Of a stretch of 64,000 nt of DNA, positions 1 through 64,000 are shown one piece after another. The notes under the pieces are model-generated. The model was given only the letters and a program-made list of their open reading frames with translations, had not been told where the DNA came from and did not search any database. This stretch comes from Gimesia chilikensis. Lineage in GTDB: Bacteria; Planctomycetota; Planctomycetia; Planctomycetales; Planctomycetaceae. The position numbers were made by a program, and so were the translations under genes. The DNA lies in NCBI RefSeq assembly GCF_007744075.1, contig NZ_CP036266.1:496001-560000 (forward strand). Reading direction: 5' to 3'. The first letter of the stretch is position 1. The number at the start of each line of letters is the position of its first letter.

Positions 1-2
1 AC

Positions 3-470
3 CTGTTTGAAACTGAGATCAGAACGACATGCCGACGGTATGATGAGCTGGCCCCTCAGGACCCGCTGATCGGCATCGGTCTGATGTGTGACGACGGGAT
101 CAGCAGTTTTGCCTCGTACCTTCTGTCCGCATCAATGCTCCCAGCAGAGGCGGCAGCGGATTTCCGGTTTAATCCGCTGGACTGGGAACCCTGCAGCGAG
201 ATACGAGAGTTGGCCGAGGTCAATCTGCGCCTGCAACAGGTTAAGAGTGAAGTCGATGATTCGAATTTTCCACAATACGCGCGTCGTGTATTTGACGCCT
301 GTATTGAAGCACTGGCTCGACTGAATTTACACGATCGATACGGCTCGGAATTGTTCATTACCATGGGCGGCGTTGATCCGACAGACCTTCTGGAGCACGA
401 GGAATACCGCTTTGTGGAACGGGTGAATCGTCCTGCTACTTATGAGGCCTGGCTGCGTGATTACGCCTAG
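3..470 (+). CDS. DUF4303-like protein, 5' end outside the window
   Basis: The frame is open from base 3 with no stop, so the gene probably starts upstream of the window; the first internal ATG is at 84. The visible part (about 155 residues) ends in a segment with FITMGGVDP and EEYRFVERVN that resembles the end of DUF4303 proteins. DUF4303 members are small soluble proteins of unknown mechanism, often found near polymorphic-toxin immunity genes. The family call is from memory of its pattern and is moderate. The neighbours to the right include Imm22-like and DUF1963-like genes, which fits an immunity-type island. The stop is followed 48 bp later by the end of a convergent gene. Confidence 0.6.
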   Translation: MFETEIRTTCRRYDELAPQDPLIGIGLMCDDGISSFASYLLSASMLPAEAAADFRFNPLDWEPCSEIRELAEVNLRLQQVKSEVDDSNFPQYARRVFDACIEALARLNLHDRYGSELFITMGGVDPTDLLEHEEYRFVERVNRPATYEAWLRDYA

Positions 471-518
471 AAGTAATAGACTGGCCCTTCTTGTGTCCGA
501 TCGTGCAACCATTACGGG

Positions 519-1127
519 TTAGCCTGTGAGTTGTCTTTGGCATTTGTACTTGATGACCTTCAAGACCGCATCGCGCCAGGCCTCGTAATCATTTACCAAG
601 TTATCCGACATATTACTGTAGAAGTCGGCGTATTTCCATGAATATCGGTCGCCGCGTTTATTAAAGTGCGGTCCCCAGCCGGTTGTGTTTGCCCAGTCCG
701 CGAGTTGCTGACCCCATGCCCGCTGAGTCCACGCGTGAATTGTGCCATCGGCAACACGGATGAAATGGTCGTTTGTGAAATCCATCCCCTGAATGATGAG
801 TTGTGTTTCAGAGAGGAAGGGATGCAATGATGAATCGAGATCAGCGTCATCTGTGGATTCGTATTGTTGTTGAAACGCATCCCAATCACGAAGCAGTTCG
901 AGAATGTTGTTGTACGATAACGGCTGTGATGTTGGGCGAAACGCACCAGCCGGCAAAATGGAATCGGTGCAAAATTCGTGAAGAATTTCGATGCCGTGTG
1001 TTTGCTCGATTTGTTTGAGAATATCGGCTGCGGTATCGATGGCGGACGGATTTGCCGCCACGTCCATTACAGCCTCGACGAAAGGCAATGTGTGGTCGAG
1101 TGTTAAAGGTAATCCGGTCGTCACCAT
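519..1127 (-). CDS. hypothetical protein, 202 aa
   Basis: A full-length minus-strand frame with an ATG start. The upstream ribosome-binding sequence is weak (AGGGTGAA just before the ATG). The protein is soluble and acidic, with no signal peptide or membrane segment. The second half is rich in Trp and Tyr (several W residues between about 133 and 186), which suggests a compact folded domain. I do not recognise the family. Its place between a DUF4303-like and an Imm22-like gene suggests, by context only, another accessory or immunity-type gene. It converges on the DUF4303-like gene. Confidence 0.6.
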   Translation of the reverse strand: MVTTGLPLTLDHTLPFVEAVMDVAANPSAIDTAADILKQIEQTHGIEILHEFCTDSILPAGAFRPTSQPLSYNNILELLRDWDAFQQQYESTDDADLDSSLHPFLSETQLIIQGMDFTNDHFIRVADGTIHAWTQRAWGQQLADWANTTGWGPHFNKRGDRYSWKYADFYSNMSDNLVNDYEAWRDAVLKVIKYKCQRQLTG

Positions 1128-1402
1128 TTCACCCTATGTGCCTTTGCTGCATGACTTGAATCAGACTGAGTTATTTCAATATCACCCATTGAGGGTAGAA
1201 TCAGTAAAAGTCTGTTCAAGCAGGGGTGAATAGTCAAGAGAAATATGAGGGAGTCGCATTGAGCAAAGGGATTAGACTGAATGACTCAAATCAGGGCAAT
1301 TGGATTTCCGTACGACGCTCTCCTGGATAAAAAAGAGAGCAGGTATCTTGATTGAGACCTTTTGTGATTCCCCGAGTTGGGAAATAAATACAGGAAAGTA
1401 TC

Positions 1403-1747
1403 ATGACAGAAAAACGTGGTGTCTTGTCGCTGTGGGTATTCAGGAAAATACGAGAAGACTTGGATGACTCAATTCTGGAAGAAGAATTTGGAGTTGATGA
1501 TTATAATGAAGAATTGCTTGAACTCGGAGGTTCGGACGATTGGGAAGAGACACCACTTCGAGATGTTCTGTCAGAGATCTCTCTATCCGAGAGCTGGTCA
1601 GACCAGGCTGTTGAGAAGGCAAGTAAACTCGGTATCACAAAATGCCGAAAGGCATTCATAATCCTCAATTATAACTACAACCCCAAAGTTGTTACCAAGC
1701 TACCCGATGATCCTGTTTTCATTGGATCTTTCAAGTTCAATTATTAA
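1403..1747 (+). CDS. Imm22-like immunity protein (copy 1)
   Basis: 114 residues, ATG start with AGGAAAG about 5 bases upstream. It begins with a short strand (VLSLWVF), followed by an acidic stretch with EEEFGVDDYNEELLE, and ends in VFIGSFKFNY. This layout matches the Imm22 family (formerly DUF4284), whose members are predicted immunity proteins against secreted nuclease or other polymorphic toxins. A second, diverged copy lies at 5588-5971 and shares the order of strands, the Phe-Gly/Tyr-Tyr acidic motif and the FIGSF ending. No toxin gene is visible nearby, so it may be an orphan immunity gene. Protective function is inferred from the family only. Confidence 0.65.
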   Translation: MTEKRGVLSLWVFRKIREDLDDSILEEEFGVDDYNEELLELGGSDDWEETPLRDVLSEISLSESWSDQAVEKASKLGITKCRKAFIILNYNYNPKVVTKLPDDPVFIGSFKFNY

Positions 1748-1870
1748 TACGACTGCCCAATGCTATTCAAGGGCTCCCCAAATGACAGACGATCGGCGAA
1801 TAATGTTAGACGCCTGGAGTCACGATTGGCGAGCGTTCACGTATGAGAAACTCAGGGAGCGGGGAATGTC

Positions 1871-1925
1871 GGACAGTAAAAGGTGTCGGTCTCTTTTATT
1901 ATAGATTCCTGAACCCTTTATTCTT
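1871..1925 (+). repeat. R1 repeat, copy 1 (55 bp)
   Basis: Begins GGACAGTAAAAGGTGTCGG and runs to TTTATTCTT. It matches 2737-2791 over 55 bases with two mismatches, in the same orientation. The two copies bracket the zinc-ribbon gene at 1938-2486. On the reverse strand the repeat contains GGGTTCAGGAATCTATAAT, a pattern reminiscent of REP-type elements mobilised by RAYT transposases, but no transposase is visible here. Confidence 0.8.
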
Positions 1926-1937
1926 CTTTTGTCAGCT

Positions 1938-2486
1938 TTATGAGGTTGACGGAAAAAACCACGACAGAGATTGATACTGTATCCGAATACCGTCTTCATG
2001 AGTCGCGAAACTCATTGTAGGGATATTCAACGTACTTTTGGGAACGAATGTTGGCGCTGGAAAGCCGTCGAGAATGCCCATGCTCAGGGTGAGAGACTGT
2101 AAGCTTAGATGGTTGTTTGCACCACAGTCTGGGCAGACGACTACGAGCCACCTGTTGGCTGGCAACGAACGTTTGGTGTTATCAAGCCAGTCTCGTAGTG
2201 TAGATTGGGCGTTGCATTGCGCGCAGGGCAGTACTTGATCGATTGTTGTCTTATGAGTGAGCCAATCTATTGCATCGGTCGTGGCAGCCTCATACGTGTG
2301 GAACAGGCAATTGTGATCCGGCGATTCGATCGTTCCGCGCCAGTATTCGACCCAAAAACCATCGTCCGTGGCCGAGAGCTCGATACTGCGATCGTTGCCG
2401 CTAGCAAATACAAATCGTGCTACACCATCACCACGCACCGTCGCATCAGGAGCAACGGCAGCGAGCCGGTTTGCTGCGGAGTTCAA
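1938..2486 (-). CDS. zinc-ribbon hypothetical protein, possible 5' erosion
   Basis: 182 residues from a TTG codon. Two Cys pairs, CAQC (about residue 88) and CPDC (about 118), are spaced like a zinc ribbon. The N-terminal half has a beta-rich segment ending in FWVEYWRGT. There is no signal peptide or membrane segment, and I do not recognise the family. The start is uncertain: no ATG or GTG is available. The frame stays open upstream to about 2532, and that extra stretch (WVLIDEYRTELN) reads like natural protein, so the original start may have been lost. The gene lies exactly between two R1 repeats, and its stop is 12 bp from copy 1. Confidence 0.5.
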   Translation of the reverse strand: MNSAANRLAAVAPDATVRGDGVARFVFASGNDRSIELSATDDGFWVEYWRGTIESPDHNCLFHTYEAATTDAIDWLTHKTTIDQVLPCAQCNAQSTLRDWLDNTKRSLPANRWLVVVCPDCGANNHLSLQSLTLSMGILDGFPAPTFVPKSTLNIPTMSFATHEDGIRIQYQSLSWFFPSTS

Positions 2487-2736
2487 CTCTGTTCGGTACT
2501 CGTCGATTAGAACCCACCTTGATACATAACTTATTATTCAATTCCATGGACTTGACCGGATAAGATGCTGATATGATACCATCAGAGAATATCAGTTCAA
2601 GAAATCAACGCATTGCAGGACTCTCTATTTAAGAGTCGCTCGTATCTTGGGGACGAGTACTGTTGGACCTGTTTTACCGGTAAGACGTTGTTGGTTTATA
2701 ATAATAAGAGCTCATCCCTGATGGCCATCAATATCG

Positions 2737-2791
2737 GGACAGTAAAAGGTGTCGGGCTCTTTTATTATAGATTCCTGACCCCTTTATTCTT
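2737..2791 (+). repeat. R1 repeat, copy 2 (55 bp)
   Basis: Second direct copy of the 55-bp repeat at 1871-1925, differing at two positions. It overlaps the 3' end of the small minus-strand gene at 2765-2989 and supplies its last codons and stop. Confidence 0.8.
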
Positions 2792-2989
2792 TCTCAGCAA
2801 AATCGACTGAGCAAATTGATCATCCCGATATCCATCAGTCACTAGAAGCAAATCTCTCTGGGATTGATGATCTGGCATGAAGTAATACAGGAATTTAAAA
2901 GCGGGAACGATATCCTGAAACATTAAAATATCACTTGCGAGATATTCGATATCGTGGAAATTTGCTTCGATGTCTTGTTGCGAGATCAC
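2765..2989 (-). pseudogene. small gene probably truncated by the R1 repeat
   Basis: 74 codons from a GTG start preceded by AAGGAG with a 7-base spacer, an unusually good ribosome-binding site for this window. The first 65 or so residues look like a real acidic, helical protein (IEYLASDILMFQDIVPAFKF). The last nine residues and the stop are encoded inside R1 copy 2, so the original C-terminus seems to have been replaced when the repeat arrived. The family is not recognised; the size and setting suggest another immunity-type gene. It could instead be a complete short gene. Confidence 0.45.
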
Positions 2990-3093
2990 AGGGATGCTCC
3001 TTGAGCGCTTTCCTGATGTAACTGAAAGAAGAGAATCAATTACAGGAGTTGAATATGGTTGAGATGCTCCTGCTTACTCAAGCCGTGTCCCTT

Positions 3094-3337
3094 CAGCTTA
3101 ACGATTTTCAGCTACAGGGATGAGTTTCTTTTTTGTAAAATGCTTCGTTTGGTCTTTGTCTGGGGTTCCCTGGGGAGTCTGTATTGAAATCTCAGTCGCC
3201 AGGCGGGCGGACACATGGGTCCGCACCCTACGGTTTGGGGTGGGGGACTTTGTTGTGGATTGAACGATTGAGCTGAGATTTCCTGCTCGTTGCGCTCGGT
3301 CCGAATTACATCCGGACTCACTCTTTTTCTTTTGATC
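3094..3337 (+). repeat. R2 repeat, copy A (full)
   Basis: Starts CAGCTTAACGATTTTCAGC and ends with a hairpin at 3299-3317 followed by a T-rich tail. It is closely similar along its whole length to 7160-7402 and 10536-10770. An inner hairpin, GCGGAC-ACATGG-GTCCGC, lies at 3207-3224. The terminal hairpin is GTCCGAAT-TAC-ATCCGGAC with one mismatch. This repeat fills most of the gap between 2990 and 3425. Short open frames inside it are not conserved in length and are not called. It lies 108 nt behind the stop of the minus-strand DUF1963 gene. Confidence 0.85.
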
Positions 3338-3425
3338 TGGGATGGTCGCTCGGGGACTGTTGGCTATCCAATAATCCCATTCAAACGTCATCGAAAAAAT
3401 AATCAGTCCTGTCAACGAATTGCTT

Positions 3426-4127
3426 TCAGGTGCAAAGGTAGTCGACTTCGATATGCTTGAAGTCGAGAGCCAAAAGATCTTGTTCCGGCAGTGAAAAAAT
3501 GATTTCATCAGAGCATTCACCAAAACTTGCGAGCATCTGGTAACTGCTCAAGAGCTCCCAGTGGAAGAGCGGAATACCGAAAAACTGGTGGGTTCCATCC
3601 GCATGATCACAGTTGAACTGATGAGCGATTTCTCTCAGTTCTCTGTCATTTAAGAATAAGGCTTCAGGTAGCGAGTACCCCTGGCAAAAAGAGAATTGTC
3701 GTGGATAGAGATGTCGTTCATGAAAGTCATCTCCCCAACGAGTATCGCGCACGATCTTTGCACGTTGAAACCCGGTGAGATCGTCAAAGTAAAAAACAAC
3801 GGATTCTTTGCCATCGTCTGGGTAACCCCCGGCGTCGTGATAGAAAAAAGACAACAGGCCAGTCTCTGGTAAATTATGGGGCAACTGAAATTGTGCCAGA
3901 TCACGAAAATTCAACTGTCCCAGAAACCAGCAGGGACCATCCTTCGTCATCGGCCATGCAAAATCGGGCGGCAGATCCGGGGCGCCGCAGAATTTGGACC
4001 GACAGACTGCGATTTCAGATTCATCAACAGGTTCCGTCTCGCCAAGCACACAGGGTACCAGTTGCGACACCAGTTCGTCGACCCGTTCGGGGAAATGTGA
4101 TTCGATGTATTGTCGATGATTGTTCAT
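3426..4127 (-). CDS. DUF1963 (YwqG-like) protein
   Basis: 233 residues from the ATG at 4127, chosen because GGAGG lies 5 bases upstream. The longer open frame to 4310 runs into the R2 repeat and is not coding. The sequence PPDFAWPMTKDGPCWFLGQL followed by a leucine-rich strand and ETGLLSFFYHD is the hallmark of DUF1963, the family of Bacillus YwqG. Members are cytosolic and of unknown mechanism; in comparative work the family appears among immunity-type genes near polymorphic toxins. The C-terminal part (HQFFGIPLFHW, then SYQMLASF) fits the usual length. An R2 repeat lies on each side. Confidence 0.8.
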   Translation of the reverse strand: MNNHRQYIESHFPERVDELVSQLVPCVLGETEPVDESEIAVCRSKFCGAPDLPPDFAWPMTKDGPCWFLGQLNFRDLAQFQLPHNLPETGLLSFFYHDAGGYPDDGKESVVFYFDDLTGFQRAKIVRDTRWGDDFHERHLYPRQFSFCQGYSLPEALFLNDRELREIAHQFNCDHADGTHQFFGIPLFHWELLSSYQMLASFGECSDEIIFSLPEQDLLALDFKHIEVDYLCT

Positions 4128-4210
4128 AACGCCTCCGATTACTGATAAGGGTAACCTTAATGGATGAGATAATAGCGACCTGCGTCCCTGTTGTGGTCCC
4201 TGTTTTTGGC

Positions 4211-4308
4211 GGCTTTGTTGTGGATTGAACGATTGAGCTGCGATTTCCTGCTCGCTGCGATCGGCCCGGATTACATCCGGGCTCGCCCCTTTTATTTTGG
4301 TCTGCTGC
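4211..4308 (+). repeat. R2 repeat, partial copy D
   Basis: Matches the last third of R2 (from TTGTTGTGGATTGAACGATT to the T-rich tail). The terminal hairpin at 4264-4282 is a perfect GCCCGGAT-TAC-ATCCGGGC. The first two thirds of the repeat are missing. It sits 74 nt behind the stop of the gene at 4357-4701 and upstream of the DUF1963 gene. Confidence 0.8.
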
Positions 4309-4356
4309 ATGTGGAGGGATGTGTTCGCTCAGTCGATTTCATCCGCTATTTCTTCG

Positions 4357-4701
4357 TCAAAACGGTCGTAGTAAAACGTGAATCAAACCACGCAAGCTAT
4401 CCCAGCGATCTCGTGGGGGTAATTCAGTGTCGCCATAATAGATCCGCAGATATTGCTGTTGCCCTGAGGCAACGATCGAATCCGCCAAGTCGTCTAACAC
4501 ATCTTCCGAGGCATCTGAAACGAGCTTCGATACTTTGTAAACAAGCTCCGTTTGAGCTTCCTTGTACGCAGCATACTGACGCACGATCTCGTCTTTTTCC
4601 ATCGTCATCAGGGCTGCATACAGTCGATCAGCGACTCCTCCCACACGATCAATGAAGCCCCAGAATGACGGATCAATTTCTGTGGTCAGATTAAATTCCA
4701 T
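4357..4701 (-). CDS. small acidic hypothetical protein, possibly DUF4240-like
   Basis: 114 residues, ATG start, GGAGGG 11 bases upstream. The N-terminus (DPSFWGFIDRVG) followed by a helical run (MEKDEIVRQYAAYKEAQTEL) resembles the opening of DUF4240 proteins, which are small proteins often linked to toxin-immunity islands. The match is by eye and weak. The gene follows 4726-5394 on the same strand after a 24-base gap, with its ribosome site inside that gap, so the two are likely co-transcribed. No signal peptide or membrane segment is seen. Confidence 0.5.
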   Translation of the reverse strand: MEFNLTTEIDPSFWGFIDRVGGVADRLYAALMTMEKDEIVRQYAAYKEAQTELVYKVSKLVSDASEDVLDDLADSIVASGQQQYLRIYYGDTELPPRDRWDSLRGLIHVLLRPF

Positions 4702-4725
4702 GCTCTTTTATGCCCTCCGGGATGA

Positions 4726-5394
4726 TCACCGCACATTTAACTCTTCTGCCAGTTTGTTGTATCGGTTCCAAAGCTGATGGATCTGTTCTTGCTGTTGTTC
4801 ACATTTTGCTTCGATTGCAGCCACGTATTCAGTGCTGACTCCATAGGCTTTGCCGATGGTTCTTACATAGTCTGGAATCGCATCAGCGATATTCTGGATA
4901 TGATTCCGGTTTAGAGAAGTAATTGAAAGAATCGATGCGTCCGCTTGCGCTAATTCAGACATGCACTGCAAAAATAAATTAATAAAATACCTGACATACA
5001 ACTTATATGACAAATATCCTTCTAAGTTTTTCTCTTCTGCTTTGTGAGTCAGCAATGATGTCAGACAAAGGGTCTGGGCAAACTCCTCACAAAAATCGTC
5101 AGCGATTCTCTGGAATAATTCGCCTACATCACAGAACTCTTTCTCTTTTTGATTCGGCTCAGCTTTGGCTATCATGCGTTCGACTTCACTATCACAATTT
5201 AAAAGTTCCATTGCGATAATTTCTGCTTGGTCCAGAAACGAACCGTCAAACGAATCTTCTGAGCGTATTGCCTTAATGATACGATCGTGCGCACTCTCAT
5301 CTACATAACAGACATGCAGGATATCATCTCCTAAACAAAACAATAAATACGTCACATTCGTTGCTCTTTTAAAAGCCAGGAGTTCTTCTGCCAT
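4726..5394 (-). CDS. hypothetical protein, 222 aa
   Basis: ATG start, no strong ribosome site. The protein is mostly alpha-helical. It has an N-terminal alpha/beta-like segment (TYLLFCLGDDILHVCYVDE), a long central helical region with several Cys, and a C-terminal coiled-coil-like helix (AKCEQQQEQIHQLWNRYNKL). No signal peptide is visible and I do not recognise the family. It is the first gene of a likely two-gene unit with 4357-4701. Base use is more AT-rich than in the core genes to the right, in keeping with the rest of this island. An immunity or accessory role is inferred from position only. Confidence 0.6.
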   Translation of the reverse strand: MAEELLAFKRATNVTYLLFCLGDDILHVCYVDESAHDRIIKAIRSEDSFDGSFLDQAEIIAMELLNCDSEVERMIAKAEPNQKEKEFCDVGELFQRIADDFCEEFAQTLCLTSLLTHKAEEKNLEGYLSYKLYVRYFINLFLQCMSELAQADASILSITSLNRNHIQNIADAIPDYVRTIGKAYGVSTEYVAAIEAKCEQQQEQIHQLWNRYNKLAEELNVR

Positions 5395-5587
5395 GAGGAT
5401 TTACCGCTAATAAGGGACAAGACAAACTTGTCAGGAGATAAAAAAGGAGCAGTTCTTTATTTACGTCGGCACACTTTGATCCACAGCTTGTCGGAAGCCC
5501 GCGGCGTTTAAGCCTTCACCAGCCAGTCAGGACTGTTGTTGTGCATTTGCTGAATCCGTAATTGGTTGCGGACGGCTCATTGTCGGT

Positions 5588-5971
5588 TCAACTTAGTTTC
5601 TGAAGCTCGAAGCTTCCAATAAAAGTCAAAGGAGAATCTGTGGGCCATTCTTCAATCTGTAACTCTTGTCTCAAAAGCGTGACTACACAATTTGCTGCTT
5701 TAATTCCCAATTTATCAGCAGCAGTAACAACGGCATCTGAATAGGTTTCTGCATAAGCTAAGGGGCGCAGGAGTTCGGCTGTGGGGACTGGAGCTGCAAG
5801 GAGATTGCCTCCCAGGAGTTCACTATCGTAGTAGTACTCGCCCATGTCTGACGCGAACTTATTCAGTGGGCCATCCGTTTCGATATCCTCATCAATGACG
5901 TATTCGGCAAGTTGAGCTTCCGTTAAATTACCCATCCATACTGAAACGGTATTATCTTTTTCAATCAACAT
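5588..5971 (-). CDS. Imm22-like immunity protein (copy 2)
   Basis: 127 residues, ATG start with GGAG 8 bases upstream. It opens with a strand and helix typical of Imm22 (VSVWMGNLTEAQLAEYV), then an acidic part with FASDMGEYYYDSELL, and closes with LTFIGSFELQKLS. The end matches the Imm22-like protein at 1403-1747, although the two are otherwise well diverged. By family it would neutralise a polymorphic toxin in the cytosol. No cognate toxin is in the window, and it stands 193 bp from the next gene on its strand. Confidence 0.7.
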   Translation of the reverse strand: MLIEKDNTVSVWMGNLTEAQLAEYVIDEDIETDGPLNKFASDMGEYYYDSELLGGNLLAAPVPTAELLRPLAYAETYSDAVVTAADKLGIKAANCVVTLLRQELQIEEWPTDSPLTFIGSFELQKLS

Positions 5972-6241
5972 AACGCACTCCGATTATCACCCTGGTAAGA
6001 TCATCGTCGAGCTAACGGCGTAAGTCAGGGGGCACCCCAATGACTATTGTTGCACAAAACATGGAGCAAATCACTGGATCCACAATCAACAGACTGGTGA
6101 AGATATGTTTGCGAACTGCGAGTATGAAACATAAGCGACATTAACGACAGGTGACAGCGAGATAGTCAGCAGGATGCTTTCTGAGTGATTTCATTCAAAG
6201 AGTATCTGCAGAAAGTAGCAGGCTGTGAATCAGGTCGAGTT

Positions 6242-7000
6242 CTAATTATCTTCTTCAGGCTTCTTCCAGCGTGTTAACTGTTCCGTCATTGTGATGGTGA
6301 AGTATTTATAATCTTTAGCACGAATCTTATCCACATTGAGATTTTCTGCTGCATATAGCTTCCGTCCCTTATGTTCTGCATAGAATATCCGTGTCGGGAG
6401 ATCTTCTCGTCCTTCTGTAAAATTAATGATGCCGTCTTGATTCGTCCTGCCCCCAATCACGCACTCCCAAGGGGATTCGGACATAGGTCCATACAACCCT
6501 GCATGGGCATCAGCCACCGGCTTGCCAGATGCATCAACAAGACGAACTGCAAAGCCAGATGTATTCTCCATTGCCCCAAATGAACGAAGGGGCTTCAGCG
6601 AGATAATAAAATCGAGTGGTGCAGGATCCTTTTCCGGGGACAGTTTTGAGATCAGGGTTTCCTTCCCATAGACGACAACCTTGACTTTACCCTTTCGAGT
6701 CAGTCGTGGATTCGGATCGGACCGTAGTTCTGTGATCTGGCTATCATACTCTATTTCAAATGTGCTGTTATCGATTTTGTGAAGCTGACCTTTGAAAATA
6801 ATCTGAGAGTCCTCGCCGAGCGTTGATCTCATAAAAAATGGTCGCTCAGGGATCACGCTAAATTCCAGTGTTCCTTTCATTTTTGTTGCCACAGTATTGG
6901 CAGCACAAACAGGCTGCACACGAAGTAAATAGTCTTCGGCCTGCAATCTGCCTCCGATGAATACAATCAATATCAGGAAGAGAGATATGTTCTTAGGCAT
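6242..7000 (-). CDS. secreted hypothetical protein, carboxypeptidase-regulatory-like end
   Basis: 252 residues from the ATG at 7000, chosen because GGAG precedes it by 8 bases and a clear signal peptide follows (MPKNISLFLILIVFIGG, likely cut after LQA). The longer frame to 7078 has no such support. The mature protein is beta-rich. Its last third (VRLVDASGKPVADAHAGLYG, then TNQDGIINF) looks like a carboxypeptidase-regulatory or Ig-like fold, common in planctomycete exported proteins. The function is unknown. It is probably periplasmic or outside the cell. R2 copy B lies upstream. Confidence 0.65.
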   Translation of the reverse strand: MPKNISLFLILIVFIGGRLQAEDYLLRVQPVCAANTVATKMKGTLEFSVIPERPFFMRSTLGEDSQIIFKGQLHKIDNSTFEIEYDSQITELRSDPNPRLTRKGKVKVVVYGKETLISKLSPEKDPAPLDFIISLKPLRSFGAMENTSGFAVRLVDASGKPVADAHAGLYGPMSESPWECVIGGRTNQDGIINFTEGREDLPTRIFYAEHKGRKLYAAENLNVDKIRAKDYKYFTITMTEQLTRWKKPEEDN

Positions 7001-7119
7001 TTCTTTTTCTCCATGGTACTTAACGGGTCTGGTCCACTGCTGTTCGGCACTGTTCATGCTACCTGGTAAAATCATCACGAACAGAGAGGTTTCGGGACAG
7101 AAAAAGTGTCCGGAACCGA

Positions 7120-7402
7120 ATGCGGGTTTTTAACACTGCTTTCGCAAACCGTTTCTGTTCAGCTTAACGATTTTCAGCTACAGGGGTGAGTTTCTTTTTT
7201 GTAAAATGGTTGGTATGGTCTTTGACTGGGGTTCCCTGGGGAGTCTGCATTGCAGCCACAGTCGCCAGGCGGGCGGACACATGGGTCCGTACCCTACGGT
7301 TTGGGGTGGGGGCTCGGTTGTGGATTGATCGATTGAGCTGTGATTTCGTGCTCGCTGCGCTCGGCCCGGATTGCATCCGGGCTCACCCTTTTTACTTTTC
7401 CG
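7120..7402 (+). repeat. R2 repeat, copy B (full, with 5' extension)
   Basis: The core is 7160-7382, of nearly the same length as copies A and C. An extra 40 bp upstream (AACACTGCTTTCGCAA region) is shared with copy C only. The terminal hairpin at 7364-7382 is GCCCGGAT-TGC-ATCCGGGC, a perfect 8-bp stem. It lies 107 nt behind the stop of the WD40/LRR gene. Just before it, 7095-7111 holds a small GGACA/TGTCC hairpin that recalls the start of R1. Confidence 0.85.
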
Positions 7403-7489
7403 TTCTGCCGAGTCAGATCGTCCGATGACAATTAACTTGATGGTTATACTCTGTAAAACCGTCAGGGAAATGGCTCAAGATCGCGCTGT

Positions 7490-10234
7490 TTATCGCAGAA
7501 GAAGTTCCAAATCAGGTCGCTGAGTTTTCAATGGAGCAAGTTCGTTTACATTGATGTTCGCTGGGATGATGAGCGTTTTCAGATCCGGAAGCATTCGCAA
7601 CTGATTCAAACCGGCTGCGGTGATCCTGGTATCATGAATGTCCAGGACTTCCAGACTCCACATGGCAGTCAGTTCTGAGAGACCGGCGTCGGTAATTGGA
7701 TTCCCCCACAGCGACATCCTTTTGACATCCTTCAGAATCCCAATTTCATCGAGTTGTTGATCGGTGATTCCGGTCTCTGCCAGATAGAGGCGATCAATAT
7801 TTCCAGCCCAGCGAAGTTGTTTGATGAGGTCGTCGGTAACCGGATGACCTTCGAGATGCACGTAGGTGATCCCGCTGAATTGAGCCTGTTTGATTTTCGC
7901 TCCTGCGGCTTTCAGTTGCTCTGAAATCTCTTTGAGCCGTTTTGTGGGGTCGTCATACTTTTGTGGTTTTGCCTTGGAGGTTGGGGCGAGATTGGGGATG
8001 TCGTGCTGTGGTAACTTTCGTAGTTCTGCTTTCAGGTTCAAGTCGTCCGCAAGCGATTGAGTGAGTGCTTTGCCGACCGCCTGCGGCCTGGTGATCGAAT
8101 CAGTGAAGTCGGCTCCATAACTGACTTGTAGCGTCCCCGGGACTCGACTTGTTGCGCGGCGTAATCCACCGGGCGATCCGTTCACGAATCCGGATTTCGT
8201 TTTAATCAGCCAATCATCAGAGCCGTAAAAGAGGAACAATTCTGCCTCCAGATCACCAGTCAGAGTCTGTTCAAAGCCGACAGAGTCACTGACAGTCTCC
8301 ACCGATTGACGTGGAGGTCCTGGTGAACCTGCGATGAGAAGTTGGCCGGGGTGAAAGAGAACTCCAGGCCACTTGCTCAGCGAAGTCGCACGCGAGTAAA
8401 GGGTCTCATTTTCTTCCAGATCGAAGAAGCTCAGCTTGCCGCGACTCGGAATGTATCCGGCAATGCTGCCATTCCTGTTCCAGAAGAGATGTTGCCCGGG
8501 TAAGTCGGCGCGGTGTTGTTCGAGATCGTCAATTGCCAGTAAAGAAGTCGTGTATTGCATAGTCGAACCGTTGGCTGGCAATTTGTTTCTGATCAACTTA
8601 TAGGAAGTTGCTGTAATCAAATTCCCTGACGGATTAACGCCGCCGACTCCGATTCCTGAATCAGGAAACATCCTCGTTTGCAGCGACCCTCCAGTCCTGG
8701 CATCGATTACTCTGATCTCGTCAATGCCGGCACTTCCATCGTTGCCTGGTGTCAGTGCAGCGACGATTTTCGATTCGTCTGAGTTCCAACCGGCGTAGAT
8801 GACTGCTTTGCTCGATCTGGCATAGTCTCGTTCAATTTTACCAGTCTGAAGATTCCAGATGAGAATCCCTCCACCGTTTCCGTCATACCAGTCTCCCACT
8901 GAGATAAGCACGTGTTTCCCAGCTTTAGAAAACTGAGCAGACGTGAATGCCCCTTCAAAGTAAGAGTCTCCTTTTTCTCTTTGCAGTGATTGCAGGACCT
9001 CGCCTGAGGTCAGGTCCATGATTCTTAATTCATTATCCCGAAGAAGTACTTTGTCTTCAGTGGGATGAAAAGAGCCATAGTCGATATTCTTCAAATGATA
9101 TTTCAACTCCCCCAGTTTCAGATCCCAGATGGCGCTGGGTTGCCCCGGATTCCCCCAGCCTGATTTGCCTGTCAGCAGCCAGCGACCTGATGGCGAGAAT
9201 GCCAGGGGAAGATGGTATGCTGCCGCAAACAACGACGTCTGGGTGGGGATCTCAATCGTAGGAGAATCGGGTAGCGGGCCATGCAGGCTTATGGTTTTCT
9301 GCGTCGAATCAACGTGCAACCGCCAATGATTCCTTGTGACCCACCAGCGATTGTCTGTTGATGACTGATAGGTCGGCCATTTCTCTTTGGGAGGGGCTTT
9401 TTCATGCCGATCCAAGGGCCAGAGTTCCACTTTTCCCTGGGGGTAATTCAACAAAATCTCATCATTCACAAAGTCGGCATCAAGTGCAGTTCGTGGAATA
9501 GAGAGCAAGGGAAATACCGTCGCTGTCTCCCAGACGATCACACGCGGTGTGTACCAGAATTCGCCTGATCCTATGGTGAGAAATCTGCTGCCATCGTCGT
9601 TGAACTCAACGGTGCGAATTCTAATGGGAGAACAGAACCGCTGTTGTACTTTCCCTGTTTTTAAATTCCACAGAATTCCAATGTTACCAGAACCTGCTAA
9701 CAAGAATTGTTGATCAGGTGAGAGCTTCGCTGCGCTGATTTCTCCCTCTGTCGGAAATTCGTTAAGAGTTTCGCCTGTTTCCAGATTCCAGACACGAATC
9801 GTTTCTGGTCCGCAGGAAGCGACGAAAACTGGCTGCCCGTTGTTGATCAACAGGATGTTGGAATAATTAGAGTATTTATACCTGGTGAGGTCGATATCGC
9901 GTATGACTTCTCCATTCTGCTTATTCAACAGCCTCACCATCTCTGATGACTTCAATAACACGCGACCGTTTTGCAAGAACCTTGCAGAGAAATTTCTGGT
10001 GTTGAACGGATACTGCCGCAACGCGAGTCCCGTTTTGACATCCCACAAAACAGCACTTGCCTGATGTCTCGTCAGCAGATGTCCTGATTCAGAGTCATAG
10101 TCGTCAACACGATCGGCAGATGCAAGCCCCCATTGCTGAATGAAGAGTTCCTGTTCCGCAGCGCAAGAATTCCTTGCAAGAGTGGCGATGAACAAAATTA
10201 AGCTGATTTCCAGAGTACGATTCCAGGAAAGCAT
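7490..10234 (-). CDS. secreted WD40-repeat protein with C-terminal leucine-rich repeats
   Basis: 914 residues from the ATG at 10234, preceded by GGAG and followed by a signal peptide (ISLILFIATLARNSCA). The longer frame to 10435 lacks a ribosome site. The first two thirds carry many WD40-like blades, each with a hydrophobic strand and an ILWNLKTG, AIWDLKLGE or LIWNLQTGK turn. About the last 170 residues form leucine-rich repeats of the planctomycete GITDQQL/PITDAGL type. Such proteins are generally binding scaffolds in the periplasm or at the surface. The partner is unknown. It is the largest gene of the accessory island and has no operon partner. Confidence 0.8.
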   Translation of the reverse strand: MLSWNRTLEISLILFIATLARNSCAAEQELFIQQWGLASADRVDDYDSESGHLLTRHQASAVLWDVKTGLALRQYPFNTRNFSARFLQNGRVLLKSSEMVRLLNKQNGEVIRDIDLTRYKYSNYSNILLINNGQPVFVASCGPETIRVWNLETGETLNEFPTEGEISAAKLSPDQQFLLAGSGNIGILWNLKTGKVQQRFCSPIRIRTVEFNDDGSRFLTIGSGEFWYTPRVIVWETATVFPLLSIPRTALDADFVNDEILLNYPQGKVELWPLDRHEKAPPKEKWPTYQSSTDNRWWVTRNHWRLHVDSTQKTISLHGPLPDSPTIEIPTQTSLFAAAYHLPLAFSPSGRWLLTGKSGWGNPGQPSAIWDLKLGELKYHLKNIDYGSFHPTEDKVLLRDNELRIMDLTSGEVLQSLQREKGDSYFEGAFTSAQFSKAGKHVLISVGDWYDGNGGGILIWNLQTGKIERDYARSSKAVIYAGWNSDESKIVAALTPGNDGSAGIDEIRVIDARTGGSLQTRMFPDSGIGVGGVNPSGNLITATSYKLIRNKLPANGSTMQYTTSLLAIDDLEQHRADLPGQHLFWNRNGSIAGYIPSRGKLSFFDLEENETLYSRATSLSKWPGVLFHPGQLLIAGSPGPPRQSVETVSDSVGFEQTLTGDLEAELFLFYGSDDWLIKTKSGFVNGSPGGLRRATSRVPGTLQVSYGADFTDSITRPQAVGKALTQSLADDLNLKAELRKLPQHDIPNLAPTSKAKPQKYDDPTKRLKEISEQLKAAGAKIKQAQFSGITYVHLEGHPVTDDLIKQLRWAGNIDRLYLAETGITDQQLDEIGILKDVKRMSLWGNPITDAGLSELTAMWSLEVLDIHDTRITAAGLNQLRMLPDLKTLIIPANINVNELAPLKTQRPDLELLLR

Positions 10235-10498
10235 CTCACACTCCATGAAAATAAATGTAGTGCCATGTCGAGCTTGAAATCTCATATGACAATCTATGTC
10301 CGCTGCTCTATTGATGAATTTTGGGATGATGGCGATCACGGGAGTGCGACAACAGAGCACATAACAACACTCCCCGCCCTTAATTTCAAACTTGACGAAG
10401 CACCAGATTGAGATCCATTCTTTGTTGGTGTGCAATGCTCAATGCGGTTTCTGACGCAGACCCATTCTCTGGACAGATAATATGACAGGAACAAGATC
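10235..10498. other. gene-free stretch upstream of the WD40/LRR gene
   Basis: Contains an in-frame extension of the WD40/LRR frame without start signals. I see no convincing gene or promoter. Confidence 0.4.
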
Positions 10499-10770
10499 GG
10501 GCTTTCGAACACTGCTTTCGCAATCCATCTTCCTTCAGCTTAGCAATTTTCAGCTATAGGGGTGAGTTTCTTTTTTGTAAAATGGTTGGTTTGGTCTTTG
10601 AATGGGATTCCCTGGGGAGTCTGCATTGAAGCCTCAGTCGCCAGGCGGGCGGATACATGGGTCCGTACCCTGCGGTTGGGGATGGGGGACTCGGTTGTGA
10701 ATTGATTGATTGAGCTGTGATGTCCTGCTCGCTGCGCTCGGTCCGGGTTTCATTCGGGGTGAGCCGGTTC
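10499..10770 (+). repeat. R2 repeat, copy C (full)
   Basis: The core runs from CAGCTTAGCAATTTTCAGC (10536) to the hairpin at 10741-10759. The hairpin is more diverged (GTCCGGGT-TTC-ATTCGGGG) and pairs with G-U wobbles and one outer mismatch. It shares the 5' extension seen in copy B. Confidence 0.8.
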
Positions 10771-10803
10771 TGGATTTGGGTGCGTGCTGGCGATCATGGT
10801 TTC

Positions 10804-10837
10804 AACCGGGGCTAATGCCCTGCGGCTAATTGGTTTT
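10804..10837 (+). repeat. short inverted element with repeated GGCTAAT
   Basis: AACC and GGTT ends enclose two GGCTAAT units. It reminds me of small dispersed elements in planctomycete genomes. Only one copy is in this window, so this is tentative. Confidence 0.35.
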
Positions 10838-10898
10838 TATTGCAGTCCGGGTTCCTTACAAGACGGGGGCAGGATTGCTTCGGCTGCTGTTCATTTCC

Positions 10899-10990
10899 GG
10901 TTTGGGGTGGGTGGTTCGAACGTGGCTTGATTTTGATAGCTGTGACCTCCTGCTCACGGGGCTCGCCCCGAATTGCATTCGGGGTTACCC
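10899..10990 (+). repeat. R2 repeat, diverged partial copy E
   Basis: Matches the last third of R2 with many changes, but its terminal hairpin at 10966-10984 is a perfect CCCCGAAT-TGC-ATTCGGGG. Several stem bases differ on both arms from copies B and D, keeping the pairs. The rest of 10991-11412 shows no convincing gene; overlapping frames on both strands there are judged spurious. Confidence 0.7.
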
Positions 10991-11412
10991 GGTTATTTGA
11001 ACTGATTTCCTGAACTTCAGACTTTTGTTGTGATGTTGTGTGATCTTGTTGAATGGCGTGCGGGGGTCAAGGGGAATTGTGCTTTGATTCTGATTTGAAA
11101 GGGGGGGAGTTGCTGGTGAGTGTCGCGCGAAATGCTCTGAAAGTGCTCCGAAATGATTTGAAATTCTACGAGACATCGGGAACCGGTTCCGTTTGTGCTG
11201 GTGAAAAACTGGAAAAATCGACGGCGATTCAGGTGGATCTGAGTCACAGGTGCGTCGTGTTCCAGTGCTCGCATCGTCCGCCTCGCGCGCGAAGCACAAT
11301 TGCGATAAATTACGGTTCGGGAGGAGCCGATCAAGGTCAAACTGTTCAGGGAAATGGAACAGAAGGGAACTGGAAATCGTGAGGTTGTTCTCAAGCCGAC
11401 TGACGGGGACGC

Positions 11413-13881
11413 CTAACGGACGTCTTCCCGTCGGTAGAGGGGTTCGCTGATGCCGGTGGCTTCGTCGACGGACCAGGGGAGCCAGGTCAAGGCGACTTCG
11501 TTGATCATCAGGTCGGATTTGCGGGGGCGGACGAGGTACTCTTCGATTTCGAGGTCCTCGGGACGGATGGGGGCTTCGAGCTCATCCAGTTCCTGCTGGA
11601 ACTCGGCTTCGAGCTCCTCGTATTTCTGCTGCTGGACTTTGAGGGCTTCCTGGGCACGTTCGATGTCGTCGTATTCCTTAGCGGCGCGACCGACGCTGCG
11701 GGCCGCGGTGGAGGCTTTGCGGACGTTCGTCGCGCTGGCGATTTTACGACCCATGATGGCACCAAAGATGGTGGTGCCAATGGAGAGGAAGGAGCTCATT
11801 TTTTTGTCGCTGTACTGGGACTCTTCGCGGGCAACGCGTTCTTCTGCAGTGCGAATGCGATTCTGGATGGTCTCGAGTTTGGAAGCGTATTTCGCGCGGA
11901 GTTTTTCGATCTGCAGATCGCGTTCTTCGCGCAGGAGTAGTTTGAGCCGGGCGCGGAAGTCGGCTTCGGTTTCGTCCGGATCGGAGTAGAGTTTGGGATC
12001 GGCGCTGAACCAGAGTTTCAGCGGACGTTCCTGGTAGAGGTAGTTCTTCAGATCTTTTTCCCAGGTGGTGTATTTTTTGTTGCGAGTCAGAGCGGTGTCG
12101 ACGCCGGCGAAACGGGCCTGGTCTGCGGGCTGGTCCTGGTAGTCGAGATCGCCGACGGGGATGGGGGTGGCCTCTTCCCAGAGGCTCTCGGGGACATCGC
12201 CGGTGAGGGAGATCAACAGAGCGACATCCTGCCAGAGGTCGAATTTCGATTTGGCATCGGCATAGCGGAGCTTCGCCAGGCCGAGCACGCCAGGCCGGTA
12301 GACCAGTCTGCTCCCCTGGGGGAGCATGCTGGAGGCACGGAAGACGCGTTGTTTGATGTCGGGGGGGATCAACGGTGGCTGATCGGGCTCGGCTGCGGTT
12401 GTGGGTTCGGCGGTGCTCGGGGCGCTGGTGACCGTGGTTAGGGTTTCGTCGGCGAGCGCCTGCTTGCGGGGATCCATGAGGGTCTGGATCTGTGTGCGTG
12501 TCAGGGGGCCACGGAGGTACGAGAGGGCCCAGCGGGTGTGGAAGACGACAGGGGCATCTTCATGAACGTTGTGCAGCAGGAAGACGCGGCTACCGAGGTC
12601 GGAGAGGATGGCTTCCATCTGCTGACGGTGGAACTGGCTGCCTGCGGTTCCCGATGCGCTTTCCAGGCCGTCCAGCACGCGGGCCTTGTCTCGCTCGGTC
12701 TGCAGACGACCGATGAACCAGGTGCCTGTATTGGAGAGCCCTTTGTAGTCGAGGTCGACGGGGTTCTGGGTAGAGAGGACGACGCCCAGTCCAAAGGCGC
12801 GGGCCTGTTTGAGCAGGGTCAGCATGGGCGTTTTGGAAGGGGGATTCGCGGTCGGGGGGAAGTAGCCGTAGACTTCGTCCATGTAGAGGATGGCGCGGAG
12901 GCTGGACGTTCCCGACTGGCTGCGGACCCAGGCCAGGACTTCGTTGAGCAGGACGGTGACGAAGAACATCCGCTCGGAATCCGAGAGGTGGGCGATGGAG
13001 AGGATCGAGATGCGTGGCTTGCCTGCGCGGGTCGTCAGCAGGTTGGCGATGTTGAGTGCTTCGCCCTGCATCCAGGCCTCGAAGCCGGGGGAGGCGAGCA
13101 GGTTGTTCAACTGCAGAGAGAGGGCCATCCGGTCTTTGGCGGGGTAGAAGGTTTCCAGGTCGAGGAAGCCGATCTTGTCGAACGGGGGCGCCTGGATTTC
13201 CTGGATCAGGCTGGCGACCGAGAGGTTGCGTTTCTCTTTCCAGGCCTGGTTGAGCAGATTGGAGATCAGAATATGTTCGCGGCTGTTGATCGGGTCGGCA
13301 TCGATTTTGAGCAGGGCCAGCAGTCCGGAGACGGCGGAGAGGATCCGATCCCGCAGGGCGTCGCTGTCGTTGAGGACCGCATCGCTGGGGGCGTCAAACG
13401 ATTTGAGGACCGAGATGGGCAGGCCAGCGCTGCTGCCCGGGGTGTAGATGGCCATGTCGACAGCGTCACGGAGCCGGGCGATGCGGTCGGCGTCCTGCTG
13501 CCAGTCGGCGAGGCCTTTCTTCCAGAGGTCTGCGGTTGCGCGGGCGTATTCATCGGGTGTCTTTCCCTTGCGGACCGCTTCGCTTTCTTCAATCCAGGGA
13601 CGGAAGTCGGCTGGTTTCAGATCGGGGAAGTTGAGCAGCAGGTTGCCGAGGTCCCCCTTGGGGTCGATGGCGATCACGGGAATGTCGTCGATGGCGGCTT
13701 CTTCGAGCAGCGAGAGACAGAGGCCCGTCTTGCCACTGCCCGTCATGCCGACACAGACCGCGTGGGTCGTGAGGTCTTTGCTGTCGTAGAGGACGAGGTT
13801 GTCGGTGAGCGACCCGGTGGGGAGATCGTATTCTTTACCGAGGTAGAAGGCGCCTAGTTTCTCATAGGGTTGGTCAGTCAT
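11413..13881 (-). CDS. HerA/FtsK-type ATPase (DUF87-like) with coiled-coil tail
   Basis: 822 residues, ATG start. Walker A is GMTGSGKTG at residues 45-53 and Walker B is ILYMDEV at 331-337. A STQNP motif at 370-374 and a [13 protein letters not shown] block at 391-403 are typical of HerA-like hexameric pumps (the sensor and arginine-finger region). About residues 660-780 form charged coiled coils broken by a short hydrophobic/Ala-rich piece ([15 protein letters not shown]). Family members move DNA or protein with ATP. No NurA nuclease lies beside it, so the substrate is open. Base composition is more GC-rich than the island on its right side, marking the border of the core genome. A long antisense frame here is a codon-bias shadow. 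Confidence 0.85.
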
Positions 13882-13977
13882 GGCACACCGTGATGGGCAA
13901 CGGGAAGTGTGATCGGGAAGGCTCGCTGTTCCAGGGAGCTCTGATTGTTAATAGCGTAGCAGGCCGCGATCGAGAAA

Positions 13978-14442
13978 TCACGTTTTGTCCGTGAACTTCT
14001 CAGAAAATGCAGTCTGCTCGGGGGCCTCTTCATCGGAGACGACGGAGAAACATTCCGAGACCTCAGTGGGGATGCGGCAGGGGGAGAGGGACTGGTAATT
14101 CACGAAGGCCCAGTTGGTCTCGGCTCGGACGAGCAGTTCGGAATCAGCGGGACGGATGATGCGATATTTGCGCAGGGATTTGACTTTCTGCAGATTGGAG
14201 ATCCAAGTTTGCACGATGATTTCCTGATCGACGAACGCGGGCTGCAGGTATTCGATGAAGTGACTGCGGGCGACCCAGCCGATTCCCTGTTCGCGATAGC
14301 GGCGGGCGGGCCAGCCGTTGGCACCGGAGTGAGCGACAGCGGCGTCCTGCAGCCATTTGAGGTAAACGACATTGTTGACGTGGCCCAGCCCGTCGATTTC
14401 ATCATTGGTCACCAAATGATGGTATTCATAAATACGATGCAT
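13978..14442 (-). CDS. acyl-CoA thioesterase, hotdog fold (4HBT)
   Basis: 154 residues, ATG start. The N-terminus HHLVTNDEIDGLGHVNNVVYLKWLQDA is the hallmark of YbgC/FadM-type single hotdog thioesterases: the D/H pair followed by GHVNN is the catalytic region. The middle (RSHFIEYLQPAFVDQEIIVQTW) fits the substrate-tunnel strand. The enzyme would hydrolyse an acyl-CoA in the cytosol; chain length cannot be told. It stands alone, divergent from the sugar kinase at 14566. Confidence 0.8.
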   Translation of the reverse strand: MHRIYEYHHLVTNDEIDGLGHVNNVVYLKWLQDAAVAHSGANGWPARRYREQGIGWVARSHFIEYLQPAFVDQEIIVQTWISNLQKVKSLRKYRIIRPADSELLVRAETNWAFVNYQSLSPCRIPTEVSECFSVVSDEEAPEQTAFSEKFTDKT

Positions 14443-14565
14443 GGAATTTGTATCCCGGAATATGGTATGGTATCAGCAGAGATGAACTGAAATGCTGTTG
14501 GACGGGTTTATTGAATTACTGATCAACAGTGTAATTGAAATCAACAAGAATGGAATCGGAGTTCC

Positions 14566-15483
14566 ATGAATAATTCTGCGTCACTCCCGCTGGTAATTGG
14601 TTTAGGTGAATTACTCTGGGATTGTTTTGGTGATGACCGCCGACCGGGCGGGGCACCTGCGAATGTCGCTTTTCAGGCTAATCAACTGGGATGCAGGGGG
14701 ACCGTAGTTACGCGCGTCGGCCAGGATGATCTGGGGCGGGAACTGCTCGATTTTCTCAAAAAACAACAGCTCTCCACGGATTACGTGCAGGTCGATGAGA
14801 ACTACCCGACCGGAACGGTGACGGTGGAGTTCACCGACGCCAACGATCCGCAGTATACGATTCATGAACAGGTCGCCTGGGATCATCTTGACTTTACCGC
14901 TCCGCTGGCGACACTGATGGGCGACGCCCGGGCCGTGTGCTTCGGAACACTGGCGCAGCGCGATGCCGACTCACGAGAGGCAATTCATCAGTGCCTGGCA
15001 GCGACCAGCGATGACTGCCTGGTCGTCTACGATATTAACCTCAGGCAGAAGTATTACGATCGGGACTGGATCGAGCGATCACTCAAAGCGGCCCGCGTCG
15101 TGAAACTGAACCAGGATGAGGTCGAGGTTCTGTCGGAACTCTTGGGAGTCTCTCAAGACGACCTGCAAAAATTCGCGGATCAGCTGCAGGCAGATTACGG
15201 AGTCGAGGCGATCTGTATTACCCGTGGCTCACAGGGATGCCTGATCTACGCGGAAGGCGAAGTCTATGATATTCCCGGGACACCAGTCGAAGTGGCTGAT
15301 GCGGTGGGAGCCGGCGATGCGTTTACCGCTGCTCTAATTTCACGACGCCTGCTGGGTTGGTCCTGGGATCGGGCAGCATTGTTTGCCAATCGTGTGGGAG
15401 GCCTGGTGGCCAGTCAATCCGGGGCGATGCCGGTGTTGCGGGACGAGTTCGAGCAACTCAGCCAGGAAATCAAAAACAGTTAA
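14566..15483 (+). CDS. PfkB-family carbohydrate kinase (fructokinase-like)
   Basis: 305 residues, ATG start. The N-terminal signature GELLWDCFGDDRRPGGAPAN and the C-terminal DAVGAGDAFTAAL (anion hole and catalytic Asp) identify a PfkB/ribokinase-fold sugar kinase. The N-terminus is closest in style to fructokinases. It would phosphorylate a sugar with ATP in the cytosol; the exact sugar is inferred only. It is followed by the cyclophilin gene 59 bases later on the same strand, with its own ribosome site. Confidence 0.85.
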   Translation: MNNSASLPLVIGLGELLWDCFGDDRRPGGAPANVAFQANQLGCRGTVVTRVGQDDLGRELLDFLKKQQLSTDYVQVDENYPTGTVTVEFTDANDPQYTIHEQVAWDHLDFTAPLATLMGDARAVCFGTLAQRDADSREAIHQCLAATSDDCLVVYDINLRQKYYDRDWIERSLKAARVVKLNQDEVEVLSELLGVSQDDLQKFADQLQADYGVEAICITRGSQGCLIYAEGEVYDIPGTPVEVADAVGAGDAFTAALISRRLLGWSWDRAALFANRVGGLVASQSGAMPVLRDEFEQLSQEIKNS

Positions 15484-15542
15484 GCGAGCTTAATCAGTTT
15501 CATTTTATTGAATTCAGTCAGATAAACTTAAGGAAAGATTTG

Positions 15543-16379
15543 ATGTTACGTATCACCCTCTTCGCGTTATGCCTGTTGCTGCCCTGCCTGGTGGGATGTA
15601 CCAGTGAAACTCCCACGGCCGGCGATGCTGAAGTTCCCGAAGCAGCTGGCGAAAAGCCGGCCACCTCGGATGCCGAAAATTTTCAGGTTCTCTTAAACAC
15701 CACCAAAGGTGACATCCTGCTGGAAGTGCACCCCGCCTGGTCACCCCGTGGTGCAGAGCGGTTCAAGAAGCTCGTCGAAGAAGGTTTTTACAACGATGTG
15801 GCTTTCTTTCGCGTGATCGACGGCTTCATGGCCCAGGTCGGGATTCAAGGTGATCCCGCCGTGCATGCGAAGTGGGCCGATAACAATATCATGGATGATC
15901 CCGTGGTTGAGTCGAACAAACGCGGGTATGTCTCGTTTGCGAAAACCGGACTGCCGGATTCCCGCTCCACCCAGTTCTTCATCAACTTCGGCGATAATTC
16001 CAATCTGGACAACATGGGCTTTTCTCCCTTCGCGAAGGTGATTAAAGGCATGGATGTCGTCGATTCACTCTACAATGGTTACGGTGAAGGGGCTCCCGGA
16101 GGAGCAGGTCCCGATCAGATGCGGCTTCGTGCTCAGGGCAATGCCTATCTGAAACAGCAATTTCCGATGCTGGACTACATCAAAAAAGCGACCGTTGTTG
16201 GCGAGAAACCGGCTGAGGGAGAAGCGAAGCCCGAAGCTGAGAAAGCGGAAGGTGAAAAACCAGCCGAGAAAGAAGGGGCAGAAAAACCGCCTGAAACAAA
16301 GGCTGAGGAAAAGCCCGAGGAGAAAAAAGAAGCAGCAGCCAAACCGGAGAAAGAGGCTGCTGCTGAAAAGAAAGAATAA
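15543..16379 (+). CDS. lipoprotein peptidyl-prolyl isomerase (cyclophilin)
   Basis: 278 residues from the ATG at 15543 (AAGGA upstream). The N-terminus is a lipoprotein signal ending in LVGC with the lipid-bearing Cys at 19. Residues about 47-210 are a cyclophilin domain (TTKGDILLEV, FYNDVAFFRVIDGFMAQVG, STQFFINF). The prolyl isomerase would assist folding of exported proteins, anchored in a membrane facing the periplasm. The last 65 or so residues are almost only Lys, Glu, Ala and Pro, a low-complexity charged tail of unknown role. It converges on hom with 12 bases between. Confidence 0.85.
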   Translation: MLRITLFALCLLLPCLVGCTSETPTAGDAEVPEAAGEKPATSDAENFQVLLNTTKGDILLEVHPAWSPRGAERFKKLVEEGFYNDVAFFRVIDGFMAQVGIQGDPAVHAKWADNNIMDDPVVESNKRGYVSFAKTGLPDSRSTQFFINFGDNSNLDNMGFSPFAKVIKGMDVVDSLYNGYGEGAPGGAGPDQMRLRAQGNAYLKQQFPMLDYIKKATVVGEKPAEGEAKPEAEKAEGEKPAEKEGAEKPPETKAEEKPEEKKEAAAKPEKEAAAEKKE

Positions 16380-16391
16380 GGCTGCGACAGA

Positions 16392-17705
16392 TCAGTCGTT
16401 GACCGGCATCCGGACAAACGGAGAGCGGATACAGGTAAGCTGTTCCAGTTCCCGGCTGGCTGCCTGGAAACGACCTTCGGTGGTCTGGTGAGTCATGATG
16501 ACCAGAGGCACAATCGGATAGCTTTCGTTTGGATCGACTTCTGGTGCCTCATGCTGGACCAGGCTGGCGATGCTGATTTCATGATCGCCCAGCACGTTCG
16601 TAATATCTGCCAGAACGTGCGGGCGGTCTTCTACATTCAGCCGCAGGAAGTAGCGACGTGAAATCTCTTCACGCGGCATGATCTTGATATCGTGCCGGGG
16701 ATTCCACAGGTCGAGCCTGGGGAATGTAATTGCGGCTCTTCCGACGGCGACATCGATCAGATTCGCGACGACTGCGGAGGCTGTTGCCATCTGTCCGGCT
16801 CCCATTCCGGAGAGCCAGATCTTGCCGACTGCATCGCCTTCGAGGGCGATTTTGTTGTAGGCGTCTTCGACATGGGCCAGCGGATTGTCGTTGCGGATCA
16901 GCGTCGGCTGGGCATGCATTTCCAGTTGACCGTCGATCAGATTAGCGACCGCCAGCAGTTTAACCGTGTAGCCAAGTTCGTCGGCGTATTTCAGGTCCGC
17001 CAGGGACAGCGTATCGATTCCCTGTCGCAGAAACTGATCCAGGCTGACCTTGATACCCAGTGAGAGCTGGACGAGGATCCCCAGTTTCTGGGCTGCATCG
17101 GTGCCATCGACGTCCATTGCAGGGTCGGCTTCCGCGTAGCCGATTTCCTGGGCACTTTTGACGGCGTCATCGTAGCTGACATCGTGGGAAAACATCTGAG
17201 TCAGGATGTAGTTGCTGGTGCCGTTCAGAATCGCTTCGATAGAAGTGATCTGGTTGGCGGACATCGCCTGGGTAACTGTTTCGATCAGAGGAACACCGCC
17301 GGCGACGGCTGCTTCAAAGCAGATGCAACGGCCCAGTTCCCGGGCACGCTGATAAAGGCTTTCCCCTTTTTCGCAGAGCAGGGCTTTGTTTGCGGTGACG
17401 ACATCTTTACCGCTTTCCAGGGCACGCAGCATGATGTCGTAAGCGGGATCAATTCCCCCCACCAGCTGGATGATGACATCGATGGAATCGTCATTCAGGA
17501 CAGAGTCGATATCGTCGGTCAGGACACCCTCGGCCAGCTCAATATCGCGGGGCCGGGAAAGATCGCGAACGACGGCCCGTTTCAGATGAATCGGACGCCC
17601 GGCGCGGGTGGTCATCTGATCGGCTCGTTCCAGAAGAATTTTTGCGACACCGCTACCAACGGTTCCCATGCCAATAATGGCGACGTTTAACGGAGAAGAC
17701 GACAT
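16392..17705 (-). CDS. hom: homoserine dehydrogenase
   Basis: 437 residues from the ATG at 17705; the longer frame to 17819 lacks a ribosome site. The NAD(P)-binding motif GMGTVGSG is at residues 12-19. The substrate region (EAAVAGGVPLIETV, AILNGTSNYIL, EIGYAEADPAMDVDGTDAAQKL) is diagnostic. A C-terminal ACT domain (about 350-437, RYFLRLNVEDRPHVLADI) suggests feedback control, as in other ACT-bearing enzymes. It reduces aspartate semialdehyde to homoserine for threonine and methionine synthesis. It is monocistronic, without aspartokinase beside it. Confidence 0.95.
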   Translation of the reverse strand: MSSSPLNVAIIGMGTVGSGVAKILLERADQMTTRAGRPIHLKRAVVRDLSRPRDIELAEGVLTDDIDSVLNDDSIDVIIQLVGGIDPAYDIMLRALESGKDVVTANKALLCEKGESLYQRARELGRCICFEAAVAGGVPLIETVTQAMSANQITSIEAILNGTSNYILTQMFSHDVSYDDAVKSAQEIGYAEADPAMDVDGTDAAQKLGILVQLSLGIKVSLDQFLRQGIDTLSLADLKYADELGYTVKLLAVANLIDGQLEMHAQPTLIRNDNPLAHVEDAYNKIALEGDAVGKIWLSGMGAGQMATASAVVANLIDVAVGRAAITFPRLDLWNPRHDIKIMPREEISRRYFLRLNVEDRPHVLADITNVLGDHEISIASLVQHEAPEVDPNESYPIVPLVIMTHQTTEGRFQAASRELEQLTCIRSPFVRMPVND

Positions 17706-17933
17706 TCCTGATTCCTGAGGCTTTCTGGTGCGTAGACTTTCAGCGGGGATGTTGATTATTCGTCTCGTAATATAGACGGTTGAGAGAGCCAGTGGAACCA
17801 TGGCCCGTAAATTCAGCACAAATCGAGCAGAGGAACAGAGGGAATATGTCGATTATGCGGGAGCAGGTGACAAGATTTGAGTGCGGGAGAGGCTGGAAAA
17901 GCAGGGGCAGGCTAAGGGGCTGGAACCGAATGA

Positions 17934-18584
17934 TCAGTCACAGTTGATGAGTTCTTTGGTGCCGACAAAATTTTTCCAGCATTCATATTTCGCCTGTTTC
18001 ACCTGCTGCAGGAGTACCGGGTTGCGGCTGGGCTTGGCCGGTTTCTGAAGAAGTTTCATACCGGCTTGGGTCGGGGTGCGGCCCCCTTTTTTGGTGTTAC
18101 AGCGACGACAGGCGCTGACAATGTTTTCCCAGCTCATGCCGCCGCCATGCGAGCGGGGGACGACGTGATCCAGGCTGAGCTGTTTGACGTTGAATTTCTT
18201 CTGGCAGTACTGACAGCGATAACTGTCGCGGATGAAAATGTTACGTCGATTGAACTTGATGGTATTGTTGGGGATGCGGTCATAGCGGAGTAACCGGACG
18301 ACGCGGGGAACCTGGATTTCGTAATTGACGGTGAGGATCCAGTCTTCGAGTTCGCTGCGTTCGTTGAACTCCGAACGTAATCCACTGATTTCGATCCAGG
18401 AGCTGAAGTCGTAGTTCATGAAGGTGCCGTCTTCGACACTGATGACCTCAGCGATATCTTTGCTGAGCAGGCAGAAGGCCCGCTTGGCAGAGATCACGTG
18501 GACTGGCGAATAAGTCTTATTGAGCGCCAGTACGCTCGCCTGCATGGCACTCGAGAGCGCCTTCCCGGAACTTGCTGAAATCAT
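17934..18584 (-). CDS. HNH endonuclease
   Basis: 216 residues from the ATG at 18584, chosen for GGAGG about 11 bases upstream; the frame extends 10 codons to a TTG. The C-terminal half has the HNH signature: RCQYCQKKF, LDHVVPRSHGG, then NIVSACRRCNTKKGGRTP, with two CxxC pairs for zinc. This type of stand-alone HNH protein with a poorly conserved N-terminal part is widespread in bacteria and its cellular task is not settled. No restriction or phage genes lie nearby, so a housekeeping role is possible. Confidence 0.85.
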   Translation of the reverse strand: MISASSGKALSSAMQASVLALNKTYSPVHVISAKRAFCLLSKDIAEVISVEDGTFMNYDFSSWIEISGLRSEFNERSELEDWILTVNYEIQVPRVVRLLRYDRIPNNTIKFNRRNIFIRDSYRCQYCQKKFNVKQLSLDHVVPRSHGGGMSWENIVSACRRCNTKKGGRTPTQAGMKLLQKPAKPSRNPVLLQQVKQAKYECWKNFVGTKELINCD

Positions 18585-18687
18585 ACGCCGCCCACCCTCC
18601 AGAACTCTGAACAAGGTTATGGCAAACTTTGAGGTACTATAAGAACCGAAGCGACTTAAGTAGATTCAACTATTCGAATTGTCGGGA

Positions 18688-18715
18688 ATGATAACCTAAC
18701 AGATTCCGCAGTCAA
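18688..18715 (-). promoter_or_regulatory. candidate sigma-70 promoter for the HNH gene
   Basis: Read on the minus strand, TTGACT and TATCAT are separated by 16 bases. The predicted transcript start lies about 95 bases before the ATG at 18584. This is by eye only. The rest of 18585-18840 shows no gene. Confidence 0.35.
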
Positions 18716-18840
18716 TTGGAATTTGAGGAATAAACTCAATTAGGCAGGTACGTACCTCTATCGCAGATATTTTATGCAGGAGGGACCCTGGGGTTCAAAT
18801 ACTTTCCCGGGACTAGGCGGATTTTTAGCAGAAAAGGCTG

Positions 18841-18880
18841 AGCCGCTTCATCGGCTTAAAAACGAACTGATGAAGCGGCT
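18841..18880 (-). terminator. hairpin downstream of serA
   Basis: AGCCGCTTCATC pairs perfectly with GATGAAGCGGCT (12 bp, 16-base loop), 18 bases behind the serA stop. The T-tract after it on the minus strand is short, so termination strength is uncertain. Confidence 0.6.
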
Positions 18881-18897
18881 ATGAAGCCTGTATAAGC

Positions 18898-20523
18898 TTA
18901 CTGCAACCAGGAGAGGGGAGCAGTGGCTGGTGGCATTTTGATGAGTTTCACGCAGGAAACATCTTTGTGGCTGGAGACTTCCGCGATGGCTTCGTCAGGA
19001 ACATCGCCGTCCACGTTCAGCACAGCGATTGCTTCACCACCGGGCTGATTCTGGAGACGTCCCAGAGCCATGTGAGCGATGTTGACTTTGTGATTGCCGA
19101 GCACGGTGCCGATATAACCGATCAGGCCGGGCACGTCATTGTGACGGTAGATCAGCAGGTTGCCATCGAGATAGCCATCGAGGTAGAACTCGTCCAGTTT
19201 GGTGAGACGCAGGAAGTCCTGGCCAAAGATAGTACCGGCGGCGGAAAACTTGCCATCCTCAGTCTCAACGGTTGCAGAGATCAGGGTGGAAAGCGTGCCG
19301 ACTTCGGTGGACTTGTCTTCCGAAATGTCGATGCCCCGATCTTTGGCGAAGACGGTGGCATTCACGATGTTGATTTCGGCCTCGAATGAATGAGAGAGCA
19401 GGCCGGCAGTAAAGCTGGATGTGATCAGCTTGGTCTGTTTTTCGGCGACTTCGCCACGGTACTGGATCTGTACTTTTTTGAGGCTGCCTGAGGTCTGCTG
19501 TGACAGGAACAGTCCCAGGCGATGTCCCAGTTCAATGTGCGGTTTGAGGTCCGCCATTTCTGCACCGGAGACCGGAATCATGTTGATGGCGTGCCGGATT
19601 TCGTTCTTCGTCAGGAAGTCAGTGATGATCTCGGCTGCTTCCAGGGCGACCATCTCTTGAGCTTCGTCTGTCGAAGCACCCAGGTGAGGTGTGGCCAGCA
19701 TGTTGGGAGCGTCGATCAGGCGACGGTTTTCCGGCGGCTCCTGGGTGAATACGTCACAGGCAGCGCCGGCAACTTTGCCAGATTCCAGAGCATCTGCCAG
19801 ATCGTCTTCGTTGATGATTCCACCGCGGGCACAGTTGATGATTCTTACTCCGGGACGCATGGTGGCGATCCGTTCGGCGTTGATCAAATCACGGGTTTCG
19901 TCAGTCAGCGGAGTGTGCACGGTCAGGAAGTCACAGTGCTTGACGATCTCATCGACTTCTTTGTAAAGCTCGATGCCAAACTCGGCGGCACGTTCGGCTG
20001 ACATGAACGGGTCGTAGCCGATGACTTTCATTTCCAGTCCCTGTGCCCGCTGGGCGACAGAGAGACCGATGCGACCCAGACCGATGACGGCCAGAGTCTT
20101 GCCGGCGACCTGGGTTCCGGTCAGTTTCTTGCGTTCCCACTTGCCTTCTTTCATGGTGGCATAAGCGGGACCGATGTTCCGGGCGAGGGCCATCATCAGG
20201 GCGATAGTCTGCTCGGCGGTACTGGTGGTGTTTCCGGCGGGGGTATTCATGACGATGATGCCCTCGCGAGTCGCAGCGACGCGGTCGATGTTATCGACAC
20301 CGACTCCGGCCCGGACGATGGCTTTCAGACGGGGCTGCCCCTGGAGAATCTCTTCAGTCAGCTTGGTGGCACTGCGAATGATGATACCATCAGCGGACTT
20401 GAGTGCTTCCCGTACTTCTTCCGGCGAGAGGCCGGAACGAACGTCAACTTCGATTTCCGGGTTGTCTTCGAGGATTTTGAGACCAGCTGGCGAAAGATTG
20501 TCCGTGATCAGGACTCGGTACAT
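18898..20523 (-). CDS. serA: D-3-phosphoglycerate dehydrogenase
   Basis: 541 residues from the ATG at 20523 (a GTG three codons earlier is possible). The Rossmann motif GLGRIGLSVAQRA and the catalytic RGGIINEDDL and HLGASTDEAQ regions mark a D-2-hydroxyacid dehydrogenase. The long form, with an intervening domain and a C-terminal ACT domain (VPGLIGYIGTVLGNHKVNIAHMALGR), is the SerA type found in many Gram-positive and planctomycete genomes. It oxidises 3-phosphoglycerate as the first step of serine synthesis, and the ACT domain suggests serine feedback. It is monocistronic with a hairpin behind it. Confidence 0.95.
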   Translation of the reverse strand: MYRVLITDNLSPAGLKILEDNPEIEVDVRSGLSPEEVREALKSADGIIIRSATKLTEEILQGQPRLKAIVRAGVGVDNIDRVAATREGIIVMNTPAGNTTSTAEQTIALMMALARNIGPAYATMKEGKWERKKLTGTQVAGKTLAVIGLGRIGLSVAQRAQGLEMKVIGYDPFMSAERAAEFGIELYKEVDEIVKHCDFLTVHTPLTDETRDLINAERIATMRPGVRIINCARGGIINEDDLADALESGKVAGAACDVFTQEPPENRRLIDAPNMLATPHLGASTDEAQEMVALEAAEIITDFLTKNEIRHAINMIPVSGAEMADLKPHIELGHRLGLFLSQQTSGSLKKVQIQYRGEVAEKQTKLITSSFTAGLLSHSFEAEINIVNATVFAKDRGIDISEDKSTEVGTLSTLISATVETEDGKFSAAGTIFGQDFLRLTKLDEFYLDGYLDGNLLIYRHNDVPGLIGYIGTVLGNHKVNIAHMALGRLQNQPGGEAIAVLNVDGDVPDEAIAEVSSHKDVSCVKLIKMPPATAPLSWLQ

Positions 20524-20834
20524 GGAATTCACTCACTTATTCAAAATAAGGGATACAGGGCAGGGGAGTCACAATAATCCCCTCATGATACAGAGGTATC
20601 GTCCCTTAGCATAGTTCGCCAAAAAATAGCGCCAAGGCAAATGACACTGCAAACTGGGGAAATCAGCAAACAGTTTCAGCACCCCGGGTGTCTGATCCGT
20701 TTCTCTGTAACTGAAGCTGCAATTTCCTGCTGAAAAGCAGATAACCGGCCTCAAAACGGGTATGATATTCTGTGCACATTTTACCGTTGGTTATCCGAAT
20801 TACTATTTTTGAGAATACATCGAAGAAGTGACAT

Positions 20835-22229
20835 ATGAGACGTACTATCCTCAAGATCCTGGTCGTCGTTCTCCTGATCTCCCTGCCGGTAATTTTGCAT
20901 CAGACCTACCGCTGGATGACCGCCTTACCGGACCGGATCACCATCGCCGCCGGTCACCCGGAAGGGCGTTATTACGGGGTCGCAGAACAGCTCAAAGCGA
21001 GGTTGCAGGAACAGTTACCGATTGAAGTCGAGATCCTGCAGACAGAGGGCTCGCTGGAGAATATGAAGTTGTTGAGATCAGGCAAAGCCGATCTGGGCTT
21101 TTACCAGCCGGGGGCTGAGTATGTGCTGATCGAACGCAAGCCCGGGCCCGCGGCTCCCAGGCAGGCTGGCCCGGTTGAGACGGACGAAATCTGTTTCATC
21201 GCCAATCTGTTTTCCCAGGCCGTGCATGTGATTGTACCTCTCAATTCTGAAGTCAGAAATGTGAATGATCTGAAAGGCAAACGGGTTGCGATCGGGCAGC
21301 CGGGCTCAGGCGATCTGGCTGCCAGCTTGCCTTTGCTGGAGCATCTTCAGCTGGACCTGGATGAAATCAAGCCTGCCTATCTGTCGTATCTGGAGATTGA
21401 AGAGGAGTTTGGTGAGAAGAAGCTGGATGCCGCTATCGTGACGGTGGGAGTAGAAGCGCCGCTCTTACAGAAACTGCTGCAGACCGGTCAGTATCGACTG
21501 CTCGAAATTCCGTATATCGGTGCCCTGACGCGGAGGGAAACTCAGTTCTATCCGTATGAGATTCCGGCAGGCATGTATTCCCGAAAGCAAAGCGTCGTTC
21601 CCGAGCGGAATCTGCCCACGGTCGCCTGTGGTGCTCTGCTGTTGACCAGGGAATCGGTTTCGGACGATCTGATTACCGAGGTAACAACACAGGTACTGCA
21701 TCAGAATTTTTCCCGACAGGTGCATCTGAATGAGCTGTCCGCCAAGGGGCAGACCTTCGCCCGTGAGAACCAGGGGTTTCCGATGCACGACGGGGCAGAT
21801 CATGTTTACAATCCCGAGCTCAAGCCGTTTATGAATTCCGAATTCGTCGAGGCGACCGAAGGGATGCGTTCTTTCATCGTGTCCATATTGATTGCCGGTT
21901 ACCTGCTGTTCCATTGGTTCCGGAAACGCCGTGAAAAATCGAAAGAACATCGGCTGGACAGCTACATCAGGCAACTGGTTGAAATCGAGAATCAGCAGAT
22001 GAAATTCGATGGCAATAAACCGCAGGATGGTCCGGCACTCATCGCGTTGCTGGATGACGTAACCAGCCTGAGACAGCATACGCTGAAACAGTTTTCTGCC
22101 CACGAGTTGAATGAGGATCGGGCGACAGATGTCTTTCTGGAAATGTGTCACGCATTGAGTGACAAAATTAACGCGAAACTTTTAGGCTGGAAAATTGACC
22201 GGCTGGGTGAGAAGATAAAGGACGATTGA
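20835..22229 (+). CDS. membrane-tethered TAXI-type solute-binding protein
   Basis: 464 residues. The N-terminal membrane segment or signal anchor (ILKILVVVLLISLPVIL) is followed by a TAXI/TRAP periplasmic-binding fold: IAAGHPEGRYYGVAEQL, LLRSGKADLGFYQPGAE, then LKGKRVAIGQPGSGD. Unusually for the family, a second membrane helix (about 345-362) follows the binding domain, with a charged 100-residue tail probably in the cytosol. No TRAP permease gene is near, so it may act as a sensor or scaffold rather than in transport. The membrane protein gene at 22280 follows after 50 bases. Confidence 0.8.
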   Translation: MRRTILKILVVVLLISLPVILHQTYRWMTALPDRITIAAGHPEGRYYGVAEQLKARLQEQLPIEVEILQTEGSLENMKLLRSGKADLGFYQPGAEYVLIERKPGPAAPRQAGPVETDEICFIANLFSQAVHVIVPLNSEVRNVNDLKGKRVAIGQPGSGDLAASLPLLEHLQLDLDEIKPAYLSYLEIEEEFGEKKLDAAIVTVGVEAPLLQKLLQTGQYRLLEIPYIGALTRRETQFYPYEIPAGMYSRKQSVVPERNLPTVACGALLLTRESVSDDLITEVTTQVLHQNFSRQVHLNELSAKGQTFARENQGFPMHDGADHVYNPELKPFMNSEFVEATEGMRSFIVSILIAGYLLFHWFRKRREKSKEHRLDSYIRQLVEIENQQMKFDGNKPQDGPALIALLDDVTSLRQHTLKQFSAHELNEDRATDVFLEMCHALSDKINAKLLGWKIDRLGEKIKDD

Positions 22230-22279
22230 ACTCTTTTTCTGTTGCCGTTTAGACAAGGCTACCCGCCCGGAAGTTGACT

Positions 22280-22954
22280 ATGCTGGCTAATGCCAACCTG
22301 ATTAATGTGTTACTCCTGCTGGCGGTCATGTTCGTCGGCTACCTGTTTGTGTTGATCCCGATTCTGATCTATTACGCGATTCAGCACATGCGGTCTCCCC
22401 AGCTGATCCTGATGCCCGAGGAGGAAGCCTGCGATTACTATACCGGTAAATGTGGTTCGGAATCGGAGTGGGCCCGCTCCCGCCAGTTTCAGGAAGCCGG
22501 CGTTTATCGCTGGCAGCAGAATTTTATTCTGGTGTGGGAACACGTCGAGAGTGCCACCTATTTTCAGGTGACTCTCTCTCCTTACGGGCGGTTCCACAAT
22601 TTCACAACCCTGTTTGTGGATGACTATTCACTGCTGACTGCCAATGACCGGGAGTCGCTGATTTTTCCCGCGCCGCCCCGCCGTTTCGTGCAGTCGTTCG
22701 GCATCGAACAGATCGAGCCCTTGTATGAGAAGCATGCCTCAGCGGTTGAGGATCTGATTCGGATCAAACACCTGGAACTGTGTCACGAGTTTCCCGAGTT
22801 TGAGGAATCCTATCTGGCAAGCATGCAGCGGCAGCATGAGTACGTGCGGTCAGTGATGTTTTATCCGGTGCGCGGAATCTGGTGGTATCACATCGATCGG
22901 CGGTCCCGGTTTAACCGTCCCATCGATCTGCAGCAGGCGGTGCTGGACAACTGA
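22280..22954 (+). CDS. hypothetical membrane-anchored protein
   Basis: 224 residues from the ATG at 22280, with GGAAG upstream. One long N-terminal membrane helix (INVLLLLAVMFVGYLFVLIPILIYYAI) is followed by a soluble domain rich in aromatic residues. I do not recognise the family. It probably shares a transcript with the TAXI-type protein 50 bases upstream and may be its partner. It ends 12 bases before trmB, which reads the other way. Confidence 0.65.
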   Translation: MLANANLINVLLLLAVMFVGYLFVLIPILIYYAIQHMRSPQLILMPEEEACDYYTGKCGSESEWARSRQFQEAGVYRWQQNFILVWEHVESATYFQVTLSPYGRFHNFTTLFVDDYSLLTANDRESLIFPAPPRRFVQSFGIEQIEPLYEKHASAVEDLIRIKHLELCHEFPEFEESYLASMQRQHEYVRSVMFYPVRGIWWYHIDRRSRFNRPIDLQQAVLDN

Positions 22955-22966
22955 AGTCGTTGTGAA

Positions 22967-23599
22967 TTACTTGCTGAGTTCCCAGAGACCACGGTGAATA
23001 ATCCAGCCTTCCTTGCGTTTTTTTCGTTCGAAGCTGGTCTGGAAATCCATGTCGTGTTCCGGGAGTTTTTCCTCGGGGGCTTCCCGTTTGATGAACTGGG
23101 GCGCGTGATCCATCAGGTTAACGACCCGTTCGTAGTATTCTTCCACGTCCGTCCAGAAGTGCAGCTCACCGCCATTCTTTAATGCTTTGGTGACCCGTTC
23201 CACAAACACGTCGGTAAAAATCCGGCGTTTGTGATGACGCTTCTTCCACCAAGGATCGGGAAAGTAGACATGTACTTCGGAAACAGAGGAGTCGGGGATG
23301 AACTTGTCGAAAGCAACCCTCGCATCTCCGCCCAGCACACGTGCATTGGGACGCGCGGACTTCAGTAACCGGGTTGCAGCGCGGCGCCCTTCGCGGTAGT
23401 CGATCTCCATCCCCAGAAAGTTTTTCTCCGGGTGCTCACCGCTGGAATTGAACAGAAACAGACCGCGGCCGGCACCTACGTCCAGAACCACCGGATTGTC
23501 ATTGCCAAAAAAGGCAGCCCAGTCGAAAGGGCCTTCCAGGTCTTCGAGAGTCTGAAAATAGGGTTTGAGGTCTTTGGTCGGTTTCGAACGCGTCATCAT
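22967..23599 (-). CDS. trmB: tRNA (guanine-N7)-methyltransferase
   Basis: 210 residues, ATG start. The S-adenosylmethionine site is VLDVGAGRGLFLF near residue 40, followed by NFLGMEIDYREGRRAATRL. The FPDPWWKKRHHKRRI motif is diagnostic of TrmB, and ELHFWTDVEEYYE follows. It methylates G46 in the tRNA variable loop in the cytosol. The length is normal for the family. It is divergent from the cinA-type gene. Confidence 0.95.
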   Translation of the reverse strand: MMTRSKPTKDLKPYFQTLEDLEGPFDWAAFFGNDNPVVLDVGAGRGLFLFNSSGEHPEKNFLGMEIDYREGRRAATRLLKSARPNARVLGGDARVAFDKFIPDSSVSEVHVYFPDPWWKKRHHKRRIFTDVFVERVTKALKNGGELHFWTDVEEYYERVVNLMDHAPQFIKREAPEEKLPEHDMDFQTSFERKKRKEGWIIHRGLWELSK

Positions 23600-23722
23600 G
23601 GATTCGTTGTGCTATCGCAGGTGAGGTAAGAGAAATTATTTCTGGTTTGCACACTGTAGAATAGATGGGATGTTGTGTAAATTATCAGCAGAGCCGCAAA
23701 CGCTGTTTTTGGAGAGATCTGC

Positions 23723-24283
23723 ATGTTTCCCGAGTTTTTGATCCAGTCTGCTGAGGAAGTTAAATCAGCTCTCTCCCGTCACGACCGGAAACTCGTCCTG
23801 GCAGAGAGCTGTACCGGCGGACTGGTGGCCACGCTGATGACCAGCCTGCCGGGGATTTCTGACTACTTCTGTGGCTCAGCCGTGGTCTATCGCTGGGATA
23901 CCAAAATGAAGTGGCTGGGAGTACAGGCGGAGACGCTGAACCAGTTTACCGATGTCAGTCGCGAGACGGCCCGGGAAATGGCTTTGGGTGTCCTGCAGGA
24001 AACTCCCGAAGCGAGTCTCTCCGCAGCGATCACGGGGCATCTGGGACCTGGTGCCCCGGAGTCTCAGGATGGGCTTGTCTGTATTGGTATCGCCCGACGG
24101 ACTTCCTGTGATCTTGCGGTGCCACCGGAACTGGTGTCTGTTGAGGCGCTGCAAAGTGATGCGCTGATCGCGAGTGGACCAGTACAGAATCATCCCGCAG
24201 ACGGGCTCACTCTACGTCAACGTCGTCAGCTGGCAGCCGCCGATCAGATGCTGAAACTGATCGCCAAAGCACTGGAAAGCTGA
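23723..24283 (+). CDS. pncC: CinA C-terminal-type nicotinamide-nucleotide amidase
   Basis: 186 residues, ATG start with GGAG 11 bases upstream. LAESCTGGLVATLMTSLPGISDYFCGSAVVY near the N-terminus and AAITGHLGPGAP in the second half are the PncC/CinA amidohydrolase signatures; Ser and Cys of the ESCTGG region belong to the active site. It turns nicotinamide mononucleotide into nicotinate mononucleotide in NAD recycling. The N-terminal COG1058 domain of full CinA is absent, as in many bacteria. The NAD synthetase gene further right (27835) serves the same cofactor but is not in the same operon. Confidence 0.88.
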   Translation: MFPEFLIQSAEEVKSALSRHDRKLVLAESCTGGLVATLMTSLPGISDYFCGSAVVYRWDTKMKWLGVQAETLNQFTDVSRETAREMALGVLQETPEASLSAAITGHLGPGAPESQDGLVCIGIARRTSCDLAVPPELVSVEALQSDALIASGPVQNHPADGLTLRQRRQLAAADQMLKLIAKALES

Positions 24284-24649
24284 AGGATAAGCCTGATGGA
24301 GTGCCTGTCGGCAGATTCGGGATAATCGCCAAGGTTTAACTCTTCGGAAATCTTGCCCCGGTTTGGTCACGCGTTACAGCCGGCGCTTCCGTCACGATCT
24401 TCATGACAGGTGCGATATTCTGTACTTCCCTTTACACCGCTGCAACGTGAATAACCGAACTATTCATAAAGCCGTGAGTTGTCGTTGCAGGTGGTTTACC
24501 TGTTACATTCGCTACGAGCGAGAACCGGACAGGAATCCCTGCGCCAGCGACAGCTTGAACTGACTCTCAAAATATCTCAGTCATTCGTGCTCACGAGACG
24601 GCTAACCTGAACTAATCGCTCTCGACTCTATTTATTCGAGGATTTCAAC
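24284..24649. other. gene-free stretch before the TPR/HEAT lipoprotein
   Basis: No convincing gene. It probably carries the promoter and long leader of the following gene; I see no clear consensus promoter. A GAGGA ribosome site stands about 9 bases before the ATG at 24650. Confidence 0.4.
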
Positions 24650-27091
24650 ATGAAGCGCTGCAGTATTTGGGCCGCAGTTCTTTCAGCGTCTGTTGCTGTT
24701 CCATTTGCCGGTTGTACTCATATGCCCACAGCCATGCTCCCAGCCTCCGCGAAGGCCAAGGTACTGGACAGCAAGATGGAGGTCGCTCAGAATCTGGAAA
24801 ACAAAAAAGAATTAAAAAAGGCGAAGGAAACCTACGAAGACATCTTCGAAGCGGATCCCAAACGGGCATTGGCGTGTCACCGCCTGGCGATCGTAAGTTA
24901 TCGCGTGGGTGAGCGGGAAGAAGCCCTGGAATACTTCAAAAAGGCGGAAGCACTCACACCGGAGAATCCGGAACTGTTGAGTGACTACGGCTATGCTCTG
25001 TACAAGATGAAAAAGCTGGACGAAGCCGAAAAGGTTCTGCAGAGATCCGTCAAGCTGGAGCCGGACAATGAACGCGCCGTGACGCGTCTGGCCACGGTTC
25101 TGGGAACCCAGGGGAAAATGCACGAGAGCTATACGCAGCTGTGTAAAATCAGCACCCCCGCCGAAGCCCATGAGATCGTTGCACATCTGCACGCTCAGCG
25201 TGGTGAAAAACGTGAAGCCCTGGAACGCTATCAGCGATCGCTGGCCATGAGCCGGATGGCGGCTGGTGAAAGCGGCGGCCTGAAACCGGGGTCTGCTGAA
25301 TTCAAACAGAATGAAAAACTGCTGAAACGCGTGCAGATGAATATTGCACAGCTGTCTGCAGACCCTGCATTGAAGTCGGCTAAACCGGATGTGCAGATGG
25401 CTCAGCATTCGCGATCTGATACTGCCAAATCCAAACTGGAAACCGCGAGTGCAGAACAGAACACATTCCGTAAATTTGAAGTCGCTCAAAAAACAACACC
25501 GAAACAGAAACCGGCTCCCAAAGCGGAACCGACCAGAGAAGGCTTCGAGCCCAAAACCGAAGTGGCTGCGACCAATGATTCTCCTTTCCGGAAGATTCGT
25601 GATCGCATCGGTAAAGGATCTGCTAAACAGGAAGTTGAAAACCCGTTCCTGACCGACCCGAGTCTGAGCGAGCCTGCATTTGAGCAGGAATCAATGGAAG
25701 TCGCCGAGGTGAAATCGGAAAAGACACCGATGAAATCTCAGGTAGACGACTCAGCACAAAAACGGGAACAGGCAGGTTCCAGACTGAATGAGATTCTGGC
25801 CCAGGCTGAAAATCGTTCCCAGCCCGAAGAGGAAGTCTCTTTCAGAAGACTGACTGACGAAGCGGTCGCCCAGATGGAATCCGCGAGTCAAGCAGATCGG
25901 CAACCGGTTCGGAATGCCGAAGTCCGGGAAACACAGGTCGCTCAAGCGACTGAAAAACCGGCTGCAACTCAGCCCGCGCAGAAACGTTCCGCTTACGAGC
26001 TGATGCGGGACCTGCAGACAGAGTTAATCGCTGATTTCACACCGGCGGACGAGCAACGGGTACAGGTTACACCAGATTTCCGACAGGTCGCACAAAGCGA
26101 AATGCTACGGGAAACACAGAATCCGTTCGAGCGTCAGCAGCGTGAAGCTGTCAGCAATTCGCCTTTTGAAGATGCTGAAGTGGCTCAGATCGGAACCTGG
26201 AATCCCGTCGATCCGAAATCAAAATCGGAACAGGGAAAAATCAGTACGGTTTCCCGGCAGATCGAAGTTGAGCCGGTACAGCCCAGCCAGAAGCCGATGG
26301 TACAGAACGTGAGCCTCAGCCAGCCCAAGCGGGAAATCGTACCTCCCAATTCGGCAGCCGCTCTCTGTCCCAATGCCAGTGGTGAAGTCCTGTACCTGGT
26401 CAAACAGTTGGATTCCAGTGATGTGCCCGAACTGAAACAGGCAGTCCAGCGACTGGGAGCGATGGAAGCAGAAGCGATTGCTTCGGTTCCCGCTCTGCGT
26501 TCTCTGTCACTGCATGAGAATATGGGTGTGCGGATTCAAAGCGCATTCGCATTATGGAGAATCGAAGGGAATACCGATGATTCCGTGCCGACTTTGATTG
26601 AAGCCATGAATTCCCAGGTGGAAAGTGATCGTTCGTTCGCGGCAGCAGTGCTGTCACAGATTGGTCATCAGTCACAGGAACTGACACCGATTCTGGTTCG
26701 CTCACTCTCGGACAGCAATCCTTACGTTCGCCTGCATACGGCTGAACTGCTGGCCCGGAATCCGGACTGGAAATATCAGGCTCATAAGACACTGTCAGAC
26801 TGCCTGATGTCCAAAGATGTCAACATCCGTTGGCTGGCCTGCTACAGCCTGGCTGATCTGCAACCGGAAGATGACCGTGTCGTAGCGGCCCTCTCACTGG
26901 CTCTGCAGGATAAAGCAAGTCAGGTGCGTGCGGGAGCCGCTTATGCACTGGGAGAGATTGGGCCCTTCGCTCACAAATCAATTCCAGAACTGCAGAAAGC
27001 CCGGTTTGATACGAACTCAGACGTACGGACCGCAGCCCGTAATGCCTTGACCCGGGTAAGCCATCGGATCAATGCTCCTTCAGCCAACTGA
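24650..27091 (+). CDS. lipoprotein with TPR and HEAT repeats
   Basis: 813 residues. The signal peptide ends in a lipobox-like PFAGC (Cys 22). Residues about 40-190 are tetratricopeptide repeats (AKETYEDIFEADPKRALACHR, DYGYALYKMKKLDEAEKVL). The middle, about 240-560, is Gln/Glu/Ser/Pro-rich and probably disordered. The last 220 residues are HEAT-like repeats (GAMEAEAIASVPALRSL, VQSALQDKASQVRAGAAYAL-type units). It is likely anchored at a membrane and serves as an interaction platform in the envelope. I see no catalytic motif. A strong terminator follows. Confidence 0.8.
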   Translation: MKRCSIWAAVLSASVAVPFAGCTHMPTAMLPASAKAKVLDSKMEVAQNLENKKELKKAKETYEDIFEADPKRALACHRLAIVSYRVGEREEALEYFKKAEALTPENPELLSDYGYALYKMKKLDEAEKVLQRSVKLEPDNERAVTRLATVLGTQGKMHESYTQLCKISTPAEAHEIVAHLHAQRGEKREALERYQRSLAMSRMAAGESGGLKPGSAEFKQNEKLLKRVQMNIAQLSADPALKSAKPDVQMAQHSRSDTAKSKLETASAEQNTFRKFEVAQKTTPKQKPAPKAEPTREGFEPKTEVAATNDSPFRKIRDRIGKGSAKQEVENPFLTDPSLSEPAFEQESMEVAEVKSEKTPMKSQVDDSAQKREQAGSRLNEILAQAENRSQPEEEVSFRRLTDEAVAQMESASQADRQPVRNAEVRETQVAQATEKPAATQPAQKRSAYELMRDLQTELIADFTPADEQRVQVTPDFRQVAQSEMLRETQNPFERQQREAVSNSPFEDAEVAQIGTWNPVDPKSKSEQGKISTVSRQIEVEPVQPSQKPMVQNVSLSQPKREIVPPNSAAALCPNASGEVLYLVKQLDSSDVPELKQAVQRLGAMEAEAIASVPALRSLSLHENMGVRIQSAFALWRIEGNTDDSVPTLIEAMNSQVESDRSFAAAVLSQIGHQSQELTPILVRSLSDSNPYVRLHTAELLARNPDWKYQAHKTLSDCLMSKDVNIRWLACYSLADLQPEDDRVVAALSLALQDKASQVRAGAAYALGEIGPFAHKSIPELQKARFDTNSDVRTAARNALTRVSHRINAPSAN

Positions 27092-27115
27092 TTGAGTATG
27101 TGCTAAAAAGCTCCG

Positions 27116-27157
27116 AACGGTTTCAGATTCGCGAAAGCAATCTGGAACCGTTTTTTT
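27116..27157 (+). terminator. Rho-independent terminator
   Basis: A 14-bp stem (AACGGTTTCAGATT with AATCTGGAACCGTT, one G-U pair), 9-base loop and seven T. It stands 25 bases behind the TPR/HEAT gene stop. Confidence 0.9.
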
Positions 27158-27178
27158 ATGCCCGTCTGAAACCAGAGT

Positions 27179-27565
27179 TCAGCGATTCTGGCATGCGGTC
27201 AGTTGAGGCATCTCAGCCTGACGGTCAGCGTTATGCAGGCTACCTGCACTGGCCACGCGCTGAGGCGGAGGGCATTGCGGATTCGTGGTCAGATGGCGTT
27301 CCAGACGGCCTTCGAGTGCTTCTTCTTTCTGTTCCAGGATCTGCTGCCGACGTTTCCGCTCGCGGGAATCGGCCAGCGCACCCAGTCCAAAGTATGAGAT
27401 GACGCCGAAGACGCCCATCATCAGGAACGAACTGTTAGCAGGCACGGACGAAATATTTCCTGTAGCCATACCCAGGATGAAGATACTGATAATCAGGATC
27501 GAGGTATGGCTCAACAATGGTCGCCCATTTGCCTGTGATGAAGCTCTTTTTCTAAAATGTGTCAT
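27179..27565 (-). CDS. small hypothetical membrane protein
   Basis: 128 residues, ATG start, weak ribosome site. Two hydrophobic helices (ILIISIFILGMATG and FLMMGVFGVISYFGLGAL) are followed by a charged coiled-coil-like stretch (SRERKRRQQILEQKEEALEGRLERHL) and a polar tail. The family is unknown. It fills most of the gap between the TPR/HEAT gene and nadE and is plausible as a real gene because of its membrane-plus-helix pattern. An overlapping plus-strand frame is judged spurious. Bases 27566-27834 show no further gene. Confidence 0.5.
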   Translation of the reverse strand: MTHFRKRASSQANGRPLLSHTSILIISIFILGMATGNISSVPANSSFLMMGVFGVISYFGLGALADSRERKRRQQILEQKEEALEGRLERHLTTNPQCPPPQRVASAGSLHNADRQAEMPQLTACQNR

Positions 27566-27834
27566 AAGAGATCTCTGTCCCGGGATACTTTGTAAAGGGG
27601 AATCAATCTATAATGAGCCTCAACAAATGGCCCTGTTCCCTTGAGAGATGTAGTTCTACTCATCTAAACTTAGGTCGCGTGTCTGCGGTGGTCAAAAAAA
27701 AGTCGTGGAATTAGCCCAAAATCAGGAAATTCCTTTGTCTGCTGTCTGAATTACAGCAAGTTTGGGTTCCCCTGGCGTTCAGGTCCGTAGAATCCGAACA
27801 TCTGATGTATCTGTTGCAGGAGTAAAGAGCGTCC

Positions 27835-29508
27835 GTGAAAATTGCTTTGGCCCAGCTGAACCCGACGGTAGGTGACCTGCGCGGAAACTGTCAGCGAATC
27901 TTGGAAGCAGTGCAACGAGCTGAACAGGCCGGCGCTGAACTGGTCCTGTTTTCGGAACTGGTTGTCTGCGGATATCCCCCCAAAGACATCCTGCTGAGAG
28001 AAGGTTTCATCGCAGCCTGTGACCGGGCAGTAGAAAAACTGGCACAGGAAATCCCCGTCAATATCGGCGTGATAGTAGGACATCCAACCGGACGAGGTCT
28101 TCGCGGCAGACGCATGGCAAACGCGGCCAGCCTGCTCTATCAGGGAGCTGTCGTGGAATGCGTGCACAAGCTGCTGCTGCCCAATTATGATGTCTTTGAT
28201 GAACAGCGCTATTTCCGCCATGCCGAGCTGGAGCAGATCTGCCCCGTCACTTTTCGTGGACTCAAATTGGGTCTGCATATCTGCGAAGATGCCTGGTGGG
28301 GGCAACCCGATACCTTTTATCATGATCAGCCGGTGCAACTCCCCGATCCGGTTCGAATCCTCGCCGAAGCCGGTTCCGATCTGCTGATCAACATCTCTGC
28401 CAGTCCCTTTGAAATCGACAAACGAAAACGACGGCAGCAGATCATTCAGTCGCATGTGGATCGTTACTCAATCCCTTACCTGTTCGTCAACCAGGTGGGG
28501 GGCAACGATGATCTGGTGTTTGACGGGCATAGCTTCGTCCTCGATCAGAACAGTCAGCTTCAATTACAGATGGCCAGCTTCAAAGAAGATCTGCAGCTGT
28601 TTGATACTGAGGCGGCCGTTGAATCGCCTCTCGAAATTTCACCCCTGTCCCGCGATGAGCAGTTGTTCGATGCCCTGGTGCTGGGCCTGCGGGATTATAT
28701 GCAGAAGTGTGGATTCACCGATTGCGTTCTCGGTCTTTCGGGAGGCATCGACAGCGCACTGGCCGCAGCGGTTGCAGCCGAGGCCATCGGTCCGCAGCAC
28801 GTGCATGGTCTGCTGCTTCCCAGTCGATACAGCAGCGATCACAGTGTGGTGGATTCACTGGCACTGGCGGAGAACCTGGGCATCGATTACGAAACCGTTC
28901 CCATTGATTCAGTGCATCAGGCATTTGAGAATCTGCCTGTTATCGGCGATGATTTACGCGAAGCACCTGCAGGGCTGGCAGATCAGAATCTGCAAGCGCG
29001 TATTCGCGGAGCCAACGTGATGGTTCGCAGCAATCAACATGGCTGGATGGCTTTAGCGACCGGTAACAAGAGCGAACTGGCCATGGGATACTGCACGTTG
29101 TATGGCGACATGGCCGGAGGTTTCGCCGTTCTCTGTGATGTGCTGAAATGTGATGTCTACCTGGTTTCGCGTTATGTTAACCAGCGCGCCGGCCGTATTG
29201 TGATTCCGGAGAACATTCTGGATAAGGCACCCAGTGCAGAGCTGGCACCGAATCAGGTCGATCAGGACTCACTGCCACCTTATGATGTTCTGGACGGGAT
29301 TCTGAAAGGTTTGATCGAAGACGAACGTTCCGTGCGGAGCATGTCGGAGCAGTATCCACGTGAGACCGTTCAATGGGTTGCCAACCGTCTGGATCGGAAT
29401 GAATTTAAACGTCGACAGATGCCACCCGGCATTAAACTGTCAGCCCGGGCATTCGGATCAGGTCGTCGTATGCCGATGGCGGCCCGCTTTCACTGGGACG
29501 AAGAGTAA
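27835..29508 (+). CDS. nadE: glutamine-dependent NAD+ synthetase
   Basis: 557 residues from a GTG at 27835 with AGGAG 10 bases upstream. The N-terminal glutaminase (nitrilase) domain shows the triad E41, K112, C150 ([32 protein letters not shown]). The C-terminal synthetase domain has the ATP-binding loop LSGGIDS at 301-307. It amidates nicotinate adenine dinucleotide to NAD+, drawing ammonia from glutamine through an internal channel. The length is normal for the two-domain bacterial form. It precedes the beta-lactamase/NamZ gene by 50 bases. Confidence 0.95.
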
Positions 29509-29558
29509 GTACTGAAGCATCAATGGAATTCAATTCGCTGGTTAGTAGGGAGTTTTCT

Positions 29559-31904
29559 ATGAAGTATTTCATCCTGTTTATCACCTGCCTCCTGTTTCTG
29601 TCAGCAAGTCTTCCCGAGGTCCGCTCGGCTGAACCAACCCGACTGCCGCATGCTCAGGCAGCAGCAGTGGGGATGAACCCACAGAGGTTGTCTGAGATTG
29701 ACTTTGTCGTCGAGCGTGGTCTGGCGCGAGATTCGATGCCCGGCGCCGTGGTGCTCGTAGGATATAAGGGCAAAATTGTTTTCCTCAAAGCCTACGGCTA
29801 TCGTCAGGTGAAACCCGAAAAACGGGCCATGACGACAGATACCGTCTTTGACCTGGCCTCCCTGACGAAACCGATTGCGACCGCGACCAGCGTGATGAAG
29901 CTGGTCGAGCAGGGGAAGCTGAAGCTCAGTGATCCAGTATCGAAATATATCCCGGAGTTTGCCGCCAATGGCAAGCAGGATATCACTATCTATCAGCTGC
30001 TGACCCATCAGGGAGGCCTGATCCCGGATAACTCCATCAAAGATTATCTGGATGGTCCCGAGACCGCGATGCAGAAGATTTATGATCTCAAACTCTACTA
30101 CAAACCGGGAACACGGTTTGCCTACACCGATGTCGGCTTCATCATACTGGGAGATATTGTGAAACGAATCAGCGGAGATTCGGTGCATGAGTTTTCTCAG
30201 AAAAATGTATTCCAGCCGCTGGGGATGCAGGAAACCGGATACCTGCCGGCAGACGAACTGAAACAGCGGGCCGCGACAACGCAGGAACGGGACGGACACT
30301 GGATGCAGGGGGAAGTTCATGATCCGCGCGCTTATCGACTCGGAGGGATCGCCGGGCATGCGGGCCTGTTTTCGACTGCCGAAGATCTGGCGGTTTACGC
30401 CCAGATGATGTTGAATCAGGGTAGCCAGAATGGTACCCGCGTTCTGAAACCAGAAACGATCGACCTCATGACGCGGGGCTATCCTGTCGTCGATGACATT
30501 CGAGGCCTGGGCTGGGACAGCCTGTCGCGTTATTCCTCGAACCGGGGCGACCTGTTTTCCCCACGTGCGTTCGGGCATGGCGGATTCACGGGGACTGCAA
30601 TCTGGATGGATCCCGCGCAGGACCTGTTCGTGATTTTTCTCAGCAACCGAGTACACCCCGACGGGAAAGGCTCTGTCAATTCTCTGGCGGGGCGGATTGG
30701 CACGATTGCCGCTGCGGCGATTACCGGACAATCGGCAGCGACAGCGGAAGTCAAGGTTGCATCAAAAGACAGCCTGGATGTGCTGACCGGAATTGATGTC
30801 CTGAAGCGGGAACAGTTCAAATCATTAAATGGGAAACGCATTGGCCTGATCACGAATCATACCGGGCTCACCCGCGAGGGGGAGAGTACGGTGCAGGTTC
30901 TCAATGACGCACCACAGGTGCAGTTGAAAACCCTCTTCAGTCCCGAGCATGGCTTTGCCGGTAAACTGGACGTGTCGAAAATCGGCGATTCCACTGACGC
31001 GAAGACAGGACTTAAAGTCTTCAGTCTGTATGGCAAAACGCGAACGCCTACGCCAGAAAGTCTGCAGGATCTGGATGCACTGGTGTTCGACATCCAGGAT
31101 ATCGGGGCGCGGTTTTATACGTATATCTCTACCATGGGAAATGCGATGCGGGCTGCGAAACAGCAGGGCATCAAATTTATTGTGCTGGATCGGCCGAACC
31201 CGATTAATGGCATCGATTACGCAGGACCCGTGCTGGATGAAGGAGCTCAATCGTTTGTCGGTTACCACCGCATACCCGTGCGTCATGGCATGACTGCGGG
31301 CGAACTGGCCCGGATGTTCAATACGGAAATGCAGATCGGCGTCGACCTGCAGGTCATCAAGTTGCAAAACTGGAAGCGGGACATGTACTACGACGAGACC
31401 GGGCTGACCTGGGTCAACCCGTCGCCCAATATGCGGAGTCTGAATCAGGCCGTCCTGTATCCCGGTATCGGTTTACTGGAGACGACAAATCTGTCGGTCG
31501 GACGTGGAACGGATACGCCCTTCGAATGGATCGGAGCTCCCTGGCTGAAAGGCATGCAGCTGGCTGAAGCGTTGAACCGGTCGGGATTGCCGGGCGTACG
31601 ATTTGTGCCGGTTGAGTTCACTCCGGAATCGAGTAAATTTTCCGGGGAACTGTGTGGTGGTGTGAATTTTATTGTCACTGACCGGGAGCAGTTTCAACCC
31701 GTGCAGACCGGCCTGGAGATTGCCATCCAGTTAAGGAAACAGTTTCCCAAGAAGTGGGAGACTCGGAATTTCAATCGACTGCTGGGAAATCAGCGTGTCT
31801 TTGATGCCGTGCTTCAGGGGGAGTCTTTGATGCAGATACGCTCTGGCTACCAGCAGGATCTGGCAGAGTTCGGCGTCCGGCGGGCCAGGTTTCTCATGTA
31901 TTAA
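29559..31904 (+). CDS. beta-lactamase-family hydrolase fused to NamZ (DUF1343)
   Basis: 781 residues from the ATG at 29559 (GGGAG upstream). A signal peptide (cut near VRSA) is followed by a serine hydrolase of the AmpC/PBP4 type: SLTK at 101-104, YTD at 189-191 and HGGFTG at 340-345. From about residue 408 to the end lies a DUF1343/NamZ domain (TNHTG, SPEHGF, DIQDIGARFYTYISTM, DRPNPING). NamZ is an exo-muramidase that releases MurNAc from peptidoglycan fragments. The fusion could join a peptide- or ester-cleaving step with muramidase action in the periplasm. Joint function is inferred; the domain calls are firm. Confidence 0.9.
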   Translation: MKYFILFITCLLFLSASLPEVRSAEPTRLPHAQAAAVGMNPQRLSEIDFVVERGLARDSMPGAVVLVGYKGKIVFLKAYGYRQVKPEKRAMTTDTVFDLASLTKPIATATSVMKLVEQGKLKLSDPVSKYIPEFAANGKQDITIYQLLTHQGGLIPDNSIKDYLDGPETAMQKIYDLKLYYKPGTRFAYTDVGFIILGDIVKRISGDSVHEFSQKNVFQPLGMQETGYLPADELKQRAATTQERDGHWMQGEVHDPRAYRLGGIAGHAGLFSTAEDLAVYAQMMLNQGSQNGTRVLKPETIDLMTRGYPVVDDIRGLGWDSLSRYSSNRGDLFSPRAFGHGGFTGTAIWMDPAQDLFVIFLSNRVHPDGKGSVNSLAGRIGTIAAAAITGQSAATAEVKVASKDSLDVLTGIDVLKREQFKSLNGKRIGLITNHTGLTREGESTVQVLNDAPQVQLKTLFSPEHGFAGKLDVSKIGDSTDAKTGLKVFSLYGKTRTPTPESLQDLDALVFDIQDIGARFYTYISTMGNAMRAAKQQGIKFIVLDRPNPINGIDYAGPVLDEGAQSFVGYHRIPVRHGMTAGELARMFNTEMQIGVDLQVIKLQNWKRDMYYDETGLTWVNPSPNMRSLNQAVLYPGIGLLETTNLSVGRGTDTPFEWIGAPWLKGMQLAEALNRSGLPGVRFVPVEFTPESSKFSGELCGGVNFIVTDREQFQPVQTGLEIAIQLRKQFPKKWETRNFNRLLGNQRVFDAVLQGESLMQIRSGYQQDLAEFGVRRARFLMY

Positions 31905-31929
31905 ATGTCTGACAGAGGATCAAGGCAGT

Positions 31930-32847
31930 CTACCACTCACTGGTGTCGTAGATGACTTCCTTGGGCCCAATGATGGCAGAATCGAAGTCCGACACCAGGC
32001 TTTCATCCTTGTGTGGATAGTTAAGCGCATTCAACACATATCGAATGCAGTTCAGCCGGGCGCGCTTTTTGTCGTCGGAACGAATGACTGTCCACGGACA
32101 GGCTTTGGTATCCGTCGCCATGAACATCGCATTCTGGGCATTGGTGTATTCGTCCCACATGCCCAGGCTCTTGACGTCGATGGGGCTGAGTTTCCACTGC
32201 TTCAGTTGATCGGTTTCTCGTGACTTGAAACGGCGGTACTGCTCCTCGCGGCTGACAGAGAACCAGAGCTTGAACAGGTGAATGCCCGAATTGACCAGCA
32301 TGTTTTCCAGTTGTGGTGCCTCGCGCAGAAAGGTGTGGTGCTCGGTCGGGCGGCAAAACCCCATCACCGGTTCGACGACGCCCCGGTTGTACCAGGAACG
32401 GTCGAAAAAGACGATTTCTCCCTCAGTGGGTAAGTGCTCAATGTACCGCTGGAAATACCATTGGCCTTGCTGGGTATCGCTCGGTTTGGGCAAGGCGACA
32501 ACCCGGGCACCCCGGGGATTGAGGTGTTCGGTGAAACGTTTGATCGTGCCCCCTTTGCCGGCGGCATCCCGTCCTTCAAACAGTAACACAATCCGTTCGC
32601 CATTCAGTTCGACCCAGCGCTGCAGTTTTAACAGTTCAATCTGCAGCGGCACTAACTGTTCTTCGTATTCCGGTCGTTTTAGTTTCTGGCGATAGGGGTA
32701 TTTCTCGCAGAGGATATCCCGTTTATGCGCTGCCTTTACCTTGTTCCGGATTTCTTCCGGTACGACATCCCGGGGAAGTTTCCGCTGCCAGGTGACCGGC
32801 ATGAGCGCCGCTTCCTGTTCCTGTTTGTCTGTTTTGGACGAGCCCAT
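31930..32847 (-). CDS. ppk2: polyphosphate kinase 2
   Basis: 305 residues from the ATG at 32847 (AGGA upstream). The family signature is clear: Walker A GRDAAGKGG at 92-100, Walker B FFDRSWYNRG at 147-156, then EPVMGFC. It uses polyphosphate to phosphorylate nucleotides (GDP/ADP), linking phosphate stores to nucleotide pools in the cytosol. The one-domain form is seen here. Whether it prefers mono- or diphosphates cannot be decided from sequence by eye. It converges on the NamZ fusion gene. Confidence 0.93.
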   Translation of the reverse strand: MGSSKTDKQEQEAALMPVTWQRKLPRDVVPEEIRNKVKAAHKRDILCEKYPYRQKLKRPEYEEQLVPLQIELLKLQRWVELNGERIVLLFEGRDAAGKGGTIKRFTEHLNPRGARVVALPKPSDTQQGQWYFQRYIEHLPTEGEIVFFDRSWYNRGVVEPVMGFCRPTEHHTFLREAPQLENMLVNSGIHLFKLWFSVSREEQYRRFKSRETDQLKQWKLSPIDVKSLGMWDEYTNAQNAMFMATDTKACPWTVIRSDDKKRARLNCIRYVLNALNYPHKDESLVSDFDSAIIGPKEVIYDTSEW

Positions 32848-33249
32848 GCTGATTCCTGTTCTGCTGAAGTGATACCGGCTGGAGAGAGATGAACAGTAAA
32901 CTTTATTATGAAGATCCTGTGAGAAAAGTGGAACCGGATTTCGGGTCATGAACCGGGTTTGAATTAAAAGGGCCGTTTTTTGTTATGTAAGTCACTTTTA
33001 TTTATGGAGATAAGTGCTGCGGTGCTTCTGGTCGATTTGTGAAGTTGTCGAGACAAAACGGGGCCCTTGATCGCCAACTTCCTCTTGCAGTAAAACGGGC
33101 TTTTTTTTACGCTCCCGCTCTCATCTCTCAATTCTTACCCGAAGTACATTCAAAAACACTCACTCTGAACAGACTGAAACCGTGCAGCTTTTCTGCTGCC
33201 GACGGTAGCACTCCGTCTCTCTGTTTCAAATCAGGAAAGTATATCTGAT
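32848..33249. other. gene-free divergent intergenic stretch
   Basis: Lies between the divergent ppk2 and the secreted protein at 33250. Short frames exist but none has a ribosome site or plausible composition. It probably holds both promoters; no clear consensus was seen. Confidence 0.4.
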
Positions 33250-34071
33250 ATGTGGAGACCACTTCTCATCACAGGCATTCTGGCTGTTGTACAGCTTGCG
33301 GGAAGCAATACCGGTATCGCCCAGGAATTTCGCATCCGGACGACGGTATATCACCACCAGCCACAGGTCGATCCGACAATCGTCTCGCGGAGTGTTTCTA
33401 TCTTTCATGCTGAGAAGGTTTACGATCATGTCGACGGACTCGGAGAAGTCACCATTTTCGAGCCGGCCCGGAAACGCCTGATGATTCTGAACGAATCGCG
33501 GATGATTAAAACCGTGATCAACTTTGATGAAATCAAGAATGTGCTCAACGTCGCCCAGCATCAGACTCAGGAATACATTCACGATCAGCTCAAAGTTCAG
33601 GGAAGCCAGGGAAAGAAGATTGCCTCCGAACTGCAGTTCCAGTTGGAACCACAGTTCAATATTCAGTTCGAGAACAATAAAAACCTGCTGACACTGGACA
33701 GCAAACTGATTACCTACCGCGTGCAGTGTGTCACACCTGATCAACAGGACGCTGTGGAAACCTACCTGCGTTTTGCAGACTGGATGGCACGCCTGAATTA
33801 CGTGCTGCACCCTTACACGCTGCATCCCACTTCAAGGATTACGCTGAACGAAGAGCTGCGAAGCCGCAAGAAACTGCCCATCGAAGTGGAACTGCAGACT
33901 CGCATGGAAGACCCGCTTCACCTGCGTGCCGAGCATAAAATTCACTGGAAGCTGGACCACAAGGATCGTGGCCTGATCCATCACTGGGAAACCCTGCGTA
34001 AGAACAAAGATGTAAGCTCCATCACTCTGCAGGAATATCTCCGCAATCAGTTTGCGAATCTGCGGAAGTAA
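33250..34071 (+). CDS. secreted hypothetical protein
   Basis: 273 residues, ATG start, AGGAAAG some 13 bases upstream. The N-terminus is a signal peptide (LLITGILAVVQLAG, cut near GIAQ). The mature part alternates beta strands and helices, with FRIRTTVYHHQP at the front and a C-terminal segment TRITLNEELRSRKKLPIEVEL-like strand pairs. It resembles exported planctomycete proteins of unknown role. No enzyme motif is visible. It is convergent with the phosphatase at 34092. Confidence 0.65.
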   Translation: MWRPLLITGILAVVQLAGSNTGIAQEFRIRTTVYHHQPQVDPTIVSRSVSIFHAEKVYDHVDGLGEVTIFEPARKRLMILNESRMIKTVINFDEIKNVLNVAQHQTQEYIHDQLKVQGSQGKKIASELQFQLEPQFNIQFENNKNLLTLDSKLITYRVQCVTPDQQDAVETYLRFADWMARLNYVLHPYTLHPTSRITLNEELRSRKKLPIEVELQTRMEDPLHLRAEHKIHWKLDHKDRGLIHHWETLRKNKDVSSITLQEYLRNQFANLRK

Positions 34072-34091
34072 TAGAGCTCTTTTCCACAGCG

Positions 34092-34769
34092 TTACTTCCC
34101 AATCACAGGGATCTCGGCTGGCGGCTCATACCAGTCGACTTTCTGTTCGAGCCGTTTGGAAAGCTCTGCCAGATTCTGGTTCAGGTAATTGATGAGTGCC
34201 TGGTCTTTGTGTGGTTTCCAGTCGTAGAGCAATAGTTCCTGATACGCTTCTTCAGGAGACTTTTTCTGGACCAGCATGCGATAAGCGGCGACAACACCAC
34301 CGGTTCGCTGTGCACCAGCGGCACAATGGACCAGAACCGGTTTACCCGCTTTTTCACAACGCATGAGTTCAGCGACCGCTTCCGCGTAATCGTCAACATC
34401 GCCTGTTCCGTCGCCAATCAGATGCAGCACCTGGTGGTCGATGTGTAATTTCTTCGCCGTTTCGACTTCAGTTTTCAGGTAAGGCTTCTGTAAGTCGCTG
34501 CCGTTGAGCGCGATGACCTTTTCGATTTTATTTTCACGCAGCACGGGCTCAATCAGGTGACTGGAGATCTGGCCGCTGCGGTAGATTTTACCCGGTTCCA
34601 CGACGCCAAAGCGTTTCGCTACCAGGCGGTCTTCGAGCAGGCCCTCCCAGAGCAGGACTCCGCCACCAATCAGTGCGCACGCCAGAAGGGAGAATTTAAT
34701 CAGTTTATGCCGCCGAACTGGTTTCTCGGCGGGTGGCACAGGCGCATCCTGCTCAGTGCTGGTACTCAT
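34092..34769 (-). CDS. membrane-anchored dual-specificity protein phosphatase
   Basis: 225 residues from the ATG at 34769, with AGGA 8 bases upstream; the longer frame to 34961 overlaps tatC and lacks a ribosome site. One N-terminal helix (FSLLACALIGGGVLLWEGL) anchors it. The phosphatase loop is HCAAGAQRTG at 148-157 (Cys149 nucleophile, Arg155). The segment GKIYRSGQISSHLIEPVL resembles the start of atypical DSP/plant-and-fungi-type phosphatases. It probably dephosphorylates protein or an inositol-type phosphate at the membrane; the substrate is unknown. It follows tatC by 115 bases on the same strand. Confidence 0.82.
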   Translation of the reverse strand: MSTSTEQDAPVPPAEKPVRRHKLIKFSLLACALIGGGVLLWEGLLEDRLVAKRFGVVEPGKIYRSGQISSHLIEPVLRENKIEKVIALNGSDLQKPYLKTEVETAKKLHIDHQVLHLIGDGTGDVDDYAEAVAELMRCEKAGKPVLVHCAAGAQRTGGVVAAYRMLVQKKSPEEAYQELLLYDWKPHKDQALINYLNQNLAELSKRLEQKVDWYEPPAEIPVIGK

Positions 34770-34884
34770 GGTCTTCCTCATTGATTCGAGTACAGTATCG
34801 CTTTTCCAGGGAATCCTCACCCCGGGCTGAAAGCATTGTAGTCCAACCTCGCGCCGTCTGAACAGGGGAAATTCAGCCTCTGTT

Positions 34885-35829
34885 TCAGGGGGTATCTGGC
34901 GATTCAAAGGGGCTGGCGTTGGCGCTGGGGAAATATTTGCACATCGCGATTCCCAGTCCATAAAGCAGCAATAACGGCAGCATCATCAGCAGCATACTCA
35001 TCGGATCCGCGGGGGTCATCAGCATCGAGATGATGGAAATCACGAGGATGGCCATGCGGGTTTTCTCGATGTAATCTTTGACTTCGAAGACGGAGATGCG
35101 TTCCAGGAAGAGCATAATCAGCGGTAACTGGAAGCTCAGCCCGAACATCAGCGGGAGTGTAATCGCAAAGCTGATCCATTCCGAAAGCCGAATCTGTGGA
35201 TTCACACCCAGGAGTTTATTGAACCCAAGCAGGAAGTTGAGCACAAACGGAAAGACCGCATAGAAACAGAACAGGGCACCACCGAGAAACAGAAAGATAC
35301 TGATCGGGAGGTAAATATAGACATACTTGCGTTCATGAGGGTAGAGCCCCGCAGCCACAAACAGCCAGATCTGATAGATCACCCAGGGACTGGCCAATAC
35401 CAGACCGGCGACAAAAGAAACCTTGAGGTAAATCGTGGTAAACGCTTCCTGAACTGCCAGCGTTACCGGCTCTGCCATCGTGTCTTCGATGTTGTTGATC
35501 CGGTGCTGATAGTCCTGGAGAATCTTCTGCAGTGCCTTGTTTTCAGCAGTGGGGTTCTCCTGGGCACTCAGGCTTGCGATCAGGTCTTCAATGCTTTTCT
35601 GCTGTTCTGGCGACTCTTCTTCAGGGAGCTTGTCCAGATTGTACTCTTTCAGAGCAGAGTCGATGGGAGCCCGCACCACTGCAACGATTTTATGTCCGAT
35701 AAACAGGGCCAGGACCACACAGATCGCCAGTCCAATTAATGCCTTCCAGAGGTGGATTCGCAGGGCTTCGAGGTGATCTCCGAAGCTCATCGTCGATTCG
35801 TCAAATAGATCGTGAGACTGTGGTTTCAT
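34885..35829 (-). CDS. tatC: Sec-independent translocase subunit TatC
   Basis: 314 residues from the ATG at 35829. The front FGDHLEALRIHLWKALIG is the TatC signature that recognises twin-arginine signals. Six hydrophobic helices follow. The first periplasmic loop is enlarged: about 50 extra residues, Glu/Gln-rich, lie between the first helix and the conserved VTLAVQEAFTTIYLKVSF block. TatC with TatA/B exports folded proteins. No tatA or tatB gene is adjacent. Confidence 0.93.
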   Translation of the reverse strand: MKPQSHDLFDESTMSFGDHLEALRIHLWKALIGLAICVVLALFIGHKIVAVVRAPIDSALKEYNLDKLPEEESPEQQKSIEDLIASLSAQENPTAENKALQKILQDYQHRINNIEDTMAEPVTLAVQEAFTTIYLKVSFVAGLVLASPWVIYQIWLFVAAGLYPHERKYVYIYLPISIFLFLGGALFCFYAVFPFVLNFLLGFNKLLGVNPQIRLSEWISFAITLPLMFGLSFQLPLIMLFLERISVFEVKDYIEKTRMAILVISIISMLMTPADPMSMLLMMLPLLLLYGLGIAMCKYFPSANASPFESPDTP

Positions 35830-36118
35830 CAAACTATGTCATTCTGGAGTGACCAATGCCCGGCGGTACCACGATCAACAGCTTGACTGTAAGGTGAACG
35901 GCCATGGCATCGATGAGATGAGTGGGTATGGTTCAGAACAATTGGGATACTGTCACTGGCTCCCGGCAATCCAGCTCGCTTCAGGAACTGAATCAGGAGT
36001 ACCCACTCTGGTTGCCCGCTGGATGAGCAGGAGGGAAGAGCGGTCAATACAGACTTTATTGTAAACAACCAGACAGGGCTGTCAACCAGCGACTGCCGAC
36101 TGAGGCCGATTTCCCTGA

Positions 36119-37900
36119 TTATGGGACCGCTGGTTCGGCAGGTGCTGCATCAACTGCAGGATCAGCGGGACCCTCACCAGCTTCAGCAGCGGCCGGGTCT
36201 TCCGGGGCCTGAGCGTTCGCATTATTGTTCAATTCCGTGAATATCATGCTGACGGCATGGTAGACGAGTCCAATTTGAGTGAGCGTACTGGCTATGAAAA
36301 ACAGGGTCCAGAGCATCATTGTGCCACCGATTTCCTTGTCTTTCTTGGCATAGATCCAGCCCATGACATAGGCATAAATTGAGACAAAGAAACCCAGAAT
36401 TGCAAATCCCAGCCCTTCTTTCTGCTTGATCTGGGCGAGCACATTGAACAGACAGCCGATCTGAGCGACCCCCATGATGATGAGCAGAACACGCAACAGA
36501 AGCAGGGGCATGAGGGGAATCAGGAAGAACATCGCAATCCCGACGACCACACCGATCCCGATTCCGACCAGCGAGAGCTGCCAGCGGGGAGTCGGGGGAC
36601 CCGTTTTCTCCCGTTCTGCTTTCGAAACGTATTTGACTTCTTCGAGCTTGGTGATCAGTTGTAAATCCGGTTTGCAATGGACGGCCAGCAAGCCATTCAC
36701 CCGGGCATTGTAAATCAGAGTCGGGGCATAAAACGCACAGGCGAACAGCCAGAGAATCGATGGCAAGATCAGCACTTTGGGCTGCAATTCAACTGGCTTT
36801 TTGCCAACCATGGGGCCTTCGACAAAATCTTCGATCTTGTTTTCATCGGCCCATTCTTTGGCGTCATTATCGGCAGCGACGGCCGAGTTATAGCGAACGT
36901 TGGAGAAAAATGTATCCAGGTCACTACCGGAAATGGCTCCGATGGCAGCCAGACAACCGAGGGCCGGCAATGTAGTGACAAAGAAGACAAAGCACCAGAA
37001 CAAGGCTGGTTTCGCGAGTGTTAAAAACACTCTGCCCAGTTTATGGACCAGCCAGCCTGGTGTGGAATCGGCCACAGTCATATGAGGCATCGCCAGGGGG
37101 AACATCAGAAATGTCGGAATGAATCCAACGGCAATCAGCGCGGCTCCGATGGGAATCGATCCGTTAGTGATATAGTAATAGCCGATGGTGCCAAACACGG
37201 CCTGTGCAGGCAGGCTGAACAGCACGATCCAGAAAATGAACTTCATTCCCAAGGCCGAACAGAGGAAGAAGTCAAAGTTGATCCGTTTGAGTTTATCTTT
37301 CTTCTGCAAGGCGTAGCGAACGACTTCGGTCTGAATAAACCAGATCCAGCCTGGAACTGCCATAATGGAGACAAAGGCAATGAATCCCCAGAAAGCTCTC
37401 GGTGGAGTCCGATGGCACCAGAACATCATGAAGATGGCACAGAAGAAGAGTGTGCTGGCGATAAACGAATACAGAAAAGTTTTGGTTGCCAGTCCCTTAT
37501 GATTTCCCAGAAACGTATAAGCATCGCCCCAGGATTTCGAGTAGAACTCTTCGATCGCCGGGCCTTTTCGTCTCCGTTTTTTACGGGTCTTTTCACTCAG
37601 ACGACCGGTGGTCAGGTTCACGCCACAGTTGGAGCATTCGATATCTTCTTCGTCCGCATCGTGTCCACAACGGGGACAGATCCGGGCTTCCTTGTCCTCA
37701 ATTTTATCGATATCAAAACTGGCCAGAAAATCATCCGTGTCCGCTGACTTGCTGGCAGTGGCGGCCCGTTTCTTCCGCTTCTCGCCAGAGGGGACCTTAA
37801 CCGGTGAGCCGCATCCTTTGCAGCGTACCCGCTTTCCAGCCGCTTCATCTTTGACAGAAAAGGTAGTATCACATTCTTTGCAATGAACCTTGATGGGCAT
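36119..37900 (-). CDS. zinc-ribbon multi-pass membrane protein
   Basis: 593 residues from the ATG at 37900 (AAGG upstream). It opens with an MJ0042-type zinc ribbon (VHCKECDTTFSVKDE, then RCKGCG), has a second ribbon near residue 74 (CPRCGHDADEEDIECSNCG) and then a basic linker. About ten membrane helices follow in two groups. An Ala/Pro/Glu-rich tail ends it. This combination is common in planctomycetes, and its role is unknown. The cytosolic ribbons suggest binding of protein or nucleic acid next to a membrane. No enzymatic motif is seen. Confidence 0.75.
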   Translation of the reverse strand: MPIKVHCKECDTTFSVKDEAAGKRVRCKGCGSPVKVPSGEKRKKRAATASKSADTDDFLASFDIDKIEDKEARICPRCGHDADEEDIECSNCGVNLTTGRLSEKTRKKRRRKGPAIEEFYSKSWGDAYTFLGNHKGLATKTFLYSFIASTLFFCAIFMMFWCHRTPPRAFWGFIAFVSIMAVPGWIWFIQTEVVRYALQKKDKLKRINFDFFLCSALGMKFIFWIVLFSLPAQAVFGTIGYYYITNGSIPIGAALIAVGFIPTFLMFPLAMPHMTVADSTPGWLVHKLGRVFLTLAKPALFWCFVFFVTTLPALGCLAAIGAISGSDLDTFFSNVRYNSAVAADNDAKEWADENKIEDFVEGPMVGKKPVELQPKVLILPSILWLFACAFYAPTLIYNARVNGLLAVHCKPDLQLITKLEEVKYVSKAEREKTGPPTPRWQLSLVGIGIGVVVGIAMFFLIPLMPLLLLRVLLIIMGVAQIGCLFNVLAQIKQKEGLGFAILGFFVSIYAYVMGWIYAKKDKEIGGTMMLWTLFFIASTLTQIGLVYHAVSMIFTELNNNANAQAPEDPAAAEAGEGPADPAVDAAPAEPAVP

Positions 37901-38108
37901 GGATGACCTTCGAGATGTTGAGAGATATCGCTCGTAGTGAAACTGAGCAGCGTCCACCTGTTAAACAGATCCAGCCAGGGACCAGGATGGGCAATGACAG
38001 GATGGACTTGCGCGTTTTTCTAATTATCAACAGAGAGAGGGGCAGTTCGCAAGTGGACAGTCATGGAATTTCAGGGGCACTCAATTTCTTGCTGACAGAT
38101 CTGACGGG

Positions 38109-38972
38109 TTAATTCAGCAAAGGATCATGCTGCTGGACGGCGAGTAATCGTTGCAATTCATGTAAACGGACGCATGCCTCTTTTTCCGCATTTCCCTGGC
38201 TGTTGCATTGGGAGAAACAGTTGATTGCCCGCTGTAGGCAACGCGCGGCGCGTTTCAGACGACCAGTTAACTGGAAAACTTCTGCCAGATGGACCAGATC
38301 CTGTCCCAGGGCAGAATGGTTTTGCGTCTGTTGATGGAGTTGATATGCCTTATGCAGGTAGACGATAGCGCGGAGATGATTACCTTGTAAACCCTGTAGG
38401 ATACCAAGGTTGCCCCAGTCGGCGGCCTGGGCATCCGCATCACCGTCAAGTATCTCTCGGCTAAGTGAAATGTTCAGTAGTTGTTCTGCAAGCTGATAGT
38501 CTTGCTGCAAGATCGCGTCGTTTGCCCTGCCTGTCAGATCGCAGGCTGCATGTTCGGACAAATGATGAATTTCTGATTCGAGAGTCTGATGATCAGCGGA
38601 GCGAAGGTCCCCCCAGGCGATCGAATATTGCTGAAACTGGGCCGCGAGTTGCGAATACCCCAGTTCACGATAGGCGATCGCCAGGTTGTGGCAGGCGACT
38701 GAGCGAAGCGATTTTTCGTCGGTCTGGTGTGCATAATCCAGGACCAGCGAGAATGGTTCGATCGCATCAGCAGTCTGACCCATCGACAGGAGAAATTCCC
38801 CCAGTCCCAGCTGGCGTTGCCAGTCTGGTCCCTCAAATTCGTCTGCATAAAAAAGTGCACGGGCCTCGCCGAACTTTCCCTGTGATGCCAGTTCACGTGC
38901 ATGCTGGCTCAGGGTATTCAGATTCAGGTAGGGGCTGTTGTTGTTGGATGTAGAGGAATATGGCTCAGGCAC
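38109..38972 (-). CDS. tetratricopeptide-repeat protein
   Basis: 287 residues from a GTG at 38972, supported by AGGAG 10 bases upstream. TPR-like helix pairs run through the whole protein (LASQGKFGEARALFYADE, VACHNLAIAYRELGYSQLAAQ, GNLGILQGLQGNHLRAIVYLHKAY). There is no signal peptide, so it is probably cytosolic. TPRs bind other proteins; the partner is not known. It lies 208 bases upstream of the zinc-ribbon membrane gene on the same strand and may be co-transcribed. Confidence 0.75.
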   Translation of the reverse strand: MPEPYSSTSNNNSPYLNLNTLSQHARELASQGKFGEARALFYADEFEGPDWQRQLGLGEFLLSMGQTADAIEPFSLVLDYAHQTDEKSLRSVACHNLAIAYRELGYSQLAAQFQQYSIAWGDLRSADHQTLESEIHHLSEHAACDLTGRANDAILQQDYQLAEQLLNISLSREILDGDADAQAADWGNLGILQGLQGNHLRAIVYLHKAYQLHQQTQNHSALGQDLVHLAEVFQLTGRLKRAARCLQRAINCFSQCNSQGNAEKEACVRLHELQRLLAVQQHDPLLN

Positions 38973-39229
38973 GTCTCTCGGTCTCCTGTTATGGATCGTG
39001 ATTGAAACAGAGAGAGAGTGTGCGAGGATCTTGAATAAGAGTGGAGCGGTGTGAACCGCCGCTGATTTGAGAAGATCAGCCCCTGATTGAGAGCTCAGGG
39101 AATTTTTATGTGTTGGGTTTGTAGTGATATTACCTATTTTAACATCTGTGTCAATTTGAATTCCCTGGTTTTCTCTGAGATTATTCAGACTGCCTCAGGG
39201 TCGGATGCCTCAGAGCGTGAATGTGCTGG

Positions 39230-39248
39230 CGCTGCCAATATGGCAGCG
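39230..39248. promoter_or_regulatory. inverted repeat upstream of groES
   Basis: CGCTGCC-AATAT-GGCAGCG, a perfect 7-bp palindrome with a 5-base spacer, 266 bases before the groES ATG. It could be an operator, but it could also be unrelated. Confidence 0.35.
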
Positions 39249-39425
39249 GATTTGAATCACACACGACTGTCCGGCAGCAAACCTGACATATCGTTATTTG
39301 GGTGGAATTTCTTAAGTATAGATATATTTTACTCTTAGGGATTAATCGCTAAATAGGCACGGCGTTCGCATCTGGTCACGGTACGCTGAGGTCTGCCATC
39401 AGATCTGAGCTGAGAAATGTGTTGT

Positions 39426-39450
39426 TGTGGTCCGGCCTATAGCCACCACA
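39426..39450. promoter_or_regulatory. inverted repeat in the groES leader
   Basis: TGTGGT pairs with ACCACA, and an inner GGC with GCC after a two-base bulge. It lies 64 bases before the groES ATG, where it could be an operator or a leader hairpin. Confidence 0.35.
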
Positions 39451-39513
39451 GATCATAAATCACACCGATGTGAAGACATTTGAGTCGAAATCAAAGCAAA
39501 CTAGGAGATCCCA

Positions 39514-39831
39514 ATGGCGAAGAAGGCTGCCAAAGCAAGCAAAGGCGCCCGTATTGTCCCTCTTGGTGACAAAGTCGTTCTGAAAAGAGAAGTTGCAGAA
39601 TCAACCACCGCAGGGGGGATTGTTTTACCAGACAGTGCCCAGAATAAACCACAGCGTGGTGAAGTGGTCGCCGTGGGAGATGGACACGTCAAGTCTGACG
39701 GAACCAAGCTGCCATTGACGGTAAAAGAGGGCGACCGTGTCATTTTCAGCCCTTATGGCGGAGATGAAATCAAAATCGGCGGAGAAGAATACCTGCTGCT
39801 CCGCGAAAGTGACATTCTGGCAACTTACTAG
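39514..39831 (+). CDS. groES: co-chaperonin GroES
   Basis: 105 residues, ATG start with AGGAG 7 bases upstream. After a Lys/Ala-rich N-terminus of about 12 residues, not usual for GroES, the family sequence follows: [30 protein letters not shown] is the front with the mobile loop, and [23 protein letters not shown] is the end. It caps GroEL during folding of cytosolic proteins. groEL starts 98 bases downstream, with a hairpin in the gap. Confidence 0.95.
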
Positions 39832-39854
39832 GCTGTCATTATTGTATTACTGGA

Positions 39855-39884
39855 TCATCGCTCCCCGGCTGGGTGAAGCGATGA
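39855..39884 (+). promoter_or_regulatory. hairpin between groES and groEL
   Basis: TCATCGCT pairs with AGCGATGA across a 14-base loop. There is no T-run after it, so it is more likely an RNA processing or stability element than a full terminator. Confidence 0.4.
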
Positions 39885-39929
39885 CTCTTCCCTTTATATT
39901 TCATACTGCGTACATGGAGATATAGTGAA

Positions 39930-41531
39930 ATGGCAAAGATGATTGCCTTCGATCAGGAAGCTCAGGAAGCGATGCGACGCGGCATCAGCAAGCTGGCAAG
40001 AGCTGTTCGCGTGACTCTGGGGCCGAAAGGTCGTAACGTCATTCTCGAGAAAAGCTTTGGTTCTCCGACTGTAACCAAAGACGGTGTATCTGTTGCCCGT
40101 GAAATCGAACTGCCTGACAAGTTCGAAGACATGGGTGCCCGCATGGTGCGTGAAGTTGCCAGCAAAACATCTGACATCGCTGGTGACGGAACCACAACTG
40201 CAACCATCATGGCTGAAGCGATCTACAACGAAGGCCTGAAGTCTGTTGTTGCCGGCGTCAGCCCGATTGCCATGAAGCGTGGCATGGACAAAGCTGTCGA
40301 AGACATCGTGGATAAACTTCACAAGATGTCCATCGAGTGCAAAAACAAAAAAGCCATCTCTCAGGTTGGTAAAGTTGCTTCTAACGGCGATGAAGAAATC
40401 GGCAAGATCCTGGCTGACGCTATGGAGCAGGTCGGTAAAGATGGCGTGATCACCGTTGAGGAAGGACAGAGCCTGCAGACCAGCTTCGAAGTTGTCGAAG
40501 GGATGCAGTTCGATCGTGGTTACCTCTCACCTTACTTCGTGACCGATCCTCAGAGCATGTCTTGCGAACTGGAAGACTGCTACGTGCTGGTACACGAAAA
40601 GAAGATTTCGAACATCAAGGACCTGGTTCCTGTTCTGGAAAAAGTGGTTAACGCCGGCAAGCCGCTGCTGATCATCGCTGAAGACATCGAAGGCGAAGCC
40701 CTCTCGACTCTCGTGATCAACAAGCTGCGTGGTACCTTCCGCTGCAGTGCAGTCAAAGCTCCCGGTTACGGTGACCGTCGTAAAGCCATGCTGCAGGATA
40801 TCGCCATCATGGTTGGTGGTCAGGCCATCTTCGAAGACCTCGGAATTCAGCTGGAAAACCTGCAGCTGTCTGACCTGGGCGTCGCTAAGAAGGTGACCGT
40901 CGACAAAGACAATACCACCATCATCGAAGGTGGCGGAAAGCCAGGCGAAATCAAAGCCCGTATCGACCAGATTCGTCGCGAACTGGAAAACTCCACCAGC
41001 GACTACGACAAAGAAAAACTGGAAGAACGGATCGCCAAATTGTCCGGTGGTGTTGCCCAGATCAACGTGGGTGCCGCTACAGAAAGCGAAATGAAAGAAA
41101 AGAAAGCACGCGTCGAAGACGCTCTGCACGCCGTTCGGGCTGCTGTTGCTGAAGGGATCCTTCCCGGTGGTGGCGTCGCCCTGCTGCGAAGCTCTGCTGC
41201 CTGCAAACCAACCGGTCTGTCTGAAGAAGAAAAAGTGGGTTACGAAATCATTCTGCGTGCCTGCCGTGCACCACTGACTTCGATCGCCAACAATGCCGGC
41301 GACGATGGCAGCGTGGTTTGCGAAAAGGTTTCGGAGCTGGAAGGCAACATGGGCTACAATGCCGCGACTTCCAAGTACGAAGATCTGGTCAAAACCGGGA
41401 TCATTGACCCGACCCGCGTGACCCGATCCGCTCTGCAGAATTCCGCCAGTGTTTCAACCCTGCTGCTGACCAGCGATGCTCTGATCGCTGAAAAAGGCAA
41501 GGATGACCATGGCGACGACGACCTGCACTAA
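39930..41531 (+). CDS. groEL: chaperonin GroEL
   Basis: 533 residues, ATG start, GGAG 11 bases upstream. The nucleotide site DGTTTAT is near residue 87, and [30 protein letters not shown]-type [15 protein letters not shown] and [11 protein letters not shown] are all present. The C-terminus is [12 protein letters not shown], acidic and His-rich, in place of the Gly-Gly-Met tail usual in the main bacterial GroEL. It folds client proteins in the cytosol with GroES. Planctomycetes often carry several groEL copies, and the odd tail may mean that this one is specialised. Confidence 0.96.
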
Positions 41532-41564
41532 ACGCAGGTTACGTCCCGTTTTTTAATAGATGCG

Positions 41565-41598
41565 AAAGCACCCGACAGTCATTCTGTCGGGTGCTTTT
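41565..41598 (+). terminator. Rho-independent terminator after groEL
   Basis: A perfect 14-bp stem (AAAGCACCCGACAG with CTGTCGGGTGCTTT), 5-base loop and T-tract, 33 bases behind groEL. Confidence 0.92.
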
Positions 41599-41800
41599 AT
41601 CATATCTGTCGCGACTGTGGTGGCTGAACGGTTGTGGAAGGCATCCGGCTTTCAGGCATCAGATTTCGTATTTTGCGGCTCAGAATGTTAGAATGTGCGC
41701 ATTGCGGATGCGTTTCGATCATAGTACCATTTGCATCGTTCGCAGATTCCGTCGAATTCGTTTCTTTACTCCTTCATTTCCAGAAGATTGGTAGAATTTC

Positions 41801-43057
41801 GTGGCAAGAGAAAAAGTAGTTCTGGCATACAGTGGTGGTCTGGATACTTCCGTCGCCGTTAAGTGGATCAATGAAAAATACGACATGGACGTGATCACTT
41901 ATACCTGTGATCTCGGCCAGGGTCGCGATGTGGACGGAGTCAAGGAAAAGGCGATCAAAACCGGTGCCGTGGAAGCCGTAGTCGAAGACGTAAGAAACAT
42001 GTTTGTCGACTTCTTCGTCTGGCCTTCATTGATGGCTGGCACCATGTACGAAGGTAAGTACCCCCTGGCGACCGCTCTGGGCCGTCCGCTGATCGCCCAC
42101 CGGATGGTGGAAGTCGCGAAAGAGCACGGGGCGACTGCTGTCGCGCATGGCTGTACCGGTAAAGGTAATGACCAGGTCCGCTTCGATGTCTCCTTCCAGA
42201 CCCTGGCACCACAGCTGAAAATCATTGCCCCCGTTCGCGAGTGGAAATGGACACGCACCGAAGAGCTGCAGTACGCCAAAGAACATGGAATCGAAGTTGA
42301 AGCCACCAAGGAAAGCATTTTCAGTATCGACCAGAACCTCTGGGGACGCTCCGTGGAAGCGGGCGTGCTGGAAGATCCCTGGGTAGCTCCGCCGAAAGAA
42401 GCTTACAAGTGGACCGCGTCTCCCAATGATGCTCCCGATCAACCAGTAGAACTGGAGATCGAATTCGAGCAGGGACGTCCAATCGCCATCGATGGTAAGG
42501 AAATGGACGGTGCTGACCTGATCGCACACCTGAATAAAATTGGTGGCGAAAATGGTGTCGGTCGGATCGACCACGTTGAGAATCGTCTCGTTGGTATCAA
42601 GAGTCGTGAAATTTACGAAGCACCCGCTGCCGTGATTTTGCACAACGCACACCGTGAACTGGAATACCTGACACTCAGTCGGCAGTCACTGCGATTCAAA
42701 ACGTTCGTCAGCCAGACTTGCAGCGATATTATTTACGATGGTCTCTGGTACAGCTCTTTCCATCAGGACCTGATGGGATTTGTTGAAAAGAACCAGCGGT
42801 TTGTTTCCGGAACAGTCCGCGTCTCGCTGTATAAAGGAAATCACACCGTAACCGGTCTGAAGAGCGAACACAGCCTTTACAGTCCCGAACTGGCAACCTA
42901 CGAAGAAGGCGACCAGTTCCCGCACGAGACTGCCCTGGGCTTCATTCGTATTCACGGACTGGCACAACAGACACAAGCCCGCCAGCAGTTGTTGAAGGGG
43001 GAACCGAGCTCGAAACCGACCCGGATTATGCCCCCCAGTCAATCCGATAAATCCTGA
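41801..43057 (+). CDS. argG: argininosuccinate synthase
   Basis: 418 residues from a GTG; the in-frame context before it has no better start. VVLAYSGGLDTSVAVKWI at the front is the ATP pyrophosphatase loop. HGCTGKGNDQVRFDVSF and APVREWKWTRTEE are diagnostic of ArgG. It joins citrulline and aspartate with ATP in arginine synthesis. It stands alone, without argH or other arg genes in the window. The ribosome site is weak. Confidence 0.95.
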   Translation: MAREKVVLAYSGGLDTSVAVKWINEKYDMDVITYTCDLGQGRDVDGVKEKAIKTGAVEAVVEDVRNMFVDFFVWPSLMAGTMYEGKYPLATALGRPLIAHRMVEVAKEHGATAVAHGCTGKGNDQVRFDVSFQTLAPQLKIIAPVREWKWTRTEELQYAKEHGIEVEATKESIFSIDQNLWGRSVEAGVLEDPWVAPPKEAYKWTASPNDAPDQPVELEIEFEQGRPIAIDGKEMDGADLIAHLNKIGGENGVGRIDHVENRLVGIKSREIYEAPAAVILHNAHRELEYLTLSRQSLRFKTFVSQTCSDIIYDGLWYSSFHQDLMGFVEKNQRFVSGTVRVSLYKGNHTVTGLKSEHSLYSPELATYEEGDQFPHETALGFIRIHGLAQQTQARQQLLKGEPSSKPTRIMPPSQSDKS

Positions 43058-43174
43058 TCACACCCACCGGTAAATTTCCGTGGTTCAGTTGCGCAGCTTT
43101 GACTGTTGCAGCTGACTCCGGAACCCGGTCCCCCAGGCTGTTTTCAGGTTGACTTCAAACAGGATAGTCGCGTG

Positions 43175-43870
43175 ATGGATCAAACGACTCAGCAAGGACG
43201 TACGATTGCGATCGGTGACATTCACGGTTGTGATGTTGCGCTGGGAACGATTCTGTACCATCTGGAGCTCAAGCGCGAAGATACCGTCGTCTGTCTGGGG
43301 GATGCTGTTGACCGTGGTCCCGGTACGAAGCATGTCATCGAAATGCTGCTGGATCTGAAGTCCACCTGTAAGCTCGTGATGCTCAAGGGGAATCACGAAG
43401 AGATGATGCTGGACGGACTGCACGGAGGACGCTGGGAGTCCACCTGGTTGCAGCATGGTGGAAAGGAAGCTTTGGATTCCTACGGGGGACGCTATGACCT
43501 CATCCCGGAAGAGCACCGGATTTTCATGGCTACCGCCCTCGATTACTACGAAACGGACACCGATATTTTCGTGCATGCCACAGCTGTGCCGGGAGTGCCG
43601 CTGGAAGATCTGACTCCACAGGAACTCCGCTGGGATCGACTCAAAGGGACCGAAGAGCCCGACCCCTCCGGACGACGGATTATCTGTGGGCATACCGCGC
43701 AAAAATCAGGTAAGCCGCTGGTCTTTGATGGCTGGGTCTGTCTCGATACAGCCGCCTATCGCGGCAACTATCTCACCGCGATTGACGTGAAGACAAACGA
43801 AATGTTTCAGGCTAAGCAGTCCGGAAAATACCGTGAAGGCAAAACCCTGGAACAGTATGTGGTGAAGTAA
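43175..43870 (+). CDS. calcineurin-like metallophosphatase (Ser/Thr phosphatase type)
   Basis: 231 residues from the ATG at 43175 (AGGA upstream); the frame continues upstream to a TTG without support. Metal-binding motifs are in order: GDIHGC near residue 16, GDAVDRGPG near 48, KGNHEEM near 79, and CGHTAQKSG near 169. The layout is that of PPP-family (PrpA/ApaH-like) enzymes with two metal ions. It would cleave a phosphoprotein or a dinucleotide; the substrate is unknown. It follows argG by 117 bases and converges on the aldehyde dehydrogenase. Confidence 0.85.
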   Translation: MDQTTQQGRTIAIGDIHGCDVALGTILYHLELKREDTVVCLGDAVDRGPGTKHVIEMLLDLKSTCKLVMLKGNHEEMMLDGLHGGRWESTWLQHGGKEALDSYGGRYDLIPEEHRIFMATALDYYETDTDIFVHATAVPGVPLEDLTPQELRWDRLKGTEEPDPSGRRIICGHTAQKSGKPLVFDGWVCLDTAAYRGNYLTAIDVKTNEMFQAKQSGKYREGKTLEQYVVK

Positions 43871-43896
43871 TCCGCATTGGGAAACAACTCGCGGGG

Positions 43897-45315
43897 TCAG
43901 TCCGCAAGATGCATTACCACCATCTTTTCTTCGCTCATTTCATGAATGGCGTACTTGGGGCCTTCTTTACCGGTGCCGCTGTGTTTCAGGCCACCGTAAG
44001 GCATCGCATCGGCCCGCCACTGGCTGGACCAGTTGATGTGAATGTTACCGCTTTCTACCTGCCGGGCGAACTTCATGGCCCGATCAATATCCTGCGTAAA
44101 GATACCGGCCGACAGTCCGTAGGTGGTGTCATTGGCCAGCCGGACGGCTTCATCGATGTCATCGAAGTATGACAGAGCGACAGCGGGACCAAAGATTTCG
44201 TCTTTAACGACCTGCATTTCCGGCGTAGTGTCGTCCAGAATGGTGGGGGCATAAATGGCTCCCTGTCGCTGGCCCCCGGTAATCAGGCGTGCTCCCTGGC
44301 TGACGGCTTCGTTAACCCACTGCTCAACCCGGCTGGCATCCGATTCCCGGACCATGGGGCCGATTTTGGTGCCTTCTTCCAGTTGGTTGCCCGTCTGCAG
44401 CACATCAACTTTGGATTTCAGTAGATCGACGAAATCTGTTTTGACTTTGGAAGAAGTCAGAATCCGCTGTGCCGAGATACAGACCTGGCCTGCATTGGCA
44501 TAGCCGGCCATCGTAATCGCGGTGGCAGCTTTTTCCAGATCGGCATCGTCCATGATAACCACGGGACTGTTGCTGCCCAGTTCCATTGTCACACGTTTCA
44601 TACCGGCCATTTCACAGATTTTGGTTCCGACCTCATAGGAACCCGTGAAACTGATTTTGCGAATGCGGGTGTCGGTACAGATGGCGCGGCCGATTTCTCC
44701 CCCCGGGCCGGTGACGCAGGCGATAGCTTCGGGAGGCAGACCGGCTTCGAGCAGGATCTCCGTCAGCTTCAGTGCAGAGAGTGGTGTGTCGCTGGCGGGT
44801 TTGATCAGGATCGCATTCCCGGCGGCGATGGCAGGGCCGACTTTGTGGCAGACCAGGTTCAGTGGGAAGTTGAACGGAGTAATCGCAGCCACGATGCCGC
44901 AGGGAACTCGCAGGGTGAATCCGAGTTTGTTTTTTCCGCCCGCGTTGCCTTCCAGTGGAATCATTTCGCCTGTCATGCGCCGGGCTTCTTCTCCGGAGAG
45001 CCGAATCACATCAGCACTGCGGCTGGCTTCGACCTGGCCTTCACCCAGGATCTTTCCGACTTCCAGGCTGATGGTGCGGGCCAGATCGTCCTGACGTTCC
45101 AGCATCAGTTCCGCTGCTTTTTGTAAGATCACGCTGCGATCATAGGCCGTCATGGATTTCATGATCTGTGCCCCCCGCTCCAGCACACCTACGGCGTTCT
45201 GGATGTCCTCGCCGCTTCCCTGGGGAACTGTATCGATGACCGACTGGTCAAAGGGGTTCGTCACATTGATTGACTGTTTGGTATCCTGCCACTGGCCAGC
45301 GCAAAACATTTTCAT
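43897..45315 (-). CDS. aldehyde dehydrogenase family protein
   Basis: 472 residues from the ATG at 45315, with GGAAGG upstream. The family is clear: PCGIVAAITPFNFPLNLVCHKVGPA, the Glu region TMELGSNSPVVI, the catalytic Cys in NAGQVCISAQRI, and the end GGLKHSGTGKEGPKYAIHEM. It oxidises an aldehyde with NAD(P)+. The style is closest to lactaldehyde/phosphonoacetaldehyde or non-phosphorylating glyceraldehyde-phosphate types, but the substrate cannot be fixed. It is probably cytosolic. Confidence 0.9.
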   Translation of the reverse strand: MKMFCAGQWQDTKQSINVTNPFDQSVIDTVPQGSGEDIQNAVGVLERGAQIMKSMTAYDRSVILQKAAELMLERQDDLARTISLEVGKILGEGQVEASRSADVIRLSGEEARRMTGEMIPLEGNAGGKNKLGFTLRVPCGIVAAITPFNFPLNLVCHKVGPAIAAGNAILIKPASDTPLSALKLTEILLEAGLPPEAIACVTGPGGEIGRAICTDTRIRKISFTGSYEVGTKICEMAGMKRVTMELGSNSPVVIMDDADLEKAATAITMAGYANAGQVCISAQRILTSSKVKTDFVDLLKSKVDVLQTGNQLEEGTKIGPMVRESDASRVEQWVNEAVSQGARLITGGQRQGAIYAPTILDDTTPEMQVVKDEIFGPAVALSYFDDIDEAVRLANDTTYGLSAGIFTQDIDRAMKFARQVESGNIHINWSSQWRADAMPYGGLKHSGTGKEGPKYAIHEMSEEKMVVMHLAD

Positions 45316-45659
45316 CTTGATCGAAACCTTCCGGAACGGAGTAACTCTGGGGAACAAATGCGTCCTTCAAATTCAGAATAGACGTGCGGCAGGAATCTGA
45401 CAAGCCAGCGAAAGAACCGATTTTGGTTTAGCAGGGGGAATTTGGCCTTAAGCTACTGTCAGTTAAGCGTTTAATGAGGCATGTTGCTGGTGAAATCTGA
45501 TCTTGGCAGGATACGGATATTCTGCTAAAAAACGGCCCACATTTCATGGGACAGTCTCGTCTCCGAATTCACTTCTCTCCAGTCCTCGGTACTGACTCTG
45601 TTTCGCGCCAGTGACGCACTCTCCCAACCTTCAAGACCTTTTATCAGACGGAAATGATC
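45316..45659. other. gene-free divergent intergenic stretch
   Basis: Lies between the divergent aldehyde dehydrogenase and the lipoprotein gene at 45660. No gene is seen. It probably carries both promoters. Confidence 0.4.
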
Positions 45660-46091
45660 ATGGCCAATCTACGATCCATGGCGCCGTGGATGACATGTAT
45701 TGTCGTCACGCTGCTGCTGAGTACGGGATGTGAAACCATGCCCGACTGGGACAGCGGTATGGCGAGTGGCACACATCGAGCAGAGAAGCGGGTCAGTAAA
45801 GCAGAGCATCAGCGGATGTTATTCCTCACCGATCGTGATCCTGATGCGTTGAACTGGATCTTGAAACACCGACTGCAATCCGGTATGTCACGCGCCAGCG
45901 TAGAGAAAGAACTCGGTGAAGAAGGGGAATTCCAGGAATCCTCCAAATGGTTGAAGGCCAGCGGTGGTTCATTCCGCACGACGGATGACGCGTACAAATG
46001 GGGACCGGATAAGACCGGTCGCAGCGTCTACCTGATGTTCCGGGACGACGTGCTGGTTAATTTCCATCCCGAAGATTTCAATCTGGATTAA
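45660..46091 (+). CDS. small lipoprotein, possibly BamE/SmpA-like
   Basis: 143 residues from the ATG at 45660 with GGAA 7 bases upstream (an ATG two codons earlier is possible). The signal peptide ends in a lipobox-like LSTGC. The short motif LQSGMSRASVEKELGE followed by strands recalls BamE/SmpA-type small outer-membrane lipoproteins, which begin with GMxxxxVxxxLG. The match is suggestive only. It would sit in the envelope. It converges on rlmN. Confidence 0.6.
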   Translation: MANLRSMAPWMTCIVVTLLLSTGCETMPDWDSGMASGTHRAEKRVSKAEHQRMLFLTDRDPDALNWILKHRLQSGMSRASVEKELGEEGEFQESSKWLKASGGSFRTTDDAYKWGPDKTGRSVYLMFRDDVLVNFHPEDFNLD

Positions 46092-46099
46092 ACCACTGA

Positions 46100-46129
46100 T
46101 TCAGATTCCTGGTTTCTATTGAATCTGAA
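46100..46129. terminator. convergent hairpin between the lipoprotein gene and rlmN
   Basis: TTCAGATTC pairs with GAATCTGAA (9 bp). The rlmN stop lies in the loop. A T-rich stretch follows on the plus strand. Confidence 0.45.
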
Positions 46130-47222
46130 CCATTTCCTTTTCTTTTTCCCGGTTCAGACGCAACTGGCCGCAGGCGGCATCGATGTCGTCCCCTTTACGC
46201 TTGCGGACAGTGACATTCACGCCCCCCTTCGCCAGCGTCATAAAGAAGCGATCTACATCGGCCGTGGTGGGGTTCTGGTAGCCGGTCTCTTCCACACCGT
46301 TGGCTGGAATCAGATTCACGTGTGCATTGCGGTGTTTGAGCAGGCCTGCCAGCTCTCGGGCATGAGCCGGACTGTCATTGACGCCGGACAGCAGGATGTA
46401 CTCAAAGGTCACTCGTCTGCCGGTGGTGACGTAATAGTAATCGGTGGCATCCAGGATTTTCTGAATCCCGATTTTATTGTTCGTGGGAACGATCTGATCG
46501 CGGAGGACATCGTTGGGGGCGTGCAGGGAAACGGCGAGGATGTATGATTTGTTGACATCCGCCAGTTCCCGGATTTTTACAGGAAGACCAACTGTAGAGA
46601 CCGTAATCTTACGGGCGCCAATCCCCATGCCTCCCTTGTGATTTAATGTATCCAGGGCAGGAATCAGTGCCGAGAGATTGGCCAGCGGCTCGCCGATTCC
46701 CATGACCACAATGTTGGAGATGCGTTCGTCTTCATCGATCACGCGGTCCAGACGGAGAATCTGTTCCAGAATTTCGCCCATTGACAGATTGCGAGTCAGT
46801 CCCAGCAGTCCGCTGGCGCAGAAGACGCAACCCATAGCACAGCCGACCTGTGTACTGATACAGACGGTATTCCGCTTGGGCTCCCGCATCAGCACGCATT
46901 CGACGTGGTGTCCGTCTTCCAGTTCCAGGAGTAGCTTTTCCGTGCGGTCCTTTGCGGTCTGCTGTTTGACGATCGTAGTCGAAAACAGCCGGAAGTTCTC
47001 TTTCAGCAGTTCGCGAAACTTTTTGGAGATGTCGTGCATTTCGTCAAAATCGTTGACGCGTTTGGTAAAGATCCAGCGACGAATCTGGTCTGCACGATAA
47101 GAAGACGAACCGTGATCGATGCACCACTGGGCAAGTTGTTCCCGGGTGAGATCAGTAATCAGGGGGAGTCGACCTGCTTCAACAGGAGAAGCGGTGGACG
47201 GAACATTTTCGGAAGAAAGCAT
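46116..47222 (-). CDS. rlmN: dual-specificity RNA methyltransferase RlmN
   Basis: 368 residues from the ATG at 47222; the frame reaches a TTG at 47288, and the start is not decided by a clear ribosome site. The radical SAM motif CAMGCVFC (Cys 128, 132, 135) is followed by GLTRNLSMGEILEQI and, near the end, a DDIDAACGQL segment with the methyl-carrying Cys. It methylates C2 of A2503 in 23S rRNA and A37 in some tRNAs. The length is normal. Confidence 0.94.
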   Translation of the reverse strand: MLSSENVPSTASPVEAGRLPLITDLTREQLAQWCIDHGSSSYRADQIRRWIFTKRVNDFDEMHDISKKFRELLKENFRLFSTTIVKQQTAKDRTEKLLLELEDGHHVECVLMREPKRNTVCISTQVGCAMGCVFCASGLLGLTRNLSMGEILEQILRLDRVIDEDERISNIVVMGIGEPLANLSALIPALDTLNHKGGMGIGARKITVSTVGLPVKIRELADVNKSYILAVSLHAPNDVLRDQIVPTNNKIGIQKILDATDYYYVTTGRRVTFEYILLSGVNDSPAHARELAGLLKHRNAHVNLIPANGVEETGYQNPTTADVDRFFMTLAKGGVNVTVRKRKGDDIDAACGQLRLNREKEKEMVQIQ

Positions 47223-47428
47223 GGTTTCTGGCTCGAGCGTGCGTTCGCGGTCGGTCTGGACGCGGCGAATCGGTTTCGCAAATAACAAAAGTCGCGATTT
47301 TGCACCGGCACCGGAAAAGCAGGGCCGGGATACGTTGCTGTCATCATATCGGGGACCGGGGCAGATGACTACTATTTATCGGACCAGATTTCTAATTCTA
47401 GCCCGGTCTGAACACGTTTTTGCCAGAT

Positions 47429-49345
47429 TTACGGTACATTCGTCTCTTCAGGAGGGGCTGGAAAGCTGACTACCGTCCCTTTTTTCCCTTTCTGGATATC
47501 CTGCTCCTCCTCGAATGTGCCCGGATCAAAGGAGAGGGCCGGGATTGGCGGAGGAGACTGGGGGATGCCCAGCTCAGGTACATCCAGCGTCGGAAGTTTC
47601 GACTTCGTCTCGGCCTGGAGAGTCTGCTCAACAGCGGGCTGCTGCGGACGAGGCTCGTCCTGCGACAGCCGTGGTGCATCGGTAACTGGTTGTGGTTTCT
47701 GTCTCACAATGCGTCGCCCGTCGTCAACGATGGCTTTGTCATTGAAGGCGATCCGCTGACCCTGAATTTCTGCACCAACAATCCGGTAGTGCTGGCCGGG
47801 AGGTGCTTTGAGTGTGTTCAGAGCATTACCGACGTCAATCTGTTTGCGATCCTGTGGGTTTGAAGCCAGCATCAGTTCCAGACTGGACCCGTCCGGATAT
47901 TTCAATCGCAGTTTAGGTTGCGCACTAGCCAGGCCTGAGTTCGCAAACGGATTTCCAAATTCGGCGACCCGTTCAAAACGGGCATGAACTTCATTTTGTC
48001 CGGTGGCAAGCCGGGGTCGGGAATAGGTTTTGTTTGCCATCACCAGTTCCGCCTGAGACATGTGCAGGTGCCAGTTGCCGGTGGAAGCAATGACGATATC
48101 GTCTGCTCCAAAATGGAGCTGCGGATAGACGTAAAGTGAGGATTCAATCTGCGCAGTGGCAACCGGAGGCATTTTGTCTGCCCCCAGGAACATGGCACAT
48201 TGAATCAATGTGGGGACCGGAACCGATTTCACGACCTTGGGCTGATTCAGTTGGGCCATCATTTTCTGCTTGTTATTTGTTTTGTAATAAAGCGAAAGCA
48301 GGGCGACCGAGCTTTGCCGGGTTTCCAGATCGACGTCCAGATTCCGCAGGATGGCTTCTTCCGCTTCATCCGCCTGCTGATGCTTCTGCAGGATCTGCGA
48401 ACAGAGCAGGTTGGCTTCCCAGACTTCGCTGGAATAGGTTTGTGATTTCATCGCCATCTGTGCGGCACCCGGTTGTCCCAGGTAGTCGCGAATACTGGCC
48501 AGGTTGGCCGTGCCCGAAGCCAGCATATCATCTCGCCGGAAATAGCCTTCACCGATACTCGCCAGTTCGGTATAGGTCTGCGAGGCGGCGAACAGTTGCC
48601 CCTGAGCCTGCTGTGTACGGGCAACGTAATACCAGTACGGAGGGTAGTGGCTCATGAAGCGTTCCATGCGTTTCAGAATCCGCAAACGCACGCGCGGGTT
48701 CTGCTCCTGCATGGCTTCATCCAGCGCATCGAGATCCACATCCCGGATCAGCCATTGATCCGGAATCTTTTTCTCCTGAGCCAGTTTCCAGAAGGTGTCC
48801 AGGAAAAGGGTCGATTTGGAGATCACCGTCTCCATGCGCTGCTTATCGACTTTCCAGAGATCAAGGTCTTTCTGCGCCTGGACGTTCCGATAGTCCCACC
48901 AGCTGTTGGCACCCGTGCGGACGGCACTGCCAAACTGCAGTGTGAGTACATCGGTCGTGAGTGCCAGCGCGTTGATGGCCACTTTCTGGCGAGCCTGATA
49001 ATTATGTTTGTTCTTGAAGTATTCGCGTTCCTGGTCCGCGATCTCAACCTGCGCGATTTCATCGAGCACTGATGAGTAGAGTTTGATGACTTTCTCATCG
49101 CCGATGCCGTTGAGGTTCAGGTTGTTGAGGATCTTTTCCCGTTCCTCATACATCACCTCTTTCGAGCCGGTTTTCCTGATGCGGTAGAATGCGGCGCGAC
49201 AGTAGTTGAGCGCAATAGCGGTTTTGCTGGCCGTGGAGTCAGGTTCCCCTGATGTTTCTGCTGCGTGTGAGGAGTCCGAAACGGAAACGCAGAAAACAAA
49301 AGCCAGTATGATCAGAATTGTCGGTTTTTGAAAAAGAGTCGGCAT
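47429..49345 (-). CDS. secreted TPR-like hypothetical protein
   Basis: 638 residues, ATG start, signal peptide (TILIILAFVFCVSVSDSSHA). The first two thirds are helical with TPR-like spacing (ARTQQAQGQLFAASQTYTELA). About 420-540 looks beta-rich. The end, about 550-638, is Pro/Gln-rich and probably disordered. I do not recognise the family. It is probably periplasmic. A 309-base gap upstream leads to the aminotransferase terminator. Confidence 0.65.
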   Translation of the reverse strand: MPTLFQKPTILIILAFVFCVSVSDSSHAAETSGEPDSTASKTAIALNYCRAAFYRIRKTGSKEVMYEEREKILNNLNLNGIGDEKVIKLYSSVLDEIAQVEIADQEREYFKNKHNYQARQKVAINALALTTDVLTLQFGSAVRTGANSWWDYRNVQAQKDLDLWKVDKQRMETVISKSTLFLDTFWKLAQEKKIPDQWLIRDVDLDALDEAMQEQNPRVRLRILKRMERFMSHYPPYWYYVARTQQAQGQLFAASQTYTELASIGEGYFRRDDMLASGTANLASIRDYLGQPGAAQMAMKSQTYSSEVWEANLLCSQILQKHQQADEAEEAILRNLDVDLETRQSSVALLSLYYKTNNKQKMMAQLNQPKVVKSVPVPTLIQCAMFLGADKMPPVATAQIESSLYVYPQLHFGADDIVIASTGNWHLHMSQAELVMANKTYSRPRLATGQNEVHARFERVAEFGNPFANSGLASAQPKLRLKYPDGSSLELMLASNPQDRKQIDVGNALNTLKAPPGQHYRIVGAEIQGQRIAFNDKAIVDDGRRIVRQKPQPVTDAPRLSQDEPRPQQPAVEQTLQAETKSKLPTLDVPELGIPQSPPPIPALSFDPGTFEEEQDIQKGKKGTVVSFPAPPEETNVP

Positions 49346-49654
49346 GGGCTCTCCTTAACTGCCGATCAACGTCATTATTTTGGCAGGAATTGGGATTGGT
49401 TTTTGGATGCTTTGCACATCAATGCAGGAAATTAATTTCATCACTCTAAGCTTACCCTACGAAAGGCAGTCGTGTGGGCGCGTCCTGATTTTTTGTAGGT
49501 TTTTCGCCCCTGCAAAATGCTGTCAGGTCCGGTTGAGTAAACTGGGGTGACTTTGGTGTGTGGCTACCTCAGGAGCCTCTACCGTGCAAAAAAAATCCCC
49601 TGACTGCTGGAGCAATCAGGGGATTTGGAAATTTCAGATTGTTCGGGTTGCTGA
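49346..49654. other. intergenic stretch with the aminotransferase terminator
   Basis: Contains the terminator at 49588-49626 and probably the promoter of the secreted TPR-like gene. No gene is seen. Confidence 0.4.
49588..49626 (-). terminator. Rho-independent terminator of the aminotransferase gene
   Basis: On the minus strand AAATCCCCTGA pairs with TCAGGGGATTT, the inner part also pairs, and eight T follow. It lies 28 bases behind the stop at 49655. Confidence 0.9.
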
Positions 49655-50854
49655 TTAAGCAACCTTTCTGACCTGTGATGTCTCTGAATAGAGGGTCGGG
49701 AAGTGAGGAGAAGACAGCCGACCCAGGCTTTCCGCAATTCCGCGAATCACAGTTTCCTGCTGAGTCGCTGTTAATTCAGAGAAAATAGGCAGAGCCAGGC
49801 ATTCGCTGGTGATCAGTTCAGTGACGGGCAGGTCCCCTTCCTGGTATCCCAGATACTGGAAGCACTGTTGCAGATGCAGAGGACGTGGATAGTAAATCGC
49901 ACAGCCAATCTGCTTTTCACGTAAGTCGTTCAGCACCTTGTCCCGCTGTCCGCCTTTGACACGGAGACTGTACTGATTGTAAACGTGACGACGGTCCGGC
50001 AGCACGGCAGGAGGTTCGATGCAATCAAGCAGCTGGTAGTGACGCAGCAGGGAATTGTACCGACGAGCATTTTCCTGTCGTTCGCTGGTCCACTGATCCA
50101 GGTGTTTCAGTTTGACCCGTAGAACGGCTGCCTGCAGGGCATCCAGACGACTGTTGATGCCAACTTCAGCATGCTGATAACCGCCCAGGTCTCCGTGAAC
50201 CCGCAGGCGACGAATTCGAGTAGCGAGATCCGGGTCATCAGTGGTAACCAGTCCACCATCTCCGGCGCCCCCGAGATTCTTGGTTGGGAAGAAGCTGAAA
50301 CAGCCTACGGTTCCCAGGACGCCAGCACGCCGGCCCCGGTATTCGGCTCCAATTGCCTGGGCTGCGTCTTCGATGACGGGAATCCCATTCCGGACGGCAT
50401 TACGCCAGATCGGTTCCATGTCGGCACATTGTCCAAAAATATGGACAGGCATAATGGCTTTGGTGCGTTCGGTAATCTTTTCTTCGATGGACTCAGGGCA
50501 GAGATTGAAGCTCACGGGGTCGATATCGGCAAATACCGGAGTCGCACCCACGCGGGCAATCGAGCTGCCTGTTGCAAAGAAGGTAAACGGGCTGGTAATG
50601 ACTTCATCGCCAGGGCCGATTTCCAGGGCCATCAGAGCCAGCAAGAGGGCATCGGTACCTGAAGCAACTCCGATGGCATTCCGGGAGTCGCAATATTCGG
50701 CAATATCACACTCAAATTCAGCGACTTCATCGCCGAGAACGAAAGACTGATTTTCAAACACATTCAGGACGGCATCCTGAACCTCAGTCTTGATTCTCTG
50801 ATACTGGTCGACGAGATTGATAAAGGGGACAGGTGTGGGGGTGTTGTTTGTCAT
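49655..50854 (-). CDS. DegT/DnrJ/EryC1-type PLP aminotransferase
   Basis: 399 residues, ATG start. Typical features are VPFINLVDQYQRIKTEVQDAV at the front, GVASGTDALLLALMAL, EDAAQAIGAEYRGRRAG and the PLP-lysine segment FFPTKNLGGAGDGGLVTT. RLDALQAAVLRVKL is also diagnostic. It transfers an amino group to a keto sugar nucleotide in surface-polysaccharide or lipid A-type sugar synthesis. No other sugar-nucleotide gene is beside it, so the product is open. A strong terminator follows and a long gap precedes it. Confidence 0.92.
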   Translation of the reverse strand: MTNNTPTPVPFINLVDQYQRIKTEVQDAVLNVFENQSFVLGDEVAEFECDIAEYCDSRNAIGVASGTDALLLALMALEIGPGDEVITSPFTFFATGSSIARVGATPVFADIDPVSFNLCPESIEEKITERTKAIMPVHIFGQCADMEPIWRNAVRNGIPVIEDAAQAIGAEYRGRRAGVLGTVGCFSFFPTKNLGGAGDGGLVTTDDPDLATRIRRLRVHGDLGGYQHAEVGINSRLDALQAAVLRVKLKHLDQWTSERQENARRYNSLLRHYQLLDCIEPPAVLPDRRHVYNQYSLRVKGGQRDKVLNDLREKQIGCAIYYPRPLHLQQCFQYLGYQEGDLPVTELITSECLALPIFSELTATQQETVIRGIAESLGRLSSPHFPTLYSETSQVRKVA

Positions 50855-51225
50855 TCAGCGACTCCATTCGCTATGGAAAACCGGGGAGTTCCGTGCTCAA
50901 AAACAGGTAAGTTTGGATGTTTTGAGAGATTTGATGCGGCTTAATTTCGAGTAAGTCGCAGAGATTTCGATCAAACTGAGCGGTCTCCATCCTGGATTAC
51001 TCAAGGGCGAATCGAAATTTCGTGCGTAGATTATGTCGAGAACCAGATTCTGTCAATATGTGTCAATCCGAAAAAACACAGGACTCAGGCTGGTCTCTGA
51101 AGAAAGAGTGCTAAGCAGATCATCAGGTCTTCTTTGTCGCCCTACCTTTGGCAAACAACGCATGATTATCAGGAAGATTGCCGATAGAAGAAACAGGGGC
51201 TGAGCCGGGCCGGGAATATGTAGTC

Positions 51226-51254
51226 TTGACACCTGATTTTCAGCGTTCTAGGAT
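51226..51254 (+). promoter_or_regulatory. sigma-70 promoter P1 of the ferredoxin gene
   Basis: TTGACA, 17-base spacer, TAGGAT. It is the best promoter match found in the window. A leader of about 190 bases would follow. Confidence 0.7.
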
Positions 51255-51379
51255 GAACTGTCCGTTTCTTTCCGAGGCGGGTTGATCAACTTGAGTTTTA
51301 TCACAAATGACTGCCATTCAGACTCATCCACAGCGAGGTCTGATCGAGCGCGACTGGTAGTTTTTTGATTTTCGAAGTC

Positions 51380-51385
51380 TATAAT
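51380..51385 (+). promoter_or_regulatory. possible promoter P2 (-10 box) of the ferredoxin gene
   Basis: A perfect TATAAT 64 bases before the ATG. The -35 region is weak, so this would need help from a regulator or be constitutive and weak. Confidence 0.45.
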
Positions 51386-51449
51386 ACCATTAAACGCTTC
51401 GAGTAGATTAATCACATTTAAGAAGTGCAACGTCCAGAAAGGAAAACTC

Positions 51450-51728
51450 ATGGCACACGTGGTTACAGAGGCTTGCTTCAACTGCAAATATACAGACTGT
51501 GTTGTGGTTTGCCCCGTAGAATGTTTCTACGAAGGGGAATCCATGGTCTACATCAATCCTGATGAGTGCATCGACTGTGAAGCTTGCGTGCCAGAATGTC
51601 CGGTAGAAGCGATTTTTCACGAGGACAATCTTCCTGATAAGTGGCAGGATTACATCCAGATCAATGCCGAAAAATCTCAGGAACTGCCCGTCATTACCGA
51701 AAAGAAAGAGCCCCTGGCTGATTCGTGA
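51450..51728 (+). CDS. fdxA: 7Fe ferredoxin
   Basis: 92 residues, ATG start, AGAAAGGAAAA ribosome region. Cys at 9, 12, 17, 21, 25, 40, 43, 46 and 50 fall exactly on the Azotobacter FdI pattern: 9, 17 and 50 for a 3Fe-4S cluster and 21, 40, 43 and 46 for a 4Fe-4S cluster. The front [23 protein letters not shown] is diagnostic. It carries electrons in the cytosol; the partner is unknown. It is monocistronic, with its own promoters and a strong terminator. Confidence 0.93.
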
Positions 51729-51753
51729 TTCGATAAGACAGACTGAATACAAC

Positions 51754-51794
51754 AAAAAACTCCCCATGATCAAACCTGGTCATGGGGAGTTTTT
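51754..51794. terminator. bidirectional terminator
   Basis: ACTCCCCATGA pairs with TCATGGGGAGT, with A-run before and T-run after, so it works on both strands for the convergent ferredoxin and aldolase genes. Confidence 0.9.
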
Positions 51795-51796
51795 GC

Positions 51797-52765
51797 TTAG
51801 TCGATGACATTGAGTCGCTGTCCCAGTTCGCGCAGAATCTCAATATCGCTGTCGGGGCGCGTCGGGCTGTTTGGATGTGTCTGATTCGTTTTCACCCACC
51901 CGCGCAGGTGCAGAAACTGGGCCGCCGAATGCTTGTAAGCCGGCGAAGGGCTGCGGAAGGTGAAATAACCCAGATACTGCAGCAGGTCGTTCAATTCATA
52001 AAACGCCGGATCGCCTGCTTCCCAGAATGCATCCCGTTTGGCGAACAGGTCGGGGGCGAAAGTGCTTAGGCCGAGCAGGTAATCGCTGCCGTACTGGACC
52101 ATATCGATCCCAAAATCATTTCCCGTGAATACTTTGAAATCGGGACGTTTCTGATCGCGGAGCTGCAGCCGCTCCCACTCCGGTTCGCGATGGAAGGATG
52201 AGTGTTTGGCACCGATACACTGCGGGATCTCCATCAGGGCGGCATACGTATCGAGATCGTAGACCGAACCGAAGGGAGCCAGGTCACGGGTTAGTTCAAA
52301 CCCGATGAAGCGGTCTGTGTTGGCGGCAATTGTTCGGTAAGATTCGATAATCTGTTCCGGAGTCTGTTCTACCAGACCAAAGGACTGGAAAATGACCGGC
52401 GTCCCCCCATACTCCTGGATCAGGTCAATCTTGTGCTGGTAGCCATCAGCATCGAAGGCCGCCCCGGTCTGATCGCCGACAAACGCACCCGCGACAAAGG
52501 AGCCCCCGTTGAGAGTCTCACGGGCGATTTTCAGAACTTCGATGAAGGTGGGTTCATCGATGAGATTCACATAACCGGTGTCCATATTCACGGCGGGGAT
52601 GATTCCCAGATCAGCCGTACGGGCGACATGAGCGCTCAGCGACTCACGGTCAATTTCACCCGACTCCAGATAGGGGAGCAGGACAGCGGAAATCCCGGTC
52701 AGTTTTCGACGGGGTTTGATCATTTTAACGGGATCATATGTGGCCGCGGGGGCTGCTTCTGGCAT
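51797..52765 (-). CDS. DapA-family (dihydrodipicolinate synthase-like) aldolase
   Basis: 322 residues, ATG start. The TIM-barrel pattern of the family is present, with the Schiff-base lysine in GAKHSS (Lys187). The Tyr expected in true dihydrodipicolinate synthase before the Pro-rich loop is not found (PVIFQSFG in its place), and the N-terminal strand TGISAVLLPYL is only loosely conserved. It probably cleaves or makes another keto-acid aldol, as do many planctomycete paralogs. It is divergent from the sulfatase gene, 100 bases away. Confidence 0.85.
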   Translation of the reverse strand: MPEAAPAATYDPVKMIKPRRKLTGISAVLLPYLESGEIDRESLSAHVARTADLGIIPAVNMDTGYVNLIDEPTFIEVLKIARETLNGGSFVAGAFVGDQTGAAFDADGYQHKIDLIQEYGGTPVIFQSFGLVEQTPEQIIESYRTIAANTDRFIGFELTRDLAPFGSVYDLDTYAALMEIPQCIGAKHSSFHREPEWERLQLRDQKRPDFKVFTGNDFGIDMVQYGSDYLLGLSTFAPDLFAKRDAFWEAGDPAFYELNDLLQYLGYFTFRSPSPAYKHSAAQFLHLRGWVKTNQTHPNSPTRPDSDIEILRELGQRLNVID

Positions 52766-52865
52766 TTGGTTCGTCCTTGCTATATATTGACATTCGAATT
52801 ACTGATTTTCAGTGTTTCATGCTCCCGCCAGAATACCAGATCGGCGCTCAATCTTGGAGGCAATC

Positions 52866-54296
52866 ATGAGTTTTCGCTGTCGAGTTTCTTTCGCTTTACT
52901 GTTGATGGCCTGTTTTTCTCCCCTGTTCGGCAGCAGTCTTAATGCAGCCACGAAAGAAAAAACCAATATTCTGTTCCTGTTCACGGACGATCAACGGGCG
53001 GACACGATACATGCACTGGGCAACCCTCTGATCAAGACTCCCCATCTCGACCAACTGGTGCGCAGCGGGTTTGTCTTTAACAACGCCTACTGTCTGGGCA
53101 GCAACTCAGGGGCGGTTTGTGTCTGCAGTCGGAATATGCTGCTCAGTGGTCGTACTTACTTTCGCTGGACCGGCCGCTACGCCTCGGCTGACAAACCGAA
53201 TTTCCCTGATTCCATGAAAGACGCCGGGTATTACACCTACCATCACGGCAAACAGGGCAATACTGCGGCATTGATTCACAAAAAATTCGATACGACGAAA
53301 TATGTGAATGATCAACAGGCCCGTCTGCTGGGACAGCCCGGTCAGGAGATCGTGAACGATGCGATCCAGTTTCTGAAGACACGGAAAGAAGATCAGCCGT
53401 TCTTCATGTACCTGGCATTCGCCTGTCCGCATGATCCGCGAGTGGCAGACCAGGAATACATGGACCTCTATCAGCGCGAATCTATCCCTCTGCCGGCAAA
53501 CTACCTCCCCCTGCATCCCTTCAATAATGGAGAGCAGGTCGTCCGGGATGAACTGCTGGCTGGCTTTCCTCGCACTAAATCAGAAATCCGAAAACACCTC
53601 CACGATTACTACGCAGACATTACTGGTCTGGATGGACACATCGGACGACTGTTGACTGCACTCAAAGAGAGCGGGGAGTATGACAACACCATCATTATCT
53701 TCTCGTCCGATCATGGTCTGGCGGTAGGCAGTCACGGCCTGATGGGGAAACAGAGTCTGTACGAACACAGTATGAAATCTCCCCTGATTTTCAGTGGTCC
53801 CGGCATCCCGCAGGGGCAGAGCGACGCGCTGGTCTACTTGTATGACATTTTTCCGACGGTCTGTGAAATGGTCGGGACCCAGGTACCGCAGGGACTGGAT
53901 TCCCAAAGTATGTGGCCTGTGATCACAGGTGAGCAGAAGCAGACTCGAGAAACGTTATGCACCGCTTACAAAGACGTGCAGCGCTCGGCCCGCGACGGTC
54001 GCTGGAAGCTGATTACCTATCCGCAGATTAACAAAACACAGCTCTTCGATTTGCAGGACGATCCGGCAGAAACCCGTAACTTGTTCGGCAATCCCGATTA
54101 CCAGCAGCAGGCAGACCATCTGCTGACGGCTTTGAAAACCTGGCAGAAAGAGGTGGGAGATACCGACGCACTTTCTTCCACCCATCCACAGGATCCGACT
54201 TTCAAGGCACCGACAGCCGAGGAGCTCAAGGAACTACAGCAGCGCTGGCAGCCCAAAAAGAAGAAAAAGCATGCAGTCAACACGGGAGATAAGTAA
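52866..54296 (+). CDS. sulfatase with unusual Cys motif
   Basis: 476 residues from the ATG at 52866 (GGAGG upstream). A signal peptide ends near LNAA. NILFLFTDDQRADTIHALGN holds the metal-binding Asp pair (41-42). The active-site block is C85-V-C-S-R89, followed by NMLLSGRTYF. The usual formylglycine motif is C-x-P-S-R or C-x-A-S-R; here the third residue is Cys. The rest (IIIFSSDHGLAVGSHGLMGKQSLYEHSMKSPL, then DDPAETRNLFGNP) is normal. It would release sulfate from a polysaccharide or small ester outside the cytosol, as is typical for planctomycetes. Confidence 0.9.
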   Translation: MSFRCRVSFALLLMACFSPLFGSSLNAATKEKTNILFLFTDDQRADTIHALGNPLIKTPHLDQLVRSGFVFNNAYCLGSNSGAVCVCSRNMLLSGRTYFRWTGRYASADKPNFPDSMKDAGYYTYHHGKQGNTAALIHKKFDTTKYVNDQQARLLGQPGQEIVNDAIQFLKTRKEDQPFFMYLAFACPHDPRVADQEYMDLYQRESIPLPANYLPLHPFNNGEQVVRDELLAGFPRTKSEIRKHLHDYYADITGLDGHIGRLLTALKESGEYDNTIIIFSSDHGLAVGSHGLMGKQSLYEHSMKSPLIFSGPGIPQGQSDALVYLYDIFPTVCEMVGTQVPQGLDSQSMWPVITGEQKQTRETLCTAYKDVQRSARDGRWKLITYPQINKTQLFDLQDDPAETRNLFGNPDYQQQADHLLTALKTWQKEVGDTDALSSTHPQDPTFKAPTAEELKELQQRWQPKKKKKHAVNTGDK

Positions 54297-54505
54297 TGTC
54301 ACATGAGGAACGTCCCCCGATCCGACTGGATCAGTTTCTGAAACAGCAAGGCGCTGTCGGCACCGGTGGACATGCCAAGGTTGTCATCCAGGCAGGTGAA
54401 GTGACTGTGAACGGCGTTGTAGAAACACGGCGTCGTAAACAGCTTGCACCGGGAGATGTCGTCGCGTATGCCGGCGAGCAGTGGCGTGTAGAAGTCACTC
54501 AGTAG
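54296..54505 (+). CDS. S4-domain RNA-binding protein
   Basis: 69 residues. Its ATG shares one base with the sulfatase stop (TAATG), so it is translationally coupled. IRLDQFLKQQGAVGTGGHAKVVIQAGEVTVNGVVETRRRKQL is the S4 fold found in YbcJ/YaaA-type proteins that bind structured RNA. It is short and complete for this class. Why it is coupled to a sulfatase is unknown. Confidence 0.85.
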   Translation: MSHEERPPIRLDQFLKQQGAVGTGGHAKVVIQAGEVTVNGVVETRRRKQLAPGDVVAYAGEQWRVEVTQ

Positions 54506-54511
54506 AGTTAG

Positions 54512-54652
54512 TCATCTCACTTTACTGCTGCGAATGCTGAAAAAGCCTCCGATGAGAATAACGCCGACCATCAGTTTCAGGTATTCGGCGGTAGTTGCAG
54601 TCCGCCAGGCGTCAAGTAGATAATCCAGCCAGCCATCAATCCAGAGTTCCAT
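54512..54652 (-). CDS. 46-residue membrane peptide
   Basis: A short frame with ATG at 54652, a GGGGGAA ribosome-like site 9 bases upstream and stop TGA at 54512. The translation is Trp-rich at the front (MELWIDGWLDYLLDAWRT), followed by one hydrophobic helix (LKLMVGVILIGGFF) and a basic end, so it would be a single-pass membrane peptide. The function is unknown. It fills the gap between the S4 gene and the glycosyltransferase gene. Confidence 0.5.
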   Translation of the reverse strand: MELWIDGWLDYLLDAWRTATTAEYLKLMVGVILIGGFFSIRSSKVR

Positions 54653-54770
54653 AAGAGGTTCCCCCGTTCCTGGCCCGCAACGAATTGAGATATGAATAGT
54701 CTACCCTCTGCAGCGGCGCATGCCGGAATGAAACCCGGTGGAGACATGCAGGGCGGTTGATGGTTGCTTT

Positions 54771-57356
54771 TCAGAAACGGGGAACCAGCTTCAGTGCTTC
54801 GATTTTTTTTGCTGCTTCTAACAGTCCGTGCTCCTGGGGGGCGAGGACATTGAGCTGAGCACAGGTCTCTTCAGCTTCCGCTGTGAGGGTAAAGAGCAGC
54901 TGATACTTAAGAAGTAACTTGAGAATTTCCAACTGCTTGGGAAACACAGTATTCACGCGTTCCATTAAGGCCAGTGATTTTCCCGGTACGCCAAAGTCTT
55001 CATATTCCTGAGCGAGTTGCAGGATCTCTTCCTTAAGCGGAACGTCAATATGTCCCGTTTTATCAACAGGATATTTTCTCGGATTATTTAAGAATTTTTC
55101 GACTCGAGCCTCGCGCTGAATCATCCCCAGCAGCGTTTGTGCTTCACCTTTTTCCGTTGTTGGGGCTGTTTTCAGAGCGAGCTCTAACTGCTCGGTTGCT
55201 TCAGCCGCTCGGCCCTGAGCCAGGTAGACTTTCGCCAGCAGAGTCTGCATTTTTGACTGGGTTTCTGAATCAAGAGATTCTCTCTTCAGAGCCTGATTTA
55301 ACTCCGTTTCCGCTTTATCGATCTGCGAGTATTCCCACCAGGTTCGCGCGAGCTGCAGCGATTTCTTCGCTGCTTTAAGATTTGCTTCCTCCGGTGTGAG
55401 TTCTTGCTGATTAGCGATATATTTATGTGACAACTCAATTCCCCGGATCAGGTCACCGCGCATCATTTTCTGACCGGGCATACCCAGGGCAAACTGGAAT
55501 TCCTGAATCGCCTTCGGATATTGTTCTGTCTTAAAATAGCACCAGCCCAGCAGAGAGGTGAGTTTCACATCTTTAACCTGCTGCCCTTGAAGCTGTTTGA
55601 TGAATCCGATCAATTCTTCATAGTCTTCATTTTTGAACATCTCTTGCGCCAGAGCTGTCTGAAAGGTCGAGCGGTGAGGGAACTGTTTATAGGCCTGTCG
55701 AGCGATCTCCAGTGATTCACCGGCTTGCCAGTATTTCTGGCGAATGGTGCCACTCCGGTTAGGTTCGACTTTGAGAATCAAGACGCCTTGCTCGTCGTAG
55801 ACAGGGTTGAATCGGTAGACCAGATCCTGGTCGAGCAGGTACCACGGGAAGGCGGAAACGATCTCTTTGTCGTACGATGTCAGATAGCGTGCAGAGAACT
55901 TCTGAATACTTTCATGCAACTTGTCAGGACTGACGAGTTCAAAAAAAGCCAGCATTTCAAAACGATGAGCCGTTGTGGCAATGGCTGCCTGACGGGTGAT
56001 GATCCGGTCTGAGGGTTCTGAGTTCTGCTTGAGCCAGGCTCCCGCTTTCGTCCAGTTACTGAATCCGTTGGAGGGCAGTTCTTCGTCATATAACTGATCT
56101 GGTTGCCAGACCATCTTCAGATTGGCGTGGACCAGTTGCGTGTCAGTCCAGCAGAGACAACCGACAAAGAGAAACAAAACAAGCGCAGACCCACCTGCAA
56201 ATATTTTACCGGTGACAGGACGGGCAACCTGAATGTGCCGTTTCAGGGCTGCCCAACCTGAAGGAACAAATGCGAGAACGACAGGCACCAGAGGCAGCAT
56301 AAAGCGTTCCTGCATCCAGGGCCAGAGGGAGAGGATGCCCACGCTGAACACCAGATAGCCCAAGGCAACAGTTCCGCCACGATTTCGGCGATAAAGCATC
56401 CCATAGCAGGCGACAGCAATAACTCCTGCTGTCATCAGATAGTACAGCCAGGTTGGTCCCGGCAAGGTGATGATTTCATCAAGAACCATGCCACTGTAGA
56501 TCGGTCGCATGCCTGGCATATTGGGAAACAGTTGTTGTCCAAAATTCTCAAAGTGAGCACTCAAGCGTTCCCACATGCGAAACGCTGTGCCGATGACTCC
56601 CTGCGATCTGATTTCGTTGACGGCGATACTGGCGTAACCACTTTTCCCCAGTGCCGCATTACGTAACATCCACAGTCCGGAGGCAGCTATTGAGCAGGCC
56701 ACTCCCACCAGCCAGGGCCAACGCGATTTTCGGACCACTGCCCAGCAGGCGACAGCCAGTACCATGGCGATCCCGATCGTGCGGAGAAAGGGGAGGAAGA
56801 CCAGTAATGCAGTGATTAGAAACAGATCCCGTTTGCGCGGTTGTTCTGGTCTGACGGCAATCAGATAGAGAATCCCCAGAGTGCAGGCTGTGAAAGGGAT
56901 TTCACTCATGATGAGCGTCGAGTAGAAGAGCGTGAATGGATTGACTGCAAACAGAAATGTGATCAGCAGGGCGCCGTTATTAAGGTGCTTATCAGACAGG
57001 TCTTCTGGTTCTTCTGACTGACTGAGACGCACGATGTAATAGTACATTAAAGCCAGTAGGAGCAGAGTGGTGAGCAGAACGGTGGCTTTGGCGGCAATGG
57101 CATCGTAAGGCGCGATCCAGGCCGCGGGCATGAGCAGGACCGACATACCCGGGGGGCGGTGCGCATAGAGAGGGGCTCCCGGAGTATCAATCTCCCGGTA
57201 ACCGTCGCCGTTAACGAGGGAACGGGCCATGATCACGTAACGGGCACTGTCGGGGCTGAAAAAATATTGCCGGTTCCAGCGTGCGATGGCCAGTCCGGAA
57301 AAGAGGAACAGCAAAAGACAGATACTGATTGGACGAGATCGTATGACACTGGTCAT
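54771..57356 (-). CDS. GT39-like membrane glycosyltransferase fused to TPR domain
   Basis: 861 residues, ATG start, weak ribosome site. After an N-terminal helix comes FSPDSARYVIMARSLVNGDGY, the acidic loop usual in GT-C enzymes that use lipid-linked sugars. About ten to twelve membrane helices reach residue 410 or so. From about 550 on, TPR-like helices dominate (WCYFKTEQYPKAIQEFQFAL, LLAKVYLAQGRAAEATEQLELAL). The N-terminal half may transfer a sugar to a protein or lipid on the outer face of the inner membrane. The TPR half is probably periplasmic and could bind a client. The donor is unknown. Confidence 0.8.
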   Translation of the reverse strand: MTSVIRSRPISICLLLFLFSGLAIARWNRQYFFSPDSARYVIMARSLVNGDGYREIDTPGAPLYAHRPPGMSVLLMPAAWIAPYDAIAAKATVLLTTLLLLALMYYYIVRLSQSEEPEDLSDKHLNNGALLITFLFAVNPFTLFYSTLIMSEIPFTACTLGILYLIAVRPEQPRKRDLFLITALLVFLPFLRTIGIAMVLAVACWAVVRKSRWPWLVGVACSIAASGLWMLRNAALGKSGYASIAVNEIRSQGVIGTAFRMWERLSAHFENFGQQLFPNMPGMRPIYSGMVLDEIITLPGPTWLYYLMTAGVIAVACYGMLYRRNRGGTVALGYLVFSVGILSLWPWMQERFMLPLVPVVLAFVPSGWAALKRHIQVARPVTGKIFAGGSALVLFLFVGCLCWTDTQLVHANLKMVWQPDQLYDEELPSNGFSNWTKAGAWLKQNSEPSDRIITRQAAIATTAHRFEMLAFFELVSPDKLHESIQKFSARYLTSYDKEIVSAFPWYLLDQDLVYRFNPVYDEQGVLILKVEPNRSGTIRQKYWQAGESLEIARQAYKQFPHRSTFQTALAQEMFKNEDYEELIGFIKQLQGQQVKDVKLTSLLGWCYFKTEQYPKAIQEFQFALGMPGQKMMRGDLIRGIELSHKYIANQQELTPEEANLKAAKKSLQLARTWWEYSQIDKAETELNQALKRESLDSETQSKMQTLLAKVYLAQGRAAEATEQLELALKTAPTTEKGEAQTLLGMIQREARVEKFLNNPRKYPVDKTGHIDVPLKEEILQLAQEYEDFGVPGKSLALMERVNTVFPKQLEILKLLLKYQLLFTLTAEAEETCAQLNVLAPQEHGLLEAAKKIEALKLVPRF

Positions 57357-57762
57357 GGAGTTCTATCACTCGATCGAAGTAGGTGAAGAAGAAAAACTGC
57401 AGTCATCTCATGAGAATTGCAAATGTCGTACCCTTGTGGTTGAAGCCTCAGATGCAAACCTCGGTTCACTACTTCAGATGACTGAGTGCAGGATCTTATC
57501 GGTTAGAATGATTCTGTCGGCAGAAATTCCTGTCATCAGGAATTTCTGCTTGAATACGGGCTTCACGGTAATGTTGCCAGAAATCAACCATGTTGTTTTT
57601 GGGAAACAGAGAATCAGGGGTTTCCCTGTTGTCCTGCCGTTGCAATTTGACGGCGATTGTTTCACAATTCGAGGCGCGCAGCGCGGCGCCGTTATAATCC
57701 CAGGTGAACGGATTCAGAGGAACAGTCCGCTCAACTCGTTTTTAGAAGTCAGGTGAATCATC
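57357..57762. other. gene-free divergent stretch
   Basis: Lies between the divergent GT39-like and GH15-like genes. A TATAAT occurs at 57693-57698, behind a GC-rich palindromic block, without a clear -35. Open frames here are judged spurious. Confidence 0.4.
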
Positions 57763-59058
57763 ATGGATGACAACAGTTTTCTTGCCCTGAAAGAATCATT
57801 ACAGACCATTGAAGAGACGGATCAGTTATTTTCATTTCTTGAGTCTCAGCAGACGTTCTCGTTCCCTGCTCTGGAGAACGGTTTGTTTCCCGCAGCCATC
57901 GCTCATGAATCGACGGGATATCAGAGCATCTGGGTCCGGGATAATATCCATGTCGCTCATGCATTGAATGCCGTGGGGAAAACGGAACCAGCAAGTAAAG
58001 CAGTCGCCACGCTGACAGAGTATTTTCTCAAGCATCGAGATCGTTTTGATAAGATCATTTCGGGGGAAGCAAATCCGAAAGAAGTGATGCAGCGGCCGCA
58101 TATCCGTTTTGACGGAAACACGCTGGGTGAAATCGATGAAAAATGGGCTCATGCTCAGAACGACGCACTGGGATACTTTGTCTGGTTGTACTGTCGGATG
58201 CTGGAGCAGGGACACCTGACGGCGTCCGCTCAATCTCTCGAACTGCTGGCGGCGTTCGTGCGCTATTTCGAAGCCATCCGTTTCTGGGAAGATGCAGACA
58301 GCGGCCACTGGGAAGAAGCACGCAAGATCGAAGCCTCCAGCATTGGTACTGTGGTCAGCGGGCTGATCGCTCTGAAGGAATATCTGAATTGCAGCGATAA
58401 CTGGGATGACTTGCAGCACCAGCAGACTCTGGTGACACCCGAGATGCTGGACTCTCTCATTGCACAGGGGCAGACGACACTTGAAGAGATTCTGCCTGCC
58501 GAATGCATACAGGCTGACTCTCTGCTGGCCCGAAAATATGACGGGGCGCTGCTGTTCCTGATCTTTCCCCTGGGGCTGGTCAAAGGAGAACTGGCAGACA
58601 CGATTCTGGAAGATGTCAGAACGCACCTGATGGGGGATTACGGAATCCGACGCTATCTGGGAGACTCTTACTGGTGTGCTGATTACAAAGAAGTCTTCAG
58701 CGAGGATGACCGCACGAGTGACTTCAGTGATGATCAGGCCAGCCGGGATCAATATCTGAAACCGGGTCAGGAAGCCCAGTGGTGCATTTTCGATTCCATC
58801 ATGTCGGTGATTTACGGCCAGCGATTTCTGGAATCAAGACAGGACGCTGATCTCGAAAAGCAGCGTTTTCACCTCGATCGCGCTTTGAATCAGTTGACGA
58901 CATCTGAGTGTCCCTTTGGTCCATATCGTTGTCCTGAGTCGTATTTTCTGGAAAAAGGAAAGTACGTTCCCAATGATATTACGCCACTGTTATGGACGCA
59001 GGGAAATCTGATGATGGCCCTGCATCAGTGGAAACAGACTTTAAAAGCACAGCAGTAA
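57763..59058 (+). CDS. GH15/phosphorylase kinase-like six-hairpin glycosidase
   Basis: 431 residues, ATG start. GYQSIWVRDNIHVAHAL and KWAHAQNDALGYFVWLYCRML are typical of the (alpha/alpha)6 barrel shared by glucoamylase-type GH15 enzymes and phosphorylase kinase alpha subunits. RDN and NDALG carry probable substrate or catalytic contacts. There is no signal peptide, so it works in the cytosol, perhaps on an alpha-glucan or glucoside. The exact reaction is not certain. It converges on the MnmE-like gene. Confidence 0.8.
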   Translation: MDDNSFLALKESLQTIEETDQLFSFLESQQTFSFPALENGLFPAAIAHESTGYQSIWVRDNIHVAHALNAVGKTEPASKAVATLTEYFLKHRDRFDKIISGEANPKEVMQRPHIRFDGNTLGEIDEKWAHAQNDALGYFVWLYCRMLEQGHLTASAQSLELLAAFVRYFEAIRFWEDADSGHWEEARKIEASSIGTVVSGLIALKEYLNCSDNWDDLQHQQTLVTPEMLDSLIAQGQTTLEEILPAECIQADSLLARKYDGALLFLIFPLGLVKGELADTILEDVRTHLMGDYGIRRYLGDSYWCADYKEVFSEDDRTSDFSDDQASRDQYLKPGQEAQWCIFDSIMSVIYGQRFLESRQDADLEKQRFHLDRALNQLTTSECPFGPYRCPESYFLEKGKYVPNDITPLLWTQGNLMMALHQWKQTLKAQQ

Positions 59059-59071
59059 GTAATACAGCTCA

Positions 59072-59107
59072 AGTTGCTGACAGGGGATTAAACCTCTGTC
59101 AGCAACT
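59072..59107. terminator. convergent hairpin overlapping the MnmE-like 3' end
   Basis: A 15-bp stem starts AGTTGCTGACAG and ends CTGTCAGCAACT, with one G-U pair. The MnmE-like stop is in the loop, and its last codons are in the right arm. T-runs are weak on both strands. Confidence 0.6.
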
Positions 59108-60257
59108 GTTTGATTAAGCGTGTGTAAGCCTGCTGGTCGTCTGCATCCAGTGCTGCTGCAGCCTGTTTCAAAAGTTCGATCTGGCGTGATGTGACTGGAA
59201 GAGCCGTCTCCTGGTCGGGGACTTCGGGAATCAGTTGTTCCACCAGTTTCTGCAGAAACTCATCGAGCCCCGCTTTTGTGACTGAAGAAATTCGAATCGC
59301 CTGTGGGGGAAGTGGTGCGCCCCAGCATTCGGGGAGGTCGGCTTTATGAGCCACGATCAGCGACTCGGGCCATTGAGTGAGCAGTCGGTGATCGTCTGGA
59401 TGCGCAGGTTGGCTGATATCGATCAGAATGACGCGGGCATCCGCGGCGTTCAGGATCTGCTCGGCGCGTTGGATTCCAGCTGCCTCCAGCTGTTCTGCTT
59501 CTGCCCGAATTCCTGCGGTATCAGAAAACTGGAACGGCCAGCCGTAGAGCGCCGTGGTCGCTGTCAGCACATCACGGGTCGTTCCCGCTTCGTTAAAAAC
59601 AATGGACCGTTCATAACCCAGGATCGCATTAATCAGACTGGATTTTCCGACATTCGGTCGACCGGCGAGTACGACATTCCAGGGACGGGTCAGGTGTTGT
59701 CCCAATTCTTTCCAGCGCAGCAGATCCTGAATCTGAGATTTCAGATGTTCTGAATCGAACGAGCTCTGTTCCTCGGGCAGAAGTGAGGCGAAAGCGGATC
59801 GTAGTAAGCCTTGCGATTGACACAGGAGAATTTCTGCTGTTCGAAACGTAGTGGCTGCCGTCAATGCTTCCTGGATTTCAAGCTCCAGGCCTGTCGCTTT
59901 CCGGCTGGCCAATGCCTGCCAGGTAAGAACGTCACAGCCCTGGGCCTCTAAATCATTCAGGATTCGATTCACCGCCGCCATGCCTCCATGACAGTGAATG
60001 TCAACGGTTTCAAAATCAATACGACAGAGAACCAGGTCTTCGGTATTAGAGGTTCCCCAGTATCCATAGACAATCTGGTTCACAGCCTGTTCGATCAGTG
60101 GTTTCTGATTGACGGCGTGAAAACAGGGATTTACCAGCGCATTCAGTGCAGCGGTTCCTCCCTGAACGCGAATCGTAGCGACAGCTCCTCTTCCGCGGGG
60201 GGTAAGGAGAGCGGCCTGGCAGGTTTGTTGAAACTGTTTTGGGGAATGCGTGGTCAT
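59088..60257 (-). CDS. MnmE-like GTPase without C-terminal Cys motif
   Basis: 389 residues, ATG start. The front LTPRGRGAVATIRVQG and the DIHCHGGMAAVNRIL segment match the MnmE (TrmE) N-terminal and helical domains. The G domain is complete: GRPNVGKSS (G1), DTAG in FQFSDTAGIRAEAEQLE (G3) and AHKAD (G4). MnmE normally is about 450 residues and ends in a conserved Cys-x-Gly-Lys; here the protein stops some 60 residues short and lacks it. So it may be a paralog with a different role than the usual tRNA wobble-uridine modification. It follows coaX by 6 bases. Confidence 0.82.
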   Translation of the reverse strand: MTTHSPKQFQQTCQAALLTPRGRGAVATIRVQGGTAALNALVNPCFHAVNQKPLIEQAVNQIVYGYWGTSNTEDLVLCRIDFETVDIHCHGGMAAVNRILNDLEAQGCDVLTWQALASRKATGLELEIQEALTAATTFRTAEILLCQSQGLLRSAFASLLPEEQSSFDSEHLKSQIQDLLRWKELGQHLTRPWNVVLAGRPNVGKSSLINAILGYERSIVFNEAGTTRDVLTATTALYGWPFQFSDTAGIRAEAEQLEAAGIQRAEQILNAADARVILIDISQPAHPDDHRLLTQWPESLIVAHKADLPECWGAPLPPQAIRISSVTKAGLDEFLQKLVEQLIPEVPDQETALPVTSRQIELLKQAAAALDADDQQAYTRLIKQLLTEV

Positions 60258-60263
60258 GCTGGT

Positions 60264-61094
60264 TTATTGAATCCCGCGAATCTGTTGTGCGACCAGTGCC
60301 AGCCCCTGCAGTGACAGGAGAGGTTCAAAGTGAGCCGATTCATCCAGGTGCGGAGCGAGCAGGGCTGAGCCGCCCCCGGTGAGCAGCACCAGTGGAGTTT
60401 CCCCCGATGTGGATTCCGCAAGTATCTGATTTGTGTGCTGAGTGATGAGTTCACGGACCGCACCGAGCTGCCCCCAGAACAGACCGCTGCGAATAGCATC
60501 TGTCGTGTTTTTGCCGAGTACCACGGGTTCAATTTGACGCAGATCCTCGACCGGAATCAGAGGGAGCAGGGCGGTATAGTCGTGTAATGATTTCGCGGAA
60601 AGTTCAAAGCCGGGTAAAATCGCTCCCCCGGCAAAGCAACCTTCGGTGCTCACAACATCGATCGTGGTGGCGGTCCCGGTATCGACGATGATCGCAGCCT
60701 GCGATGTCGATTTTAAACGGTTGGCGGCGACAGCGTTGAACAATCGGTCGATGCCCACTTTACGGGGTTCATCGACGGCAATCTCCAGAGGGAACTCGTC
60801 TGTATTCAGAACCTCCAGCGGATCGGGGAGGATAGATTCGGGCCAGTCATTGAGGACCCGTTTGATGCCATGCGGATTGGAACCCGCGACCGAACTCAGA
60901 CATGGAGTATCAGTGGGTTCGAGCCAGTCAGCGATCTGATCCCAGGGGAGAGGATCCTCAACCAGAATTGAGAGCGCATGTTCGACCAACGGAAGCTGAT
61001 GAGAGGCTCCCAATGGGAGCTCCGTCTTGAGCAGCACAAACTTGATGCGACTGTTGCCGACATCAATCACCAGTTGTCTTAAAAGTTGCGACAT
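60264..61094 (-). CDS. coaX: type III pantothenate kinase
   Basis: 276 residues, ATG start. LVIDVGNSRIKFVLL at the front, DEPRKVGIDRLFNAVAA in the middle, IVDTGTATTIDVVS and GGAILPGFELSAKSL are the CoaX hallmarks of the actin-like kinase fold. It phosphorylates pantothenate as the first step of CoA synthesis. It sits between xseB (24 bases upstream) and the MnmE-like gene (6 bases downstream), so all are probably co-transcribed. Confidence 0.92.
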   Translation of the reverse strand: MSQLLRQLVIDVGNSRIKFVLLKTELPLGASHQLPLVEHALSILVEDPLPWDQIADWLEPTDTPCLSSVAGSNPHGIKRVLNDWPESILPDPLEVLNTDEFPLEIAVDEPRKVGIDRLFNAVAANRLKSTSQAAIIVDTGTATTIDVVSTEGCFAGGAILPGFELSAKSLHDYTALLPLIPVEDLRQIEPVVLGKNTTDAIRSGLFWGQLGAVRELITQHTNQILAESTSGETPLVLLTGGGSALLAPHLDESAHFEPLLSLQGLALVAQQIRGIQ

Positions 61095-61118
61095 GCGTGG
61101 CTTCTTTGTATATCCGGT

Positions 61119-61469
61119 TTAAAACAGGGTCCGATCCTGATCGTCTTCGTCTTTACTGGAACTGCTCTTTCGTTTGCCTGTTTTTTTCGCAGGGCCTTTG
61201 GTATCGACCGAAGCCGTGGAGTCAAATTCTTCCAGCACCGGATTGCCGTCTTCGTCAACGCAGGTCAGAATTTCAATTTTCTGCTCGGCAGTTTCAAGTC
61301 GCTGGTAACAGGAACGCAGCAGTTTTACACCACGCTCAAACTGTTCCATCGATTCTTCCAGACCGGCAGTGCCTGACTCTAGTGTGCTCACAATTTCCTG
61401 CAGCTCGGTCAGGGATTCTTCGAACAGAGGTTCTTCTGTTTGTTCTTTCGTACTTTTTTTCTTGGCCAT
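61119..61469 (-). CDS. xseB: exodeoxyribonuclease VII small subunit
   Basis: 116 residues, ATG start. FEESLTELQEIVSTLESGTAGLEESMEQFERGVKLL is the full XseB helical signature. After it comes a charged Ser/Lys/Asp tail of about 45 residues, longer than usual. It forms a complex with XseA that trims single-stranded DNA. It follows xseA by 47 bases. Confidence 0.93.
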   Translation of the reverse strand: MAKKKSTKEQTEEPLFEESLTELQEIVSTLESGTAGLEESMEQFERGVKLLRSCYQRLETAEQKIEILTCVDEDGNPVLEEFDSTASVDTKGPAKKTGKRKSSSSKDEDDQDRTLF

Positions 61470-61516
61470 GTGATCAGATCTTTATGCAAATAATGGTTTT
61501 CGATATTCAACAGGAT

Positions 61517-62758
61517 TCAGGAAGCTTCTTCCGAATCTGGGTGTAACTCCTGAACCTGGCTGGTGATGCTCCCGTCAGAAACTTTCGTGGTGATCGTGTC
61601 TCCCGGTTGCAGTTGATCGACTGATTTGACGATTTCCGGCGTCGACGCTTTCGATTCTGCTCCGCGACGTGTGATACTATATCCGCGGCTTAGAACTTTC
61701 AGGGGACTGAGTGCTTCCAGTGATGAGGCCAGATGTCGGGTCTCGGACTGCAGTCGGCTGACCAGTTCGCGGGTACTGCGTTTCAGACGCCGGTCCAGTT
61801 CATCCAGCTGGGAAGCCCGATTGTGAATCAGGTCCATAGGTCGTGTCAGCGCGGGACGCCCCGCGAGGGAATCCAGTTGCAGGCGAATCTGTCGGGCACG
61901 CTGCTTCAGGTTGGTCGCGAGTTGACCTCTCCAGTGAGAGAGCGTCGCCAGGACATCGGTTTGCAGGGGAACAGCCAGCTCGGCGGCTTCACTGGGAGTC
62001 AGGGCGCGGCGGTCAGCTACCAGGTCGGCGATGCTGATGTCAATTTCATGACCGACGGCACTGATAATGGGAATCGGACAGTCGAAGATGGCGCGGGCGA
62101 CCACCTCTTCGTTGAAGGCCCAGAGATCTTCCAGGCTGCCCCCTCCACGTCCGGTAATGATGGTGTCGACCCCTGGAAGTTGAGCAGCGACTTCGATCCC
62201 GGCAGCGATCTGTTCAGCAGCTCCATCTCCCTGCACCGCCACCGGGACGATGACAATGTCAGCGGCCTGCCAGCGGCGGGTGATAACCTGCAGCATATCG
62301 CGAACTGCGGCGCTGGTGGGACTGGTTACCAGTGCAATCTTCCGGGGGAAGCGGGGGATCGGCTGTTTGTGTTCCGGATTGAAGAGGCCCTCAGCGGCCA
62401 GTTTTTCCTGCATCTGTCGAAACGCGAGTTCCAGCGCGCCGACCCCCTGTGGAAGTAACTGTTCGATGTTGAGCTGGTAAGTGCCGCGTGCCTGATAAAG
62501 TTCAATCGGACCAGCGGCTACCACTTCCATGCCGTCCTCAATCTGAAACTTGAGTCGGGACGCAGTTCGTTTCCAGATGACTGCACGCAGCTGAGCGTTG
62601 TCATCTTTGAGGGTCAGATAGATGTGCCCGGAACGGGCCACCGTGCAGTTGGAAATTTCACCAATCACCCAGGTGTACGGGAAGTTGGCTTCAATCAGAT
62701 TTTTAATCTGTCGAGTGGTTTCGGTCACCGACAGAATTTCAGGTTCCAGAAGAGACAT
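61517..62758 (-). CDS. xseA: exodeoxyribonuclease VII large subunit
   Basis: 413 residues, ATG start. An N-terminal OB-fold (FPYTWVIGEISNCTVARSGHIYLTLKDD) precedes the catalytic region with FPRKIALVTSPTSAAVRDML, TIITGRGGGSLEDLWAFNEE and SAVGHEIDISIADLVADRRALTPS, all standard for XseA. It degrades single-stranded DNA from both ends in repair. It lies 34 bases behind the TIM-barrel gene. Confidence 0.95.
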   Translation of the reverse strand: MSLLEPEILSVTETTRQIKNLIEANFPYTWVIGEISNCTVARSGHIYLTLKDDNAQLRAVIWKRTASRLKFQIEDGMEVVAAGPIELYQARGTYQLNIEQLLPQGVGALELAFRQMQEKLAAEGLFNPEHKQPIPRFPRKIALVTSPTSAAVRDMLQVITRRWQAADIVIVPVAVQGDGAAEQIAAGIEVAAQLPGVDTIITGRGGGSLEDLWAFNEEVVARAIFDCPIPIISAVGHEIDISIADLVADRRALTPSEAAELAVPLQTDVLATLSHWRGQLATNLKQRARQIRLQLDSLAGRPALTRPMDLIHNRASQLDELDRRLKRSTRELVSRLQSETRHLASSLEALSPLKVLSRGYSITRRGAESKASTPEIVKSVDQLQPGDTITTKVSDGSITSQVQELHPDSEEAS

Positions 62759-62792
62759 ACAAATGCTTTATCGGGTTAAAATTCAATGGCGA

Positions 62793-63575
62793 TCAGGGAA
62801 GGATTGTCGTGAGGTAATCGATTCCCCGCCGACAGTCCTCTATCCGCTGGTCGCCCTGCGTGCGATCCACGGCGAGCCAGCCCTGATAAGCGGTTTCCCA
62901 GACCAGAGGCAGGAACTGGTCCCACATGACCATACCCCTGCCCAGAGGAACTTCCTGGCCGTCGGTATCCATTTCACGAACGGCATCACGCAGACGGTAG
63001 GCGCGAATCCAGGGATGTAGTTCACGGATTGTTTTTTCCGGATTATGGTTATTGAGGACCATGTCGGCTGGGTCGAGTTCGATACCCAGGAAGCCGGCGT
63101 TGACCCGGGAGACCAGATCACGCATGACGGCAGGGGAATTCTTTCCACAAGCGATACAGAGTTCGGTACCAATATGATTCGAAAAGCGCACAAGATCGTT
63201 GAGTACTTCACAGATAAGAGTAAAGTTCCCTCCGTCATCTGTCTGAATGAGCCCCGGATGAATAATCAGGGAAGGTGCCTGCAACCGCCAGGCGAATTCC
63301 AGGGCTGCGCGGATTTGTGACACTCTCTGGTCCAGGAATTCCGGGTCGACCAGGGCGCCCCGGGCAGGCATCCTGAATGAAGCGAGGCTGAGATTGAACT
63401 CTTCCAGCAGTTTACGAAACTGACGGTCTCCAGAAGCCCCGAAAGAGGATGGAGTGACTTCCTGTTGTACATCAAGTTGAATCCCGCGGGCTCCGATGCG
63501 GGCAGCTGTCTTGATAGCATTCCTGATCGGCATGCCGAAGCAGCGGGTGGCAACGGCGAGTTTCAGACGAGACAT
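62793..63575 (-). CDS. sugar phosphate isomerase/epimerase-type TIM barrel
   Basis: 260 residues, ATG start. KLAVATRCFGMPIRNAIKTAARIGARGIQLDVQ at the front and NAGFLGIELDPADMVLNNHNPEKTI with the WLAVDRTQ end fit the xylose-isomerase-like AP endonuclease-2 family, widely expanded in planctomycetes. Metal-binding Glu/Asp/His residues are likely at E, D and H in ELDPADMV and nearby. The substrate is unknown. It is the first gene of the xseA-xseB-coaX run. Confidence 0.85.
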   Translation of the reverse strand: MSRLKLAVATRCFGMPIRNAIKTAARIGARGIQLDVQQEVTPSSFGASGDRQFRKLLEEFNLSLASFRMPARGALVDPEFLDQRVSQIRAALEFAWRLQAPSLIIHPGLIQTDDGGNFTLICEVLNDLVRFSNHIGTELCIACGKNSPAVMRDLVSRVNAGFLGIELDPADMVLNNHNPEKTIRELHPWIRAYRLRDAVREMDTDGQEVPLGRGMVMWDQFLPLVWETAYQGWLAVDRTQGDQRIEDCRRGIDYLTTILP

Positions 63576-63802
63576 GTTCTACCTTAAACAAAACGCGAAA
63601 CGGGTATTTTAACTGAGTCGGATAAACGCAGCAATTCGTGCGACAGGCAAAGTTTATCTAACCGGATGTGAAAAGAGAATGATCTCCCGGCGTTCAGGGA
63701 ACCGGATTGAAAAAACAGGATTCCCAGCCGGGTTCCCCATAGAGAATCCCTCAAAAAATGGTCGATTATGAGAGAGAGCCTCGAATTCACCCGGGAATTT
63801 CC

Positions 63803-64000
63803 ATGATACTGTCATCGCTTCTCACCTGCTACCTTGCGTTGCTGACCGGTTTACCCGTAGAGGGTAATCTCGTGGAAGATACGCTCCCCATTCTGTCATA
63901 CTCATTTGAGACGGACCAGGACCGGGATTTCGATGACATGCCGGATGACTGGTCGCGGCGAAAAGGGCCGGGATATCCCCAGTATGTGCAAGTCAGCATC
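63803..64000 (+). CDS. secreted hypothetical protein, 3' end outside the window
   Basis: 66 codons from an ATG to the last base, still open. A short hydrophobic front (ILSSLLTCYLALLTG) looks like a signal peptide, followed by a polar acidic stretch (ETDQDRDFDDMPDDW) and a basic piece. The protein is probably larger. Similar sequences precede TPR-type proteins in planctomycetes, but that is recollection only. It diverges from the TIM-barrel gene. Confidence 0.6.
   Translation, partial: MILSSLLTCYLALLTGLPVEGNLVEDTLPILSYSFETDQDRDFDDMPDDWSRRKGPGYPQYVQVSI

Follow-up and report, generated by a model that had tools for sequence, protein, structure and literature searches.

The genome of Gimesia chilikensis encodes two MnmE paralogues, a short one (here called beta) located in the 64,000-nucleotide stretch analysed here (the window) and a full-length but degenerate one (alpha) located elsewhere. 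Judged from sequence, beta is probably one subunit of a split MnmE (a probability of roughly two in three), in which an obligate alpha-beta heterodimer would replace the homodimer throughout the Planctomycetota. The active sites of such an enzyme would be divided between the subunits: the folate pocket would lie in alpha together with the FCIGK relay helix, and beta would contribute a histidine in trans and also, for most members of the class to which Gimesia belongs, the only competent GTPase site. The positions of the features concerned are summarized in Table 1.

Table 1. Features of the beta locus and related genes in the G. chilikensis genome. Plain numbers are window positions; G000:C1 denotes the contig of this genome.
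Feature	Position	Strand	Remarks
15-bp hairpin between convergent genes	59072..59107	.	beta stop codon in loop
Short MnmE paralogue (beta), ORF	59088..60257	-	389 aa
Switch II, DTAGIRAEAEQLEAAG, with R251, E258 and G261	59475..59522	-	equivalent to E. coli R275, E282 and G285
Switch I, GTTRD	59571..59585	-	T251, R252 and D253 equivalents in 74/74 beta
P-loop, GRPNVGKSS, with N202 (E. coli N226)	59637..59663	-	Asn in 73/74 beta and 57/58 alpha
H90-G91-G92 codons (E. coli H84-G85-G86)	59982..59990	-	His in 74/74 beta
coaX (type III pantothenate kinase)	60264..61094	-	Pfam Pan_kinase 3.6e-42; directly upstream of beta, co-oriented
Full-length MnmE (alpha)	G000:C1:3550062-3551402 (locus L003, 844-2223)
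MnmG	G000:C1:1527407-1529194		857.8 bits
Der-like gene, separate	G000:C1:1083557-1084615		two G-domain hits in one frame

A short and intact MnmE paralogue

Beta has the same domain order as MnmE (TrmE; human GTPBP3), the tRNA uridine-5-carboxymethylaminomethyl(34) synthesis GTPase: a TrmE_N-like domain is followed by a helical domain, shortened in beta, into which the G domain is inserted. The P-loop GTPase domain is strongly detected by Pfam (MMR_HSR1, 7.5e-20), the TrmE_N score (29.2 bits) is just below the cut-off of 29.8, and the two NCBIfam MnmE equivalog scores are both below their cut-offs (154.7 versus 380 bits and 125.9 versus 252.6 bits). The top match among solved structures is MnmE (3geh), with Der/EngA second; because of this match and the TrmE-like N-domain near the Pfam cut-off, classification as a Der/EngA or Era relative was rejected. 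Der/EngA has a G domain related to that of beta; Der proteins carry two tandem G domains and, unlike beta, no TrmE-like N-domain. An AlphaFold monomer model of beta, based on a two-row alignment, was poor (pLDDT 54.5).

The G-domain motifs are unbroken, as originally predicted: GRPNVGKS, GTTRD, and DTAG are present, and HKAD replaces NKxD. The equivalents of N226, which we take to be the K+ ligand in E. coli, and of GKS, GTTRD, R275, and E282 are all found in the window copy. Beta is 65 residues shorter than the E. coli enzyme (389 vs 454 aa). The claim that the protein stops about 60 residues early thus holds for its total length and is too high for its C-terminal end, where about 34 residues are missing if the count starts at the final Asp of this motif, NKxD (D307 in beta and D338 in E. 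coli); the remainder of the deficit lies in a shorter N-terminal/helical part. The C-terminal swivel helix and the FC(I/V/L)GK sequence are both missing. A C-x-G-K end, whose loss had also been predicted, is absent from all three minus-strand frames through and past the stop codon as far as position 58994, and no frameshift within that stretch restores it.

The predicted 15-bp convergent hairpin is present, with 15 pairs on the plus strand (z scores of -5.2 and -4.3 for the plus and minus strands, respectively), and was matched by none of 200 shuffles on either strand. Its loop contains the stop codon of beta (59088-59090) and one of its arms the final codons, and the hairpin is probably a terminator shared by both convergent genes. 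This arrangement had raised the idea that the gene was recently shortened when the terminator formed, and the position of the stop codon in the loop would also suit a gene that is becoming a pseudogene. Such a history is hardly credible: of the 14 same-genus loci examined, four show the hairpin (those of this genome, G000, and of G001, G005, and G009), the gene ends at about the same place in the 10 hairpin-free loci, and it is kept throughout the class. In addition, none of 74 beta sequences (41 from the class, including that of the window, 20 from other classes, and 13 strongly diverged) contains CxGK within the last 60 residues. Because the 10 hairpin-free loci are equally short, the hairpin is not the cause of the shortening, and because it is limited to this genome and three close relatives among the 14 loci, it looks recently acquired rather than family-wide. 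Recent truncation, a frameshift, and a hairpin effect were therefore all rejected, given the lack of CxGK in the three downstream frames and the occurrence of the hairpin in 4 of 14 loci. The beta gene is real and intact, and its short end, which is neither damage nor a consequence of the hairpin, is a trait of the whole beta family, shared by all 74 homologues examined.

The four copies examined from one family, f52 (L139, L140, L145, and L150), have a longer C-terminus with IF..CL near the end and have also kept the SFTGED loop. The IF..CL sequence is possibly an eroded IF..FC.GK end.

The original prediction also linked beta to CoA and DNA-repair genes, which are represented in the window, according to Pfam, by coaX, xseB, and xseA. 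The first part stood: of 61 genomes, 39 have coaX next to beta in the same orientation (34 of the 56 from other genera), and the pairing reaches beyond the class. The pairing may reflect an old operon, with no mechanistic connection. As to the second part, xseA and xseB were found near beta in the four same-genus loci among 40, with one further xseB match elsewhere, in a BLAST search with the window genes that possibly missed distant copies; a functional link between beta and exonuclease VII was rejected on these counts.

Distribution of alpha, beta, and MnmG

The genome consists of one contig of 8.29 Mb and contains, besides beta, a complete MnmE and MnmG. These two genes, together with the lack of CxGK in all 74 short relatives, bear out the alternative offered in the original prediction, namely that beta represents a distinct GTPase family. 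The full-length paralogue, alpha, has 459 residues, ends in FCIGK, and is encoded directly downstream of a YidC-type gene (yidC). Its TrmE_N, MnmE_helical, and GTPase domains exceed the Pfam cut-offs, and its NCBIfam equivalog score, like those of beta, is below the cut-off (237.5 vs 252.6 bits). It lacks the H84-G-G motif and R275/E282/G285, yet retains the FCIGK end. The alpha and beta genes are mostly far apart, with 2 of 38 same-contig pairs lying within 20 kb.

Beta matches were found in 56 of 59 relatives and in 292 of the 297 genomes sampled from the class (this genome included in both counts), and a copy 68% identical to that of the window is present on a contig of an uncultured Gimesia sp. 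The five genomes of the class without a match are all drafts of 130-650 contigs. In a sample of the phylum, 169 of 195 genomes gave a match when the threshold was relaxed to a level at which other GTPases pass as well. Confinement of beta to some lineages was considered and rejected, as the single-sequence search had overlooked diverged forms that were recovered by a profile search. The latter identified beta in 13 genomes previously without matches or with weak ones: 16 candidate loci were read, of which 13 were accepted and three dropped by eye (L225, HydF-like; L228, an alpha fragment ending in FCIGK; and L229, FeoB-like).

Seven alpha-bearing drafts (G132, G196, G201, G205, G317, G399, and G334) gave no beta even in the profile search, and these are the main evidence against an obligate partnership. 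Eleven further weak candidates, from G132, G196, G201, G205, G313, G317, G328, G334, and G399, were also read. Two of them, one in G313 and one in G328, are contig-edge fragments that resemble the C-terminal end of beta, so assembly breaks account for some of the misses; the other nine were rejected by eye as Obg-, Drg-, EngB-, FeoB-, or HflX-like. The profile search likewise gave no clear beta in the drafts G015, G027, and G032 (590, 530, and 1200 contigs, respectively), and the piece read from G027 is the end of an alpha gene.

Full-length MnmE was searched for in 42 genomes, 32 of them chosen because the first beta search had been empty or weak and 10 because it had been neither. No full-length match was obtained in 15 (G325, G329, G333, G351, G365, G372, G374, G377, G384, G389, G394, G396, G404, G344, and G359), and none of these 15 contains MnmG. 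Among 47 genomes, MnmG was present in 32, the same ones that have MnmE (full-length except in G313, where a contig edge truncates it). The wobble-uridine pathway thus appears to have been lost from several families of the Planctomycetota. In the same 15 genomes, no beta spanning the N-domain was among the matches listed for the profile (A1), a list that ended within the weak matches.

Complementary residues in alpha and beta

To compare the paralogues, 12 canonical MnmE, 58 alpha (31 from the class and 27 from other classes), and 74 beta sequences were aligned; the canonical set is a narrow sampling, consisting of the E. coli protein and 11 genes from plasmid records and covering three phyla other than the Planctomycetota. 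Columns shared by at least 11 of the 12 canonical sequences (76 columns) were regarded as near-invariant, and each was scored as kept (70% or more) or lost (30% or less) in alpha and in the 61 less diverged beta rows. Exactly four of the 76 columns combine loss in alpha with retention in beta, namely H84, R275, E282, and G285. Twenty show the reverse pattern: positions in the N-domain and the hinge helix, I133 among them, and the C-terminal F, C, G, and K. This complementarity was unexpected and had not been part of the original prediction. Of the others, 31 are retained in both, three are lost from both, and 18 fall between the thresholds.

His84 is found in all 12 canonical and all 74 beta sequences and in none of the 58 alpha sequences, and a small residue at the position of G18 shows a similar bias (canonical 12/12, alpha 20/58, and beta 72/74). 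The opposite bias is seen for R23 (12/12, 58/58, and 20/74, in the same order), F/Y73 (11/12, 54/58, and 9/74), an aliphatic residue at I133 (12/12, 56/58, and 12/74) or at position 129 (alpha 54/58, beta 17/74), and the FC(I/V/L)GK-type end (12/12, 58/58, and 0/74). In the G domain, the nucleotide-binding motifs are almost always present in both paralogues, and R275 (alpha 1/58, beta 55/74), E282 (14/58 and 62/74), and G285 (3/58 and 47/74) are biased towards beta. The window copy has R, R, Q, and T at positions 23, 73, 129, and 133, thus retaining the arginine at 23 unlike most beta, and H and A at positions 84 and 18.

In the folate complex of Thermotoga maritima MnmE, as described in PMC12397908, R20, Y71, V126, I130, and K450 are contributed by one subunit and A15 and H82 by its neighbour, and the terminal lysine is surrounded by its own Y71, R20, V126, and I130 together with A15 and H82 of the neighbour. 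The E. coli equivalents are F73, R23, I129, and I133 on the own side and G18 and H84 on the neighbour side. The division of residues between alpha and beta is therefore the own-side/neighbour-side division of the folate site given in that description. I133 is the sole own-side pocket residue that passed the strict scan; R23, present in 19 of 61 beta rows, narrowly exceeds the limit for loss, and the canonical set is itself variable at positions 73 and 129. The HGG motif, the E282 equivalent, and FC(V/I)GK are found together in one chain in the MnmE of T. maritima and C. tepidum.

Canonical MnmE is described as a constitutive homodimer formed via the N-domains, with both folate sites at that interface (PMC2749940). 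Since an alpha-beta dimer would possess one complete folate site and neither homodimer would possess any, a heterodimer is proposed. In addition to the own side of the methylene-tetrahydrofolate pocket, alpha would provide the C-terminal FCIGK swivel helix, which is thought to bring the one-carbon unit to the FAD on MnmG, and beta would complete this pocket across the N-domain interface with a histidine and a small residue, the equivalents of E. coli H84 and G18. An alternative reading is that beta has been neofunctionalised as a homodimeric GTPase with a separate task, perhaps connected through coaX with CoA synthesis, and that alpha alone modifies tRNA. The frequent coaX neighbour and the loss from beta of most folate-pocket residues and of FCIGK would agree with this reading, which nevertheless seems unlikely, as it leaves unexplained both the loss from alpha of H84 and, in most sequences, of R275, E282, and G285, the only four such columns among the 76, and the persistence of H84 in every beta sequence, whose own pocket is largely gone. 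The lack of beta among the matches listed for the 15 genomes devoid of both MnmE and MnmG also argues against an independent function.

According to PMC3695501, E282 is the catalytic residue of GTP hydrolysis by MnmE and is stabilised by R275, G285 is strictly conserved, and the G domains work through dimerising. In the proposed heterodimer, the G domain of beta would, in this class, supply the catalytic Glu and Arg for potassium-stimulated GTP hydrolysis, and that of alpha is predicted to bind GTP and to hydrolyse it poorly, so that the dimer would contain a single folate site and a single swivel helix, with hydrolysis mainly at one site. Glu is still found at position 282 in 14 of 58 alpha sequences, which counts against this division of hydrolysis. 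In the most diverged beta, E282 (kept in 4/13) and R275 are lost and the G domains have decayed; the hydrolytic role is therefore claimed for this class rather than for the whole phylum. The same G-domain residues could also be read as the mark of a regulatory partner that drives GTP hydrolysis by pairing with the G domain of alpha, without completing the folate site, in keeping with the retention of R275/E282/G285 in beta, their loss from alpha, and the dimerisation-dependent action of MnmE G domains (PMC3695501). We regard this as quite improbable, because the steadiest complementary residues are H84 of the N-domain and the small residue at 18, even where the G domain of beta has decayed.

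The beta copies of f40 (L218-L221) and f24 (L216 and L217) are very short and diverged (309-351 aa), with decayed switch II and an intact HGG motif. These copies suggest that the N-domain role outlasts the GTPase role.

In a quick maximum-likelihood tree of 76 rows, the alpha rows fall into one clade and the beta rows into another (SH-aLRT of 99 and 100, respectively); the tree leaves their sister relation unsettled. Within each half, related lineages cluster (f52 with G472, and f71 with f74), which is what an ancient split within the phylum would be expected to produce. Because lineages group alike in the two halves, loss events appear to have been few and old. The key losses are thus probably few ancient events, and the row counts given above are not independent observations and measure long retention.

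The split reading in relation to known systems

Pairs of related GTPase subunits that have unequal catalytic competence and share an interface are known, as in SRP-FtsY, Rag A/C, and alpha/beta-tubulin. These systems belong to other biology and, unlike them, the pair proposed here would also split a one-carbon cofactor pocket. Beta resembles MnmE in its H84-G-G, GKS, GTTRD, and R275/E282/G285 and in its co-presence with MnmG, and differs from it in lacking the swivel helix, FC(I/V/L)GK, F73, I129, I133, and often R23. Unlike the characterised, homodimeric enzymes, it is accompanied in its genome by a second, full-length but degenerate MnmE. Asymmetry of the MnmE dimer upon MnmG binding has been described in recent cryo-EM work (PMC12397908).

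Paralogy of MnmE in planctomycetes is already in print, since the proteomic report on Tuwongella immobilis (PMC8567305) lists two MnmE paralogues, both seen in two of three replicates of fraction S3, the only fraction in which MnmG was found; we infer that these paralogues correspond to alpha and beta. In the portions of the MnmE literature searched, no split or heterodimeric MnmE and no alpha/beta complementarity was found.

If the split reading is correct, labelling both planctomycete genes plainly as MnmE would be misleading, a single folate site, swivel helix, and hydrolytic site would be enough for tRNA modification, and the Planctomycetota would possess a natural asymmetric version of an enzyme so far described as a homodimer. 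MnmE is a model for GTPases activated by dimerisation, and a natural alpha/beta pair would let its roles be separated, i.e. which swivel helix acts, whether a second folate site is needed, and whether a single GTP hydrolysis per dimer suffices.
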